Origin: a bacterium
Lineage (GTDB): Bacteria > Hinthialibacterota > Hinthialibacteria > Hinthialibacterales > Hinthialibacteraceae
Length of the DNA stretch: 51,806 nucleotides
NCBI GenBank assembly: GCA_016125385.1
Contig: WGLV01000028.1
Span: 1 to 51,806 of the forward strand
Reading direction: 5' to 3'
A program made the translations under genes and the position numbers. Under the pieces are notes generated by a model. The model searched no databases, was not told the origin of the DNA, and saw nothing but the letters and a program-made list of their open reading frames with translations. The stretch's first letter is position 1; each line of letters opens with the position of its first letter. Positions 1 through 51,806 of this stretch are shown here, piece after piece.

Positions 1-68
1 CCCGCCTCGATCTCACGAAGAATCCCAACGATCTGTTCTTCGCTGTAACGTCTGCCTTTTTTGCTCAT
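1..68 (-). CDS. IS3-family transposase OrfA, N-terminal fragment (cut by window edge)
   Basis: Reading leftward from an ATG at 66-68, the first 22 residues begin MSKKGRRYSEEQIVGILRE. This is the start of the helix-turn-helix OrfA protein of IS3-family transposases, where 'RFTEEQIIGILKE' is the usual form. OrfA binds the terminal inverted repeats and is normally joined to the DDE-type OrfB by programmed -1 frameshifting. A Shine-Dalgarno-like AAAGAAAGGG lies about 9 nt upstream. Only the N-terminus is visible, so intactness and subgroup cannot be judged. Confidence 0.78.
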   Translation of the reverse strand, partial: MSKKGRRYSEEQIVGILREIEA

Positions 69-142
69 GAGAGAAACCCTTTCTTTTCAAATCAATCTAT
101 TTCTCTCACTCCCGATGGATCAATTCTATGGGGGCAGGTCAC
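1..142 (-). mobile_element. IS3-family insertion sequence, one end only
   Basis: The segment holds the start of an IS3-type OrfA transposase reading leftward out of the window. Behind its start codon lies a short leader ending at about 141 in TGACCTGCCCCC (read on the minus strand). A 5'-TGACCTGCCCC-type terminus upstream of orfA is typical of IS3-family ends. The element therefore appears to extend beyond the left edge, and its other end and any target duplication cannot be seen. The exact outer base (141 or 142) is inferred. The neighbouring membrane-protein gene stops only about 10 bp away at 152. Confidence 0.72.
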
Positions 143-151
143 CCCGATCAC

Positions 152-1699
152 TTACATCGCCGGGGGGCGGAAGGAAACGAAGTGGTGATACGCGATCTGG
201 GCGATAGCCAGCGGCGCCGACGCCATCGCGGTCAGATACGCCGCGATGAGGACGCCCCGATCTTCTGATAAGTCGTCATCGGAGAGTAAAAGGTTCACGG
301 TGAACAGCACGGAAATCATGGCGAGAGGCGAGAAGAGGTCCCAGTCTTCGGGGAAACCGCGATCGGCGTTCCAGAAAAACGAATAGGCGCCGTACATCAC
401 GAAACACAGCGCCCAGAAGAGATGCTGGCGGCGCGGACGGCGCATCGCGCGCCGGATCGTCAGCGGCAGCAGGATCAGCGCGGGCGTCATCAGGTAGACG
501 TACTCATTGGCGAGGTCCATCAGCCGCCAGGGATGAAGCAGAATGAGCCGCGAGGCGAACATGGCGCGGTCGGGCCCGACGTGAAAGGTCTCATACAGCC
601 GCGCCAGAAAGCGAGAGAGATCGGCGCCGTAGGCGAATACGATCAACGCGCCCCAGAAGGCGAGCTGAATCGCGGCGAAGACGCCAGCCAGAACGAGCGC
701 GTCGCGGCAGCCCTCACGTCCGCGCGCGATGAAGGGCAGCGCGATGAACGCGGGCAGCAGCCAGCCGGTGGAGAGATGAAGCAGAAACACCACGCTCAGC
801 GCCGCGCCCACGGCGAGCGCGCCACGCCCATCACGCAGATAGCGCGCGGCGAAATAAAACGCCGTCATCAGCCCGGCCACGAGCACGGGGTAAACCTCAA
901 TATGGCCGAAGTTGAGAATCATCCACCCGCCGGTGGTCGCCGCCAGCATGACGCCAGCGGCGCAAGCGCGCGGACTCAGCGCCATCCGGCGCAGGGTAAA
1001 CCAGTACATCAGACAGGCCCACGCTCCCGCCGCGACGGACAGCGCCGCGATCACGTCATAGGGCGTAACCGGCGCAATCCTTTTCACCGCGAGCCAGGTC
1101 CAGCGGTAGAGGCCGATGGTGAGCGGCTCGCGCAGGTAGAGATGCCACACCGGCTGCGCGGTGCGTTGAATCCAGTCGACGCCGTCGCGGGTGATGTGAT
1201 GCGAGCGCAACGTCCAGAACAGCGCGATCAACGCCGCCGCCGCGATCGGCGTCAACGCGCGCGGCGACAGGCGGATGCGCTCCCCCGCGCGCGAAATCCG
1301 TTGAACGAAAGGCCGGGCGTACGCGGGGTGCATCAGCGCGAGACAGCCGAACCAGAGCGGCGGAAAAAATCCTCCCAGAAATCCCACGCCGCGAAACGCC
1401 CAGAAATGATCGCTGAAGAGATGAGCCCATGCAATCATGTGCAGCAGCATCGCCGCGATCAGCACGTACGCCACGCGCGAGTCGGCGCGATCGAGCCGAC
1501 GGCTCCACGCCCAGACGAGAATCACGGTCAGCAGGACGTCAACGAGAAGAAAGGCGGGATACAACAACAGCACCGGCTGATAACCGGCAGCGGGATGCAG
1601 CGATCGATCGTTCCAGACGAGGATGAAAAAATACGCGAAAAAGAAGAAAAACGCGGGAGCCGCCCAGCGGGGGGCCGGGCCTCCGTCACGCGGTTTCAT
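152..1699 (-). CDS. Polytopic membrane protein, possibly a GT-C-type glycosyltransferase
   Basis: A 515-residue, strongly hydrophobic protein with roughly ten to twelve predicted membrane segments, starting with a Phe-rich helix at about residues 15-30. An early extracytoplasmic-looking stretch (NDRSLHPAAGYQP) and a multi-helix layout with a large aromatic C-terminal half resemble GT-C-type sugar transferases or DUF2723-like proteins. I see no diagnostic motif that proves this. Its ATG overlaps the stop of the upstream methyltransferase gene by 4 bp (ATGA), so the two are probably translationally coupled. The gene ends about 10 bp from the IS3 end. Its C-terminus looks natural and is followed by a normal TAA. 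Confidence 0.6.
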   Translation of the reverse strand: MKPRDGGPAPRWAAPAFFFFFAYFFILVWNDRSLHPAAGYQPVLLLYPAFLLVDVLLTVILVWAWSRRLDRADSRVAYVLIAAMLLHMIAWAHLFSDHFWAFRGVGFLGGFFPPLWFGCLALMHPAYARPFVQRISRAGERIRLSPRALTPIAAAALIALFWTLRSHHITRDGVDWIQRTAQPVWHLYLREPLTIGLYRWTWLAVKRIAPVTPYDVIAALSVAAGAWACLMYWFTLRRMALSPRACAAGVMLAATTGGWMILNFGHIEVYPVLVAGLMTAFYFAARYLRDGRGALAVGAALSVVFLLHLSTGWLLPAFIALPFIARGREGCRDALVLAGVFAAIQLAFWGALIVFAYGADLSRFLARLYETFHVGPDRAMFASRLILLHPWRLMDLANEYVYLMTPALILLPLTIRRAMRRPRRQHLFWALCFVMYGAYSFFWNADRGFPEDWDLFSPLAMISVLFTVNLLLSDDDLSEDRGVLIAAYLTAMASAPLAIAQIAYHHFVSFRPPAM

Positions 1700-2472
1700 C
1701 CCTTGTTCTCCATGAACCGCTGCGGCTGATAGAGCCGGGCCAGTTCAAGCACGCGCGAGGCGTGTTCCATAAAGCGGGGGTTTTCAATGACGCGCGTCTC
1801 TTTGACGGGCGAGTTGACCTGATGGGTAAAATAACTGAACACGTCGTTCATCGTCTCGCCGCCCCAGGCGATCATCTCCTGCGAAACGCAGATCAGGTTA
1901 TTCGACTCGCAGAAGCCGCGAAACAATTCGGCGCTGGAACTCTCGGCGCGCCAGTGGGGGTTTTCGACGCCCGCTTTCAGTTTGCCGGTTTGAGGATCGC
2001 GATGCGCGCCCATGTTGGAATGATGGATGAATCCGCGTCCCTTGGGTTTGAGGATGCGGGCGAACTCGGCGGCGTACGATTCCATCACGTCGGCTTCGGC
2101 GTGAACGAGCGAATCCCAACTGAAGATGAAGTCGATGCTGGCGTCGTCGATCATGTTCAGCGAACGGCCGTCGTTGACGTGAAAGTCGATGTTATCGGCG
2201 AGCTCAAACCGCTGTTTGCACGCCTCGATGCAGTTCTCGACCAGATCGACGAGCGTGAGCTGACAGCACATCGATTTGAGATACTGGGTGCAGCGGCCGT
2301 AGCCCGGCGCCAGTTCGAGCACGCGCCCGCACGGCACGAATGGATGAATGCGGGGGAAAATGGTTCCCCACCAGAGATAATCGGTACCGCCCCAACAAGA
2401 CGACCACTCATCCCCACTGTGCGACCAATCGTAATGCGACCAGCTGTTTTTGTTTTCTTCAATCGTTCCCAT
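1696..2472 (-). CDS. Class I SAM-dependent methyltransferase
   Basis: A 258-residue protein from the preferred ATG at 2472. That ATG follows GGGATGAT at suitable spacing; an in-frame GTG at 2517 would add 15 residues that do not look conserved. The core contains SAM-binding motif I as VLELAPGYGR, an acidic LVDLVENC strand end, NDGRSLN and the post-motif FIFSWDSLVH. This order is typical of Rossmann-fold class I methyltransferases. The N-terminal 'NSWSHYDW' and Trp-rich GGTDYLWWG stretch recall methyltransferases of polysaccharide and lipid clusters. The substrate is unknown. The gene is coupled by a 4-bp overlap to the downstream membrane protein, suggesting a joint envelope role (inference). 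Confidence 0.8.
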   Translation of the reverse strand: MGTIEENKNSWSHYDWSHSGDEWSSCWGGTDYLWWGTIFPRIHPFVPCGRVLELAPGYGRCTQYLKSMCCQLTLVDLVENCIEACKQRFELADNIDFHVNDGRSLNMIDDASIDFIFSWDSLVHAEADVMESYAAEFARILKPKGRGFIHHSNMGAHRDPQTGKLKAGVENPHWRAESSSAELFRGFCESNNLICVSQEMIAWGGETMNDVFSYFTHQVNSPVKETRVIENPRFMEHASRVLELARLYQPQRFMENKG

Positions 2473-2621
2473 ATCATCCCGCGCCGGCGCCGCCGGCATC
2501 CCGTCTATTGGTTCCACGCGCCCGCCGCGCCCATTGGCGCGTTCGAAAAGCGTCCGTCCCCGGAGACCGGGGGAATCGCGTGGCTCCCCCCTATCATGGT
2601 TCAGTTGAATCGAGCCGATGT

Positions 2622-3890
2622 CTAGGCTTGCGGAGCGGCTCCGGTCAGCAGGCGATGGGTAAACAACCGCCGCGCCGCCGACATGATGTCATCCGGCGAG
2701 ACCGCCTGAATGCCGGCGGTGAACCGGTTAATGTAATCCCACCCCAGGCCCGCCAGCTCATACGCGGCCAGCCGCGAGGCCTGCCCCATGTTGGTCTCCA
2801 TCGACATCAGGTACGAACCGCAGATGTAAGTCTTGGCGCGATTCAGTTCTTCATCGTCAACAGGCTCGCTCTTGAGGCGCTCGACTTCGGCTTCAATGCA
2901 CCGCACCGCTTCCACGCGATTGGGCGGCGTGGTGACGACGTAAGTCAGCAGGGGCGTGTGTTCGTAACGCGGCGAGAACATCGCGCCCACCTGGTAACAC
3001 AAGCCGCGCTTGTCGCGGATTTCGCGGAACAGGCGTGAATCCATCGAGCCTCCCAGAATCGCCGCGATCACCCGCAGGGCGGGCGCCTCCGCGCCGGTCA
3101 GCCCGCAACCGGGATACCCCATGACGAGATATTCAGACTCGATGTCGCGCGTGACGAAGCGGTCGACGTTTTCGCTGAACGCCGGCTCCGCCCGCAGCGT
3201 ATCTTGCAGCGGGGCGGATTGCCGCCCCGCCCGCGCCGAAAACGCACGCTCGACGAGCTCAAGCGTTTCATCGCCGGCGCCGCCGACGACTGAAACCACC
3301 AGCCCGGCGGGGTCGAACGCGCGGCGCCAGCATTCGGCGACGGCGTCGCGGCCGATGGCGTCGAGCGTCTCGATCTTGCCCAGGCTGGGCCAGGCGTAAG
3401 GGTGAGCGCCGTAATAAAACTCGGTGAAATGACGCATCGCGAAGTTAAGCGGCGAGTCGTCTTCTTCAAGAATGTTCATGCGGGCGATCTCGCGCTCGCG
3501 TTCGAGTTTGTCTTCAGGAAAAATCGCCTCGTCGAGCACCAGCAGCAGGGTTTCGAGATCGTCGCGCAGAAAATGAGTGGTGGTCAACAGATCGACCGCG
3601 CTGGAATCTTTGCCCGGCTCGGCCTTGAAGTGAGCGCCGTTGCGCTCGAGCCGCAGGGCGATTTCATCCTCGTCCATTCCGGAGGTCCCCGTGGTCAACA
3701 TGCGCATCGCCAGATTGGCCAGCCCCGCGTGTTCGGCGGATTCATGCTTTGAGCCGAGCGGAGACAACACGCGCAGCGCCACGATCTGGTTATACGGATT
3801 GGGAGCGTACAACAGCGCGCCGCCGTGAGGCAGCGCGCGGCGTTCGACCGTCCGTTCGGGAATATGGATGGAAGAGGGCGAGTTGACCAT
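2622..3890 (-). CDS. M16-family (insulinase-like) protein without the HxxEH metal site
   Basis: A 422-residue protein with the fold signature of M16B peptidases: N-terminal LPHGGALLYAPNPYNQIVALRV, then SPLGSKHESAEHAGLANLAMRML, and a second domain with EYLVMGYPGCGL and LRVIAAILGGSMDSRLFREIRDKRGLCYQVGA. The last part is the conserved RxxxGLxY region. In catalytic M16 proteins the segment after GLA is HFLEH. Here GLA is followed by N59-L-A-M62-R63, so both zinc histidines and the catalytic glutamate are missing. It therefore resembles the non-catalytic partner subunit of M16B heterodimers. No catalytic partner is seen nearby. It starts 4 bp after gpmA ends and is probably co-transcribed with it. 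Confidence 0.85.
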   Translation of the reverse strand: MVNSPSSIHIPERTVERRALPHGGALLYAPNPYNQIVALRVLSPLGSKHESAEHAGLANLAMRMLTTGTSGMDEDEIALRLERNGAHFKAEPGKDSSAVDLLTTTHFLRDDLETLLLVLDEAIFPEDKLEREREIARMNILEEDDSPLNFAMRHFTEFYYGAHPYAWPSLGKIETLDAIGRDAVAECWRRAFDPAGLVVSVVGGAGDETLELVERAFSARAGRQSAPLQDTLRAEPAFSENVDRFVTRDIESEYLVMGYPGCGLTGAEAPALRVIAAILGGSMDSRLFREIRDKRGLCYQVGAMFSPRYEHTPLLTYVVTTPPNRVEAVRCIEAEVERLKSEPVDDEELNRAKTYICGSYLMSMETNMGQASRLAAYELAGLGWDYINRFTAGIQAVSPDDIMSAARRLFTHRLLTGAAPQA

Positions 3891-3894
3891 GCGG

Positions 3895-4641
3895 TTACTT
3901 CGCCTTGCCCTGATTGGCGACGGCGTCCATCTTCTTTTTCAGTTCTTCTTCATCCATCAGGTAGTAACTTTTAATGGGTTTAAGATCGGCGTCGAGTTCA
4001 TACACCAGCGGGATGCCCGTCGGGATGTTCAGTTCGACGATCTTGTCGTCGGGGATGTTATCGAGATGCTTGACCAGCGCGCGCAGGCTGTTGCCATGAG
4101 CGGCGACGAGTACGCGCTTGCCCGCCTTGATGTCGGGCGCGATGACGTCGTTCCAGTAGGGCAACACCCGCTCCAGCGTGTCTTTGAGGCATTCGGTGGC
4201 GGGCAGTTCTTCCGGCTTGAGATCGGCGTAGCGGCGGTCGTGGCTGGGATGACGCTCATCCGATTCTTCGAGCGGATTGGGCGGAACGTCGTAACTGCGC
4301 CGCCAGATTTTAACCTGGTCTTCGCCGTACTTGGCGGCGGTTTCGGATTTGTTCAGCCCCTGCAGCGCGCCGTAGTGACGCTCGTTGAGCCGCCAGTTAC
4401 GGATGACGGGAATCCACATCAGGTCCATTTCATCCAGCACGGTCCACAGCGTGCGGATGGCGCGCTTGAGTACGGAGGTATAGGCGACGTCAAAGGTGAA
4501 GCCTTTTTCTTTCAGGCTCTGTCCGCCCTCTTTCGCTTCCTGACGGCCCTGGTCGGTCAGATCGACGTCGGTCCAGCCGGTAAAAAGATTTTTCAGGTTC
4601 CACTCACTCTGGCCATGACGAATCAAAACGAGTTTATACAT
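3895..4641 (-). CDS. gpmA: 2,3-bisphosphoglycerate-dependent phosphoglycerate mutase
   Basis: A 248-residue cytoplasmic enzyme that interconverts 3- and 2-phosphoglycerate in glycolysis and gluconeogenesis. The phosphohistidine motif [10 protein letters not shown] places the catalytic His at residue 9. The acid/base Glu is E87 in LNERHYG, and the second catalytic His is H182 in [10 protein letters not shown]. Length matches the dPGM family (about 230-250 residues). The C-terminal tail is Lys-rich, as usual. It lies first in a minus-strand run ahead of the M16-like gene (4-bp gap). A minus-strand TATAAT at 4783-4788 is a possible -10 element. Confidence 0.96.
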
Positions 4642-4982
4642 GGTGAAGACTCCAAACGTGGTTTATGTGGTTCACGCCGCCGCCCGCGTTCAGACGCGGA
4701 GTTTCTTCCGCGCCAGTGAAGCGGCGGTCCGGCCGTACGTCACGAGAGACGGGAAAGACGCGCGGCGGTGAACGACGCTACAATTATACGTGGTTCGCCC
4801 GATTTCAAAATGAGCGTGAAACGAATCTTTACGCGCTCAGAACCGTACGGGAGACGCGACAGCGAAATGAAATAAGGATATCCTGTCTGACACGTCATCC
4901 GCCGCGTGGATAATCCGCGCGCGGGCCAAATATCCCGCCGCCTATCTTTTATATCATTGGATATGGATTGAAAGGAAAACCG
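4642..4982. other. Intergenic region between divergent gpmA and NYN gene
   Basis: About 340 bp without a convincing gene. It should hold divergent promoters. On the minus strand TATAAT at 4783-4788 is a plausible -10 for gpmA, although the nearest TTGAAA (4803-4808) leaves only 14 bp. Near 4904-4912 CGTGGATAA differs by one base from a reverse DnaA box; I give it no weight. A plus-strand frame of 82 codons here is Arg-rich and has no ribosome binding site. Confidence 0.5.
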
Positions 4983-5765
4983 ATGGATATCGAACAGCGA
5001 TTAGACGATCTTACCCGCGCCATTCAACAATTCCGTAGTACAAGAACCGCGATCGTAATCGATGGGAGTTTCTTTTTAAAACGATTCCGCTACGTCTTTC
5101 CCGATCGAAACCCCTTCGACGCCGAAACCGTGGCGCGCACCATGCACGAAATGGCGCTGAAACACATCGAAGCGCAAGGCTCTCAACTCTACCGCATTTT
5201 TTATTATGACTGCCCGCCTCTGACCGTGACCGTCGAGTCGGCTATCTCGAAAAACTCATTCGACTTTTCCCAGACCAAAACCGCGCAGTTCCGTACCCGC
5301 CTGCTGAACGAAATCAAAAAGAAGCGCAAGGTGGCGTTGCGTCTGGGGCGGCTCGATGAAAACGGCGGTCAATGGAAAATGAAAGGCCCCATTCTTCGCC
5401 AGTTATTGGAGGGCGAGCTGTCTTTTCAGGATCTGAACGATACCGATTTTGAATTCGACGCGCGGCAGAAAGGCGTCGATATGCGCATCGGTCTCGATAT
5501 CGCCTCAATGGCGTACAAGCGCCAGGTCGATCAGATTATTCTGATCGCGGGCGACAGCGACTTTGTGCCCGCCGCGAAAATGGCGCGCCGCGAGGGCATC
5601 GACATCATTCTCGATCCGCTGTGGGCGCCGATTCAGGCCGACCTGAACGAACACATCGACGGTCTTCAATCGGTCGCGCCGCGCCCCACCTACAACAAGC
5701 CGCCGTATCCCAACGCTAACTACAACCCCAGCGGGAACTACAACCAGAGCAGTTACAACACCTGA
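4983..5765 (+). CDS. NYN-domain (LabA/DUF88-like) putative ribonuclease
   Basis: A 260-residue protein from ATG 4983, chosen because AAAGGAAAA sits 5-13 nt upstream; an in-frame TTG at 4968 lies inside that sequence. The NYN/PIN-like fold is shown by the first acidic strand TAIVIDGSFF (about 22-31), the conserved KGVDMRIGLDIASMA (about 166-180), and the IILIAGDSDFVPAAKMARREG block (about 188-208) whose Asp residues usually bind a metal. NYN proteins are predicted or shown RNA nucleases. The last 30 residues are a low-complexity Asn/Tyr/Pro tail. It is a single-gene unit, followed by a strong hairpin terminator at 5793. Confidence 0.85.
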   Translation: MDIEQRLDDLTRAIQQFRSTRTAIVIDGSFFLKRFRYVFPDRNPFDAETVARTMHEMALKHIEAQGSQLYRIFYYDCPPLTVTVESAISKNSFDFSQTKTAQFRTRLLNEIKKKRKVALRLGRLDENGGQWKMKGPILRQLLEGELSFQDLNDTDFEFDARQKGVDMRIGLDIASMAYKRQVDQIILIAGDSDFVPAAKMARREGIDIILDPLWAPIQADLNEHIDGLQSVAPRPTYNKPPYPNANYNPSGNYNQSSYNT

Positions 5766-5792
5766 CGCCATAAGGATCATTCAGAAAAAACA

Positions 5793-5823
5793 ACCGCCCC
5801 GTGATCGTTTCACCCGGGGCGGT
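5793..5823. terminator. Bidirectional rho-independent terminator
   Basis: Nine-base arms ACCGCCCCG and CGGGGCGGT enclose a 13-nt loop. On the plus strand TTTGGTTTT follows; on the minus strand TGTTTTTTC follows. It sits between the convergent NYN gene and the RseB-like gene and can end both transcripts. Confidence 0.85.
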
Positions 5824-5851
5824 TTGGTTTTAACGCGTTTAATATGCGTTA

Positions 5852-6931
5852 TTATTTCTGTTCGATTTTGAGCAGGTCTTCACCCGGCTTCAGTTCACTG
5901 AGAGCCAGTGCGATCTCACAAGGGTCGAGGTCGCCCACCGCCGAGACGCGCAAGCCGTCGACATCGCGAAAATACACATCGCGGCCGTGGCGCGAATACT
6001 TATTGACCTTGGCGCAAACGCCCGCGTCTTCCTGATCTTTGTCGGCGTTTTTCTTTTCTTCTTCGGTTTGCAGGCGCTGATACAGCGAAAGCCCCGCGAA
6101 TCCGTCGGTGTAAAGAACATGAAAGATCGCACCGTCGCGGCCTTTCCACGAGTGAACGAATTTACGGTTGAATCCTTTGGGCAGATCGGCGGGCTTCATC
6201 GGCGTAAAGTGAATCTCTTCCTGAATCGAGTCGTCATCAGGCGGGCCGTTCATATCGGCGACTTTTACCAGTCCCTCGTGACTGAGCGGCTCGGTAAACG
6301 GCTGGTACGGCGCATCGACGCGGTTGAATTCAAACGATTCAACCAGTTTGCCGTCATAGTCGTACCGTTCGTATTTGAGTTGGATCTTGGTCTGTTTGTC
6401 GACGCAAATAATGGCGGAGGGCCGCTTGGGCATTCGGGAACGGATGGCGAGTTTCCACGCGGGACGGCCAGCGACTTCGACGTGTCCCTCTTTTTTGACG
6501 TAATAGTTGCGCATCAACAGGCCGAAATCTTCAAACTCAAGCACCTCGCCGTTTTTGAGGGCGCGGTACCATGCCACCGGTTTGATGACGTCTTTGATTT
6601 TGTTGAGTTCGTCTTCTTTGAGGGGGGTCATCCAGAGGCCGCCTTCACTCTGCACGATGGCGATCTCGCTGAGTTGTTTGGGGTAGAGCACTTCGACTTT
6701 TTTCTCAGAGGCTGAACGGCGGCTCACGCTGAGCCAGGTCTCCCACTCGCCTTCGGAAGTGAAATGTTTGTAGGTGAAAACGCCCGCGTAGGGAACTTCT
6801 TTGGAGGCCTGAATCGATTGCTTCAGAATTTCGGTGTATTCATCGTCAGCCGCCGCAGAGACTCCCCCCGCGACGCCCGAGCCAATCACCAGCAGGGCGA
6901 TCAATACACGTAAATGCAATTTCCCCATCAT
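5852..6931 (-). CDS. RseB/MucB-like periplasmic regulator of an ECF sigma factor
   Basis: A 359-residue exported protein. An N-terminal signal peptide (LHLRVLIALLVIGSGVAGGVSA) probably ends near residue 27. A LolA-like domain follows, with SKEVPYAGVFTYKHF, YYVKKEGHVEVAGRPAWKLAI and DKQTKIQLKYERYDYDGKLVESFEFN. The C-terminal half (about 225-359) fits the MucB/RseB C-terminal domain, with LPKGF and the ending SAVGDLDPCEIALALSEL. In Proteobacteria RseB binds the anti-sigma factor RseA and senses lipopolysaccharide. Here the gene overlaps a membrane anti-sigma gene by 4 bp and follows an ECF sigma gene, matching rpoE-rseA-rseB order. Identity with RseB itself is inferred from domain pattern and context. 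Confidence 0.8.
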   Translation of the reverse strand: MMGKLHLRVLIALLVIGSGVAGGVSAAADDEYTEILKQSIQASKEVPYAGVFTYKHFTSEGEWETWLSVSRRSASEKKVEVLYPKQLSEIAIVQSEGGLWMTPLKEDELNKIKDVIKPVAWYRALKNGEVLEFEDFGLLMRNYYVKKEGHVEVAGRPAWKLAIRSRMPKRPSAIICVDKQTKIQLKYERYDYDGKLVESFEFNRVDAPYQPFTEPLSHEGLVKVADMNGPPDDDSIQEEIHFTPMKPADLPKGFNRKFVHSWKGRDGAIFHVLYTDGFAGLSLYQRLQTEEEKKNADKDQEDAGVCAKVNKYSRHGRDVYFRDVDGLRVSAVGDLDPCEIALALSELKPGEDLLKIEQK

Positions 6932-7485
6932 TCAGACCAGTTGTATGTATAGTACGCGATCAGACCTTCGCGCATGGGCGTCGATTCACTCGACAGGTCA
7001 TGATACGCGATATAGGCTTCGGCCTCGGCTCCAAAGCCGTGGCTGTCGGTAATTTCAACGATTTCGTAGGTGGGCCTGACCTCGGGCTGAGCCCACCAGA
7101 CGCAGAACAGCGTAAACGCGGCCAGCGCCGCGGGCGCGAGACGAAACGCGCGCGGCCAGAGAAGCCACCCGTCGCTCCACGCCGTCCAGCTGAAGCCCGC
7201 CCCCACCGGGGCGATGCGTTCGCCAACCCGGTTCCACACCAGGTTGGAGGGCGCGGAAAGCGGCAACCCGCGAAGCGTTTTCAGCATGGCTTCCAGCGTT
7301 CGGGCGGTCTGCCGCCAGAGCGGATCGGATTGAATACGGGCGCGGACGAAGTCGGCTTCATCAGCCTCGGCTTCGCCCTCCAGCGTACGGCGGACCGCGT
7401 CCAACCGGCAGGCGTTCACCGTTTCGTTCGGGTCGCCGGCCAGCCCCATCGGTTCAAACACGTTCAATCGCAACCAGTTCCACAT
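6928..7485 (-). CDS. Membrane-anchored anti-sigma factor (RseA-like position)
   Basis: A 185-residue protein. A cytoplasmic N-terminal part (about 1-105) contains the LDAVRRTLEGEAEADEADFVRARIQSD helical stretch, resembling zinc-free anti-sigma domains. One transmembrane helix (about 113-130, LAPAALAAFTLFCVWWA) and a short periplasmic tail rich in acidic and aromatic residues follow. There is no HxxxCxxC zinc motif. It lies 11 bp after the sigma gene and overlaps the RseB-like gene (ATGA). Topology and context support an anti-sigma role; direct sequence similarity is weak, as usual for this class. Confidence 0.7.
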   Translation of the reverse strand: MWNWLRLNVFEPMGLAGDPNETVNACRLDAVRRTLEGEAEADEADFVRARIQSDPLWRQTARTLEAMLKTLRGLPLSAPSNLVWNRVGERIAPVGAGFSWTAWSDGWLLWPRAFRLAPAALAAFTLFCVWWAQPEVRPTYEIVEITDSHGFGAEAEAYIAYHDLSSESTPMREGLIAYYTYNWSE

Positions 7486-7496
7486 GGCGTCTTTCC

Positions 7497-8180
7497 TTAT
7501 TCTTCCTTCTCGTTAAAACCCAGATCCATCAACGCCTTGTGCAGCAATCGATGCGCCCGGTTCAGTCTCGATTTCACCGTACCGAGGCGGCATTCAAGAA
7601 TATCGGCGATCTCTTCATAACTCATGTCATGAATATATCGTAAAATAATGATCGCGCGATGTTTTTCGCCCAGTTCCGCGATGGCTCTTTCGATCTGCTG
7701 TTCGCGCGATGATTCCTGCATCGCGTCGCGCGGCGTCTCCCGGTCATCGGAGAGATAGGCGATCGGGCCGCCGGGCTCATCGGTTTCGAGCGGAACGCGG
7801 CGCGCCCAAACTTTTTTGATCTTGCGAAAGGCGTCGGCCGCGCGTCTGACCACGATGCGGTACAACCAGGTTGAAAACGCCGACTGAAACTGAAAGCGGC
7901 CGAGGTTCCGGTATACCGAAACAAATACTTCCTGCGTAATCTCTTCCGCGTCCTGACTTGAACCGGTCAGCCGGTAAGCCAGACTGAACACGTCACGACT
8001 GTAATTACGATACAGTTGTTCGAAGGCGGTCTGATCGCCCGTCTGACAGGCTTCGATCAGTTTGCGCTCTTCGGGAGAGTTGCGCGTGACGATGTCTTTC
8101 GCCGTTTCGTTCAATGACTTGGTCGATGCGATTGTTGAATTTGTTCCACACCAAAACGTTTGAATTACTAGGGTACGCAC
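7497..8180 (-). CDS. RNA polymerase sigma factor, ECF subfamily (RpoE-like)
   Basis: Up to 227 residues from a GTG at 8180. The sigma2 domain includes FEQLYRNYSRDVFSLAYRLTGSSQDAEEITQEVFVSVYRNL and the -10 recognition stretch STWLYRIVVRRAADAFRK. Sigma4 contains LRYIHDMSYEEIADILECRLGTVKSRLNRA, the -35 helix-turn-helix. The start is uncertain: the GTG has no good Shine-Dalgarno, and TTGACG-N17-TACCCT spans it on the same strand (8170-8198), so translation may begin further in, for example at a TTG near residue 23. It probably directs an envelope-stress regulon controlled by the two downstream products. Confidence 0.92.
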   Translation of the reverse strand: MRTLVIQTFWCGTNSTIASTKSLNETAKDIVTRNSPEERKLIEACQTGDQTAFEQLYRNYSRDVFSLAYRLTGSSQDAEEITQEVFVSVYRNLGRFQFQSAFSTWLYRIVVRRAADAFRKIKKVWARRVPLETDEPGGPIAYLSDDRETPRDAMQESSREQQIERAIAELGEKHRAIIILRYIHDMSYEEIADILECRLGTVKSRLNRAHRLLHKALMDLGFNEKEE

Positions 8181-8365
8181 GTTTTACATGCGCGTCAAAT
8201 CGCCTTTTTTCTTTGAAACGGCGCGATTTTTGTTCTCCCACGGCCCTATTACCACAACCAATCCAAATATAGTGGAAATCAAACAGGTTTTCAACAAGAT
8301 ATAGAGTCTGTTGCGATTCTATAAAGAGGTTACCCCTGTTGAGATTCGCGAAATTACACCCGGTT

Positions 8366-8374
8366 TTATCCACA
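8366..8374 (+). promoter_or_regulatory. DnaA box (perfect)
   Basis: TTATCCACA matches the strict bacterial DnaA 9-mer TTATNCACA and is followed by GG, as are the copies at 8526 and 10720. It is the left member of a pair 160 bp apart. Confidence 0.55.
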
Positions 8375-8525
8375 GGCTCTCAACAGGCGAATCCCTTGAC
8401 TCAGGCCATGTTGATTATTCCTATGGACTATCCAAATTTAATGCGGTTTTATTGTATAAAACGCTGGTGGTATTTTATTTTACATTCTTGTTGGGCTGGA
8501 TGCTTTTTTTTCAGATATGCACACA

Positions 8526-8534
8526 TTATCCACA
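8526..8534 (+). promoter_or_regulatory. DnaA box (perfect)
   Basis: TTATCCACA followed by GG, same orientation as the box at 8366, with the most AT-rich part of the gap between the two. Confidence 0.55.
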
Positions 8535-8722
8535 GGTATTTCATCGAGTACAACATCGCGAAAATCGCCTTAAAATCTGGATTTACCCCAACCTCCATCT
8601 CTCGCCGCTCACAGATATCGTGTGTAATTCATGCCAAGGTAAAGAATGACAAATCAACCGTCTGGCCTGAATGAATTACACGACAAGTAATCATGACGAT
8701 CCTTTTTCAGAATAGAATTCGT

Positions 8723-8728
8723 TATAAT
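8723..8728 (+). promoter_or_regulatory. -10 element upstream of murI
   Basis: A perfect TATAAT lies 65 bp before the murI start codon. I see no good -35 hexamer at 16-18 bp, so promoter strength is unclear. Confidence 0.45.
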
Positions 8729-8793
8729 AGGATCATTCCTATGCCTTGTGATACGCGATCATCCACTTGAATAATCCGCGCCGGAGTCAAATC

Positions 8794-9693
8794 ATGAGTG
8801 AACCGATTCATGCAACGCCCTCTTCGCCGATTGGAATTTTCGATTCTGGAATCGGCGGGCTGACGGTGGTTCAATGCATGCAGCAACATCTTGCCAACGA
8901 AACGCTCTGTTACTTCGGCGATACGGCGCGGGTCCCTTACGGAACCAAGTCGCCTGACACGGTCAAACGCTACAGCCTCGAAATCGTCGAGTTTCTCAAG
9001 ACGCATGAGGTTAAAATCGTCGTCGTCGCCTGTAACACCGCGTCGTCGCTTGCGCTGGATGAGGTCAAGGCGGCCTTCGATGGCCCGGTAATCGGCGTGG
9101 TTGAGCCCGGCGTACGCGCCGGCGCCGCCGCCACCCGCAACGGCCGCATCGGCGTCATTGGAACACGCGGCACCATCCGCAGCGGCGCGTATCAACGGCG
9201 CCTGCAGCAAATCGACCCGTCATTTCATATCGCCGCGGCGCCTTGCCCGCTGTTCGTCCCGCTGGTGGAAGAAGGCTGGATCGACCACGCCGTCGCGGAG
9301 CGCGTCGCGGAAGAGTATCTTGCGCCGTTGCGTAACGAGAAAGTTGATGTATTGATTCTCGGCTGTACGCATTATCCGGTATTGAGCAAAGTCATCGGGC
9401 GGGTGATGGGCGAAGGCGTCGCGCTGGTCAACTCGGCTGAAGAAGTAACGCGCGAGGTCAGCCAGCGGCTCGGTGAGCTGGGCCTGCTGTCAGAAACCAG
9501 GCGGTATCAGAATCTCTATTATGCGTCGGATGACATTGAAGGATTCAAGCGGCTCTATCAGCGTATCTGCGGAAAAGAGCAGGGAATCTTTTTGGAAGCC
9601 CCGGCCGACTATTTCACGCTGGTTCAACAACTTCATAAATACCGGGGCCGTCTGTTTACCAGCGCCGCGCAGTGGTTTGAGCCCATGAGCTGA
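8794..9693 (+). CDS. murI: Glutamate racemase
   Basis: A 299-residue cytoplasmic enzyme that makes D-glutamate for peptidoglycan. ATG 8794 is preferred because GGAG lies 8 nt upstream; an in-frame TTG at 8767 would add nine residues. Motifs: IGIFDSGIGGL (Asp17-Ser18), the first catalytic Cys80 in ACNTAS and the second, Cys191, in LGCTHYP. The conserved FGDTARVPYG follows the substrate loop. Length is slightly above the usual 260-285 because of a short N-terminal leader and a C-terminal extension (about 260-299) without recognised function. It is monocistronic, ending at the hairpin at 9718. Confidence 0.96.
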   Translation: MSEPIHATPSSPIGIFDSGIGGLTVVQCMQQHLANETLCYFGDTARVPYGTKSPDTVKRYSLEIVEFLKTHEVKIVVVACNTASSLALDEVKAAFDGPVIGVVEPGVRAGAAATRNGRIGVIGTRGTIRSGAYQRRLQQIDPSFHIAAAPCPLFVPLVEEGWIDHAVAERVAEEYLAPLRNEKVDVLILGCTHYPVLSKVIGRVMGEGVALVNSAEEVTREVSQRLGELGLLSETRRYQNLYYASDDIEGFKRLYQRICGKEQGIFLEAPADYFTLVQQLHKYRGRLFTSAAQWFEPMS

Positions 9694-9717
9694 GACGAAT
9701 CCATTCTTCGTACACAA

Positions 9718-9749
9718 AAATCCCCCGGCGGGCGACCACCGGGGGATTT
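9718..9749. terminator. Hairpin terminator between convergent murI and spoVG
   Basis: Eleven-base arms AAATCCCCCGG and CCGGGGGATTT. Read on the minus strand (from spoVG) the stem runs into GATTTTTGTG, a fair U-tract. On the plus strand the tail is poorer, so it serves spoVG best and murI possibly. Confidence 0.75.
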
Positions 9750-9808
9750 GAATACCTGTCCGGGAAACAACCGGAGCGCGAGGCGCTCATTCTCCACACA
9801 GGGAGAGG

Positions 9809-10111
9809 CTATTCCATGTGGGCGTCTTCAGTGAAGGCGTCTTCGCCGACTTCTTCAAGGACGCGCTTGTATTCACCGATCACGGTCTGTTCCATCTTGT
9901 GGCGCGTATCCTGATTGAGGGGATGCGCGATATCGGCGTAGGTACCATCCGCCTTTTTGCGGCTGGGCATGGCGACGAAGAGCCCTGTGTTTCCATTGAT
10001 GACCTTCAGGTCACGGATCACAAAGCAGTCATCCAAAATGATCGTAGCAAACGCTTTGAGTTTTTCATCGTGCTTACGAACTGGATATACTTTCACTTCT
10101 GTAATGTCCAT
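9809..10111 (-). CDS. spoVG: SpoVG-family RNA/DNA-binding regulator
   Basis: A 100-residue protein with the SpoVG hallmarks: MDITEVKVYPVRK at the start, then LKAFATIILDDCFVIRDLKVINGNTGLFVAMPSRK, and a C-terminal helix. SpoVG proteins bind nucleic acids and act as global regulators in Firmicutes, spirochaetes and other phyla; the target here is unknown. The acidic tail (GEDAFTEDAHME) is longer than the minimal domain. It lies downstream of the 29-residue basic protein and tRNA-Leu on the same strand, so read-through from the tRNA promoter is possible. Confidence 0.93.
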   Translation of the reverse strand: MDITEVKVYPVRKHDEKLKAFATIILDDCFVIRDLKVINGNTGLFVAMPSRKKADGTYADIAHPLNQDTRHKMEQTVIGEYKRVLEEVGEDAFTEDAHME

Positions 10112-10190
10112 AAGATGCTGCCTTTCGTCGCGAGGTGTACAAGCCGAGACACGGGCCGCTGACGGAGCGGCCCGCGATGATCATACCATA

Positions 10191-10280
10191 TTACTTCTTC
10201 TTATGCCGATTCTGACGGCGTTTTTTCTTGCGTTTATGTGTTGCGATCTTGGCGCGTTTTCGTTTTTTTCCGCTGGGCAT
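10191..10280 (-). CDS. 29-residue basic protein, AURKAIP1/COX24 type (bS22/mS38-like)
   Basis: A very short gene: ATG at 10278-10280, stop TAA at 10191-10193, with AAAGGA about 6 nt upstream of the ATG. The product begins MPSGKKRKR, continues AKIATHKRKKK, ends NRHKKK, and is over half Lys/Arg. This closely matches the small 'MPSGKKRKRHKMATHKRKKR' proteins common in Bacteroidetes and allied phyla, annotated as AURKAIP1/COX24-domain proteins. The domain is related to mitochondrial mS38 and mycobacterial small-subunit protein bS22, so a ribosomal location is likely. It lies between spoVG and tRNA-Leu on the same strand. It is a useful lineage marker and easily missed by gene finders. Confidence 0.85.
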   Translation of the reverse strand: MPSGKKRKRAKIATHKRKKKRRQNRHKKK

Positions 10281-10406
10281 GGAAAGTCCTTTCTTCCAAC
10301 TGTTTCGTCGCTTTTATGATGGAAGGGGATAGAATTGTATGAATTTCGCCCCTACGTTGTCAACTCTTGCCGAACGGCATCTCATTGAATCTCGGTTTTC
10401 AAGGTG

Positions 10407-10489
<83 letters not shown>

Positions 10490-10510
10490 GGCTTGAAAAA
10501 CCGAAAGCAG

Positions 10511-10539
10511 ATTATATTTTTCGGGCATAGGGCTGTCAA
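10511..10539 (-). promoter_or_regulatory. Consensus sigma-70-type promoter of tRNA-Leu
   Basis: On the minus strand TTGACA (10534-10539) and TATAAT (10511-10516) are separated by exactly 17 bp, a perfect match to the housekeeping consensus. Transcription would start near 10504, about 15 nt before the tRNA. It may also read into the basic protein gene and spoVG. Confidence 0.9.
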
Positions 10540-11358
10540 TCATCACAGCGGGGAATCGGGTATATGAATGATTTTTCGGCGGTCTCCACTTTTCACAGCA
10601 CAAACAACTGAATACTATAGAGTAATAGAGTTGAAGAGAATAATAAAACGGTGGGATTCCAGTTTTTACTTGTACATAATTTTGAAGCTTTTCTACAAAC
10701 CTGGGGCGAAATACACAGTTTATCCACAGGCATCCAGGCATCAGGTCATGCACGACGGCACAACTGAATCAAGGGGTCTGTCGCGGTATAGTAGAATTTT
10801 TTGACTTTGCAAATTTTTGGCCAACTACTAAAACCAATTAATTTATCAAGACTTGCGTTGAATCTGATGCGTTCCCCTCATCGTTAAAATTCTAACTGAA
10901 CCCCAATCAATCGGTTGAATTAATCCAATTTTGGTTTCGATGCCCTAATTGCCGGGCCAATTCGTTTTTTTTATTAACAAGTTATCCAGAGATCAAGTTT
11001 GTGAGGGAATCGACCGATAATGACTCAAGCCGATTGATTGAGACAATCGCTTGAGAATGTTGATTTTGCCGACCTGACCAGCCGGCAGGGATCATTGCGC
11101 GAACCGGGAAAAATATCGCGAGATGGACAAATAAGTCAACTTTTCTCCCAATAGGCCGACAAAGTATTCAATGATTTTTACCAGGCGAGGGTCGCATCTC
11201 GCCGAGTCGCCTTCCACGCCGCTCATCCATCACAGGAACGGCAGCGATTGCAGCGGGGAAAACGGAAAGCGAATTGTTCTTGCGAACTCGTCCATTTTCG
11301 ATTACGCTGACCGCGTGATCTTTTATTGAACCCTCATTCAGGGTTTAGGACGATGAGA
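10540..11358. other. AT-rich gene-free region with a DnaA box
   Basis: About 820 bp without a supportable gene between the tRNA promoter and the terminator of the glycosyltransferase gene. The first 450 bp are notably AT-rich. It has one perfect TTATCCACA at 10720-10728 and a one-mismatch TTATCCAGA at 10982-10990, both on the plus strand. A small inverted repeat AACCCT/AGGGTT lies near 11330-11345. No tRNA, riboswitch or known RNA fold was recognised. Short frames here have no ribosome binding site or family resemblance. Confidence 0.5.
10720..10728 (+). promoter_or_regulatory. DnaA box (perfect)
   Basis: TTATCCACA followed by GG, identical in 11 bases to the sites at 8366 and 8526 and in the same orientation, in an AT-rich gene-free stretch. 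Confidence 0.5.
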
Positions 11359-11385
11359 AGAAGGCGGCCCTTGCGGCCGCCTTCT
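11359..11385 (-). terminator. Hairpin terminator after the glycosyltransferase gene
   Basis: Perfect 11-base arms AGAAGGCGGCC and GGCCGCCTTCT around a 5-nt loop. On the minus strand the tail is TTCTC, a weak U-tract. It starts 16 bp beyond the stop codon. Confidence 0.65.
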
Positions 11386-11400
11386 CTACGTTCAGGCCCT

Positions 11401-12531
11401 TTATATCTCAGCCCCCGCTGAATTTTCCATCAGATCCACTAACTGCTTGTATATTGAATCCCCGATGGCGCGAATGTCGTGGTTTCGCAGGGCGTAATCA
11501 CGTGCGTTCCGGCTGGTTTCGAGCCACCAGCCGCGATCTTCCGCAAGACGCCGCACCGCCTCCACCGCCTCACCGATCGAACCGTTCGCGCAGACGCCCA
11601 CGCCCTCGCGCGTCAGGATCCCGTCAGGATTCACCTCCAGCGCCACCACCGGACGCCCCCATTTCATCGCTTGAACGTAGGTATTGGGGTAACCTTCGTT
11701 TTCGGAGGTATTCAGAAAGATGGAATGCTCGGCGAATAGCGGTTCGGTCTCTTCAAACGGCACGCCGGGGACGAAGCGCACGTTGGCGATTCGAGCGGCT
11801 CGATCTTCGATTTCGTGAAACAGTTCAAGGACGCGCCCGCGCGGCTGAATCAGCGGGCAGACCATCGTGAACGCGAGATGCGGCAGCGCCTCGGCGATAT
11901 CGAGGCAGGCGTGAGGGCGTTTCCAGTCATCGCACCGGCTGATCCATAACACGCCGGGGCGAGAGGGTTCAACCGGTTCGGGGATATGATGGGCGGAGCG
12001 TAACACTCTGGCCTCGATGCTGTAGTTCTCAACCAGCAGCGCCCGTTGTTCGTCAGTCTGGGCGATGACCGCCGAGGCGCGGCGCAAACCGGCCATATAC
12101 AACATGCCGAACACCGCGCCGCGTTTGAGCTCATGGATCCGGTTGACGTCCCAGATGTGCGAAACCATAAACAGAAACGGCTTGCCCAGCCAGCGCGCGG
12201 CCAGACCGGTGACGCCGGTTTCGACGCCGCCGCCGCGCTGGATAAAAACGTCCGTCTCGCCACGCAGACAGGCGCGAAACAGATCGAGCATCCCCAACGC
12301 CGCTCGCGCGAGCGGATTGGAGCGATACGGCAATTTGCATACGCGGATGCCTTCGCGATCGAACTCGCAATATGGTCCCCGGCCGCGCGTGATCATACGA
12401 ACTTTCGCGCCATGATGCTCGATCCAGTATTTCGACAGCAGATAGAGCTGCACCTCGGCGCCGCCGAACTGCCCGGGCTCATCGGGGTCGAATAATTTGT
12501 GCGCCCAGAAGGCGACGATGGTGACGTTCAT
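11401..12531 (-). CDS. Glycosyltransferase, GT4-like (GT-B fold)
   Basis: A 376-residue protein. The N-terminal domain has FGGAEVQLYLLSKYW, the usual donor/acceptor loop of GT4 enzymes, and MVSHIWDVNRIHE. The C-terminal Rossmann domain starts near GVLWISRCDDWKRP and contains FLNTSENEGYPNTYVQAMKWGRPVVAL, where the NEGYPN...E region is the GT4 nucleotide-sugar site. It probably transfers a sugar to an envelope glycan; donor and acceptor are unknown. It stands alone on the minus strand, divergent from the SDR epimerase gene, with its own terminator. Confidence 0.88.
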   Translation of the reverse strand: MNVTIVAFWAHKLFDPDEPGQFGGAEVQLYLLSKYWIEHHGAKVRMITRGRGPYCEFDREGIRVCKLPYRSNPLARAALGMLDLFRACLRGETDVFIQRGGGVETGVTGLAARWLGKPFLFMVSHIWDVNRIHELKRGAVFGMLYMAGLRRASAVIAQTDEQRALLVENYSIEARVLRSAHHIPEPVEPSRPGVLWISRCDDWKRPHACLDIAEALPHLAFTMVCPLIQPRGRVLELFHEIEDRAARIANVRFVPGVPFEETEPLFAEHSIFLNTSENEGYPNTYVQAMKWGRPVVALEVNPDGILTREGVGVCANGSIGEAVEAVRRLAEDRGWWLETSRNARDYALRNHDIRAIGDSIYKQLVDLMENSAGAEI

Positions 12532-12831
12532 GCGCTCTCCACGGTTTCCATGCGGATAAACCGTTCCATTACGCCGATTTAAACCCGCCGCGCGGCCTCC
12601 GCGAAGGGGTGTAATTCAGGATGAAACGCATTATATTTGTTGCCAAAGCGACATTCGGAATCCACGGAGCCGAAATCGCGTTTTTCCCATGATTTCCAAC
12701 GGATTCACTCAGATTCAAAGCGAACTTCTTATCGACGATACCCGTCAAGCGAATGACATCCAAATGGACCGGCGAATGAAACATAGCGTGGCGTTGAAGG
12801 TGAGCCGCCGCGCTCAAGAGGCGAAATCGAT
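12532..12831. other. Divergent intergenic region
   Basis: Three hundred bp between the GT4 gene and the SDR epimerase gene. A minus-strand TATAAT at 12630-12635 may be a -10 for the glycosyltransferase, without a clear -35. GAGGCG lies about 10 nt before the epimerase start. A minus-strand frame of 82 codons is not credible. Confidence 0.4.
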
Positions 12832-13794
12832 ATGACTTATCTTGTAACCGGCTGCGCCGGATTCATCGGGAGCCAGATATGCGAGCGCCTGCTCTCCCAG
12901 AACGAAACCGTAATCGGTCTGGATGTCTTCACCGATTATTACAATCCCGAACGAAAGCGCAAAAACCTCGCGGCGGCGCTGAAGCAGGACCGCTTTCAGT
13001 TCGTCGAAGGCGATCTGGCTGAAATGGACCTGCGCCCGGTAATTGAAAGCGTCGATTGCGTGTTTCACACCGCCGGACAGCCCGGCGTGCGCGGCAGCTG
13101 GGGCTCTCAGTTCGATCTGTATACCCGTAACAACATCCGGGCGACGCAACGCCTGCTGGAATGTATTAAAGAGACCAGGCCCGGCGTGCGCGTGGTGTAC
13201 TCGTCGTCGTCATCGGTCTACGGCAACACCAATCAGCTCCCCACCAGCGAAACCGCAGTGCCCCGGCCTTATTCGCCCTATGGCGCCACCAAACTCGCCG
13301 CCGAACACCTCTGTAACCTCTACCACGCCAATTACGGCGTCCCGGTGGTTTCGTTGCGGTATTTCACCGTCTACGGCCCGCGCCAGCGCCCTGACATGGC
13401 GTTTAACATCTTCACCAAGGCGATTCTGCAGGACCGTCCCATCACCGTACTGGGCGACGGCGGCCAGACGCGCGATTTCACCTTCGTGGGCGACATCGTC
13501 GCCGCCAACCTCTCCGCTTCGCAAAAACCGGTTGAAGGCGGTATATTCAACCTCGGCGGCGGCTCGCGCATTTCGCTGATGGGCGCGGTGGAAATTCTCG
13601 AAAAAATCATCGGAAAATCCGCCCGAATTGAACGAAAAGAGCGCAACAAGGGCGACGTGCGCGATACCTGGGCCGATACCACGCAGGCTCAAACCCGGCT
13701 GGGCTACAAACCCGCCGTTTCACTTGAAGAAGGCCTGCGTCAGCAGGTCGCCTGGGAAGAAGAAGCGTTACGCGCGGAAGGCGAACTATCGTAA
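12832..13794 (+). CDS. NAD-dependent sugar epimerase/dehydratase (extended SDR)
   Basis: A 320-residue extended short-chain dehydrogenase. The NAD-binding TGCAGFIGSQ lies at residues 6-15, GLDVFTDYY gives the strand-2 acidic residue, and the catalytic Ser/Tyr/Lys are in YSSSSSVYG and YSPYGATKLAAEH. The HTAGQPGVRGSW segment resembles the HxAAQAGVRxS of UDP-glucuronate 4-epimerases, and RDFTFVGDIV is the usual sugar-binding loop. It most likely supplies an activated sugar for the neighbouring glycosyltransferases. Exact substrate is unproven: UDP-glucuronate/galacturonate is favoured, UDP-glucose possible. It heads a plus-strand run with the 62-residue gene 54 bp downstream. Confidence 0.88.
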   Translation: MTYLVTGCAGFIGSQICERLLSQNETVIGLDVFTDYYNPERKRKNLAAALKQDRFQFVEGDLAEMDLRPVIESVDCVFHTAGQPGVRGSWGSQFDLYTRNNIRATQRLLECIKETRPGVRVVYSSSSSVYGNTNQLPTSETAVPRPYSPYGATKLAAEHLCNLYHANYGVPVVSLRYFTVYGPRQRPDMAFNIFTKAILQDRPITVLGDGGQTRDFTFVGDIVAANLSASQKPVEGGIFNLGGGSRISLMGAVEILEKIIGKSARIERKERNKGDVRDTWADTTQAQTRLGYKPAVSLEEGLRQQVAWEEEALRAEGELS

Positions 13795-13848
13795 TCATGT
13801 TGACCGGGCGCCGTCGCGCGAACCATCATCCGAAAGGAGACTCACGCC

Positions 13849-14037
13849 ATGGACGCCGCCTCTCTGAGCGATGAGGCCCTGCTCGCGGAAATCGAATCGC
13901 TGAGCCGGTTTCTCAATCAATGTGAAGAACAGATCGCCCGGGGCGAGGAGCCCATGCCCCACAGTGAAATGCGCGGTAAAATGACGACGCTGAACCAGCT
14001 GAAGATCGAAGCGCGCCGCCGAGGCCTCGCCCTGTAA
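13849..14037 (+). CDS. Small helical protein of unknown function (62 residues)
   Basis: The start is well supported by AAAGGAGA about 8 nt before the ATG. The product is almost wholly alpha-helical and charged: LSDEALLAEIESLSRFLNQCEEQ, then MPHSEMRGKMTTLNQLKIEARRRGL. It has no signal peptide, membrane span or metal motif apart from one Cys. I do not recognise the family. It lies between the SDR epimerase and the APH-fold gene on the same strand. A GGGGCG/CGCCCC hairpin without U-tract follows the stop. Confidence 0.7.
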   Translation: MDAASLSDEALLAEIESLSRFLNQCEEQIARGEEPMPHSEMRGKMTTLNQLKIEARRRGLAL

Positions 14038-14241
14038 AAACCCGGGGCGATCATTATTGCGCCCCCCAAAGTCCAAAAACGCGCTATTCTTACCTGAAAC
14101 ATGATTTCTGCTCGGTTCGATCGGATCGCAACCCGGCAACAATTATAAAAATGTTCTACATTCTCACCGTGAGCCGCCGAAAATCATAGCGTAGTCATGC
14201 GTTGAGAAACATCGATCACAATCCATCGGGAATCGGAAACC

Positions 14242-15222
14242 GTGCAGACGCATATCACTTACGACTGGTTGGAAGACTCGCTGCTATCCGTATGCCGCGG
14301 CGTGTTTCCCGACGCGACCCTGCGCATCAATAACCTTGAGCCCAAGGTTCATCGGGTGTTTCCCCATCAGGAATACATCTTTAACCTGAGTTCAGACGAC
14401 GCCGAAACGGATTTGATTCTACGCCTGCATCACGGCTTCTTTTCGCCGTGGGAAGGCAGCGACCCGCTCAAAGTCACCCGCGAGTTTTCGGCGATGCGCC
14501 ACGCCTATCAGCATGGCTTCGCCGCGCCGTTTCCCTACACATACAGCACGACGCGCCGCCCCTTTGGCCGGGCCTTTATTCTGATGGACGCGGGCGACGG
14601 GTATTACTGGTGGGAACGGGAAGACAGCCTTACCCACATGCAGGAACACGTGGTCGACTCGCTGGCGGTATGGATGGCGCAACTGCACGTCAACGTGCCG
14701 GTCGAGCATCCCCTGATTCCGCCGGTGTACGCGTCGGACATTCATGAAAAGGTCTACAACCGCGTCGCTCACCTGCATAACCCCGTGCTCGATCGATGCT
14801 TCTCGCGATGCCGCGAACAGATGGAACATCTTGAGCCGCTGCCCTTCGCCATGCTGCACGGGCGGCTCGATCTCGACTGCCTGCTGATCAATCGCGGCCA
14901 GTTGCGCAGCGTCACCAACTGGGAATTCGCCGCCTTCGGCGACCCGCGCTGGGACGTGGCGTATACCTCGCTCGCGCTGCAATACACCAACGACCGCACC
15001 CTCGCGAATTACTTCGTGGCGCGCTACGTGCAGGAGATCGGAACCCCGCTGGAAGACATCGCCTTCTGGGAGGGCCTCGTCGCCCTGCGTTCGTACGCGC
15101 TCAGCCAGTGGCTGCGCAGCCTCGACGCCAAGGGCTTCGAACACATCGCCGGCCTGCAAACCCACCTCTTCGATCAGGAAGAATTCTGGCGCGAACGCGC
15201 CCTGCAGCAGTTTGGCGAATAA
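14242..15222 (+). CDS. Aminoglycoside-phosphotransferase-fold protein, catalytic residues lost
   Basis: A 326-residue protein (GTG start, GGGAATCGGAAACC upstream) of the APH/choline kinase fold. The catalytic loop aligns over its full length with the family: normal 'HGDLHPGN....VIDWEFAGIGDPAWDLA' appears as H206-G-R-L-D-L-D-C213 and then V-T-N226-W-E-F-AAFGDPRWDVA. The catalytic Asp is Arg208, the Mg-binding Asn is Cys213 and the DFG-like Asp is Asn226. All three core catalytic positions have changed, so it is probably a pseudokinase that binds a ligand or partner. The surrounding fold (WEFAAFGDPRWDVA) is kept. The sequence CGGCCAGCGG directly follows the stop codon and matches the end of a dispersed repeat. 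Confidence 0.82.
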   Translation: MQTHITYDWLEDSLLSVCRGVFPDATLRINNLEPKVHRVFPHQEYIFNLSSDDAETDLILRLHHGFFSPWEGSDPLKVTREFSAMRHAYQHGFAAPFPYTYSTTRRPFGRAFILMDAGDGYYWWEREDSLTHMQEHVVDSLAVWMAQLHVNVPVEHPLIPPVYASDIHEKVYNRVAHLHNPVLDRCFSRCREQMEHLEPLPFAMLHGRLDLDCLLINRGQLRSVTNWEFAAFGDPRWDVAYTSLALQYTNDRTLANYFVARYVQEIGTPLEDIAFWEGLVALRSYALSQWLRSLDAKGFEHIAGLQTHLFDQEEFWRERALQQFGE

Positions 15223-15374
15223 CGGCCAGCGGCTCAATCCATTTCTTTTTCAGCAGCGAATTATCCCGAACCGGAATCATGCATTTTCAGCAACCCGGCT
15301 GAAGCCGCTCAACCCCCGCGCGGACGGCGATCGCGCATACAATGAGCGATCATTTTCTATAGGGAGAAAAACGA

Positions 15375-15689
15375 ATGGCCTCATGGATCAAAGCGCTTGA
15401 CGTGACCGACCTGTCAGGCGGCGAAGGCAAATGCGTGGAAGCGAACGGGAAGGATTTCGCCGTATTCGCTCTGGATAACGAATATTTCGCGTTTGAAGAT
15501 TTTTGTCCGCATTCGGGCGCGCCTCTCTCGGAGGGCTGCATTGAAGACGGCGAGGTCGTGTGCCCGTGGCATGGCGCGCGGTTTCAGGTTCAAAGCGGCG
15601 ACGTGACGCAGGGCCCGGCACGCGAGGGCATCAAGCGGCTTAACACCAAAGTCGAAGACGGCGCGCTTTTTATTGAAATTCCAGACTGA
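15375..15689 (+). CDS. Rieske [2Fe-2S] ferredoxin-type protein (NirD-like)
   Basis: A 104-residue soluble protein consisting of one Rieske domain. The cluster ligands are C44-P-H46 and C63-P-W-H66, followed by FQVQSGDVTQGPA, which is the conserved proline loop region. It resembles the NirD/bphF-type small ferredoxins that pass electrons to oxygenases or reductases, but no partner enzyme is adjacent. AGGGAG lies about 8 nt upstream of the ATG. No membrane anchor or signal peptide is present, so it acts in the cytoplasm. Confidence 0.93.
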   Translation: MASWIKALDVTDLSGGEGKCVEANGKDFAVFALDNEYFAFEDFCPHSGAPLSEGCIEDGEVVCPWHGARFQVQSGDVTQGPAREGIKRLNTKVEDGALFIEIPD

Positions 15690-15723
15690 ACCGGCGGCGT
15701 GTTGCAGGCGAATTCCAACAAAA

Positions 15724-15755
15724 AACGGGGCGGTGGATCATTCCATCGCCCCGTT
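15724..15755 (-). terminator. Terminator of the YvyF-like/rsfS run
   Basis: Thirteen-base arms AACGGGGCGGTGG and CCATCGCCCCGTT with one G-T pair, followed on the minus strand by a TTTTTTG tract. It can also slow plus-strand transcripts from the Rieske gene. Confidence 0.85.
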
Positions 15756-15780
15756 CGCGTTGATTCAATGTTTGCGTTAT

Positions 15781-16203
15781 TCAGCGCTTTTTGAAGTGCA
15801 TTCCTGTTCGTTGCGCGGCGGGAGCCGCGTCTTTCTTTTCGTTTTCTTCCATCTTGTCGGCCAGCGTGGGTTTCTGAGAGACGTTTTTCTTAATCATGCA
15901 TGTGCGGCAGATAGTACCCGGTCCCTGCACCTCGCGGCCGCAGTACATGCAGTGTTTTTTCGACATCTCTTCTTCGAGATTGACGAGGTTGATGCGTTTT
16001 TCACGCACCCATTTCTCCAGCAGCTCCATATCGACGTCTTCAACCGCGTCGAGAATCTCCCACTTGGCCGCGTTGCGGTTGTCGCGCAGGTAGTCCTGAG
16101 TATCGCGTAACAACTGCTCTTCTTCATCATAGCACTTGTTACAGATATCGCGCGCCATTTTGTTAAACAGGGCTCCACATTTCGTGCAATTCGCTAATGC
16201 CAT
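15781..16203 (-). CDS. YvyF-like zinc-ribbon protein
   Basis: A 140-residue protein with two zinc ribbons: CTKCGALFNK...DICNKCYDEEE at the N-terminus and CMYCGREVQGPGTICRTC near residue 86. Between them lies a helical segment containing EKWVREKRINL, resembling a winged-helix or MerR-like element. The order matches the YvyF (TIGR03826-type) family found near flagellar genes in Firmicutes. No flagellar genes are in this window. The tail from about 108 is Lys/Glu/Ala-rich and probably disordered. It lies 18 bp after rsfS and ends at a strong terminator. A regulatory or RNA-linked role is inference. Confidence 0.7.
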   Translation of the reverse strand: MALANCTKCGALFNKMARDICNKCYDEEEQLLRDTQDYLRDNRNAAKWEILDAVEDVDMELLEKWVREKRINLVNLEEEMSKKHCMYCGREVQGPGTICRTCMIKKNVSQKPTLADKMEENEKKDAAPAAQRTGMHFKKR

Positions 16204-16221
16204 GACAACCGCCTCAACTTG

Positions 16222-16590
16222 TTATGGGTGAGCGTACTCGCGCTCCCGTTCATTCCAGCCGATCATATCCGCGTCGCCCCATAAATTTTCCAGCCCGTAA
16301 TAATTACGGGCGTTTTTTGAAAAAATGTGGACGATCACCGTGTTAAAGTCCAGCAGAATCCAGTTCTGACTCTCACGCCCTTCGCCGTGGCTGATACGCG
16401 AGCCATGACTCGCCATCGCCTGACGAACCCGGTCTGCCATGGCGCGCATGTGTACCGAGCTGTCGCCGGTCGCAATCACAAAATAATCGGCGATGCTTGA
16501 ATTTTTTTCAACATCGATGACGACGATGTCGCCGCCTTTCACTTCCGCCAGGGCGTCGGCGGCCATTCTTGCATTATCGCTGACCTGCAT
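16222..16590 (-). CDS. rsfS: Ribosomal silencing factor RsfS (Iojap)
   Basis: A 122-residue protein that binds ribosomal protein uL14 on the 50S subunit and blocks subunit joining under nutrient limitation (known for the family). Family marks are KGGDIVVIDVEKNSSIADYFVIATGDSSVHMRAMADRV and the C-terminal ESQNWILLDFNTVIVHIFSKNARNYYGLENLW. Length is normal. The gene is probably co-transcribed with the downstream YvyF-like gene. Confidence 0.95.
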   Translation of the reverse strand: MQVSDNARMAADALAEVKGGDIVVIDVEKNSSIADYFVIATGDSSVHMRAMADRVRQAMASHGSRISHGEGRESQNWILLDFNTVIVHIFSKNARNYYGLENLWGDADMIGWNEREREYAHP

Positions 16591-16692
16591 GGACGATGGT
16601 ATTGTCTCCTGTTAGGTACGGAATCGGCTTTCTACCGGGTATCTTATCCAACTTTACCGGAAAAACCAAGATGGTTTTTCCGGCGCGGCGGG

Positions 16693-18249
16693 TCAGATCT
16701 TTGGATTCCGCTCCTCGATTTTGCCGCTTTCGGAATTGTAGAAGATTTCGCCTTCCAGCGGATCTTCCAGCAGCCGTTCCTGCCCCTTGAACCAGCTCTG
16801 CGATTTGAAATCATCAATCGAAGCCGGGGGTTTGCCGTTTTCTTCCTTATACTTATCCAGCATCTGGTTCAGCATTTTGAGCTGTTCCTGCAGACGTTGA
16901 ACCATCTCAGTGCGCGAGATGATCAGCCATTCCATGCCTTCCACCTCGGGTTTGACAAGCAGTTGCGGCTCCGAGTTGTCCCATGTCGTAAGCAGCTCGT
17001 ACAGGTTGCCGCTGGGCATGAGCACGGGCATGACCTCGGAGGCGAAGTTGGGGTCTTCGTTCATTTTCTGCTTCACGATGCGCTCAAGGTACCCCTGTTC
17101 GACCAGTTCGTGCATTTTCATCGAGGGCAGATCACCGTTGTGGTCCTGCTGATACTGTTTAACCGCTTCCTGCAGGACCTCGTCGACTTTGTTGTTATAA
17201 ATATCGAACAGTTTTTTGGCGGCGATGTCCATGCTGACCGTATCGCCCTTTTTGCGCGCGTCCTGATAGTAACGGATGAACTGATTCCAGGCGGCGCTGA
17301 AGCGGCCAGAAGCCCGATCCATTTCAAAGGCCATGCGCTCGACGTAAGAAGGCGTGTTGGGGTTGCGCGGGCCTCGAATTTCCAGATCGGAGAGGATGAA
17401 CGGCTCGCCTTCCGTTTCGGTTTTGAGATTGGCGAAACGGATCGCTTTCGCCTTCATCGGCGTATCGAACATGGTGACGTTCATGCCAACGCCGGTCACT
17501 GAAGCGACCAGGTCGAATGGTTCAGCCCCGGTTTCGCTCTTCTGAATATCGTAATCATGAATGGCGTTGGCGCCGATCTTGAGGCCCAGACGCCCGAATT
17601 CATGAACCGAATCGAAGGCGGCGGTCAACTGGCCGCCCGGCTCGAACGTGGCTTCTGAAATCGGATCGGTATCTTCCACGGCGGTGAGGTCTGAGCCCGC
17701 TTCGAGGCCGGTGGCGCTCAACTCGGCGGTTTTGGCGAGATTGGGACCGTAGGCGGACTGGATGAAGAGTTCTTTGGCCGCCTCGTAATCTTTGAGCTGA
17801 TAAAACGAGATAAAGCCCGCGTCGAAGGTCAATTTCCACGCTTCGGGGTTCTTGCGGCCGCCTTCAAGCAGAAACGAGATCGCCTGTTCGGGGTCTTTCA
17901 TCGATTCGTTCATGATGAAGCCGCCGAATTGCCATGCCGCGATGAAGCGGGGGTCGAGACCGACGATGTTGTCGAACAGTTTGGTCATCCCCTCTTTTTT
18001 AATGTCCTGATCGAGGGTGCTGAAGTTGCCGCCAAAGTACTGGATGGCGCGGATCCACAGCAGGTCGGCGACGGTGTTTTCGAATCCAAGAGAGAGAATC
18101 TTCGTCACCTCGGGCCGGTCGGAGAGCATGAGGATCTTCTCTTCGACGCGGCGGTGAGCGCGCGATTCCATGATTTTGGTCTGGAGCCAGTAAAACGCCG
18201 CTCCGAAAACAATCAGTAGCGCCAGACAGATCAGCGTGACTTTTCTCAT
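16693..18249 (-). CDS. Membrane-anchored TPR-type protein with a probable discoidin-like insert
   Basis: A 518-residue protein. Residues 5-24 form a membrane anchor. Helical TPR-like repeats follow (about 45-175), including ENTVADLLWIRAIQYFGG, a motif of a TPR family common in deltaproteobacteria and candidate phyla. Residues ~183-293 look different: LGLKIGANAIHDYDIQKSETG and then AKAIRFANL...FILSDLEIRG match the pattern of F5/8-type-C (discoidin) sugar-binding domains. After more helices, two segments (about 360-390 and 455-515) resemble pseudopilin C-terminal parts: YQQDHNGDLPS and YKEENGKPPASIDDF...EDPLEGEIFYNSESG. It overlaps the ABC permease gene by 4 bp, so it works with that transporter, probably in the periplasm. 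Confidence 0.7.
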   Translation of the reverse strand: MRKVTLICLALLIVFGAAFYWLQTKIMESRAHRRVEEKILMLSDRPEVTKILSLGFENTVADLLWIRAIQYFGGNFSTLDQDIKKEGMTKLFDNIVGLDPRFIAAWQFGGFIMNESMKDPEQAISFLLEGGRKNPEAWKLTFDAGFISFYQLKDYEAAKELFIQSAYGPNLAKTAELSATGLEAGSDLTAVEDTDPISEATFEPGGQLTAAFDSVHEFGRLGLKIGANAIHDYDIQKSETGAEPFDLVASVTGVGMNVTMFDTPMKAKAIRFANLKTETEGEPFILSDLEIRGPRNPNTPSYVERMAFEMDRASGRFSAAWNQFIRYYQDARKKGDTVSMDIAAKKLFDIYNNKVDEVLQEAVKQYQQDHNGDLPSMKMHELVEQGYLERIVKQKMNEDPNFASEVMPVLMPSGNLYELLTTWDNSEPQLLVKPEVEGMEWLIISRTEMVQRLQEQLKMLNQMLDKYKEENGKPPASIDDFKSQSWFKGQERLLEDPLEGEIFYNSESGKIEERNPKI

Positions 18250-19031
18250 TTGAAATCCCGCCAGTTAAAGGTCACGATGGTGATGAGCAGCAGAATCGCC
18301 GTGGCGCACACCGCATAAATGGGGTGCAGCAGCACGGTGTAGCCCAGCTGGCCGATGTCTTCGCGGTAAACCACTTCCTGCTTGATGTTATACAGTTCGA
18401 GGTTGGGGATGATGTAGTACAACCCCTTCAGCAGCGCGGCGACCGCCGGCGAGCCTTTGTCGCTCAGTTGTTTGCTCCATTCGAGCAGGTCTTCGGAGAG
18501 GTGGCCGATGATCCAGCACATCAGGGTCAATACCGCCGACAGCACCGGCGTCGAGAAGGATGAAAACAGGATCGCGAACCCGATCACGATCATCATCTCG
18601 AACAGAAAGAGTATCAGCGCGAGAATCAGCGTGGGGGTGATGTTGCTGCCAGGCCAGAAGGCGATCAGCGTGCAGAGCAGAAAGCCCATCACCGCGACCA
18701 TGGCCGTCACCGTCATGAAAAAGCCGAGAAACTTGCCGAGAATGAACTGCCACCGCGTGGCGCCCGAGGCGATGATGGTGTAAATGGTGCGCTTGTCGAG
18801 TTCGTCGTAAATCAGGTTGACGCCCACGAACACCGCCAGCAGCAGACCGAACCAGTTGATCGCCGACAGGCCGACGTCCTTGATGATTCGGTCGTCTTCA
18901 CCCAGCGAAAGCGTCGCCAGCAGCAGGGCCAGCATGAGCAGACCAACCGCGAACACAACCAGAATGTAAAACACCTTGTTGCGCACGGCTTCTTTATAGG
19001 TATTGAATGCGATCGTAAGGACCTTATTCAC
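18246..19031 (-). CDS. ABC-2-type transporter permease
   Basis: A 261-residue integral membrane protein with six predicted helices. It begins TIAFNTYKEAVRNKVFYILVVF, typical of ABC-2 permeases of the NatB/CcmB-like or GldF-like type. A large loop between helices 1 and 2 contains GEDDRIIKDVGL. A second loop (about 185-235) carries WSKQLSDKGSPAVAALLKGLYYIIPNLELYNIKQEVVY, facing either side of the membrane. It overlaps the ATPase gene by 8 bp and the TPR gene by 4 bp, so three proteins are made in fixed proportion. Substrate unknown. Confidence 0.9.
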   Translation of the reverse strand: MNKVLTIAFNTYKEAVRNKVFYILVVFAVGLLMLALLLATLSLGEDDRIIKDVGLSAINWFGLLLAVFVGVNLIYDELDKRTIYTIIASGATRWQFILGKFLGFFMTVTAMVAVMGFLLCTLIAFWPGSNITPTLILALILFLFEMMIVIGFAILFSSFSTPVLSAVLTLMCWIIGHLSEDLLEWSKQLSDKGSPAVAALLKGLYYIIPNLELYNIKQEVVYREDIGQLGYTVLLHPIYAVCATAILLLITIVTFNWRDFK

Positions 19032-19947
19032 GAGAGCCGACCTCCCGAACGAAGTATTCTTCCAGCGTGCCCCGGTCCAGCCTCATTTCGCGCAGCCGCG
19101 CGCCCTGAGCCTGGGCGGTTTCAACCAGCTTCCGCGCGTGATCGTGGTCGGTGGCGGTGAAGTTGGTTACGCCGCCGTATTCGCCCACGCCCGCGGCCAG
19201 TTGACTCAACTGGGCCAGCGTTTCAGGAGACAGATCGTCGAACGACACCGTGTAATGCGTGGGGCCCGAGTCGAGAATCTCTTTCACCGTGCCTAACTTG
19301 ACCAGGTTGCCTTTGTTCAGAATGGCGATGCGGTGGCAGAGCATCTCGATGTCGGCCAGGATGTGCGAACAGAAGAAAATGGTCTTCTTTTCTTCTTTTA
19401 ACTGATGGATCAGGTTACGGATCTCCTTGCGGCCGATGGGGTCGAGCCCCGACATGGGTTCGTCAAGCAGAAGCAGCACCGGATCGGTAATCAGCGCCTG
19501 AGCGAGGCCGATGCGCGTGACCATACCCTTTGAATAATCGCTGATGCGCGTTCTGCGGGCGTGATCGAGCCCCACCACCTTCAACAAGCGGTCGGCTTTC
19601 TTTTTCGCGTCTTCACGCGGCACGCCGGTGAGCTGAGCGTAAAACTTGAGAAACTCGTCGCCCGTCAAAAATCGGTAAAAGTAGGGGTTTTCAGGCATGT
19701 ACCCGATTTTGTGCATCTTGAGCGCTTCATCGAGTTCTTTGTCGAGCAGCCACGCTTTGCCGCTGGAGGGAAAAATGATGCGCAGCAGGATTTTGATGGT
19801 CGTCGTCTTGCCCGCGCCATTCGGGCCGAGAAAGCCGAAAATTTCGCCTTCCTCCACCTCCAGATTGAGGTTATTGAGGGCCCGGTGTTTTCGCCCCCAC
19901 CCTCCGACATAGTCTTTCGATAGATTTTGTATTCTCAAAATCGACAT
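19024..19947 (-). CDS. ABC transporter ATP-binding protein
   Basis: A 307-residue nucleotide-binding subunit: Walker A GPNGAGKTTTIK at about 41-52, Q-loop region YMPENPYFYRFLTG, signature YSKGMVTRIGLAQAL, Walker B LLLLDEPMSGLDP, and switch His in FFCSHI. The first signature residue is YSKGM rather than LSGGQ, as in many NatA/GldA-like exporters with ABC-2 permeases. A C-terminal extension (about 225-307) may contact the permease. GAGGAAGG precedes the ATG. It is first in the three-gene operon. Confidence 0.95.
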   Translation of the reverse strand: MSILRIQNLSKDYVGGWGRKHRALNNLNLEVEEGEIFGFLGPNGAGKTTTIKILLRIIFPSSGKAWLLDKELDEALKMHKIGYMPENPYFYRFLTGDEFLKFYAQLTGVPREDAKKKADRLLKVVGLDHARRTRISDYSKGMVTRIGLAQALITDPVLLLLDEPMSGLDPIGRKEIRNLIHQLKEEKKTIFFCSHILADIEMLCHRIAILNKGNLVKLGTVKEILDSGPTHYTVSFDDLSPETLAQLSQLAAGVGEYGGVTNFTATDHDHARKLVETAQAQGARLREMRLDRGTLEEYFVREVGSRE

Positions 19948-20454
19948 GGAACGCCTTCCTCACTTCGTTCAAGCGATTCGAAATCAACCATTTTCATGGG
20001 TTGGTTCGTGATTCTCACAACAGCGTAAGTCAAGGCAAATCGCACCCGTTGACAGATTTTAGTATAATCAGCGAGCCGTACAAAGTATATCCGAACAATG
20101 ACCCGGACCCTGAAGTCAAGCGATCTTTTAACAATTTTTTACAAAAATGTCTGGCGCTGACGACTGAGTCCCGGCGCTGCTTTCCGTCCGGCCTGTTCAC
20201 AATGACTTTACAAATGAAACCGTACAATAGTAACGTGTCAAAAACAATAAGATCACCGGCTTCCATCCGGTAAAAAACGCTCGCCGGGGATGACACTTTC
20301 ATTCACCGAACGTTTTCACGTACAATCGAACTCCATCTCCATCTTGATTTTCCACCAGTCGAATACAACGAAAAAACGCGCAAAAAGAAACGCATGAATT
20401 CGAAGATGACGCCATCGGCTTCGTGCGGCGCTCCCCTCAAATCGAGACGATCTT
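19948..20454. other. Divergent intergenic region between the ABC operon and the nickel transporter gene
   Basis: About 500 bp with no convincing gene. A plus-strand GTATAAT (-10-like, 20062-20068) is present; the TTGACA before it is only 8 bp away, so the pair is not a promoter. I looked for the palindromic NikR site GTATGA-N16-TCATAC and did not find a clear copy. No metal riboswitch fold was recognised. Two 90-codon frames, one per strand, are mutual shadows. Confidence 0.45.
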
Positions 20455-22503
20455 ATGAAAAATCAATCCGTACCGATTCGCCTGTTCGCCCGGCCGACCC
20501 GTTCCGCATGGTTCAGCAAGGCGGGGTTGCCCCTCGCCATGCTGACCTGGGCGTGCGCCGCCGCGCTCGCGCATCCGCTGGGCAACTTTTCGCTCAACCA
20601 TTATAACGCCGCCGAGTTCCAAACCGGCGGGGTGGTGGTTCACCACATGCTCGACTTCGCCGAGATTCCCTCGTATAACGAGCTTTCGCGGCTCGACGCC
20701 GACAACGACTCGATCGTCACCCCGGCGGAGCTTGAGGCCTATCACAAGACGCTGCCAGAACGGTTCACCCCCAACTACGTCTTTGAAATGACGAACGGCG
20801 GCGAGGCGATCGCGATGAATCGCAACGATAGCGATTATGAGGTTAATCTGTTTTATGGACAGGGCGGCCTGACCTGTATTCAGGTGTCGTTTTATCAGGA
20901 ATTCACCCCGGTGAACGCGCTGCCTGCCGGTGAGTATCAGTTCAAGCTGGTGGATAACAATTTTCCTCACCTGCGCGGGTTTCAGGAAATCCGCATCACT
21001 TCGCGCCCGGGCGTGCAGGCGGTTCAATCGACCATCTTCAACAGTAATAACGAAGTCGCCGAACCTTCGGCGAATAACATGTTGTTTCTGCGGGGACTTG
21101 AGGCCAGCGGATCGGTCAAAGCCGAACAGAAGATCGAAGCGGCCCACCTGGAGCGAACCGACCTGTGGGAACTGATCAACCCGTCGTCGGTACAGCCTTA
21201 TCACCTGCCCGCGCGCGACGACGGATCGTTTAAAATTCTGCGTTCGCCGGTTCAACCTCAACTCGACGTGCAGAACAAGATCGCCGCGTTGCAGCCGCGC
21301 GCAACGGTCACCAGCGCCGAGTTGCTGAGCGGCGCGGCGGCTCCGGCGGGTTCAGCGCCCACGGCGGAAGCAAGCGTTTCGACGAAGACCGATTCAAGCC
21401 CCGCGCTCTCTCAACAGGACGCGCTGTACAGCCGCCCCAAACAGGAAGGGAAATGGGCCGACATGATCGGCGCGGAAAAGCTGAGCCTTCCCTTCATGCT
21501 GTTCGCGCTTTGCGCTTCGGTCCTGTTCGGCGCGGCTCACGCGTTGTCGCCCGGTCACGGCAAGACGGTGGTGGCGGCGTACCTGGTAGGCTCGCGCGGC
21601 ACCTTTCTTCACGCCATCTTTCTCGGGCTGGTGGTCACGATGACCCATGTCTCCACCGTGATCCTCATCGGCGTGATCACGCTCTATTTCTCGCAGTACA
21701 TCGTTCCCGATCAGCTCTACCCCATCATGGAAGGCGCATCGGGAGCGTTGATCGTGGCGATCGGCGTTTCGCTTTTTCTGCAGCGCTTCGCCGCGTATCA
21801 GCGCATGAAAGCCCGTTCCGCGCTCAACATCGCCGCCGCCGCGCATGGCCATACGCATGTCCACGCCGTGCCACACGATCACGGGCACTCTCACGACCAC
21901 GGGCATTCTCACGAACACGGACACGCTCACGAACACGGACACGCTCACGAACACGAGCATTCTCACGATCACGAGCATTCTCACGATCACGGGCACTCCC
22001 ACGATCACGGGCACTCTCACGACCACGAGCACTCTCATGATTACGGGCACTCTCACGATCACGGGCACTCTCATGACCACGGGCACTCTCACGATCATCA
22101 CCATCATGGCATCGGAGAATGGCTCCATCATGAGCATGGGCCGGATGACCATTCTCACGAGATTCCAGCCAACGCCACATGGAAAGACCTGTTGATTCTG
22201 GGCGTGACCGGCGGCGCGGTTCCATGCCCTTCAGCGGTGGTGGTATTGCTGGCGGCGATCGCGATGCACCGGATTCTGTTCGGCCTGCTGTTGATCGTTT
22301 TCTTCAGCCTCGGTCTGGCGGCGGTTCTGATCACAATCGGAATCCTGGTGGTCTCGGCGAAGTCGCTGATCGACCGCTTCGAGCAGGCGGGGCGCATGGC
22401 GGCATGGCTGCAGATCGTCTCGCCCGCGCTGGTGACGCTATTGGGCTTCGTCATCATGACGCGCGCGCTGATCAATAGCGGAATTATTACGATTCACTTA
22501 TGA
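20455..22503 (+). CDS. NicO/RcnA-type nickel/cobalt transporter with a long His-rich loop
   Basis: A 682-residue protein. A signal or anchor helix lies at residues 20-40. A ~300-residue extracytoplasmic N-terminal domain begins AHPLGNFSLNHYN, as in other long NicO-family proteins. The membrane part starts near 345 and has FGAAHALSPGHGKTVVAAYLVG, the metal-pathway motif of NicO/RcnA transporters. Residues ~464-570 are a loop of repeated HGHSHDHGHSHD units with over fifty histidines. Then GVTGGAVPCPSAVVVLL, the second signature, and the last helices follow. It moves Ni2+ or Co2+, in RcnA as an exporter. nikR follows 74 bp downstream, fixing nickel as the likely ligand. Confidence 0.9.
   Translation: MKNQSVPIRLFARPTRSAWFSKAGLPLAMLTWACAAALAHPLGNFSLNHYNAAEFQTGGVVVHHMLDFAEIPSYNELSRLDADNDSIVTPAELEAYHKTLPERFTPNYVFEMTNGGEAIAMNRNDSDYEVNLFYGQGGLTCIQVSFYQEFTPVNALPAGEYQFKLVDNNFPHLRGFQEIRITSRPGVQAVQSTIFNSNNEVAEPSANNMLFLRGLEASGSVKAEQKIEAAHLERTDLWELINPSSVQPYHLPARDDGSFKILRSPVQPQLDVQNKIAALQPRATVTSAELLSGAAAPAGSAPTAEASVSTKTDSSPALSQQDALYSRPKQEGKWADMIGAEKLSLPFMLFALCASVLFGAAHALSPGHGKTVVAAYLVGSRGTFLHAIFLGLVVTMTHVSTVILIGVITLYFSQYIVPDQLYPIMEGASGALIVAIGVSLFLQRFAAYQRMKARSALNIAAAAHGHTHVHAVPHDHGHSHDHGHSHEHGHAHEHGHAHEHEHSHDHEHSHDHGHSHDHGHSHDHEHSHDYGHSHDHGHSHDHGHSHDHHHHGIGEWLHHEHGPDDHSHEIPANATWKDLLILGVTGGAVPCPSAVVVLLAAIAMHRILFGLLLIVFFSLGLAAVLITIGILVVSAKSLIDRFEQAGRMAAWLQIVSPALVTLLGFVIMTRALINSGIITIHL
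21874..22108 (+). repeat. In-frame tandem repeat coding for the His-rich loop
   Basis: About thirteen imperfect copies of an 18-bp unit of the type CACGATCACGGGCACTCT, all kept in one frame (HDHGHS/HEHGHA). Variants change Asp to Glu or Ser to Ala without breaking the His spacing, so the unit is under protein-level selection. Length could vary between strains by slippage. Confidence 0.92.
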
Positions 22504-22577
22504 TATACGGGATGAATTCAGCGGGAGGCGAAAGCCCATCCCGCTTCGGCTACTGATACGAGAGAGGGTGAACAGCC

Positions 22578-22997
22578 ATGCCGGAAGCGGTTCGATTCAG
22601 CGTATCCCTGTCGGAAGAACTGCTGGAAAAATTCGATCAACTGTTGCTGGAGAAAGCCTACGGAAACCGTTCGGAAGGCATCCGCGACCTGATCCGCGAT
22701 TTTCTGGTGCAGGAAGAAATCGACGCCAACAAGGATGTGGTCGGCGTGATTACGCTGGTTTACGACCACCACGTGCGCGAGTTGACCGATAACCTGATCT
22801 CTAAACAACACGACAGTACGGCGAAGGTCATCTCATCAATGCACGTTCATCTCGACCACCACAATTGCCTCGAAGTCATCGTGGCGCGCGGGAAGAGCAA
22901 GGTCCTTCACCAGTTCGCCGACGGGCTGATCGGTACGCGCGGCGTCAAACACGGCAAACTGGTCGTCACCTCCACCGGCGCCGATCTCCCCCGCTAG
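22578..22997 (+). CDS. nikR: Nickel-responsive regulator NikR
   Basis: A 139-residue repressor. The N-terminal ribbon-helix-helix (EAVRFSVSLSEELLEKFDQLL...RSEGIRDLIRDFL) binds DNA. The ACT-like C-terminal domain carries the square-planar nickel site with E. coli spacing: H78 (E. coli H76), H89, H91 and C97 (H87, H89, C95). It is expected to control nickel transport; here the adjacent NicO-type gene is the obvious target. AGAGAGGGTG lies about 10 nt before the ATG. The stop codon TAG is the first triplet of a dispersed repeat. Confidence 0.96.
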   Translation: MPEAVRFSVSLSEELLEKFDQLLLEKAYGNRSEGIRDLIRDFLVQEEIDANKDVVGVITLVYDHHVRELTDNLISKQHDSTAKVISSMHVHLDHHNCLEVIVARGKSKVLHQFADGLIGTRGVKHGKLVVTSTGADLPR

Positions 22998-23074
22998 CCG
23001 CGGGCAGCGCCCGGCCGACAGTGTCGGCTCCCCGACTTTGGATTATACGCGTTTAGCGCTCCCGCTGGTCACTG
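22995..23074 (+). repeat. Diverged copy of the 58-bp stop-codon repeat
   Basis: Starting exactly at the nikR stop codon (TAGCCGCGGGCAGCG), the sequence ends TTTGGATTATACGCG, then AGCGCTCCCGCTGGTC. The 3' half matches the unit repeated at 50210-50390 (TTTGGATTGTACGAATCAAGCGCTCCCGTTGGTC). The 5' half has insertions. Confidence 0.65.
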
Positions 23075-23096
23075 AAGCAGACGGTATCGACCAGCG

Positions 23097-23215
23097 TTTC
23101 CTCCCCCAAAGTTTGGGGGAGGCCAAGGAGGGGGTTGGCTGAAAAATCGCGATGGCTGCGCAAGGCGCTCAACCCTCCTCTAACTCCCCCGATCTTCGGT
23201 GGGAGAATTTAAAGC
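23097..23215 (+). repeat. MITE-like inverted repeat, copy 1
   Basis: About 120 bp with related inverted ends of ~42 bp. The left arm holds a perfect 21-bp palindrome (CTCCCCCAAA-G-TTTGGGGGAG) then GGAGGGGGTTG; the right arm holds CAACCCTCC then CTCCCCC...GGGAG. The centre contains AAAAATCGCGATGGCTGCGC. A related copy lies at 51617-51694 on the other strand. There is no coding capacity. Confidence 0.7.
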
Positions 23216-23231
23216 GCTCCCGTTGGCGCTA
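23213..23231 (-). repeat. Partial stop-codon repeat (AGCGCTCCCGTTGG arm)
   Basis: On the minus strand the stop codon TAG of the M14-like gene is followed directly by CGCCAACGGGAGCGCT, the terminal arm of the 58-bp repeat family. The arm thus touches a stop codon again, here from its other end. Confidence 0.6.
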
Positions 23232-24791
23232 GCGTTTTGTTTTTTTGGCGTCGGCGCCAAGCCAGTAGGGGCCGGGCCAGACGCCGGTTTGCGGGCTTCG
23301 AGCCGTCAACTCGCCGTTGGAAACTTCGAAATAATGCGTATTATCGCGCGCGTCGAGCGTCACGAATCCGGTATACAACACGCCTTTCGAATAGTCGGGA
23401 TCGCCGCCGGACGCGGCGGGGGTCATCTCATACGCACTATCGTTCACCATCACGCGGACATAGGTGGGCGGGCGGTTTTGCAGATCGCGATAGACGCACT
23501 CAAACGCAAAGGCGTTGCGTTTTTCTTTGATGAGATCGTTAACCCGGGCCGCCTGAATAAACGGCGGCGGAGGCGGGGCGGGCGCGCCCAGCGCCTCGCC
23601 CAGTCCACGGGCCAGCAGTTCGCCGTCAAGCATCAGGTCTTCGGTCGTCTTGTAAAGCGGCGCCTGGGGCAGCAGGGTTTCGGCGTATAAAAACTCGGTC
23701 TGCATCATGCCCGCGATCGCCGCAGGGAACAGCGTCCATACGAATTTGGAGAGGCGGCTGTCGGGCTCGGTGCGCTCGGCGTTTTCATACCACGGCATGT
23801 ATTTTTGCTGCAGCAGATTGACGAACAGCGCGTCCTGCGCCTCATGGTAATCTTCACCGGCCTGTTCACGCCGCAGGTTGTCACGCCCCCAGCCTTCAGA
23901 ATGAAGACGAAACGCGTAATCGATGGCGCGGCCCTCACTGCTCCAGCGCTGAAGCCAGCGTTTCAGTTCACGTTGCTCAAAAAACGAAATGCGGCGTTCC
24001 TGCCAGGTTTCGGTCCAATAGACGCCCTCCGGCTCTGGAGCGAAGGGATGAACCGCCGCGCCCATCGCCACGCCCCCGGCGTCGAACAACGGCGCGATGA
24101 TGAACCGCGCCCGTTTACGAATCGCGGCGGCGGCGGGATCGTCCGAAGCCAGAAAACGCGCCGCGCCCCACGCCGCCCACGATGAAGCCGACTCAAGCGC
24201 ATCTTCACGCGCGACAATTAATACCGTCTTTTTGTTCTCATCGCCGATCTGGGGATCGGTGATATGCAGCAGCGGGATGGGCTGGTCTTTCAGCGGCGAG
24301 CGGCAGAGCGTTTCAACCGAGAGATACGGATTATCAGGATAGGATTGAAGACACTGGCCGAGAAAAGCGTTTGAAAACGGCGCGGCGTAAGCCAGCCAGG
24401 CGCGGTTTTGGGCGAAGGCGTGTTCAAACTCGAATCGAACCGACGCCGGCTTGTCATCAACAGGAACGATGGTGCGGCGCGTGACAACCGACCAGTGGAT
24501 CTGGTCGTAACTGATCACAGGCAGGTTGTCTTTGGTGAAATAGTCTTTGCGGGCGTCGTCAAATACAAAGCGCAGCGTCTGGCCGCGCGCGTTATCGACG
24601 CGAAAGTAATACCACAGGCCCGCCGACAGCGGAGCGTGAGTCAGGTGATACGCGCCGTCGTCTTGCAAAGCCCATCCGCCCAGAGAACCGTTTTCGAAAT
24701 CGGCGCTGAGAGACGCAGCCTGAGCCAACGCAACGAGCGGCGCGAACAGCGCCAGCGCGATCAGGCCCGCCCGCTTCAACGCCGCCCTCAT
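23229..24791 (-). CDS. Secreted M14-type carboxypeptidase-like protein with altered zinc site
   Basis: A 520-residue protein with a signal peptide (residues 1-26, ending ALAQAA). An N-terminal beta domain (SADFENGSLGGW...WYYFRVDNARGQTLRFVF) resembles the N-domain of Nna1/cytosolic-type carboxypeptidases. The catalytic region then aligns with that subfamily: 'VARQHPGETPSSW' is V-A-R195-E-D197-A-L-E200-S-A-S-S-W, 'PMLNPDGV' is PLFDAGGV (234-241), and the zinc-binding His is kept in FRLHSEGW (H297). The first zinc His is Asp197, and the substrate Asn-Pro-Asp-Gly is gone. A weak or lost peptidase is likely. It overlaps the ROK gene by 4 bp and is last in a gmhA-like/ROK operon. Confidence 0.72.
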   Translation of the reverse strand: MRAALKRAGLIALALFAPLVALAQAASLSADFENGSLGGWALQDDGAYHLTHAPLSAGLWYYFRVDNARGQTLRFVFDDARKDYFTKDNLPVISYDQIHWSVVTRRTIVPVDDKPASVRFEFEHAFAQNRAWLAYAAPFSNAFLGQCLQSYPDNPYLSVETLCRSPLKDQPIPLLHITDPQIGDENKKTVLIVAREDALESASSWAAWGAARFLASDDPAAAAIRKRARFIIAPLFDAGGVAMGAAVHPFAPEPEGVYWTETWQERRISFFEQRELKRWLQRWSSEGRAIDYAFRLHSEGWGRDNLRREQAGEDYHEAQDALFVNLLQQKYMPWYENAERTEPDSRLSKFVWTLFPAAIAGMMQTEFLYAETLLPQAPLYKTTEDLMLDGELLARGLGEALGAPAPPPPPFIQAARVNDLIKEKRNAFAFECVYRDLQNRPPTYVRVMVNDSAYEMTPAASGGDPDYSKGVLYTGFVTLDARDNTHYFEVSNGELTARSPQTGVWPGPYWLGADAKKTKR

Positions 24792-25741
24792 GTCTCGTTC
24801 TCTCTCGCGCCCAGGATAGCTGCGCCGACCACGACCACGTCTTCGCCCAGCGCGGCGGGGACGATCTCGTACCGGCCTTCAAACAGATGAAACGCGTATC
24901 GGCTGACGCTGGCGCGCAGGGAGTCCCAGAACAGCGGCCCCATCAGCGAAACGCCGCCGCCCACCACCACGCGCTCGGGATGCAACAGCGTGATGATGTT
25001 GCCGATGGCCACGCCCAGCAGGTTGCAGGTTTCGTCGATGATCGCCCGCGCCAGCAGATCGTCCCGCTCCGCCGCCTGATAAACCATGCGGGCGTCGATG
25101 CGGTTCATGTCGCCGCCCGACAGCCGCTCAAGCAGCGATGGTTCGCCGTCATCGAGCGCTTCACGCGCGCGGCGTCCGATCGACCAGCCCGAGCAGAGGT
25201 TTTCGAGTTTCTCCGGGTCGCCGTCGTCCGGATCGGGAACCCAGGTATGGCCGATCTCAGCCGCGCCGAGGCCTCCGCCTTCATCAAGCCGTCCGTCGAC
25301 CACCCATCCGCCGCCGATTCCGCTGCCGATGGTGATGTAAAAAACGCGGCGGAACCCCTTGCCCGCTCCCTCAAGCGCCTCGGCCAGGCCGGCGATGCTG
25401 GCGTCATTCTGAACACGGACGGAGAAGCCCGTCTGCTCATGAAGCCAACCGGCGAGCGGGAAATCGTTCCAGCCCTCGATCTGGTGAGAGATCAGCGTTA
25501 CGCCCCGGTTCGAATCGACCGGGCCGCCGAAGCCCACGCCCACGCCGCAAAATTCGCCGCGCGGGCGTCCTGATCCGGCGATGGCTTCATCGATCAGCGC
25601 AGGCAGCTTTTCGCGAATGCCCCGCGCGCCGCGCGAGGGATCGACCGCCGCGCGCGCCAGCGACAGCAGGCGGCCGTCAACCGGACCGGCGCCCGCCTGC
25701 AATTTCGTTCCGCCGATCTCGACCCCGACCGCGAGCGCCAT
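24788..25741 (-). CDS. ROK-family sugar kinase (glucokinase-like)
   Basis: A 317-residue ATP-dependent sugar kinase. It has the phosphate loop VGVEIGGTKLQAG (residues 5-17), GVGVGFGGPVD, the catalytic Asp in VQNDASIAGLAEAL, and ITIGSGIGGGWVVDGRL. The ROK Cys-rich zinc motif CxCGxxGCxE is absent: after IGHTWV there is LENLCSGWSIGRRA, as in some zinc-free ROK branches. The preferred sugar (glucose, N-acetylglucosamine or mannose) cannot be told. It overlaps both neighbours: 1 bp with the GmhA-like gene and 4 bp with the M14-like gene. Confidence 0.9.
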   Translation of the reverse strand: MALAVGVEIGGTKLQAGAGPVDGRLLSLARAAVDPSRGARGIREKLPALIDEAIAGSGRPRGEFCGVGVGFGGPVDSNRGVTLISHQIEGWNDFPLAGWLHEQTGFSVRVQNDASIAGLAEALEGAGKGFRRVFYITIGSGIGGGWVVDGRLDEGGGLGAAEIGHTWVPDPDDGDPEKLENLCSGWSIGRRAREALDDGEPSLLERLSGGDMNRIDARMVYQAAERDDLLARAIIDETCNLLGVAIGNIITLLHPERVVVGGGVSLMGPLFWDSLRASVSRYAFHLFEGRYEIVPAALGEDVVVVGAAILGARENET

Positions 25742-26307
25742 CAGGCCGCTTTGAACCGCTCACGCAGCGTGTCGAGCACGTAGTGGAACACCACCTGGTG
25801 AGCCGACTCGACCGCGCCCATGTTGAAGGAGGGGATATGCAGGTTCTGTTGAACCAGCTCTTTGAGTTTGCCGCCGTCGTAGCCGGTGAGGCCGAAAGTT
25901 TTGAGGCCGTTGGCGTTGGCCCACTCGACCGCGCGCAACACGTTGGGGCTGTTGCCCGATCCGCTGATGGAGATCAGCAGATCGCCGGGCGAAGCGAAGT
26001 TTTTCAACTGTTCGACGAAGATCCGGTCATAATTGGTGTCATTGGCCCAGGCGAGAATGTAGGGCGTGTTATCGGTCAGGCTCAACACCTTGAGGCGCTT
26101 CTGGCCTTCAAAATCGGTGAGCGTGCCCTTGCCGAGGTCTTCACAAAAATGCGAGGCGTTGGCGCCGCTGCCGCCGTTGCCGCAAATAAAGACGAATTTT
26201 CCCGCGTGATAGGCCTCGCTGATGGCGTCAATCAGATTTTGCACTTCACCCGAATCGACGTCGCGCATGAGGCCGTTCAGATCATCAAGATACGCATTGA
26301 ATGACAT
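25741..26307 (-). CDS. SIS-domain sugar-phosphate isomerase, GmhA-like
   Basis: A 188-residue single SIS domain. Family marks: [22 protein letters not shown] (about 39-60), the [13 protein letters not shown] stretch, and [23 protein letters not shown]. The pattern agrees with D-sedoheptulose-7-phosphate isomerase GmhA, which starts heptose synthesis for lipopolysaccharide. The usual TARIQE active-site stretch is replaced by [15 protein letters not shown], so substrate specificity may differ. It is first in the operon with the ROK kinase, consistent with a sugar isomerase-kinase route. GGAGGAAACC precedes the ATG. Confidence 0.82.
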
Positions 26308-26535
26308 GGTTTCCTCCAGGACGGAATACTGTCATAATTAGTCTGGAACTATATTCGTCGCCAAAGTTACGTTCAGATTAACCGTACCGGAAAACACAAG
26401 GAAACGTTATTTCCGGCGATTGTACCAAGGTCCAATACGAACGTAAATCTGACAACCGCTATAGTGTCTTCGGAATTATAGTCGTGTTTTTTAAAAAGAG
26501 GGCCTCGCCTGAATCGCGTCGGGCCGGAAATCAAC

Positions 26536-27642
26536 GTGCGCGTACTGCATATATACAAAGACTATTATCCGCCCACCTGCGGCGGAATCGAGATCGCCAT
26601 CAATCGCATCATCGAAGGAACGCGCGACTCGTGCGACGAAGTCAGCGTGATGATCTGCGGCCGCAAACTGCGCTCGGACGTCGCCGAGGTTGAAGGCGCG
26701 ACGGTCTACCGCGTGGGCGAATGGGGCCGCTTTCTTTCCGCGCCGGTCTCGCCCGCGTTTCCGCTGTGGCTGCGTTCGGTTCAGGCCGATATTCTGCATT
26801 ATCATATTCCCAACCCGACGGCGGTGCTCTCTCACCTGATGGCGCGCCCACGCGGCAAGGTGATCGTCCATTATCACAGCGATATCGTCCGCCAGAAAAA
26901 CTGGCTGACGGTGTACGGCGCGTTTCGAAGGGCGTTTTTACGGCGGGCCGACCGCATCATCGTCACTTCGCCCAACTATCTTGAAACGTCTGACACACTG
27001 CCGCCGTTTCGCGATAAATGCGAGATCGTGCCCTTCGGGCTGCCACTGGCGCGCTTCGCCCATACGCCCGAAGCCGATCAGGCGGCGAAGACGCTGCGCC
27101 GCCGTTACGGCGGGCGGCTGGTGCTGTTCGCCGGGGTACAGCGCTACTACAAGGGGCTGCACGTCCTGCTGGAGGCGATGGAGCGCATCGATGGACGCCT
27201 TCTGGTGGTGGGCGACGGCCCGCTGCTGGGAGAAACGCTTAACCGGGTCAAAACGCTGCCCTATTCAGACCGCATCATCTTCGTCGGGCGGGTCGAATCC
27301 GTGATACCCTATTACTATGCGTCGGACGTCTTCTGCCTGCCGTCGATCTACCGCTCGGAGGCGTTCGGGCTGGTGTTGATCGAGGCCGCCGCCTGCGGGC
27401 TGCCGCTGGTTTCGACCGAACTCGGCACCGGCACGTCGTACATCAACCTCCATGAGAAAACCGGCCTGGTGGTTCCGCCGCTCGACGCCGGCGCGCTGGC
27501 CGGGTCGATCAACCGCCTGCTGAACGACGACGCCCTGCGGGAACGCTTCGGCCGCGCGGCGCGAGAGCGGGTCGAAGCCTTGTTTACGCAGGAACGCATG
27601 TGTCAGCGTATTCTCGAAATCTATCGCTCGGTTCTGGGGTAA
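26536..27642 (+). CDS. Glycosyltransferase, GT4 family
   Basis: A 368-residue GT-B enzyme from a GTG start with CCGGAAATC upstream. The N-domain has YYPPTCGGIEIAINRI (donor loop) and HYHIPNPTAVLSH; the C-domain has VLFAGVQRYYKGLHVLLEAM and LPSIYRSEAFGLVLIEAAACGLPLVSTELGTGTSYIN. In the latter the E(x7)E nucleotide-sugar motif is EAFGLVLIE. It is soluble or membrane-peripheral and adds a sugar, possibly mannose, to a lipid-linked glycan. The next gene begins 4 bp after its stop. Confidence 0.93.
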   Translation: MRVLHIYKDYYPPTCGGIEIAINRIIEGTRDSCDEVSVMICGRKLRSDVAEVEGATVYRVGEWGRFLSAPVSPAFPLWLRSVQADILHYHIPNPTAVLSHLMARPRGKVIVHYHSDIVRQKNWLTVYGAFRRAFLRRADRIIVTSPNYLETSDTLPPFRDKCEIVPFGLPLARFAHTPEADQAAKTLRRRYGGRLVLFAGVQRYYKGLHVLLEAMERIDGRLLVVGDGPLLGETLNRVKTLPYSDRIIFVGRVESVIPYYYASDVFCLPSIYRSEAFGLVLIEAAACGLPLVSTELGTGTSYINLHEKTGLVVPPLDAGALAGSINRLLNDDALRERFGRAARERVEALFTQERMCQRILEIYRSVLG

Positions 27643-27646
27643 CGCC

Positions 27647-29035
27647 ATGCACGGCGCGAACGCTCGATCGAAACGGCTGGCGATTTGGCTCGCCGCCGCG
27701 TACCTGATTTTCATGACGCCGATGCTGGGCCGCAAGTACGGCTACACCGTCGACGCCACCCCTTCGTTCAACCTGACCCGCGCCATCGTGAGCCAGGGTC
27801 TGCTGTTTCCCTACATCTCGCCTGAACAACGCGTGAAACAGGGCTACGTCTATTCAATCGCATTCATCCCGTTTTACCTCGCGGGCGGGGTGATTCAGCC
27901 CCTCTTCGGCGAACCGCTCGACTGGGTTCAGCGCAAGATGATGTGCTGGATGAACGTCGTCTTCGCCGCGTTGACGGTGGGGCTGATGAGCCGCTGGCTG
28001 TACCAGATGGGTTATAGCGTCCGCGCGCAATGGGCTCTGCCGCTGTTGTACGGCCTGACCACGCTCGCGTTCAACTACGCACGTTACGATTACAACAAGA
28101 CGATGGCGGGATTTCTGCTGTTCGCGGCGTTTTACTATTTCACACGGTACACGCTGGCGCCGTCTGGACGCCTCGCGCTGGTCTCGGGCGTGTTCACCGG
28201 ACTCCTGATCGCACTGCGCGCCGAACTGGGCGCCGCCGCGCCGATTTTCGCGCTGGGGATATTCTTCATCGCGACAAAATCGGCGCGCGGACTCAAAGAC
28301 GCCGCGTATTACTGTGCGCCCGCCGCCTGCGCGGCGGCGTTCTTTCTGCTTTACAATCGCTTCTACTGGTCGGGCGGCGTATCAGGCGGCTATGAAGGTT
28401 CATTCGCCGCGAACCCGCTGCCCGCCCTGCTTGGATTCATCGGCTCGCCAGGCAAGAGCCTGTTTCTGTTTAATCCGGCTCTTTTGCTGTTGCCGCTCTG
28501 CGTGCGCGCCTTCATGCAGCGCAATGGCGCCGTCGCCGGAACCTGGGCAGCCGCGTCGCTGGCCGCGTTCGCGCTGTATGCCTTCTGGGGCAACTGGTGG
28601 GGTGGATGGGGCTATGGACCGCGCCACCTGGTTCCGCTGATTCCTCTGTTGTGCCTGCCGCTGGCTGACGCGATCGAGCGCCGCGAGCGGGCTCTCGACG
28701 CCGCGCTGATCGCGCTGGGCGCGGCTGGGTTGGCGGTGCAGGCGCTGGGAGCGTTGTTCGATTTTAACGACGTGATTCTCTATTTGACCAATCAGGGCGT
28801 CACCGAACAGCAGATCATCTGGAACTCCAACGCCAGCCAGATCGGCTATCACGCCATCCTGCTGGGCTCGATCCCGCCCGCGCGCTGGGACCTCGGCTGG
28901 GCGTGGCTGGCCGGTCGATCCAGCGGACTTTTCATCGTTCTCTTTTTCGCATGGAGCGCCGCGCTGGCGGGCTGCGGCTACGCTATAATTCAGCAAATTA
29001 GGAAACCATCCGAATCTCTTGAGGAAGCTCCATGA
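27647..29035 (+). CDS. Polytopic membrane protein, GT39-like
   Basis: A 462-residue protein with about ten to eleven membrane helices. The first periplasmic loop begins GRKYGYTVDATPSFNLTRAI; later GSPGKSLFLFNPALLLLPL and WGGWGYGPRHLVPLIPLLCLPLA resemble loops of dolichyl-phosphate-mannose-type or DUF2142 membrane glycosyltransferases. The acidic residues of the first loop (VDAT) may be the catalytic ones. It lies between a GT4 gene and a CbiX-like gene and overlaps the latter by 4 bp. Its substrate is unknown. Confidence 0.7.
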   Translation: MHGANARSKRLAIWLAAAYLIFMTPMLGRKYGYTVDATPSFNLTRAIVSQGLLFPYISPEQRVKQGYVYSIAFIPFYLAGGVIQPLFGEPLDWVQRKMMCWMNVVFAALTVGLMSRWLYQMGYSVRAQWALPLLYGLTTLAFNYARYDYNKTMAGFLLFAAFYYFTRYTLAPSGRLALVSGVFTGLLIALRAELGAAAPIFALGIFFIATKSARGLKDAAYYCAPAACAAAFFLLYNRFYWSGGVSGGYEGSFAANPLPALLGFIGSPGKSLFLFNPALLLLPLCVRAFMQRNGAVAGTWAAASLAAFALYAFWGNWWGGWGYGPRHLVPLIPLLCLPLADAIERRERALDAALIALGAAGLAVQALGALFDFNDVILYLTNQGVTEQQIIWNSNASQIGYHAILLGSIPPARWDLGWAWLAGRSSGLFIVLFFAWSAALAGCGYAIIQQIRKPSESLEEAP

Positions 29036-29820
29036 CGCGAACCCTGCTCATCGTGGCGCACGGCAGCCGCTCACGCGCCTGGAACGACGCCATCGCCGCC
29101 TTCGCCGGCGACGTGCGCGCCGCCAACGCCGAAGAGCGCGAGTTTGACGCCATCGCCCACGCGTTTATGGAGTTCGGCTCGCCCTCCATCCCCGAGGCGA
29201 TTGAAACCGAGTGCGAGCGATGCGAAGAACTGGTCGTTCAGCCGCTGTTTCTGTCGATCAGCCAGCACGTAACCGAAGATATCCCCGCCGAAGTGGAAAA
29301 AGCCGCCGAGCGGGTGGGCGGTTCGGGAGGCGTGGCGCTGTTCGTGCGCAAAAACGCGCGGGTGATTCTGTTGCCGCCGCCGCCCGCCGCGCCGCTGCTG
29401 GCTGACAACGCCGCGTGGCGGCTGGGGCCGCGTTTCACCCCGGCGGACGGTTTTGGCGTGGTGCTGGTGCTGTATGGATCGAGCCAGTATGGCGAGGCGT
29501 GGGATGAACTGGCGAGAGAGACGCTGGCGCGGCTGGCGCTGACCTATCCCGATGCGCCGATGACGTGGGTGTACGCGGGCGACGTGGCGGGATTTTCGCC
29601 CGATCCGGTTGCGCGCGCCATCGACGACATGGCGCATCGCGCCGAACGGGTGGCGGTGGTTCCCGGGCTGGTGGCGCGCGGGGTGATTCAGACGGAAGTA
29701 ATCGCCGCCGCCGTCGAGCGGGCGCACGCACGCGAGCGGGTGGTCAACCTTGATGACGCGATTCTGCCCGATCCGGCGCTGGCCCGCGCCTTTCTCGACG
29801 CCGCCGAAAAACGCGCGTGA
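29032..29820 (+). CDS. CbiX/SirB-type chelatase-like protein, two halves
   Basis: A 262-residue protein with a duplicated CbiX fold. The first half starts TLLIVAHGSRSRAWND (His10) and has PLFLSISQHVTEDIPAEVEKA (His79), the two metal-contacting histidines of sirohydrochlorin chelatases. The second half starts GVVLVLYGSSQYGEAWDEL, with Tyr instead of His, so only one active centre is expected. Related enzymes insert Co, Fe or Ni into sirohydrochlorin. No other cobalamin, siroheme or F430 gene is present. It overlaps the membrane protein gene by 4 bp, an unusual pairing. Confidence 0.82.
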   Translation: MTRTLLIVAHGSRSRAWNDAIAAFAGDVRAANAEEREFDAIAHAFMEFGSPSIPEAIETECERCEELVVQPLFLSISQHVTEDIPAEVEKAAERVGGSGGVALFVRKNARVILLPPPPAAPLLADNAAWRLGPRFTPADGFGVVLVLYGSSQYGEAWDELARETLARLALTYPDAPMTWVYAGDVAGFSPDPVARAIDDMAHRAERVAVVPGLVARGVIQTEVIAAAVERAHARERVVNLDDAILPDPALARAFLDAAEKRA

Positions 29821-29895
29821 AGATTTGTCCTTGTGAAAAGGCCTGTTGTTTCATAGAATGTAAATTATTCTTTATGAAACCTATTTGAGTCGATC

Positions 29896-32800
29896 ATGCA
29901 GGCCAAAAACCAGTTTACGCCCAAGCATAAAATCATCAAAAAATATTATCAGGAAATGCGCGAGTATGACGCGCAACGAGTGACGCATGAAAGCGCGGTG
30001 CGCGACGCCTTTAAACGACTGCTCTTCGACGCCGCCAGTGCGAGGGGCTGGTCTTTCATTTCCGAACTGAGCGAAAGAACACGCGAATCGATCATACGTC
30101 CCGATGGAACCATCCGCGATTCGAACGGCCTGCCGCGCGGCCATTATGAAGCCAAAGACCGCCGCGACGACCTTAACGCCGAAATCAAAAAAAAGATCGC
30201 ACGCGGATATCCGCTCAAAAACATCATTTTTGAAGACACCCGCCGCGCCGTGTTGTATCAGGACAAACGGCCAGCGCTGGAAATCGAACTGGAGCGGCCC
30301 GAAGACCTCGCCCGGCTGCTCAATCAGTATTTTGAATATACCGAACCGGACATCGAGGAATTTGAAAAAGCGGTCGAGGAGTTCAGCGAGCGCGTCCCTG
30401 AGCTGGCGCGCGGGCTGAGTGAAAAAATCGGCGAGGCGCACGAGAATAATTCCGAATTTCAAAAAGCATTTGCTGATTTTTTCGACCTCTGCAAGACATC
30501 GCTCAACCCCAACCTCAGCCAGTCCGCCGTCGATGAGATGCTGGTTCAACACCTGCTGACCGAGCGCCTGCTGCGCAACATCTTCAACAATTCCGACTTC
30601 ACTCGCCGTAACGTCATCGCCGCCGAGGTCGAAAAAGTCGTCGACGCGCTGGTCAGCCAGAGTTTCAATCGAAGCGAGTATCTCCAGAGCCTCGATCCGT
30701 TTTACGCCGCCATTGAGAACGCCGCCCGCGCCCTCGCCGACTTCGACGAAAAGCAGCGTTTCATCAACCGGGTGTATGAGCGCTTTTTTCAGGGGTATTG
30801 CGTACGCGTGGCCGATACCCACGGCATCGTCTACACGCCCGAATCCATCGTCAAATTCATGTGTAACAGCGTGGCGGAGGCGCTCCAGCGCGAGTTCGGC
30901 CAAACCCTGGGCGGCCCCGGAGTCACCGTGCTCGACCCCTGCACCGGCACCGGCAACTTCATCGTTCATCTGATGCAGCTCGTCAGCGGGGCCGATCTGG
31001 CCGGTTTTTACCGTGACCGGCTGTTCGCCAACGAGGTGATGCTGATGCCGTATTACATCGCCTCGCTCAACATCGAACACGCTTACTTCGAGCGCATGAA
31101 AAAATACGCTCCCTTTGAAGGAATCTGTTTCGTCGACACCCTCGACATGGTCGAGAGCAAAGACATGCAGTTTGGTTTTAAGACGGAGGCCAACACCGAG
31201 CGCGTCGAGCGGCAGCAGCAAAGCAAGATCACCGTCATCATCGGAAACCCGCCTTACAATGTGGGCCAGATCAACGAAAACGATAATAACAAAAACAGAA
31301 AATATCCCCTGCTTGACGCGCGCGTCCGCTCAACCTACGTAAAAGATTCCAGTGCGACCAATAAAAATTCTCTTTTCGACGCGTATGTGCGTTTCTGGCG
31401 CTGGGCGACGGATCGCCTGGGAAACCGGGACGGCGTCGTCTGTTTCGTGACGAACAACAGTTTCGCCGATCAGATCGCGTTTAACGGGATGCGTAAGCAC
31501 CTGATTGACGATTTCACCCGCGTTTATCACGTCGATCTTCATGGCAACGTCCGCAAAAACCCAAAACTGAGCGGAACCACGCATAACGTGTTCGGTATTC
31601 AGGTCGGCGTGGGAATCACCGTCGCCATCCGTTGTAAAAAGCATAAAAAGAAAAAACTGTTTTATCACCGCGTGCCTGAATTCTGGCGCAAGGAAGAGAA
31701 ATACCAATGGCTCGAAGAAAACAAAACCGTCTACGACGCGCCCCTTCGTGAATTAACGCCCGACGCCCGCCACAACTGGCTCGTCTCTGAACATGAAGAC
31801 GAATTTCTCGGTTTTATCTCGATCGGCAACAAGGATGCGAAACAGGCCAGCAACGACCGGGCCGAGGCGATATTCAAGACGTTCTCGGGCGGGATCAAGT
31901 CAAATCGCGACGCGGTGGTGTATGACTTTAACCGCGAGGCGTTGGCGGAACGCATGGCAACCTTCGTTGAGAACTACAACGCCGAAGTCGACCGTTATAA
32001 GCGCGCCCACGCGCTGGAAAACGTCGATGACTTTGTTCGCTATGACAAAATCAAATGGGACAGCACACTGAAACGTCATTTGAAGTATCGAAAAACAAAA
32101 GACTTTGACTCCAATTATATCCGGCCATCGTTGTATCGCCCGTTCTGCAAAAACAACTTGTATTTTGACGGTTTTTTCTTAAACAGTATTCACTTGATGC
32201 ACCATTTCTTCCCCAAGCCTGATTCCGAGAATGTGTTGATTTGGCTAAAAGTTGGAACCGAGTGGCCGATGTTCGCCCTGGCTGCAAATCAAATCGTCGA
32301 TTTGTTACCGCAAGGCGGTTCGCAATGCTTCCCGTTTTACGTTTACAACGAAGATGGAAGCGACCGGGCCGAAAACATCACCGACTGGGCGCTGGAACGG
32401 TTCCGCGAACACTATTCAGATCGCGGGATCGGCAAGTGGGACGTGTTTTATTACGTCTACGCCATGTTGCATCACCCAACCTACCGCGAGCGTTACGCCG
32501 ATTGTCTCAAACGCGAGCTGCCGCGCGTTCCCTTCGCGCCCGGGTTCGCCGCCTTCGCCCGCGCGGGCCGCGAACTCGCCGAATTGCACCTCCAGTACGA
32601 AACCCTCAAACCGTATCCGCTGAAATGGAAGGAGACGAAGGGCGCCGCGCCGAGTTTTCGCGTGGAAAAGATGCGCCTCTCCGCCGACAAGCGTTCGCTG
32701 AAGGTAAACGACTGGCTCACGCTGGAAGGCGTACCGCCCGAGGCGTTCGAATACCGGCTGGGCAACCGCAGCGCGTTGGAATGGGTAATCGATCAGTACC

Positions 32801-32946
32801 AGATCAAAACGCCCAAAGGAGAGAGTTCGGCTTCAGATCCCAACCGCCTTGACGACGAACGCTACATCGTCAACCTCGCGGGCCGCGTCATCGCTCTCAG
32901 CCTGCGCACGGGTGAAATCGTCAACGCGTTGCCCGCACTGAGTTGA
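29896..32946 (+). CDS. Large N6-adenine DNA methylase, type ISP/IIG restriction-modification-like
   Basis: A 1016-residue protein. The N-terminal ~150 residues contain LPRGHYEAKDRRDDLNAEI, possibly a PD-(D/E)xK-type nuclease core. A helical spacer follows. The gamma-class methylase has motif I VLDPCTGTGNFIVHLMQ from V345 and catalytic motif IV N451-P-P-Y. The C-terminal ~450 residues, with YIRPSLYRPFC and DWALERFREHY, fit the specificity domain of type ISP enzymes. A SF2 helicase domain, found in LlaGI-like ISP enzymes (about 1500 residues), is missing, so the protein is closer to type IIG architecture. It probably methylates and cuts unmodified DNA. The adjoining toxin-antitoxin pair suggests a small defence locus. 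Confidence 0.85.
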   Translation: MQAKNQFTPKHKIIKKYYQEMREYDAQRVTHESAVRDAFKRLLFDAASARGWSFISELSERTRESIIRPDGTIRDSNGLPRGHYEAKDRRDDLNAEIKKKIARGYPLKNIIFEDTRRAVLYQDKRPALEIELERPEDLARLLNQYFEYTEPDIEEFEKAVEEFSERVPELARGLSEKIGEAHENNSEFQKAFADFFDLCKTSLNPNLSQSAVDEMLVQHLLTERLLRNIFNNSDFTRRNVIAAEVEKVVDALVSQSFNRSEYLQSLDPFYAAIENAARALADFDEKQRFINRVYERFFQGYCVRVADTHGIVYTPESIVKFMCNSVAEALQREFGQTLGGPGVTVLDPCTGTGNFIVHLMQLVSGADLAGFYRDRLFANEVMLMPYYIASLNIEHAYFERMKKYAPFEGICFVDTLDMVESKDMQFGFKTEANTERVERQQQSKITVIIGNPPYNVGQINENDNNKNRKYPLLDARVRSTYVKDSSATNKNSLFDAYVRFWRWATDRLGNRDGVVCFVTNNSFADQIAFNGMRKHLIDDFTRVYHVDLHGNVRKNPKLSGTTHNVFGIQVGVGITVAIRCKKHKKKKLFYHRVPEFWRKEEKYQWLEENKTVYDAPLRELTPDARHNWLVSEHEDEFLGFISIGNKDAKQASNDRAEAIFKTFSGGIKSNRDAVVYDFNREALAERMATFVENYNAEVDRYKRAHALENVDDFVRYDKIKWDSTLKRHLKYRKTKDFDSNYIRPSLYRPFCKNNLYFDGFFLNSIHLMHHFFPKPDSENVLIWLKVGTEWPMFALAANQIVDLLPQGGSQCFPFYVYNEDGSDRAENITDWALERFREHYSDRGIGKWDVFYYVYAMLHHPTYRERYADCLKRELPRVPFAPGFAAFARAGRELAELHLQYETLKPYPLKWKETKGAAPSFRVEKMRLSADKRSLKVNDWLTLEGVPPEAFEYRLGNRSALEWVIDQYQIKTPKGESSASDPNRLDDERYIVNLAGRVIALSLRTGEIVNALPALS

Positions 32947-32966
32947 GTACGCAGGCCTTTTGTGGA

Positions 32967-33236
32967 TTATTCAAACAGGTCGGAATGAGAGCCGGTTCTT
33001 TCAAGAATCAGGTCTTCACGGGACACGCGGTAAATCAACAGCCAGTCCGGCTCGATGTGACATTCGCGGTGGTTTGACCATTCCCCGCTTAACTTGTGGT
33101 CGTGGCAGGCTTCGGGCAGCGCCTTTTGCCGCTGAAGGCGTTCGACGATGCGTTCCAGTTTGCCGATATCTTTTCCACGTCTGGCGGCGCGTTTTAAATC
33201 CTTCAAAAAGGTGGAGGCCGCCTTGAGAGTGAGCAT
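32967..33236 (-). CDS. YafQ-family mRNA interferase toxin
   Basis: An 89-residue RelE/YafQ-fold toxin that cleaves translated mRNA on the ribosome. It aligns with E. coli YafQ across its length: DHKLSGEW gives H47 (YafQ H50), RECHIEPDWLLIY gives H60 and D64 (H63, D67), and TGSHSDLF gives H84 and F88 (H87, F91). All known catalytic residues are kept, so the toxin is probably active. Its ATG directly follows the antitoxin stop codon (0-bp gap). Its 3' end lies 20 bp from the end of the convergent methylase gene. Confidence 0.93.
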   Translation of the reverse strand: MLTLKAASTFLKDLKRAARRGKDIGKLERIVERLQRQKALPEACHDHKLSGEWSNHRECHIEPDWLLIYRVSREDLILERTGSHSDLFE

Positions 33237-33497
33237 TTAGACGCCAGCCTTTTTACGCAGGTCTGAGAATCGTCTGAACGATTGGAGCGTTTCGCTGGAC
33301 TCGCCTTCTTTCATCGCCTCGATGGTTTCACGATTTGGAATTTTCACACCAAATGGCATCCCCTGATGAAGATTCACCTGGGCGTAAAACATGCGGATCG
33401 CCTCGCCTTCGGTGATTCCAAGCCGTTCGAATACCTTAACGGCTGATTGTTTGAGTTCGCGATCGATGCGGGTGCTGATTCGGTCATCCAGTTTCAT
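33237..33497 (-). CDS. DinJ/RelB-family antitoxin
   Basis: An 86-residue antitoxin. The N-terminal ribbon-helix-helix (DRISTRIDRELKQSAVKVFERLGITEGEAIRMFYAQV) is typical of RelB/DinJ proteins, followed by GMPFGVKIPNRETIEAM, and a C-terminal tail that would cover the toxin. GGAG lies 8 nt before the ATG. A palindrome overlapping the promoter upstream is a fitting site for autorepression by the toxin-antitoxin complex. Confidence 0.93.
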   Translation of the reverse strand: MKLDDRISTRIDRELKQSAVKVFERLGITEGEAIRMFYAQVNLHQGMPFGVKIPNRETIEAMKEGESSETLQSFRRFSDLRKKAGV

Positions 33498-33522
33498 CGG
33501 CGATTCTCCTTTTTTTACGTAT

Positions 33523-33547
33523 TGTACGCCAATTGGCGCACATTATA
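33523..33547 (-). promoter_or_regulatory. Promoter and palindromic operator of the toxin-antitoxin operon
   Basis: Minus-strand TATAAT at 33542-33547 is followed by a palindrome (TGTACGCCAATTGGCGCACA, 33523-33542 on the plus strand) with a perfect 12-bp core CGCCAATTGGCG. The operator covers the transcription start, a layout typical of conditional autorepression in RHH-type toxin-antitoxin operons. A clear -35 was not found. Confidence 0.75.
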
Positions 33548-33630
33548 CACCTCTCTTTTTTCTCCACCACTCCCGTCTTTTCTCGTCCGCTGGCAATGTG
33601 ACCTTTATGAAAAACACACACGATTCGCTC

Positions 33631-33659
33631 GTTACATGATCGGAAGGGTCTGGTATAAT
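33631..33659 (+). promoter_or_regulatory. Promoter upstream of glgC
   Basis: GTTACA (33631-33636), 17-bp spacer, TATAAT (33654-33659) preceded by TG-G, i.e. an extended -10. Transcription would start near 33666, leaving a ~128-nt leader rich in GC hairpins before the glgC start. Confidence 0.7.
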
Positions 33660-33793
33660 GAACCCGGCGGCTCGCATGAGGCGTCCGCCACCGCGTGATT
33701 TGCGATCGAATGAGCCCATGTCCGGCCATCCGGCGGTTGGGCCGGAGCCGGGGCGCGGTTTTGTTGCTGGTTCGCGTTCAAGGGGGAAATGAT

Positions 33794-35101
33794 ATGGCAG
33801 TGATGAGCGATTATTCCATCGGACAGACGGCGGTGCTGATTCTGGGCGGCGGTCAGGGAACCCGCCTGTATCCGCTGACCAAGTCGCGGTCGAAACCGGC
33901 GGTTCCCGTGGCGGGAAAATACCGCCTGATCGACATTTCAATCAGCAACTGCCTCCATTCGCGGCTCGACCGGCTCTATATTCTGACCCAGTTCAACTCC
34001 GATTCGCTTCACCGTCACATCGCCCAGACGTACCGCTTCGATATGTTCTCCAAGGGGTTCATCCAGATTCTGGCGGCGCAACAGACCCCCAAAAACCGCC
34101 ACTGGTATCAGGGAACCGCCGACGCCGTGCGCCAGTCGCTCGAGCGCCTTCACCAGCGCCAGCCTGAAAACGTTCTGATTCTCTCCGGCGACCACCTCTA
34201 CCGCATGGATTACCGCAACCTGTTGCGCGTGCATACCGAAACCAACGCCGACGTGACCATCTCGGTCTTCCCCGTCGACCGTCCGCGCTGCAAGGATTTC
34301 GGCATCATGAAGATCAACGACAAGGAAGAGATCGTCAACTTCGTCGAGAAGCCTTCCACGCCCGAAGAGATCGAACCGCTGCGCGTTCCGGGCGAGACCT
34401 TTCAGAAATACAAGATCGAACCGAAAGGCCGCGAGTTCATCGCCTCAATGGGCATCTACGCTTTCAAGACGCGCACCCTGTTTGAAGCGCTGAGCGAGCA
34501 CGACGGTTCAGACTTCGGCAAAAACATCATCCCGGCGATGATCAAAAACAAGAACGTCCACGCCTATTTCTTCGACGGCTATTGGGAAGACATCGGAACC
34601 ATCGCCTCGTTTTATGAGGCCAGCTTGTCGCTGACGCGTCCGGTGCCCGATTTTAATTTTTATGACGAAGACTTCATGATACACACCCGCCCGCGCTTTC
34701 TGCCCGGCGCCAAGATCAACGACGCTCAGGTGCGCTCGGCGATCATCTGCGACGGCGCCATCATCTCGGCGGGCGCCACCGTCGAGCGCACCATCGTGGG
34801 GCTGCGCGGCGTTATTGGCGAGGGCGCATACGTCGCCGACACGGTGTATATGGGCGCCGACTATTACGACGGCCCCAACAACGCCTTCGAAGACGTCCCG
34901 ACGGGAGCGCCTCCGCTGGGCATCGGCGCGGGGACGATCATCAAGGGCGCGATCGTCGACAAAAACGCGCGCATCGGCCGCAACTGCCGAATCTCAAACG
35001 AAGGCAAGTCGGGCGACGTCGACCAGACCAATTTCTCGGTTCGCGACGGCATTGTGGTGATTCCCCGCAGCGCGGTGATTCCCGACGGCACGGTCATCTA
35101 G
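33794..35101 (+). CDS. glgC: Glucose-1-phosphate adenylyltransferase
   Basis: A 435-residue enzyme that makes ADP-glucose for glycogen. The ATG at 33794 follows AGGGGG; a longer frame from 33695 lies inside the leader. Motifs: LILGGGQGTRLYPLT (nucleotide loop), SKPAVPVAGKYRLIDISISNCLHS, the YQGTADAVRQSL stretch, and LSGDHLYRMDY with the catalytic Asp. The C-terminal part is a left-handed beta-helix (IISAGATVERTIVGLRGVIGEGAYV), the allosteric domain. The sequence resembles the plant/cyanobacterial branch. It is convergent with acs, with a palindromic repeat in between. Confidence 0.96.
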   Translation: MAVMSDYSIGQTAVLILGGGQGTRLYPLTKSRSKPAVPVAGKYRLIDISISNCLHSRLDRLYILTQFNSDSLHRHIAQTYRFDMFSKGFIQILAAQQTPKNRHWYQGTADAVRQSLERLHQRQPENVLILSGDHLYRMDYRNLLRVHTETNADVTISVFPVDRPRCKDFGIMKINDKEEIVNFVEKPSTPEEIEPLRVPGETFQKYKIEPKGREFIASMGIYAFKTRTLFEALSEHDGSDFGKNIIPAMIKNKNVHAYFFDGYWEDIGTIASFYEASLSLTRPVPDFNFYDEDFMIHTRPRFLPGAKINDAQVRSAIICDGAIISAGATVERTIVGLRGVIGEGAYVADTVYMGADYYDGPNNAFEDVPTGAPPLGIGAGTIIKGAIVDKNARIGRNCRISNEGKSGDVDQTNFSVRDGIVVIPRSAVIPDGTVI

Positions 35102-35234
35102 GTAAAAGAAGATGCGGCGGAAGACCGCCGGCTCTAGTTGGTTGCTGGGGCGAATTTACGTAGATGCGAAAAAAAATTGGATGATGATGAAAAACGGGCG
35201 GCGTTAAAACAAATCATAAAACGATATGACGAAC

Positions 35235-35263
35235 GCAGGGGCGGGTTTGAAACCCGCCCCTGC
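35235..35263. repeat. Dispersed palindrome, GGGGCGGGTTT family, copy A
   Basis: A perfect 29-bp palindrome: 14-bp arms GCAGGGGCGGGTTT and AAACCCGCCCCTGC around one G. It lies between convergent glgC and acs and may end both transcripts. Related copies are at 42058, 50484 and 51731. Confidence 0.85.
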
Positions 35264-35304
35264 CATTTTATGGCATCGATGTCTGAAAATCGGGGCGAAA
35301 TCGG

Positions 35305-37263
35305 TTACGCGCCGACCTCTTCTTCATAGCGCCTCTGCAAGCGCTGAACCACCGAGGCGTCGGCCAGCGTGGTTGTATCGCCCAACGCGCGGCCCTCGGC
35401 GATGTCGCGCAGCAGGCGGCGCATGATTTTGCCGCTGCGGGTCTTGGGCAGATCGGCGGAGAAGATGATCTTCTCGGGTTTGGCGATGGGGCCGATCTTC
35501 TGGGTGACGTGATCTTTCAGCGTTTTTTCCAGCGCGCCGCCCATTTCGTAGCCGTCTTTGATGGTGACGAACGCCGCCACCGCCTGGCCTTTCAGCTCGT
35601 GATTGATGCCGATGACCGCCGACTCGGCCACCGAGGGGTGATCGACCAGCGCGCTCTCGACCTCCATCGTCGAGATGCGGTGACCGGAGACGTTGATCAC
35701 GTCGTCGACGCGGCCCAGCACCCAGAAATAGCCGTCTTCATCGCGCTTGGCGCCGTCGCCGGCGAAATAAATGTTTTCGTACTTATTCCAGTATTGTTCC
35801 TTGAATCGTTCGGGGTCGCCCCAGATGCCGCGCAGCATGCTGGGCCAGGGCTCTTTCAGGACGAGGTAGCCGCCGCCGACCGGCACGCTTTCGCCCTGTT
35901 CATCGAAGATATCCGCCGAAACGCCGGGAAACGGCGTGGTCGCCGACCCCGGGGTTGTGCTGGTGACGCCGGGCAGAGGGGTGATCATGATCGCGCCGGT
36001 TTCGGTCTGCCACCAGGTGTCGACGATGGGGCAGCGCCCGCCGCCGATGACCTGGTGATACCACATCCACGCCTCGGGGTTGATCGGCTCGCCGACGCTT
36101 CCCAGCAGCCGCAGGGTGGAGAGATCGTGCTTTTGAGGCCACTGGTCGCCCCATTTCATAAAGGCGCGAATGGCGGTCGGCGCGGTATAGAACAGAGAGA
36201 CGCCGTATTTTTCAACGATCTCCCAGAAGCGGTCGCGGTCGGGCCAGTCGGGCGCGCCCTCGTACATGATCTGGGTGGCGCCGTTGGCCATGGGGCCGTA
36301 GACGATATAGCTATGGCCGGTAACCCAGCCGATGTCGGCGGTACACCAGAAGACGTCTTCGGGCTTCATATCGAAAACGTATTTCGTCGTGGCGAGTACG
36401 CCGGTCATGTAACCGCCGGTGGTGTGCATGATCCCCTTGGGCTTGCCGGTGGTTCCGGAGGTATAGAGCAGATAGAGCAGGTCTTCCGAATCCATCGGTT
36501 CGGGTTCGCAATAAGGCTCGGCCTGCTGCATGAGGCGGTGATACCAGTGGTCGCGGCCTTCTTTGACATGCAGGGGAAAATCACCGCGTTTGACGATAAT
36601 GACGGTTTCGACGCCGGGGCATTCGCGTAGGGCGATGTCGGCGTCATGTTTGAGCGGCAACAGGTTGCCGCGCCGGTATCCGCCGTCGGCGGTGATGAGC
36701 ACCTTCGAATCGGCGTCGTGGATGCGGTCTTTGAGCGCGTCGGGGCTGAAGCCGCCGAACACCACCGAGTGAGGCGCGCCGATGCGGGCGCAAGCCAGTA
36801 CGCCGATGGCCAGTTCGGGAATCATGGGCATGTAAAACGTCACGCGGTCGCCTTTTTTCACGCCCAGTTTTTTCAGGCAATTGGCGAATTTGTTGACCTC
36901 GCGGTACATATCCCAATAGGTCAGGGTTCGTTGTTCGCCGGGTTCGCCTTCCCAGATGATGGCGGCCTTGTTGCGCAGGCCGTTCTTAATGTGGCGATCG
37001 AGGCAGTTATAACTGGCATTGAGTTTTCCGCCGGTAAACCACTTGGCGAAGGGCGGATTCCATTCGAGCGTTTTGTCCCACTTCTGAAACCAGTCGAGAC
37101 CTTCCGCCATTTTCTCCCAGAAGGCGAGGCGGTCTTTGGCCGCAAGATCGTAAAGGCTTTGGTCGTTGACGAGGGCTTTGTCCTGAAAATCTTTTGGAGG
37201 GTCGAAATGGCGTTTTTCTTCAAGCAACGCGGAAATTGTGGCGGAGAGGTTATCATTCGACAT
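35305..37263 (-). CDS. acs: Acetyl-CoA synthetase (AMP-forming)
   Basis: A 652-residue enzyme activating acetate to acetyl-CoA. ATG 37263 is chosen because GAGGAG lies 11 nt upstream; a longer frame runs to 37314. Family marks are [20 protein letters not shown], the P-loop [66 protein letters not shown], and the C-terminal [13 protein letters not shown], whose Lys is the usual regulatory acetylation site. All parts are intact. Monocistronic, divergent from the PPIase gene. Confidence 0.97.
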
Positions 37264-37551
37264 GACTCGATTACTCCTCAAACATGATTGGTCAAAATCC
37301 TCCCATGGGTGCATGAATTCTCTGTTGGTAAGGGGCTATATAGTAGCGCAACATCCGCAGGTTTATATAGGCTCCGTTACAAATGGCTTTGCGCCCCCGT
37401 TTTCTAACCCTGCCGAACGCGGTTCGTCCTTCAACGAAATTTACATCATTCTACGATCGCGCGCCGGTGAACCCCGATCAATATTCCATCCCAACCCGCT
37501 TGGTGTACAATACGGCGTTTGTGGATGGACGAAATAATATGGAGGCGTAAC

Positions 37552-39411
37552 ATGACGATTGTTCGATTGTTTTCTTATATTGCGATTTGGGCGGCTCTTT
37601 CCGTCCCGGCCGGCTTGAGCGCATTCGCGCAGGATCAGGCCGCCAGCCAGACCGGCGAAGCCACCGCGGAGGCGCAGCCCGCTGAACTGATTCCACTCAC
37701 CACGCCGTTCGCGAAATGCGGCGGCGATCAGATCGATCTTGGCTTTTTTCTGTATTACGCGCGCGAAGATCTGCGCTTCATCTTTCAGGCCGAGGGCGAG
37801 CAGATCGACAAAAACATGCGGGATACGCTTGAAAAAGTGTTTTTCGAGCGCCGACTCTACCAACAGGCGATGGATTCAGGCTTTGAGAAAGACCCCGTCT
37901 ATATCAGCCGCAACAAGCTGATGGAATCGGACTATCTCTCGCGGCTCTACACCTATCACCACTTCACGCAGAACTGGGAGCCCACGGAAGAACGCCTGCA
38001 GGCGATGTACGACGAACAGAAAGAAAAATATCATCAGCCGTTGCAGTTTTCGTTCAAACACATCTTCTTCCGCACCATCGACCTGCCCGAGGATCAACAG
38101 AAAAGCAACGAGGCTGAATCGCGCAAGGCGTTGGCGCTGATCCGCTCGGGTTCGAGTTTTGAAGAAGTCGCCGAATCGTATTCCGATTCCGAGCGTAAGG
38201 GCGACGTGATCGGCCCGCTCAAGTCGCGCAAAGACGACCCCGACAAAGCGATCAACCCCGTGCTGGAAGACGCTCTGCTGGCGATGAAGCCGGGCGAAGT
38301 CAGCGACGTCATCAAAACAAAATACGGTTTCGAGATTCTCAAACTCGAAACACTCGATCCCGAACACTACAAGCCCATCGAGGCCGTGAAACCCGACCTC
38401 AAGAGCGAAATGCGCCGCACCGATTTTGAACAGTGGCAAAAAGACGTGGTGAACGAACACTGGGATGAAGCGGTGAAAGATTTTAACTCCGACCTGCTGT
38501 TCGATTCAAACGCCGACAAGAGCGCCGTCATCGCCGAAGTCTACGGCGTACCCATCACGCGCGAAGATTACCTCTTCGCCGTCCGCCCGCCCCGCAAGGA
38601 AGAGAATGAAACCGACGAAGCGTTTCATCAACGCATCATCGATGAGTTCAAGACCGGGCTGCTGCGCCAGATTCTCACCGCCGAGATCGCCCGCAAGGAA
38701 GGGTACGAGCAGATTCCCGCGTACCGCATGCTGACCGAAATTCAACGCATTCACAGCGTTCAGCAGGAATGGTTTAACCGCAAGGCGAAGGAATACGCCG
38801 ACGCCAACAAACCGACCGAAGAAGAGAAGAAGGCGTTTTACGATGAGAACAAGGCGCTGTTCAGGCTGCCGCAGAAGATTCACCTGCTGGTGATGGAATT
38901 CGACATGCCCGAGCATGACAAAGAATCGAAATACGATACCTACAAAGCGCAGACCATCGCACAAAACCGCGCCGAAGCCGCGCTCAAACGGGTGAAGGTT
39001 GGTGAAGACTTCGGCGCCGTCGCCAAAGAGGTCTCCAGCCATGAATCCGCCCAAAACGGCGGTGACGTGGGTATGATCAATAACGAATCGAGCGTGGTTC
39101 CGCCGTCGGTGATCTCAACCGCCATGCGGCTTGAAGACGGCAAGCTGTGTGAAGAGCCCATCAAGAGCGGCGACTCGTACTTCATCTTCCAGATGCTGGG
39201 CAAGGGCGAGATCGAATACCGCCCCTACGACGACCAGGCGACTCAGGATCAATTAAGCCGCCGTCTCGAACAGAACGCCCAGCAACAGTTTTACAAAGAC
39301 CTGAAGGCCAAATTGCTGGACGGCGACACGGTTGAGATTCTGTACAAGGACTACGCCAATCTTCAGCCAGCGCGCGTCGCGCCGCTTGATTACGACGTGC
39401 CCAAAAACTGA
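37552..39411 (+). CDS. Exported PpiC/SurA-like peptidyl-prolyl isomerase with two parvulin domains
   Basis: A 619-residue protein from ATG 37552 (GGAGG 6 nt upstream; a longer GTG frame is rejected). A signal peptide spans residues 1-27, ending AFAQ. A SurA-N-like helical part follows. The first parvulin domain spans about 165-285 (SFKHIFFRTIDL...FEEVAESYSDSERKGDVIGPL...YGFEILKL), the second about 440-550 (IHLLVMEFDMP...NGGDVGMINNESSVVPPSV...SYFIFQML). Charged linkers join the parts. It probably assists folding of exported or outer-membrane proteins. A TACAAT at 37506-37511 may be its -10. A strong terminator follows. Confidence 0.88.
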   Translation: MTIVRLFSYIAIWAALSVPAGLSAFAQDQAASQTGEATAEAQPAELIPLTTPFAKCGGDQIDLGFFLYYAREDLRFIFQAEGEQIDKNMRDTLEKVFFERRLYQQAMDSGFEKDPVYISRNKLMESDYLSRLYTYHHFTQNWEPTEERLQAMYDEQKEKYHQPLQFSFKHIFFRTIDLPEDQQKSNEAESRKALALIRSGSSFEEVAESYSDSERKGDVIGPLKSRKDDPDKAINPVLEDALLAMKPGEVSDVIKTKYGFEILKLETLDPEHYKPIEAVKPDLKSEMRRTDFEQWQKDVVNEHWDEAVKDFNSDLLFDSNADKSAVIAEVYGVPITREDYLFAVRPPRKEENETDEAFHQRIIDEFKTGLLRQILTAEIARKEGYEQIPAYRMLTEIQRIHSVQQEWFNRKAKEYADANKPTEEEKKAFYDENKALFRLPQKIHLLVMEFDMPEHDKESKYDTYKAQTIAQNRAEAALKRVKVGEDFGAVAKEVSSHESAQNGGDVGMINNESSVVPPSVISTAMRLEDGKLCEEPIKSGDSYFIFQMLGKGEIEYRPYDDQATQDQLSRRLEQNAQQQFYKDLKAKLLDGDTVEILYKDYANLQPARVAPLDYDVPKN

Positions 39412-39440
39412 TTCACGCTCATCACCATATCGCATCAATG

Positions 39441-39471
39441 AGGGACGGCTTTTCGCCGTCCCTTTTGTTTT
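39441..39471 (+). terminator. Rho-independent terminator after the PPIase gene
   Basis: Perfect 9-base arms AGGGACGGC and GCCGTCCCT around a 5-nt loop, then TTTGTTTTC. Confidence 0.93.
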
Positions 39472-39661
39472 CATACGAATATCTTCTAAAAATGAACGGA
39501 CATTACTAACCACACAAAACTATTTTTAATCTCGGCCCGGCGTCTCTTTCTCTCTCTGAAAACGTTGATAACCCATGTAATATGATCCATCGCTCCCACC
39601 AGTGGAGCGATCCTCGACGCTTATTCGTTCACCACTACGCCATGAGGAGACCAGAGCCGAT

Positions 39662-41911
39662 ATGTCCGCTGATTTACTCGCCAAAGCCGAAGCCGGCGTC
39701 AGCCGTTATCTCGATGATTACGAAAAGAAACTGCGTGAAGAATGCCCCGGCGAACTGCCGCCCTCGGCGCGCGGCAATCTCGAAAAAGCGCGCAACAACG
39801 TCATGCCCAACCTGAAGGCGTGGCTCGAAGACGAACACTGCGCCCGCTTTTCACCCCAAATTCCCGGAGGCATCCGCGACGCCATCGAGCAGGAGCGTTG
39901 GGACGAGATCATCGACGCCTTTTTGCAGGAGATCAGCTTCGGCACCGCCGGCATCCGCGGCCGCATGGCGTTCGACAAGGCCTCGATTCTGAAAATGAAA
40001 GACGAAGGCCCGGGCGCGCGCATTCTCAAGGGCCCGGCGACACTGAACGATAAAGTGTTGTTGCTCAAGTCGGTGGGCGTGGCGAAGTTCATGATCGATC
40101 GCGGCATGAACAAGATCGTGATCGGCTATGACAGCCGCGTAAACGGCCCCGGCTTTTCGCAACTGATCACCCAGTTGTTTCTCGCCTACGGTCTGACGGT
40201 GTATCTGTTCGATGAAGCCTGCCCCTATCCCGAGGTCACTTTCTCCGTCCCGAATCTGCGCGCCGACGTGGGCATTCTGATCTCGGCCAGCCACAACGAT
40301 TACCGCTATAACGGCTATAAGCTTTCCTGCGGCAACGGCTCGCAGTTCAGCCTCGAAGACCGCAAGACCATCGTCAACGATTACATCAACAAGGTCACCA
40401 GCGCCGACATTCAGCTGCAGCCGATCGAAGAAGCCGCGCCGGATCGATTCTGGTGGCTGGGCGGCTCAGCGCCGGTCGAGGGCGTCGATTATCACGGCCG
40501 TGAAGACAAACTGATCGATATGCACAGCCGCCACATCAACCACATGAAACAGTTTCTGGTCGATGAGGCGTTCGTCAAAAATCAGAAACACGCCGGCGCG
40601 CCGTTGCACATGGTGTACTGCGCGTTTCACGGCGCGGGGCGCAAGGCGGTGCCTCGCGTGCTCGGCGAAGTGGGCTTCCCCGAGATCCGCAAGGTGATGA
40701 AGCTCGACGCGCTCGACGGCATGTTCCCCTGCTTCAACAGCGAGCCCGGTCAGGAACAGCAGCCCGACCCCGGCGACCTGCGCGCCGCCGAGATCGCCAT
40801 GAACGCCTATCTCGCTGAAAACGCCGACGGCTTTGAATGGATGGACGTTTTGATCGGCACCGACCCCGACGCCGACCGCGTCGCGCCGGTGGTGAAGATC
40901 CCCGCCGCACAGCGCGAAGTCTTCGACGGCCGCGACTGGACGCTGATGCCCGCCGACGACGCCTGGGCGATCCTGATCTGGCATCGCCTGCAAAAACAGA
41001 TCGAAGAGCACGGTTCGGTCAAAAACGCGGACGAACTGTTCATTACCCTGTCGCACACCACCAGCGACGTACTCACGAAACTGGCGCTCAAACACGGCGT
41101 GGGCGTGATGAAAAGCTGGGTCGGCTTCGCCATGCTGGCGATGTGCGTCAACGAAGTCTGGCAGGGGAACCCGATTCCCAATCTGACAGACGGACGTCCC
41201 GACCCCAACGATCCACACTGCCACCCATTCATGCTTGAAACGCGCGACATGAAAACCGGCCAGCGCAAATTCAACCTCGCCAACATGGAGCAGAGCTGCG
41301 GCTTCTCTATTCTCGGGGGAACGCCGAAAGACGCGGTCTCGATGGGCGAGGGCGGCCACGTGCGCGACAAAGACGGCGTCTTCGCCGCCATGCTGCTCGC
41401 CGAGGCGGCCGCCTACGCCAAGTCGAAGGGGACCGATCTGTTCCGCCTGCTGGATGAGGAAATCTTTCTCGATCCCGACATCGGCTACTTTCTCAACTAC
41501 TACGAGCCCGATCCGCTCGACGGCGAATACGACGGCATCAAGGGCTACATCAAAAAGCGCGAAGTCATCGAGGCGATGCTGGCGCTGCATAAAGAATGCG
41601 AAAAAGGCGGCGTAACGCTCGCCGGGCTGCCGGTCAAGTCGACCGCGATTTACTGGACGGGCAAGTACGACGCCGCCAACTTCCCCGGTTTTCCCGATGA
41701 AGGCGTGCGCTTTTTCTTCGACGATGACCGCTGGAGTTACTTCACCTTCCGCCCGTCAGGCACGTCGAATGCGTTACGCTTTCACCTGCAATTGCACGAG
41801 CCCAACGTGACGCGTGACAATCTCGCCAGCGTCAAACTCGCGCTGAAAAAGAAGGCCTATGACGTGGTGAGCGAAATCCGCGAACGCGTCGGCGCCCTGC
41901 GCGAACGCTAA
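39662..41911 (+). CDS. Phosphoglucomutase/phosphomannomutase, unusually long
   Basis: A 749-residue alpha-D-phosphohexomutase. It has FGTAGIRGRM at 93-102, the phosphoserine loop ISASHNDYRYNGYK (Ser210), the metal loop G399-TDPDADR, and the sugar-phosphate loop FRPSGTSNALRFHLQ near the C-terminus. Usual family members have 450-600 residues. The extra length lies in an N-terminal extension (about 1-90) and in larger insertions, including the ~60 residues after the phosphoserine domain and around 430-560. It probably interconverts glucose-1- and glucose-6-phosphate, feeding glgC. ATG 39662 is preceded by GGAG at 12 nt, slightly far. Confidence 0.9.
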   Translation: MSADLLAKAEAGVSRYLDDYEKKLREECPGELPPSARGNLEKARNNVMPNLKAWLEDEHCARFSPQIPGGIRDAIEQERWDEIIDAFLQEISFGTAGIRGRMAFDKASILKMKDEGPGARILKGPATLNDKVLLLKSVGVAKFMIDRGMNKIVIGYDSRVNGPGFSQLITQLFLAYGLTVYLFDEACPYPEVTFSVPNLRADVGILISASHNDYRYNGYKLSCGNGSQFSLEDRKTIVNDYINKVTSADIQLQPIEEAAPDRFWWLGGSAPVEGVDYHGREDKLIDMHSRHINHMKQFLVDEAFVKNQKHAGAPLHMVYCAFHGAGRKAVPRVLGEVGFPEIRKVMKLDALDGMFPCFNSEPGQEQQPDPGDLRAAEIAMNAYLAENADGFEWMDVLIGTDPDADRVAPVVKIPAAQREVFDGRDWTLMPADDAWAILIWHRLQKQIEEHGSVKNADELFITLSHTTSDVLTKLALKHGVGVMKSWVGFAMLAMCVNEVWQGNPIPNLTDGRPDPNDPHCHPFMLETRDMKTGQRKFNLANMEQSCGFSILGGTPKDAVSMGEGGHVRDKDGVFAAMLLAEAAAYAKSKGTDLFRLLDEEIFLDPDIGYFLNYYEPDPLDGEYDGIKGYIKKREVIEAMLALHKECEKGGVTLAGLPVKSTAIYWTGKYDAANFPGFPDEGVRFFFDDDRWSYFTFRPSGTSNALRFHLQLHEPNVTRDNLASVKLALKKKAYDVVSEIRERVGALRER

Positions 41912-42057
41912 GCCAGTCGTGTTCGCCGCTCGTCTTCCGGGTTGCACGAACCACCGCACTCGATGGATGCAGACGAGCATGCGATCGAGACACGCATTCA
42001 GAAGGGGAATCGATCGATCTCGCTGGTGACGCTGGATCGTTATAATTGAGAACGAAT

Positions 42058-42088
42058 ACAGGGGACGGGTTTCAGATCCGTCCCCTGT
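42058..42088. repeat. Dispersed palindrome, copy B, at the end of the phosphohexomutase gene
   Basis: Eleven-base arms ACAGGGGACGG and CCGTCCCCTGT with GTTTCAGAT in the middle. It lies between two convergent genes and is followed by TTTGATTGAT, so it may act as terminator. Confidence 0.75.
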
Positions 42089-42112
42089 TTGATTGATATT
42101 GTCAGCCGCGTG

Positions 42113-42967
42113 TTAGAAAATTGAAAAGTGATTGACTTCAGAGGCTTCCTGCTCCATCGCCCAGGCGATGCAGTTATCGAGAAGCATCACGCCGTATTCA
42201 TTCAGCGCGGTCATGGTACGCAGGTCGGGATTTCCGCCGTCTTCGACTTCAGGCGTTTCATCTGAAAAACCGAGCCAAACCCAGCGCGCCGCGTTTTCAA
42301 GCGAGGAATTCTTTTCGACGGCCAACAGAAACGCCAGATTGGTTTCAACCCGGCTGTCTTCGCCGATCACCGCGCTGGGCAACTCGGCAAGAATCATCTC
42401 ATCGGGGGATGAACCCCGCGTGAAACAGGCGAACGTCACTTTGGCGGGTTCACTCGTCAGTGGATCGTTGATGGTAATATCGAAGGTTTCAGGCAGACCG
42501 CGCGTGATCGGGTGATTCGGATTCACGATATGGACCTGGCTGGCGTGACAACGCCCTGAGATGCCCGCGCTCTGCAACCCCATATCGTCGAGAATAAACG
42601 CCTCCATCGTCATCACCGGAATCGTAACCAGCCGGTAGTCGGCGGCTACCGTCCCTGAACTGATCGCTTCAACGATCAACGCCAGGTCGTTGTGGTCTTC
42701 GACGTCAAAGGGATCGTCGCTGTCTGAGTTATAGATGTTGACCACGTGACCGAGATCGTTTTCAAGATGGCGGACGAGCCAACCCAGCCCCGGTTCCTCG
42801 ATATCCATCGTTTCGATGACGAACTGCTTGTCATCAGGAATGTTGATCGGGTCTTCGCCTCCCAGAAAGACGTTTCGCGGGCAGATCATTCCAATGTTGG
42901 CGCACCAGACGTTGCTCATGGCCAACAGAAGAAAAGCGGCGGCATACCTCACTCGTTTTCCATTCAT
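42113..42967 (-). CDS. Secreted protein with a ThuA/GATase-like domain pattern
   Basis: A 284-residue protein from ATG 42967, preceded by ATGGAGGAGA; a longer frame to 43087 has no signal. The signal peptide is RVRYAAAFLLLAMSNVWCA. After it, a pattern of alternating strands and helices (KQFVIETM, LGWLVRHLENDLGHVVNIYNSD, DLALIVEAISSGTVAADYRLVTIPVMTMEAFILDDMG) resembles domains found in large secreted proteins of planctomycete-like bacteria and related to ThuA/GATase folds. No catalytic triad is evident. A TCCGGCG/CGCCGGA hairpin lies in the leader near 43010-43026. The function is unknown. Confidence 0.6.
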   Translation of the reverse strand: MNGKRVRYAAAFLLLAMSNVWCANIGMICPRNVFLGGEDPINIPDDKQFVIETMDIEEPGLGWLVRHLENDLGHVVNIYNSDSDDPFDVEDHNDLALIVEAISSGTVAADYRLVTIPVMTMEAFILDDMGLQSAGISGRCHASQVHIVNPNHPITRGLPETFDITINDPLTSEPAKVTFACFTRGSSPDEMILAELPSAVIGEDSRVETNLAFLLAVEKNSSLENAARWVWLGFSDETPEVEDGGNPDLRTMTALNEYGVMLLDNCIAWAMEQEASEVNHFSIF

Positions 42968-43330
42968 CTCAAATCTCCTCCATAAAAAAGAATGTGCGGC
43001 GCCACCCGTTCCGGCGAAACGCCGGACGATGCAACGCCGGTAGAATATTCTCCTCGAAGGCGTACAAGCCCTCGATGGGGAAATCAATCACGGTTCGAAG
43101 CGCGTATCCGTAGAGCGGGAAGTTGAATATCGCCAGTGGAAGGAAAAAGCGTCATCCCCAAAATAACATTAGCAAATCCATCTATCGAATGATTGCATAA
43201 CATACAGACTAAGTCAACATTAAAATCCGCAGTGGTTCACACCAAGGCTTTTTGTGTCGTAAGCAATGAAATATTAGCCAAATACATCAGAACTCGGATT
43301 ACCCCCCCCAATCTGAATGAGACAAAAAAA
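42968..43330. other. Intergenic region between the ThuA-like gene and the gcv terminator
   Basis: About 360 bp, AT-rich on the right, without a supportable gene. Besides the 7-bp-arm hairpin at 43010-43026 I see nothing recognisable. A plus-strand frame of 65 codons runs through the terminator and lacks a ribosome binding site. Confidence 0.5.
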
Positions 43331-43357
43331 CTCCCTCTCTCGTCGCGAGAGAGGGAG
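43331..43357. terminator. Terminator of the gcv operon (bidirectional)
   Basis: Perfect 12-base arms CTCCCTCTCTCG and CGAGAGAGGGAG around TCG. On the minus strand TTTTTTTG follows (end of gcv); on the plus strand CTTATTTTTTTT follows. Confidence 0.95.
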
Positions 43358-43390
43358 CTTATTTTTTTTGAAATGAACCGCCGAGTTTGA

Positions 43391-44851
43391 TTATTCGCAG
43401 CAGGGATGAACCAGCACCGGGTTACGCGCGGCCGAAACCTCGTCGAGCCGCTTGACCGGTGTCGTGTAAGGCGCGTGCATCGCTTTTTCTGGGTCTCTGG
43501 CGGCTTCGTTGAGAATGTCGACCACCGTGGCCGCGAATTCCTCCAGCGTGCGCTTCGATTCGGTTTCGGTGGGCTCCATCATCAACGCTTCCTTGACGAT
43601 CAGCGGAAAATACACCGTCGGCGCGTGAAAACCGCGATCGATCAGGTTTTTGGCCAGGCCCATCGCGTTGAACTCGCCAAAACGGCTTTTATCTTTCATC
43701 GTCAGCACAAACTCGTGCATACCGGGCGCGTCGATCTCGGGCGGGATGTGATCCTTGAGCAGATGTTTGAGGTAGCGCGCGTTGAGCACGGCGTGTTCGC
43801 TGTTGCGGCGGATGCCCTCTTTGCCGTGCATGCGCATGTAGACATACGCGCGCAAGACGATGCCCACATTTCCGTAAAAGGTGGATAGCTGGCCGATCGA
43901 CTTCGGCGAATCGTAGTTCAGCGTATATTCTTCACCGCTTTTTTCGATGAGCGGAGTGGGAAGATACGGTATCAGGCGCTGTTTGACGCCCACCGGCCCC
44001 GCGCCGGGTCCGCCGCCGCCGTGCGGAGTCGAAAAGGTTTTGTGCAGGTTGATGTGAACCACGTCGAAGCCCATGTCGCCGGGCCGCGCCACGCCCGCGA
44101 TCGCGTTGAGGTTGGCGCCATCGTAATACAACAGCGCGCCCGCCTCGTGAACCACTCTGGCGATGTCGAGAATCTCTTTTTCAAACAGGCCCAGCGTATT
44201 GGGGTTGGTCAGCATCAACGCCGCGACCTTGTCGTTGAGCTTGCTCTTGAGGTCGTCGAGATCGACGCAGCCGCTGGAGTTCGATTTCACCTCGACCGTT
44301 TTATAACCCACCATCGCGGCGGTGGCGGGGTTGGTGCCGTGCGCCGAATCGGGAACCAGCACCACATCGCGGTCATCGCCCCGGTCTTCGTGATAGGCGC
44401 GCACCATCAAAATACCGCAGAACTCGCCATGCGCCCCCGCGCAGGGGTTGGTGGTCACCTTGTCCATACCGGAAATCTGCGCCAGAAATCCGCTGATGTC
44501 ATCCATCAATCGCAGCGTACCCTGCGCCATGTCGGCGCCCGCCTCGGGATGAAGCCGGGCGAAGCCGGGCAACCCGGCGAGCGAATCGCAGATCTTGGGG
44601 TTGTATTTCATCGTGCAGGAGCCCAGCGGATAGAAGCCGCTTTCGATGCTGAAATTGCGCCGCGACAGCTTGGTGAAATGGCGCACCGCCTCCGGCTCGG
44701 AAACCACCGGCAGCGCGGCGGGTTCTGGGGCGAGATGTTCAGACGGAATCAGCGAGGCGAGATCGGCGCCGCCGCGTTCGGGAATCCATTCGCGGCCGCC
44801 TTCGCCGTGGCTCAGTTCAAATAATGAAGGTTCAAATGCGTCTAAAGGCAT
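43391..44851 (-). CDS. gcvPB: Glycine decarboxylase subunit 2 (P-protein beta)
   Basis: A 486-residue PLP-binding subunit of the glycine cleavage system. The cofactor Lys is K271 in NLHKTFSTPHGGGGPGAGPVGV. Other marks are SGFYPLGSCTMKYNPK, NPCAGAHGEFCGIL and VVLVPDSAHGTNPATAAMVGYK. In this bacterium the P-protein is split into two chains, as in Firmicutes, Thermus and many candidate phyla. AAGGAACC lies before the ATG. It is last in the gcvT-H-PA-PB operon, 25 bp after gcvPA. Confidence 0.97.
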   Translation of the reverse strand: MPLDAFEPSLFELSHGEGGREWIPERGGADLASLIPSEHLAPEPAALPVVSEPEAVRHFTKLSRRNFSIESGFYPLGSCTMKYNPKICDSLAGLPGFARLHPEAGADMAQGTLRLMDDISGFLAQISGMDKVTTNPCAGAHGEFCGILMVRAYHEDRGDDRDVVLVPDSAHGTNPATAAMVGYKTVEVKSNSSGCVDLDDLKSKLNDKVAALMLTNPNTLGLFEKEILDIARVVHEAGALLYYDGANLNAIAGVARPGDMGFDVVHINLHKTFSTPHGGGGPGAGPVGVKQRLIPYLPTPLIEKSGEEYTLNYDSPKSIGQLSTFYGNVGIVLRAYVYMRMHGKEGIRRNSEHAVLNARYLKHLLKDHIPPEIDAPGMHEFVLTMKDKSRFGEFNAMGLAKNLIDRGFHAPTVYFPLIVKEALMMEPTETESKRTLEEFAATVVDILNEAARDPEKAMHAPYTTPVKRLDEVSAARNPVLVHPCCE

Positions 44852-44876
44852 ATTCGGTTCCTTGATCCGCCGGGGG

Positions 44877-46238
44877 TCAGACCACGGCGTGAGTCTTCAC
44901 GTGATCGATCGCGTTCTTCAGGGCTTCTTTGCAGCGCGCGACGTCGGCGTCGCTGGTGAGCTCGGTCGCGCAAACCAGAAGGCCCTCACCGTCGCAGGCT
45001 TCACCCGCCTTGAGGTGGATGCCGGGCAACACGCCGTCTTTTTTCGCCTCGGCGATCACCGCCGCGGCCGGCGCGGGCAGTTCGAGAGCGAACTCGTTGT
45101 AGAAGGGCTGGCCGAACATCGGTTTCACACCCTCGATCGAACACAACGCGTCGTACAGTTTATGCGCCTGGCGCACGCTTTGCGCCGCCGCGCCGCGCAG
45201 CCCGCGCGGGCCCATCATCGCGAGAAAGATGGTGGCCGACAGGGCGCACAGCGCCTGGTTGGTGCAGATGTTGGAGGTCGCCTTCGCGCGGCGGATGTGC
45301 TGTTCGCGGGTTTGCAGAGTCAATACGTAACCATCGCGGCCATCGGCGTCTTTCGCCTGACCGACGATACGGCCTGGCAGGTGACGGACGAGGTCTTCGC
45401 GGCAAGCCATGAAGCCTGAATAGGGACCGCCGAAGCTTAGCGGAATGCCCACCGATTGCAGATCGCCGCAAACGATTTGAGCGCCCCACGCCCCCGGCGT
45501 CTTCAACACGCCCAGCGAATGGGGGTAAGCGGCCGCGCCCAACAGCGCTTTTTTGCCCTCAAAGAGCGGCGCCAGCGAATCGACCGGCTCAAGCACGCCG
45601 AAATAATTGGGCTGTTGAATGAAAAACGCAGCCGTATCGTCATCCAGCGCGGCCTTGAGCGCTTCCAGATCGACCGCGCCGTCCCGTGCGGGGATCTCGA
45701 CGATCTCCACGCCCGGAGCCGACAGATAGGTGCGCATCACCCGCCGGTAATGCGGATTCACCGTCCTGGCCACCAGCACTTTCTCTTTGCGGGTGGCGCG
45801 GCAAGCCATCAGCGCGCTCTCGGCCAGCGCGGTGGCGCCGTCATAGACGCCCGCGTTGGCGGCGCTCATGCCGGTGAGGCGCGAGATCATGGTCTGAAAC
45901 TCAAAGATCGCCTGCAACGTACCCTGGCTGACCTCGGGCTGATAGGGCGTGTACGCGGTTGAGAAATCGCCGCGCGAAATCAGCGCGAACACCGCCTGGG
46001 GTATGAAATGCTGATACGCGCCGCCGCCCAGAAACGACAGGCATTGCGCGCCCCGGTTTTGCGCCGCGACGCTCTCCATCAGCGACTGGATCTCCATCTC
46101 GGTCAACGCGGGCGGAAACTCGATCGGCGGGTTTTTCAGCTTCGCCGGGATCATGCTGAAAAGGTCGTCGACGCTTTTCAGCCCCAGCGTGTTCAACATG
46201 TCTTGCGTATCGCCTGGCGTGTGGGGAAGAAATACCAT
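44877..46238 (-). CDS. gcvPA: Glycine decarboxylase subunit 1 (P-protein alpha)
   Basis: A 453-residue partner of gcvPB. It begins MVFLPHTPGDTQDMLNTLGLKSVDDLFSMIP and has FLGGGAYQHFIPQAV, YTPYQPEVSQGTLQAIFEFQTMISRLTGM and ATSNICTNQALCALSATIFL, all conserved in the alpha subunit. It lacks the PLP lysine, as expected. Together with gcvPB it decarboxylates glycine and moves aminomethyl to the lipoyl arm of GcvH. Confidence 0.97.
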   Translation of the reverse strand: MVFLPHTPGDTQDMLNTLGLKSVDDLFSMIPAKLKNPPIEFPPALTEMEIQSLMESVAAQNRGAQCLSFLGGGAYQHFIPQAVFALISRGDFSTAYTPYQPEVSQGTLQAIFEFQTMISRLTGMSAANAGVYDGATALAESALMACRATRKEKVLVARTVNPHYRRVMRTYLSAPGVEIVEIPARDGAVDLEALKAALDDDTAAFFIQQPNYFGVLEPVDSLAPLFEGKKALLGAAAYPHSLGVLKTPGAWGAQIVCGDLQSVGIPLSFGGPYSGFMACREDLVRHLPGRIVGQAKDADGRDGYVLTLQTREQHIRRAKATSNICTNQALCALSATIFLAMMGPRGLRGAAAQSVRQAHKLYDALCSIEGVKPMFGQPFYNEFALELPAPAAAVIAEAKKDGVLPGIHLKAGEACDGEGLLVCATELTSDADVARCKEALKNAIDHVKTHAVV

Positions 46239-46257
46239 ACCTGTTATCCCGTATCTG

Positions 46258-46641
46258 TTATTCGCTGTGCGCGCGGTAGGCGTCGGCGTCCATCAGAACG
46301 TCGAGCTGCGAGGGGTCGCTCATCTCAATCTTAATGATCCAGCCCTTGCCGTACGGATCGTCATTGACTTCAGCGGGGTTGTCGGCGAGGCCTTCGTTCG
46401 TCTCGGTCACCTTACCGCTCACCGGCGCGTACAGGTCAGCCGCCGCCTTGCATGACTCGATCACCACGCAATCGGAGCCTTTCTCGACGCTTTCGCCGAC
46501 GCCGATGGGGTAATCGACGTGAACGATGTCGGTCAGCTCTTCCTGAGCGTGGTCGGTGATGCCGATCACCGCCACAGAACCCTCGACGCGAACCCATTCA
46601 TGGGTCTCGGTGTATTTCAATCCATCCTGAATTTTGGACAT
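46258..46641 (-). CDS. gcvH: Glycine cleavage system H protein
   Basis: A 127-residue lipoyl carrier. The lipoylated Lys is K65 in VVIESCKAAADLYAPVSG; the start (YTETHEWVRVEG) is typical. It shuttles the aminomethyl group between P, T and L proteins. The Shine-Dalgarno AAGGAAG lies 6 nt before the ATG. A small gap of 74 bp after gcvT holds TTATTATAA, possibly an internal promoter. Confidence 0.97.
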   Translation of the reverse strand: MSKIQDGLKYTETHEWVRVEGSVAVIGITDHAQEELTDIVHVDYPIGVGESVEKGSDCVVIESCKAAADLYAPVSGKVTETNEGLADNPAEVNDDPYGKGWIIKIEMSDPSQLDVLMDADAYRAHSE

Positions 46642-46715
46642 TCGATCTTCCTTTATAATAAAGTGAAATTATTCAATTGCGGACGAATTACAGGCCTGAT
46701 ATCTGATGATACCAA

Positions 46716-47786
46716 TCAGACTTTAACGCGTTTTTCGACGAATGGCGGCTTGGTTTTTTCAGCCGGAATCTTCTTGCCACGGATATCCACCGACAAGTTT
46801 TCAGGCTTTACGTGATCGGCCGCCACCAGCGCCAGGCCAATCCCTTTTTTCAAGACGGTCGAGTATCCGCCGCTGGTTACTTCGCCGATGGGGGAGTCTC
46901 CATCATAAAGTTGATATCCTTGACGCGGCACGCCAGCCGCAGTCAGCACGAAGCCGATTCTTTTTCGCGGGACGCCGTTCTCTAACTGCGCTTCTAGCGC
47001 CTCTTTTCCGATAAAGTCAGATTTATCAAGATGAACCACGCGCTTCAGGACCGCTTCAAGCGGAGTGATTTCTTCGCTGAGTTCGTGACCGTAGAGCGGA
47101 AATCCCATTTCAAGCCGCAGCGAGTCACGCGCGCCCAGCCCGGCGGGCGACGCGCCCGCCGCCCGAACCGCCTTCCACAATGCTTCCATCTGGTCATTGG
47201 GGGCGATGATCTCAAATCCATCCTCGCCGGTATATCCGGTGCGCGAGACGTACACGCCGCCATCCAGCATAAGAATGTTGTAATAACCGAGAGCGCTCAG
47301 GCTGATATCCAGCACCTGGCTGGTGATCGCTTCCGCTTTGGGGCCTTGCACGGCGATCATGCCGGTGTCAAGCGTCTTGTCTTGAAAGAGAACCGCATCC
47401 GGGAGATGCCGGTTGAACCATGACGCGAGTTTCTCGCGATTGGAGGCGTTGACCACCAGCAGAAACTGATCGTCGGCGAGCCGGTTGACCAGAATATCGT
47501 CAAGCGCGCAGCCTTGCTCGTTACAGACGAGGGTATAGCGCGTCTGACCGTGGTTCATATCGTCGATACGCGAGACAACCAGCCGGGAGACGCCTTCAGC
47601 GGCGGCGGGACCGTCAAGAAAAAAGCGGCCCATGTGGCCGACGTCAAACACGCCCGCTTCTTCACGGACGGCCTGATGTTCACGGGTGATCGATTCGTAT
47701 TGCAGGGGCATTCGCCAACCGGCGAAGTCGACGATTTTTCCGCCCTCCGCTTCATGTTGGCTCAACAAAGCCGTTTGATGAGTCAT
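46716..47786 (-). CDS. gcvT: Glycine cleavage system T protein (aminomethyltransferase)
   Basis: A 356-residue protein from ATG 47786; a longer frame to 48023 adds 79 residues unlike the family and is rejected. The N-terminus THQTALLSQHEAEGGKIVDFAGWRMPLQY and GVFDVGHMGRFFLDG are conserved. C-terminal marks are GYTGEDGFEIIAP, LGARDSLRLEMGFPLYGHEL and VTSGGYSTVLKKGIGLALV. It transfers the methylene group to tetrahydrofolate. It heads the operon. I found no glycine riboswitch in its leader. Confidence 0.95.
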   Translation of the reverse strand: MTHQTALLSQHEAEGGKIVDFAGWRMPLQYESITREHQAVREEAGVFDVGHMGRFFLDGPAAAEGVSRLVVSRIDDMNHGQTRYTLVCNEQGCALDDILVNRLADDQFLLVVNASNREKLASWFNRHLPDAVLFQDKTLDTGMIAVQGPKAEAITSQVLDISLSALGYYNILMLDGGVYVSRTGYTGEDGFEIIAPNDQMEALWKAVRAAGASPAGLGARDSLRLEMGFPLYGHELSEEITPLEAVLKRVVHLDKSDFIGKEALEAQLENGVPRKRIGFVLTAAGVPRQGYQLYDGDSPIGEVTSGGYSTVLKKGIGLALVAADHVKPENLSVDIRGKKIPAEKTKPPFVEKRVKV

Positions 47787-48085
47787 AAAGCCAATATCTC
47801 TCGTTTGATTGGGGTTTTGTGAAATGGTGCGATGTTTTTCCGCGTTGTGACTATGACAGTGTAACACCAAACCGGAAATTTCTCCATAGACGCCCCGGCG
47901 GCTCAATGCGCCATTTTTTCCCGTGCGTCGTTTTTCGGCGCATACAGGAAAGGAGCATTGCTGTAAACATTTTCGTATCTGTTTCGGATTATAGGGTTTA
48001 TCAAAATGAGAGATGCCTGACATTAAGGCATATTGATTGCTATACTATTGAATGATGGGCATGAGCGAGAAAGGGGGCGATCCCC
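47787..48085. other. Divergent region between gcvT and the YcgR-like gene
   Basis: About 300 bp. Minus-strand TATAAT at 47988-47993 is a likely -10 for the gcv operon, without a good -35. The ~200-nt gcvT leader contains several GC hairpins but not the tandem glycine-riboswitch cores. The plus-strand promoter of the YcgR-like gene is listed separately. Confidence 0.5.
48017..48046 (+). promoter_or_regulatory. Promoter of the YcgR-like gene
   Basis: CTGACA (48017-48022), 18-bp spacer, TATACT (48041-48046): five of six bases match in each hexamer. Transcription would start near 48053, about 33 nt before the start codon. Confidence 0.65.
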
Positions 48086-48853
48086 ATGAGAGTCGGAAAC
48101 CAGACGATCGACTTCTTCGCACCGGTACAGGACTGGGGCGTTTACGCGCCCTTGCTGATCGGTCTTGCCCTGATTCTGCTGGCGGTGACGATGTTCAGCG
48201 GCCTGATCTACTGGCTGCGTTATCAGAAACGGCATCAGGAAGAAATCCGGATGTTTTTCGAGCTGGCTGAGCGCTATAACCTCACCCAGCGCGAAGCCAA
48301 TTTTCTGCGCCGCCTCTCCAGAACGCTGCACATGAAGCCTCGCTACCGCATCCTTACCGAGCAGGACCGCTTTGAGCGCGCCGTCAGGCGTCTGAAAAGC
48401 TGGCGGTCGCATGACAAACAGCATTTTCTGGAAAGCATCCGCCAGAAGTTATTCGGCATGACGTTGCACGGCATGGGCGAGATCCGCTCTACTCATGACC
48501 TGATCCCGGGCTCGCGCCTGCTGATTCAGCACTCCACCGAACCTCAGAATTTCGCATGGGGCCATCTGGTTGATAAAGATGATGAGGGCCTGCTGGTGGT
48601 CGCTGGCAAAAACGAGCATGTATCGTTGCCATTGAGGCCCGACACGCCCGTCACCTTTACCGTATATGTGCCCCGTCATGACCCGGTGCGTTTCGCCAGC
48701 CGCATCCTCAAGCCGATCCCCGGCCCCAGCCGCATGATCGTGCTCGAACACGCGCCCGTGTTACAGAATCGCTTCATGGCGCCCGAAAACAACCCGCTGT
48801 TGCAACAACGACACAGTCCGCTTTCGCCGCCGCGTGAACGCCTCGCGCACTGA
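48086..48853 (+). CDS. Membrane-anchored YcgR-like protein without a visible PilZ domain
   Basis: A 255-residue protein. One transmembrane helix spans about 20-45 (LLIGLALILLAVTMFSGLIYWL). A helical region (ELAERYNLTQREANFLRRLSRTLHMKPRYRILTEQDRFERAVRRL) follows, resembling helix-rich N-terminal parts of spirochaete PilZ proteins. A beta-barrel part (about 145-235: IPGSRLLIQHS, WGHLVDKDDEGLLVVA, RFASRILKPI, RMIVLEHAPVLQNR) fits the YcgR N-domain. In c-di-GMP receptors a PilZ domain with RxxxR then follows; here the protein ends about 20 residues later, so no c-di-GMP site is seen. Its role is unknown. Confidence 0.6.
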   Translation: MRVGNQTIDFFAPVQDWGVYAPLLIGLALILLAVTMFSGLIYWLRYQKRHQEEIRMFFELAERYNLTQREANFLRRLSRTLHMKPRYRILTEQDRFERAVRRLKSWRSHDKQHFLESIRQKLFGMTLHGMGEIRSTHDLIPGSRLLIQHSTEPQNFAWGHLVDKDDEGLLVVAGKNEHVSLPLRPDTPVTFTVYVPRHDPVRFASRILKPIPGPSRMIVLEHAPVLQNRFMAPENNPLLQQRHSPLSPPRERLAH

Positions 48854-48894
48854 CGCCGGGACTGGACGCCAACCGGATTTCATGAGAAAAATTG

Positions 48895-48922
48895 AAGCGC
48901 AACGCCGAAACGCGTTGCGCTT
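48895..48922 (+). terminator. Rho-independent terminator after the YcgR-like gene
   Basis: Perfect 11-base arms AAGCGCAACGC and GCGTTGCGCTT around a 6-nt loop, followed by TTCTTAGTTTTG. Confidence 0.85.
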
Positions 48923-48984
48923 TTCTTAGTTTTGCTTAATAATGGATTTCCGGAACGAAAAACTACGTAAAAAGGGGAGAATGA

Positions 48985-50214
48985 ATGACCGGGTCAAATA
49001 AAACCTCCACCATTCAGCGGCGCGGATTCCTTTCCGCCGGAGCGGCGGCCAGCGCCGGTCTGTTGCTTGTCAGTTCAAAAACGGCGTTCGGCGCGGAAGC
49101 CAACTCGGCTCTGCGCATGGGCGTGATCGGATGCGGCGGACGCGGCAACTACGTGTCGGGCGAGTTTATCCGGAACACCAATACCCAGATCGTCGCCCTC
49201 GCCGATCTGTTCGACGACCGGCTGAAATCGACGCAAGAGGGGCTTGGCAAGCGTCTGGCCGAACAGGGGCGTTCTCCCATCGAAGATTCACGGCTTTATA
49301 AAGGTCATGAAGCGTACAAAGACCTGCTGGCCAGCGAGCTCGATATGTGCCTGGTCACCAGCCCGCCCTACTTTCACCCCATCCACCTGAACGCGGTAGT
49401 CGACGCCGGCAAGCACGTCTATTGTGAAAAACCGGTGGCGGTCGACGTGGCCGGCGCCAAGCGCGTCATCGAGGCGGGGAACAAGGCCAAGGGCAAAAGC
49501 AGCCTGATGGTCGGCCTTCAGATTCGCAAAAGCCCCGAGTTTCAGGAAGTGACCTCGCGCGTCCACCAGGGCGACATCGGCGAAATCGTTTCAGGTTCCG
49601 CGTGGTATCACGCCGGGAGACTGGGCGCCCGCAACGTCGAAGGCGAGAGCGAACAGGACAGCCGCCTGCGCAACTGGGTGTTCGACCAGGTGCTCTCCGG
49701 CGACATCATCGTTGAACAGAACATCCACGTGATCGACGTGGTCAACTGGTATCTGCAATCTCACCCGGTCAAAGCGTTTGGTACCGGCGGACGCAAAGCG
49801 CGCGTCGACGTGGGCGACTGCTGGGATCACTTCCTCGTCACGTACTGGTATCCCAACGACGTGCGTATCGACTTCAGCTCGTCGCAATTTCTGGTGGGCT
49901 GGGGCGACTGCCGCGAGCGGATCTTCGGCAGCAAGGGCGTCGCCGAGTCTCCCTATAGCGGCGTGGCGCGCGTTACCGGCGAAAAAGCCTGGCAATCTGA
50001 AGACAAAGACCTGCTCGACGGCGCGGTAGCCGCCAAAGTCAGGGCGCTGGAGGAGAGCATCCGCGGCGGCGACTTTGTCAACGAAGCGCAGATGGGCGCG
50101 CAGAGCACCCTCACCAGCATTCTGGGCCGCATCGCCGCTTACGGTGAAAAGGTGGTTACCTGGGACGAGATGATGCAGTCGAACCTCGAACTCGACCCCA
50201 AACTCAGTTGGTAG
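48985..50214 (+). CDS. Tat-exported Gfo/Idh/MocA-family oxidoreductase
   Basis: A 409-residue NAD(P)-dependent enzyme. The twin-arginine signal QRRGFLSAGAAASAGLLLV is cleaved near the GAEA site around residue 38. The Rossmann nucleotide site is RMGVIGCGGRGNY. EKPVAVDVAGAK holds the catalytic Lys (EKP), and later EQNIHVIDVVNWYL gives the expected His. Such exported members are very numerous in Planctomycetes, Lentisphaerae and Hydrogenedentes, acting on sugars or glycosides. The substrate is unknown. The stop codon TAG is also the first triplet of a tandem repeat. Confidence 0.93.
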   Translation: MTGSNKTSTIQRRGFLSAGAAASAGLLLVSSKTAFGAEANSALRMGVIGCGGRGNYVSGEFIRNTNTQIVALADLFDDRLKSTQEGLGKRLAEQGRSPIEDSRLYKGHEAYKDLLASELDMCLVTSPPYFHPIHLNAVVDAGKHVYCEKPVAVDVAGAKRVIEAGNKAKGKSSLMVGLQIRKSPEFQEVTSRVHQGDIGEIVSGSAWYHAGRLGARNVEGESEQDSRLRNWVFDQVLSGDIIVEQNIHVIDVVNWYLQSHPVKAFGTGGRKARVDVGDCWDHFLVTYWYPNDVRIDFSSSQFLVGWGDCRERIFGSKGVAESPYSGVARVTGEKAWQSEDKDLLDGAVAAKVRALEESIRGGDFVNEAQMGAQSTLTSILGRIAAYGEKVVTWDEMMQSNLELDPKLSW

Positions 50215-50390
50215 CGGCCAGCGGCCGGGGCGAGTATTTGGAGTTGTACGCATTAAGCGCGCCCGCTGGTAGCGGCCAGCGGCCGGGGCGAGTATTTGGA
50301 TTGTACGAATCAAGCGCTCCCGTTGGTCGCAGCCAGCGGCCGGGGCGAGTATTTGGGGTTGTATGAATCAAGCGCTCCCGTTGGTCGCTG
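50210..50390 (+). repeat. Three tandem copies of a 57-58-bp imperfect palindrome
   Basis: Units begin at 50210, 50268 and 50325 with GGTAGCGGCCAGCGG (third: GGTCGCAGCCAGCGG). They continue CCGGGGCGAGTATTTGG, a TTGTACGAATCAA-like spacer and AGCGCTCCCGTTGG. The start (AGCGGCCAGCGG) and end (CCGTTGGTCGCT) are inverted repeats with G-T pairs, so each unit folds into a hairpin and neighbours share an arm. The first unit supplies the stop codon of the upstream oxidoreductase gene. Confidence 0.93.
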
Positions 50391-50483
50391 AGGTTATTGG
50401 ATGAGGGAATGCGCCAGAAATTTTGGCGAATAAGAAACGCGGGAGTCTCTTGGGCGCATCAAAAAAAACAAATCGATCAATTA

Positions 50484-50510
50484 CAGGGGCGGGTTTCAAA
50501 TCCGCCCCTG
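50484..50510. repeat. Dispersed palindrome, copy C
   Basis: A 27-bp near-perfect palindrome with arms CAGGGGCGGGTTT and AAATCCGCCCCTG (one mismatch) around a C. It lies 40 bp beyond the 3' end of the GT2 gene on the other strand. Confidence 0.85.
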
Positions 50511-50549
50511 CGTGTTTCGGGGCGGATCAACGGAATCGATCACAGAGAA

Positions 50550-51503
50550 TCAGGAGTGTTCCGTTTTCGCGACCGGTTTCCACGTGTTGATCAATACGCG
50601 CCACGACGACGCGCGCGAAAAATCCGACCAGCCTCCCCAAAACAGACGCCAGACCATCTTCATCGTGAGGTATCCCCGCAGCCGCCACAACGCCAGCGCA
50701 CCAAAATGCTTGCGGGTGAAATAACACTGGCTGAGACGATATTCAATCTCGGTCGCATCGCGTTCGGTCTTCATACTGGCGCCGTGCACGTGTCGAACCC
50801 TGACCTCAGGCGTGTGATAGATACGCCCGCCGTGTTCGAGAATCCTCAGGCACCAGTCAATGTCTTCAAAATAGAGAAAAAAGTTTTCATCCCACCTCCC
50901 CGCGTCTTCCACCGTCAACCGGGGGAACAACATGCACGAACCCGAAACCCAATCAACCAGCCGGGTGCGCGCGGCGATGCGCGCGGCTTCATTGCGCGCC
51001 CACGTCTCGCGCAGCGCGAGGCCGCGCTCCAGACGGCGGCGGCGCCATTCAGCGGCGGGGATGGGGCGCTCGCCCCAAGTGAGTTGAGGCCAACCGTCGT
51101 CTTCGAGATGAAGCGGCGCCAGCAGCGCGGGAAAATCGAGCCGCTCCCACACCCGGCAGAGCGAAAAAAGCGCGTCAGGAGTCAGATCAACATCACTGTT
51201 CATCAACAAAATGAGGCGTTCACGAGTGGCGGAAAGCCCTTCGTTAACGGCGGTCGAGTATCCACCGTTTTCAGCGCGGGCGATCAGTTTTACTTCAGGG
51301 AACCGCGTTTCCACCATGCCCGCCGAGCCGTCGGTGGATGCGTTGTCGACCACAGTGATACTGACGCGGCGAGGCCGCGACTTGATCGATTCAGCGCCGT
51401 TCAATAACGAGCCGAGCAGGCGTTGAAGATGCGGCGAAGCGTTGTAGTTGATGATGATGACGTCGATCACGATGGATGACCCACACTCTCGCGAGCGGTG
51501 CAT
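50550..51503 (-). CDS. Glycosyltransferase, GT2 family (rhamnosyltransferase-like)
   Basis: A 317-residue GT-A enzyme. VIIINYNASPHLQRLLGSLL is the usual N-terminal strand, VVDNASTDGSAGMVE the nucleotide site, LILLMNSDVDL the DxD motif, and DENFFLYFEDIDWCLRI the acceptor/catalytic stretch with the ED(x)D base. VRVRHVHGAS follows, as in WbbL-type rhamnosyltransferases. The first ~12 residues look spurious; a GTG near residue 12 may be the real start. It probably adds a deoxysugar to a surface glycan. Confidence 0.9.
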   Translation of the reverse strand: MHRSRECGSSIVIDVIIINYNASPHLQRLLGSLLNGAESIKSRPRRVSITVVDNASTDGSAGMVETRFPEVKLIARAENGGYSTAVNEGLSATRERLILLMNSDVDLTPDALFSLCRVWERLDFPALLAPLHLEDDGWPQLTWGERPIPAAEWRRRRLERGLALRETWARNEAARIAARTRLVDWVSGSCMLFPRLTVEDAGRWDENFFLYFEDIDWCLRILEHGGRIYHTPEVRVRHVHGASMKTERDATEIEYRLSQCYFTRKHFGALALWRLRGYLTMKMVWRLFWGGWSDFSRASSWRVLINTWKPVAKTEHS

Positions 51504-51574
51504 ATACGTTTTTCGATGGAACGCCTCAGTGTACTTGCGGCGGGGGGTTTACCCTATGCTTTCGAGACATGAAA

Positions 51575-51603
51575 AACGCCCCGCCGGATATCAGCGGGGC
51601 GTT
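51575..51603 (-). terminator. Hairpin terminator reading leftward
   Basis: Perfect 10-base arms AACGCCCCGC and GCGGGGCGTT around 9 nt; on the minus strand TTTTTC follows. It would end a minus-strand transcript coming from beyond the right edge. Confidence 0.75.
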
Positions 51604-51616
51604 CGATTGGATGAGA

Positions 51617-51694
51617 TCAATTCGCCGCCGGGGCTGCGGGCGGGGTTGAGCGCATCGCGCGGCCATTGCGATTTATCGGACAACCCCCTCCGTG
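51617..51694 (-). repeat. MITE-like inverted repeat, copy 2 (diverged)
   Basis: Minus strand: GGAGGGGGTTGTCCG, AAATCGCAATGGCCGCGC, GCGCTCAACCC and a final GGCGAATTGA, in the same order and spacing as copy 1 at 23127-23215. The perfect palindrome at the left end of copy 1 is not seen here. Confidence 0.7.
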
Positions 51695-51730
51695 AATGAC
51701 CGGGAGCATGATGGACTGATCGCACCATAG

Positions 51731-51753
51731 GGGGCAGGTTTCAAACCTGCCCC
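51731..51753. repeat. Dispersed palindrome, copy D
   Basis: A perfect 23-bp palindrome, GGGGCAGGTTT-C-AAACCTGCCCC. Its GGGGGCAGGT half resembles the IS3-type end at the left edge of the window. Confidence 0.85.
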
Positions 51754-51775
51754 TACATCCCGCTCGCTTCAGGGA

Positions 51776-51789
51776 CCAACGGGAGCGCT
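51776..51789 (-). repeat. Stop-codon repeat arm at the window edge
   Basis: The minus strand reads AGCGCTCCCGTTGG, identical to the arms at 23213 and in the tandem array at 50210-50390. The rest of the unit would lie towards lower coordinates but is not recognisable. Confidence 0.6.
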
Positions 51790-51806
51790 AAACGTGCAGA
51801 TCCCAA

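Follow-up and report, generated by a model that had tools for sequence, protein, structure and literature searches.

Why does a tandem repeat begin at the very base that follows a stop codon? The question is raised by a 58-bp tandem array (3.1 copies with 90% matches at 50207–50385 by tandem-repeat analysis) in the window, that is, the whole 51,806-nt stretch of bacterial DNA analyzed here. The original prediction let the 58-bp unit begin exactly at the TAG of an oxidoreductase gene. The array is real: three copies of 57–58 bp occupy 50215–50387 behind the TAG at 50212–50214, and the first unit, as defined by a sequence profile and hereafter called unit A, begins at 50215, the base next to the TAG. 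The locus is composed as follows.

50212–50214, + strand: TAG stop codon of a Gfo/Idh/MocA-type oxidoreductase gene (48985–50214); family orthologues share the protein length
50215–50272, + strand: unit A copy 1, adjoining the stop codon directly and beginning with the 13-nt hairpin CGGCCAGCGGCCG (nhmmer profile, covariance model)
50273–50329, + strand: unit A copy 2 (nhmmer profile, covariance model)
50330–50387, + strand: unit A copy 3 (nhmmer profile, covariance model)
50388–50419, + strand: conserved tail of the last copy (CTGAGGTTATTGGATGAG...), then a variable hairpin module ending AATAAGAAACG (alignment of units)
50484–50511, no strand assigned: module C, a GTAG-REP-like repeat of this genome in the form of the 28-bp palindrome CAGGGGCGGGTTTCAAATCCGCCCCTGC (the same palindrome occurs inside a RAYT-like ORF)

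Since the gene ends in the codons AGT TGG TAG, which resemble the 3′ end of the unit, another possible phase of the array starts at 50207 (GTTGGTAG); in view of this resemblance, the final codons may have been overwritten.

Unit A is abundant in its own genome. With a profile of the window copies, an iterative search of 847 kb of this genome yielded 125 units in 100 arrays, and a covariance model built from 56 units gave at least 148 matches, with only 150 candidates scored. The 14-mer AGCGCTCCCGYTGG has 109 matches genome-wide at up to one mismatch versus 7 for the reversed control. None of the units of the first set lies inside a called gene.

Copies of unit A, in sense orientation, prefer the bases that immediately follow native stop codons; among the modules tested, only unit A has this preference. 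Distances were counted for the first unit of each intergenic region whose 5′ neighbor is a stop codon on the same strand. In the 63 such regions (54 from the first set and nine found only by the covariance model), 25 first units begin 0–4 nt behind the stop, including 15 with a distance of 0 nt; a single one lies at 20–46 nt, and about half of them are not near the stop. The held-out regions, known from the covariance model only and counted after two duplicates of first-set places had been removed by hand, repeat the pattern, with 7/9 at 0–4 nt and 5/9 at exactly 0. When position and orientation were randomized within the same intergenic regions, 0.87 arrays fell at 0–4 nt versus 18 observed, and the maximum in 2000 rounds was six. 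Random placement of the genome-wide copies relative to stops, which had been named as the outcome that would overturn the idea, is thus not what is found. Flush placement is not seen in regions with a start codon upstream, and the control modules C, D1, and D2 have none of their stop-facing ends at 0–4 nt (0/82, 0/93, and 0/52, respectively; 0/227 together). Several units at 4–19 nt from the stop are preceded by a complete or partial mini-hairpin that itself starts at the stop, and these stand outside the statistics. In a loose test that accepts any hairpin 0–1 nt after stops, the background is 29%.

The gene calls come from a simple, home-made codon scorer, and the placement might for this reason be ascribed to an artifact of gene calling, or to chance. 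However, stop positions are fixed by the reading frame, and the randomization, the other-module controls, and the held-out set all agree; this explanation is refuted and hardly conceivable now. As for sampling, the stretches sampled first were picked for holding repeats, while a second sample of 800 kb was picked away from known copies, so that it is a background and not a random sample; it contains only four weak matches.

Three further gene ends in the window had been thought to share the junction, and these turned out to be of mixed quality. The relevant features are:

15223–15232, + strand: CGGCCAGCGG after the TAA of an APH-like gene, a possible relic without a profile match
22995–22997, + strand: TAG stop codon of nikR
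23001–23013, + strand: extra mini-hairpin CGGGCAGCGCCCG preceding the unit, 3 nt after the nikR TAG
23015–23071, + strand: diverged unit A of the CCGACAGTGTCGG hairpin type (nhmmer profile, covariance model)
23097–23122, no strand assigned: module D1, palindrome TTTCCTCCCCCAAAGTTTGGGGGAGG
23213–23228, + strand: truncated unit A, its 3′ end (AGCGCTCCCGTTGGCG) abutting the stop (CTA, 23229–23231) of a convergent M14-like gene
51774–51806, − strand: unit A truncated by the window end (nhmmer profile, covariance model)

At nikR, a diverged copy does follow the TAG, in that the mini-hairpin comes 3 nt after the stop, but the unit proper starts only 17 nt after it. The 3′ end of a unit indeed abuts the minus-strand stop of the M14-like gene, though from the other side, and the junction is not the same as the others because a half unit lies there in the opposite orientation. 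Behind the TAA of the APH-like gene, the 10-base match is present but is unproven as a family member, and about 25 one-mismatch matches occur within the window. The ORF directly upstream of nikR (20455–22503), which has a DsbD_2 domain, contains 12 copies of an 18-bp repeat at 21874–22097 that encode a histidine-rich stretch (HDHGHS-like); judged from its sequence, this stretch resembles the loop with which a metal transporter binds its metal.

Do the stop codons belong to the genes or to the repeat? The product of the window gene stops at the same length as its family orthologues (ends DPKLSW, DPKLKL, and DVKINI), the SecA end is within one codon of those of four relatives, all of which are without the unit, and RNase Y and lipoamide dehydrogenase match to the last position of the NCBIfam equivalog models. 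In these cases, therefore, the unit stands behind the original stop codon. An element that brings an NTAG tag at its 5′ end, which then becomes the new stop, would account for the over-representation of TAG (13/29 abutting stops), for the TTGGTAG shared by the last codons of the window gene and the 3′ end of the unit, and for the negative-distance copies, in which genes do end inside the unit. The agreement of protein lengths with orthologues or family models disfavors such a supplied stop, TGA and TAA together make up more than half of the abutting stops, and units elsewhere are without the tag, so that this origin of the stops is very improbable.

The base before the stop is biased too. Of the 29 arrays that abut a stop, 12 are preceded by CTAG, as are 3 of 8 held-out ones, compared with 10 of 549 stops in the background stretches chosen away from known copies, i.e., CTAG stops are over-represented about 20-fold. 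This excess would be expected if single-strand (IS200/IS605 or RAYT-like) or other transposition inserted the element 3′ of CTAG or CTRR and only stop-adjacent insertions were harmless. A parallel is offered by group 3 REPs, which are 10-nt palindromes with a short loop and are likewise preceded by a tetranucleotide (PMC8266576). However, the unit stands directly behind 8 of 31 CTAG stop codons versus none of 150 intergenic and none of 89 coding CTAGs (0/239, p about 1e-8). In addition, CTAG is not found in front of units away from stops, and no RAYT-like gene is linked to unit A. A pure CTAG/CTRR target site is refuted by the intergenic and coding counts, and insertion by target site is altogether unlikely.

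The unit itself, of approximately 57–62 nt, consists of a 5′ covarying hairpin of 13 nt, a conserved linear sequence ending GCGCTCCCGYTGGTYGCTGA, and a tail that is near GATNGAG in the alignment. The hairpin has the form NNNNC-AGY-GNNNN, and its arms vary between copies (CGGGC, CCGAC, CGGCC, CGGAC, and CAGGC) and remain complementary despite this variation, with 95% of the cells pairing. Double-sided changes are seen in 52 cells versus 14.0 (sd 4.6) in shuffles; the covariation score is reached by none of 500 shuffles, and slid controls pair at 15–46%. The top two column pairs by mutual information in the whole alignment are the hairpin pairs 4–10 and 2–12. A second helix (AGCG..YGCT) is weaker, with mostly one-sided variation, and single units fold as RNA mostly no better than shuffles; the structure of unit A is supported by covariation only. 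G-U intermediates are few among the covarying pairs, and a concerted change of the two arms at the DNA level accounts for this scarcity no less well than does stepwise compensation in RNA.

These features bear on a functional 3′-UTR element, in which the stop-flush hairpin would be selected for acting on termination, ribosome release, or 3′-to-5′ mRNA decay. Such a role is possible, though clearly the less probable reading. It agrees with the dependence of the association on the stop codon rather than on the tetranucleotide, with the sense orientation and the covarying hairpin, and with a precedent, namely that REPs within 15 nt of the stop affect translation (PMC12306157). On the other hand, flush copies are not better conserved than others (bit scores, p = 0.36; perfect hairpins, 61% vs. 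65%), so that the prediction by which selection would have shown itself is not seen; the unit is carried by only a few dozen genes of unrelated functions; the C-TAG preference stays unexplained; and the few G-U intermediates suit the DNA-level change no less.

A pure target site is refuted and flush copies show no better conservation, so neither process in its simple form, insertion or selection, explains everything. Between the two, there is some preference for an insertion bias that needs the stop context over selection at the mRNA level, given how sharp the boundary is and that CTAG is favored. Our main reading, to which we give a probability of about 0.55, is that unit A, a non-coding repeat specific to its lineage and dispersed over intergenic regions, behaves as a mosaic element of the REP/BIME type and sits flush behind native stops. 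The unit would multiply as tandem copies and also within larger composites that contain other palindromic modules. The sharp 5′ boundary, the foot of the hairpin against the stop triplet, may come from an insertion step that favors the position behind a stop, most of all C-TAG, and this bias would act together with selection that tolerates copies behind stops. In the mRNA, the hairpin would then lie in the 3′ UTR, right next to the ribosome as it terminates, and could influence termination or the decay of the mRNA, as stop-proximal REPs do. Weighing against this reading, neither a mobilizing enzyme nor an empty site or target duplication was seen, the genomes compared all lying outside the genus.

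Rather doubtful, and to be taken as tentative, is a mobile repeat directed to stop codons as such, through translation termination or the single-stranded DNA or RNA state behind the stop and not through a DNA target sequence. If true, stop-directed insertion would let a selfish element settle behind genes, where it does no harm. With about 150 copies, a single genome allows a direct test of whether insertion or selection gave rise to the stop placement.

How does the main reading, a REP/BIME-like mosaic repeat behind native stops, compare with REPs proper? A REP is a short palindrome that carries a GTAG or CGTC tag (PMC3733652) and is mobilized, or thought to be mobilized, by TnpA-REP (PMC8266576). 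According to PMC12306157, which cites earlier work, about half of the E. coli REPs are reported to be stop-proximal and capable of stalling ribosomes immediately before the stop codon, and translation is lowered by REPs less than 16 nt from the stop. The proposed REP-type nature holds for behavior and not for class membership. Like REP/BIME repeats with their RAYT, unit A is extragenic and hairpin-bearing, occurs in more than 100 copies and in mosaics, and lies within 15 nt of stop codons. Unlike them, it is a direct tandem of mostly conserved linear sequence: the 4-mers before off-stop units are AGAA, GAGG, CTGG, and many singletons in place of a conserved 5′ GTAG or CGTC tag, only 13 of the approximately 57 nt are in the covarying hairpin where a REP is palindromic as a whole, and the arrays run head-to-tail and not as the inverted pairs of BIMEs or REPINs. 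Also, E. coli stop-proximal repeats are known mostly as lying at a distance below 15 nt, whereas here the edge of the unit falls right at the stop codon, and the accompanying CTAG bias depends on the stop. The suggested RAYT (TnpA-REP) link was not borne out: the two Y1_Tnp matches in the genome (C71:76639 and C55:18137) have neighborhoods that carry GTGGGACCGG..CCGGTCATG repeats and a GTAG palindrome, not unit A. We read unit A as a lineage-specific mosaic repeat of a REP/BIME-like kind that is without the defining features of REPs.

RAYT-like genes with palindromes of their own are found in the genome. A RAYT-like ORF at L032:1393–2040 has the GTAG-type palindrome of the genome in frame (..KPVGAGLKPAPTS..), and a second one (L031:1160–2200) has, on either side, many GTGGGACCGGCGCCCTCGCCGGTCATG-type repeats, which form a REP type of their own. 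Module C (GTAGGGGCGGGTTTCAAACCCGCCCCTAC) shares the genome and the composites with unit A; in contrast to it, module C is a perfect long palindrome with a GTAG tag, lies within a RAYT-like ORF, and is never 0–4 nt from stops.

Other identities fail on the features tested. MITEs and the RU-type repeats of enterobacteria are, like unit A, short, dispersed, non-coding, and intergenic, but the aligned units have no terminal inverted repeats, and their hairpin is at the 5′ end only. An integron attC site likewise follows directly after a stop codon and has a structure conserved more than its sequence, but unit A has no R″/R′ core pair at its ends (RYYYAAC ... GTTRRRY; by eye, the 5′ end of the alignment is without the AAC core), and its hosts are housekeeping genes in place, not cassettes. 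For an intrinsic terminator, no terminator-like site with a GC-rich stem and a T tract occurs in 49900–50700. In Rfam, the best match for 50150–50560 of the window is only RF02901, with 23 bits versus a gathering score of 97, and hence no family.

The repeat appears to be young. The covariance model found no unit A in 13 other genomes of the phylum; together with the 148 matches in its own genome, this indicates a recent, lineage-specific spread. Furthermore, the consensus has no blastn match in 40 relatives, and the 20-nt core GCGCTCCCGYTGGTYGCTGA has no exact match in the viral contigs searched. In its own genome, 14 of the 148 matches are at most 1 kb from a contig end versus about four expected (e.g., C9, C14, C47, C67, C74, and C33), which suggests that the arrays break the assembly and that the true copy number is higher.

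Behind the last unit, modules often come in a similar order, namely the variable hairpin module, the 28-bp GTAG-type palindrome, and polyC/polyG hairpins, and one locus has a repeated composite of about 306 bp. At L070:5572–6084, a tandem is built of units in alternation with a strong terminator-like hairpin (AAAACGCCCCCTGCGCTCGCCGCACGGGGGCGTTTGA). Finally, the 20-nt core also occurs outside this genome (L116–L124, L126, L131, L132, L134, and L135), through either convergence or a distant relationship, in intergenic-looking repeats of Rikenellaceae/Alistipes and of a Calditrichia MAG, where it is framed by ATGGC/ATGGTT motifs.
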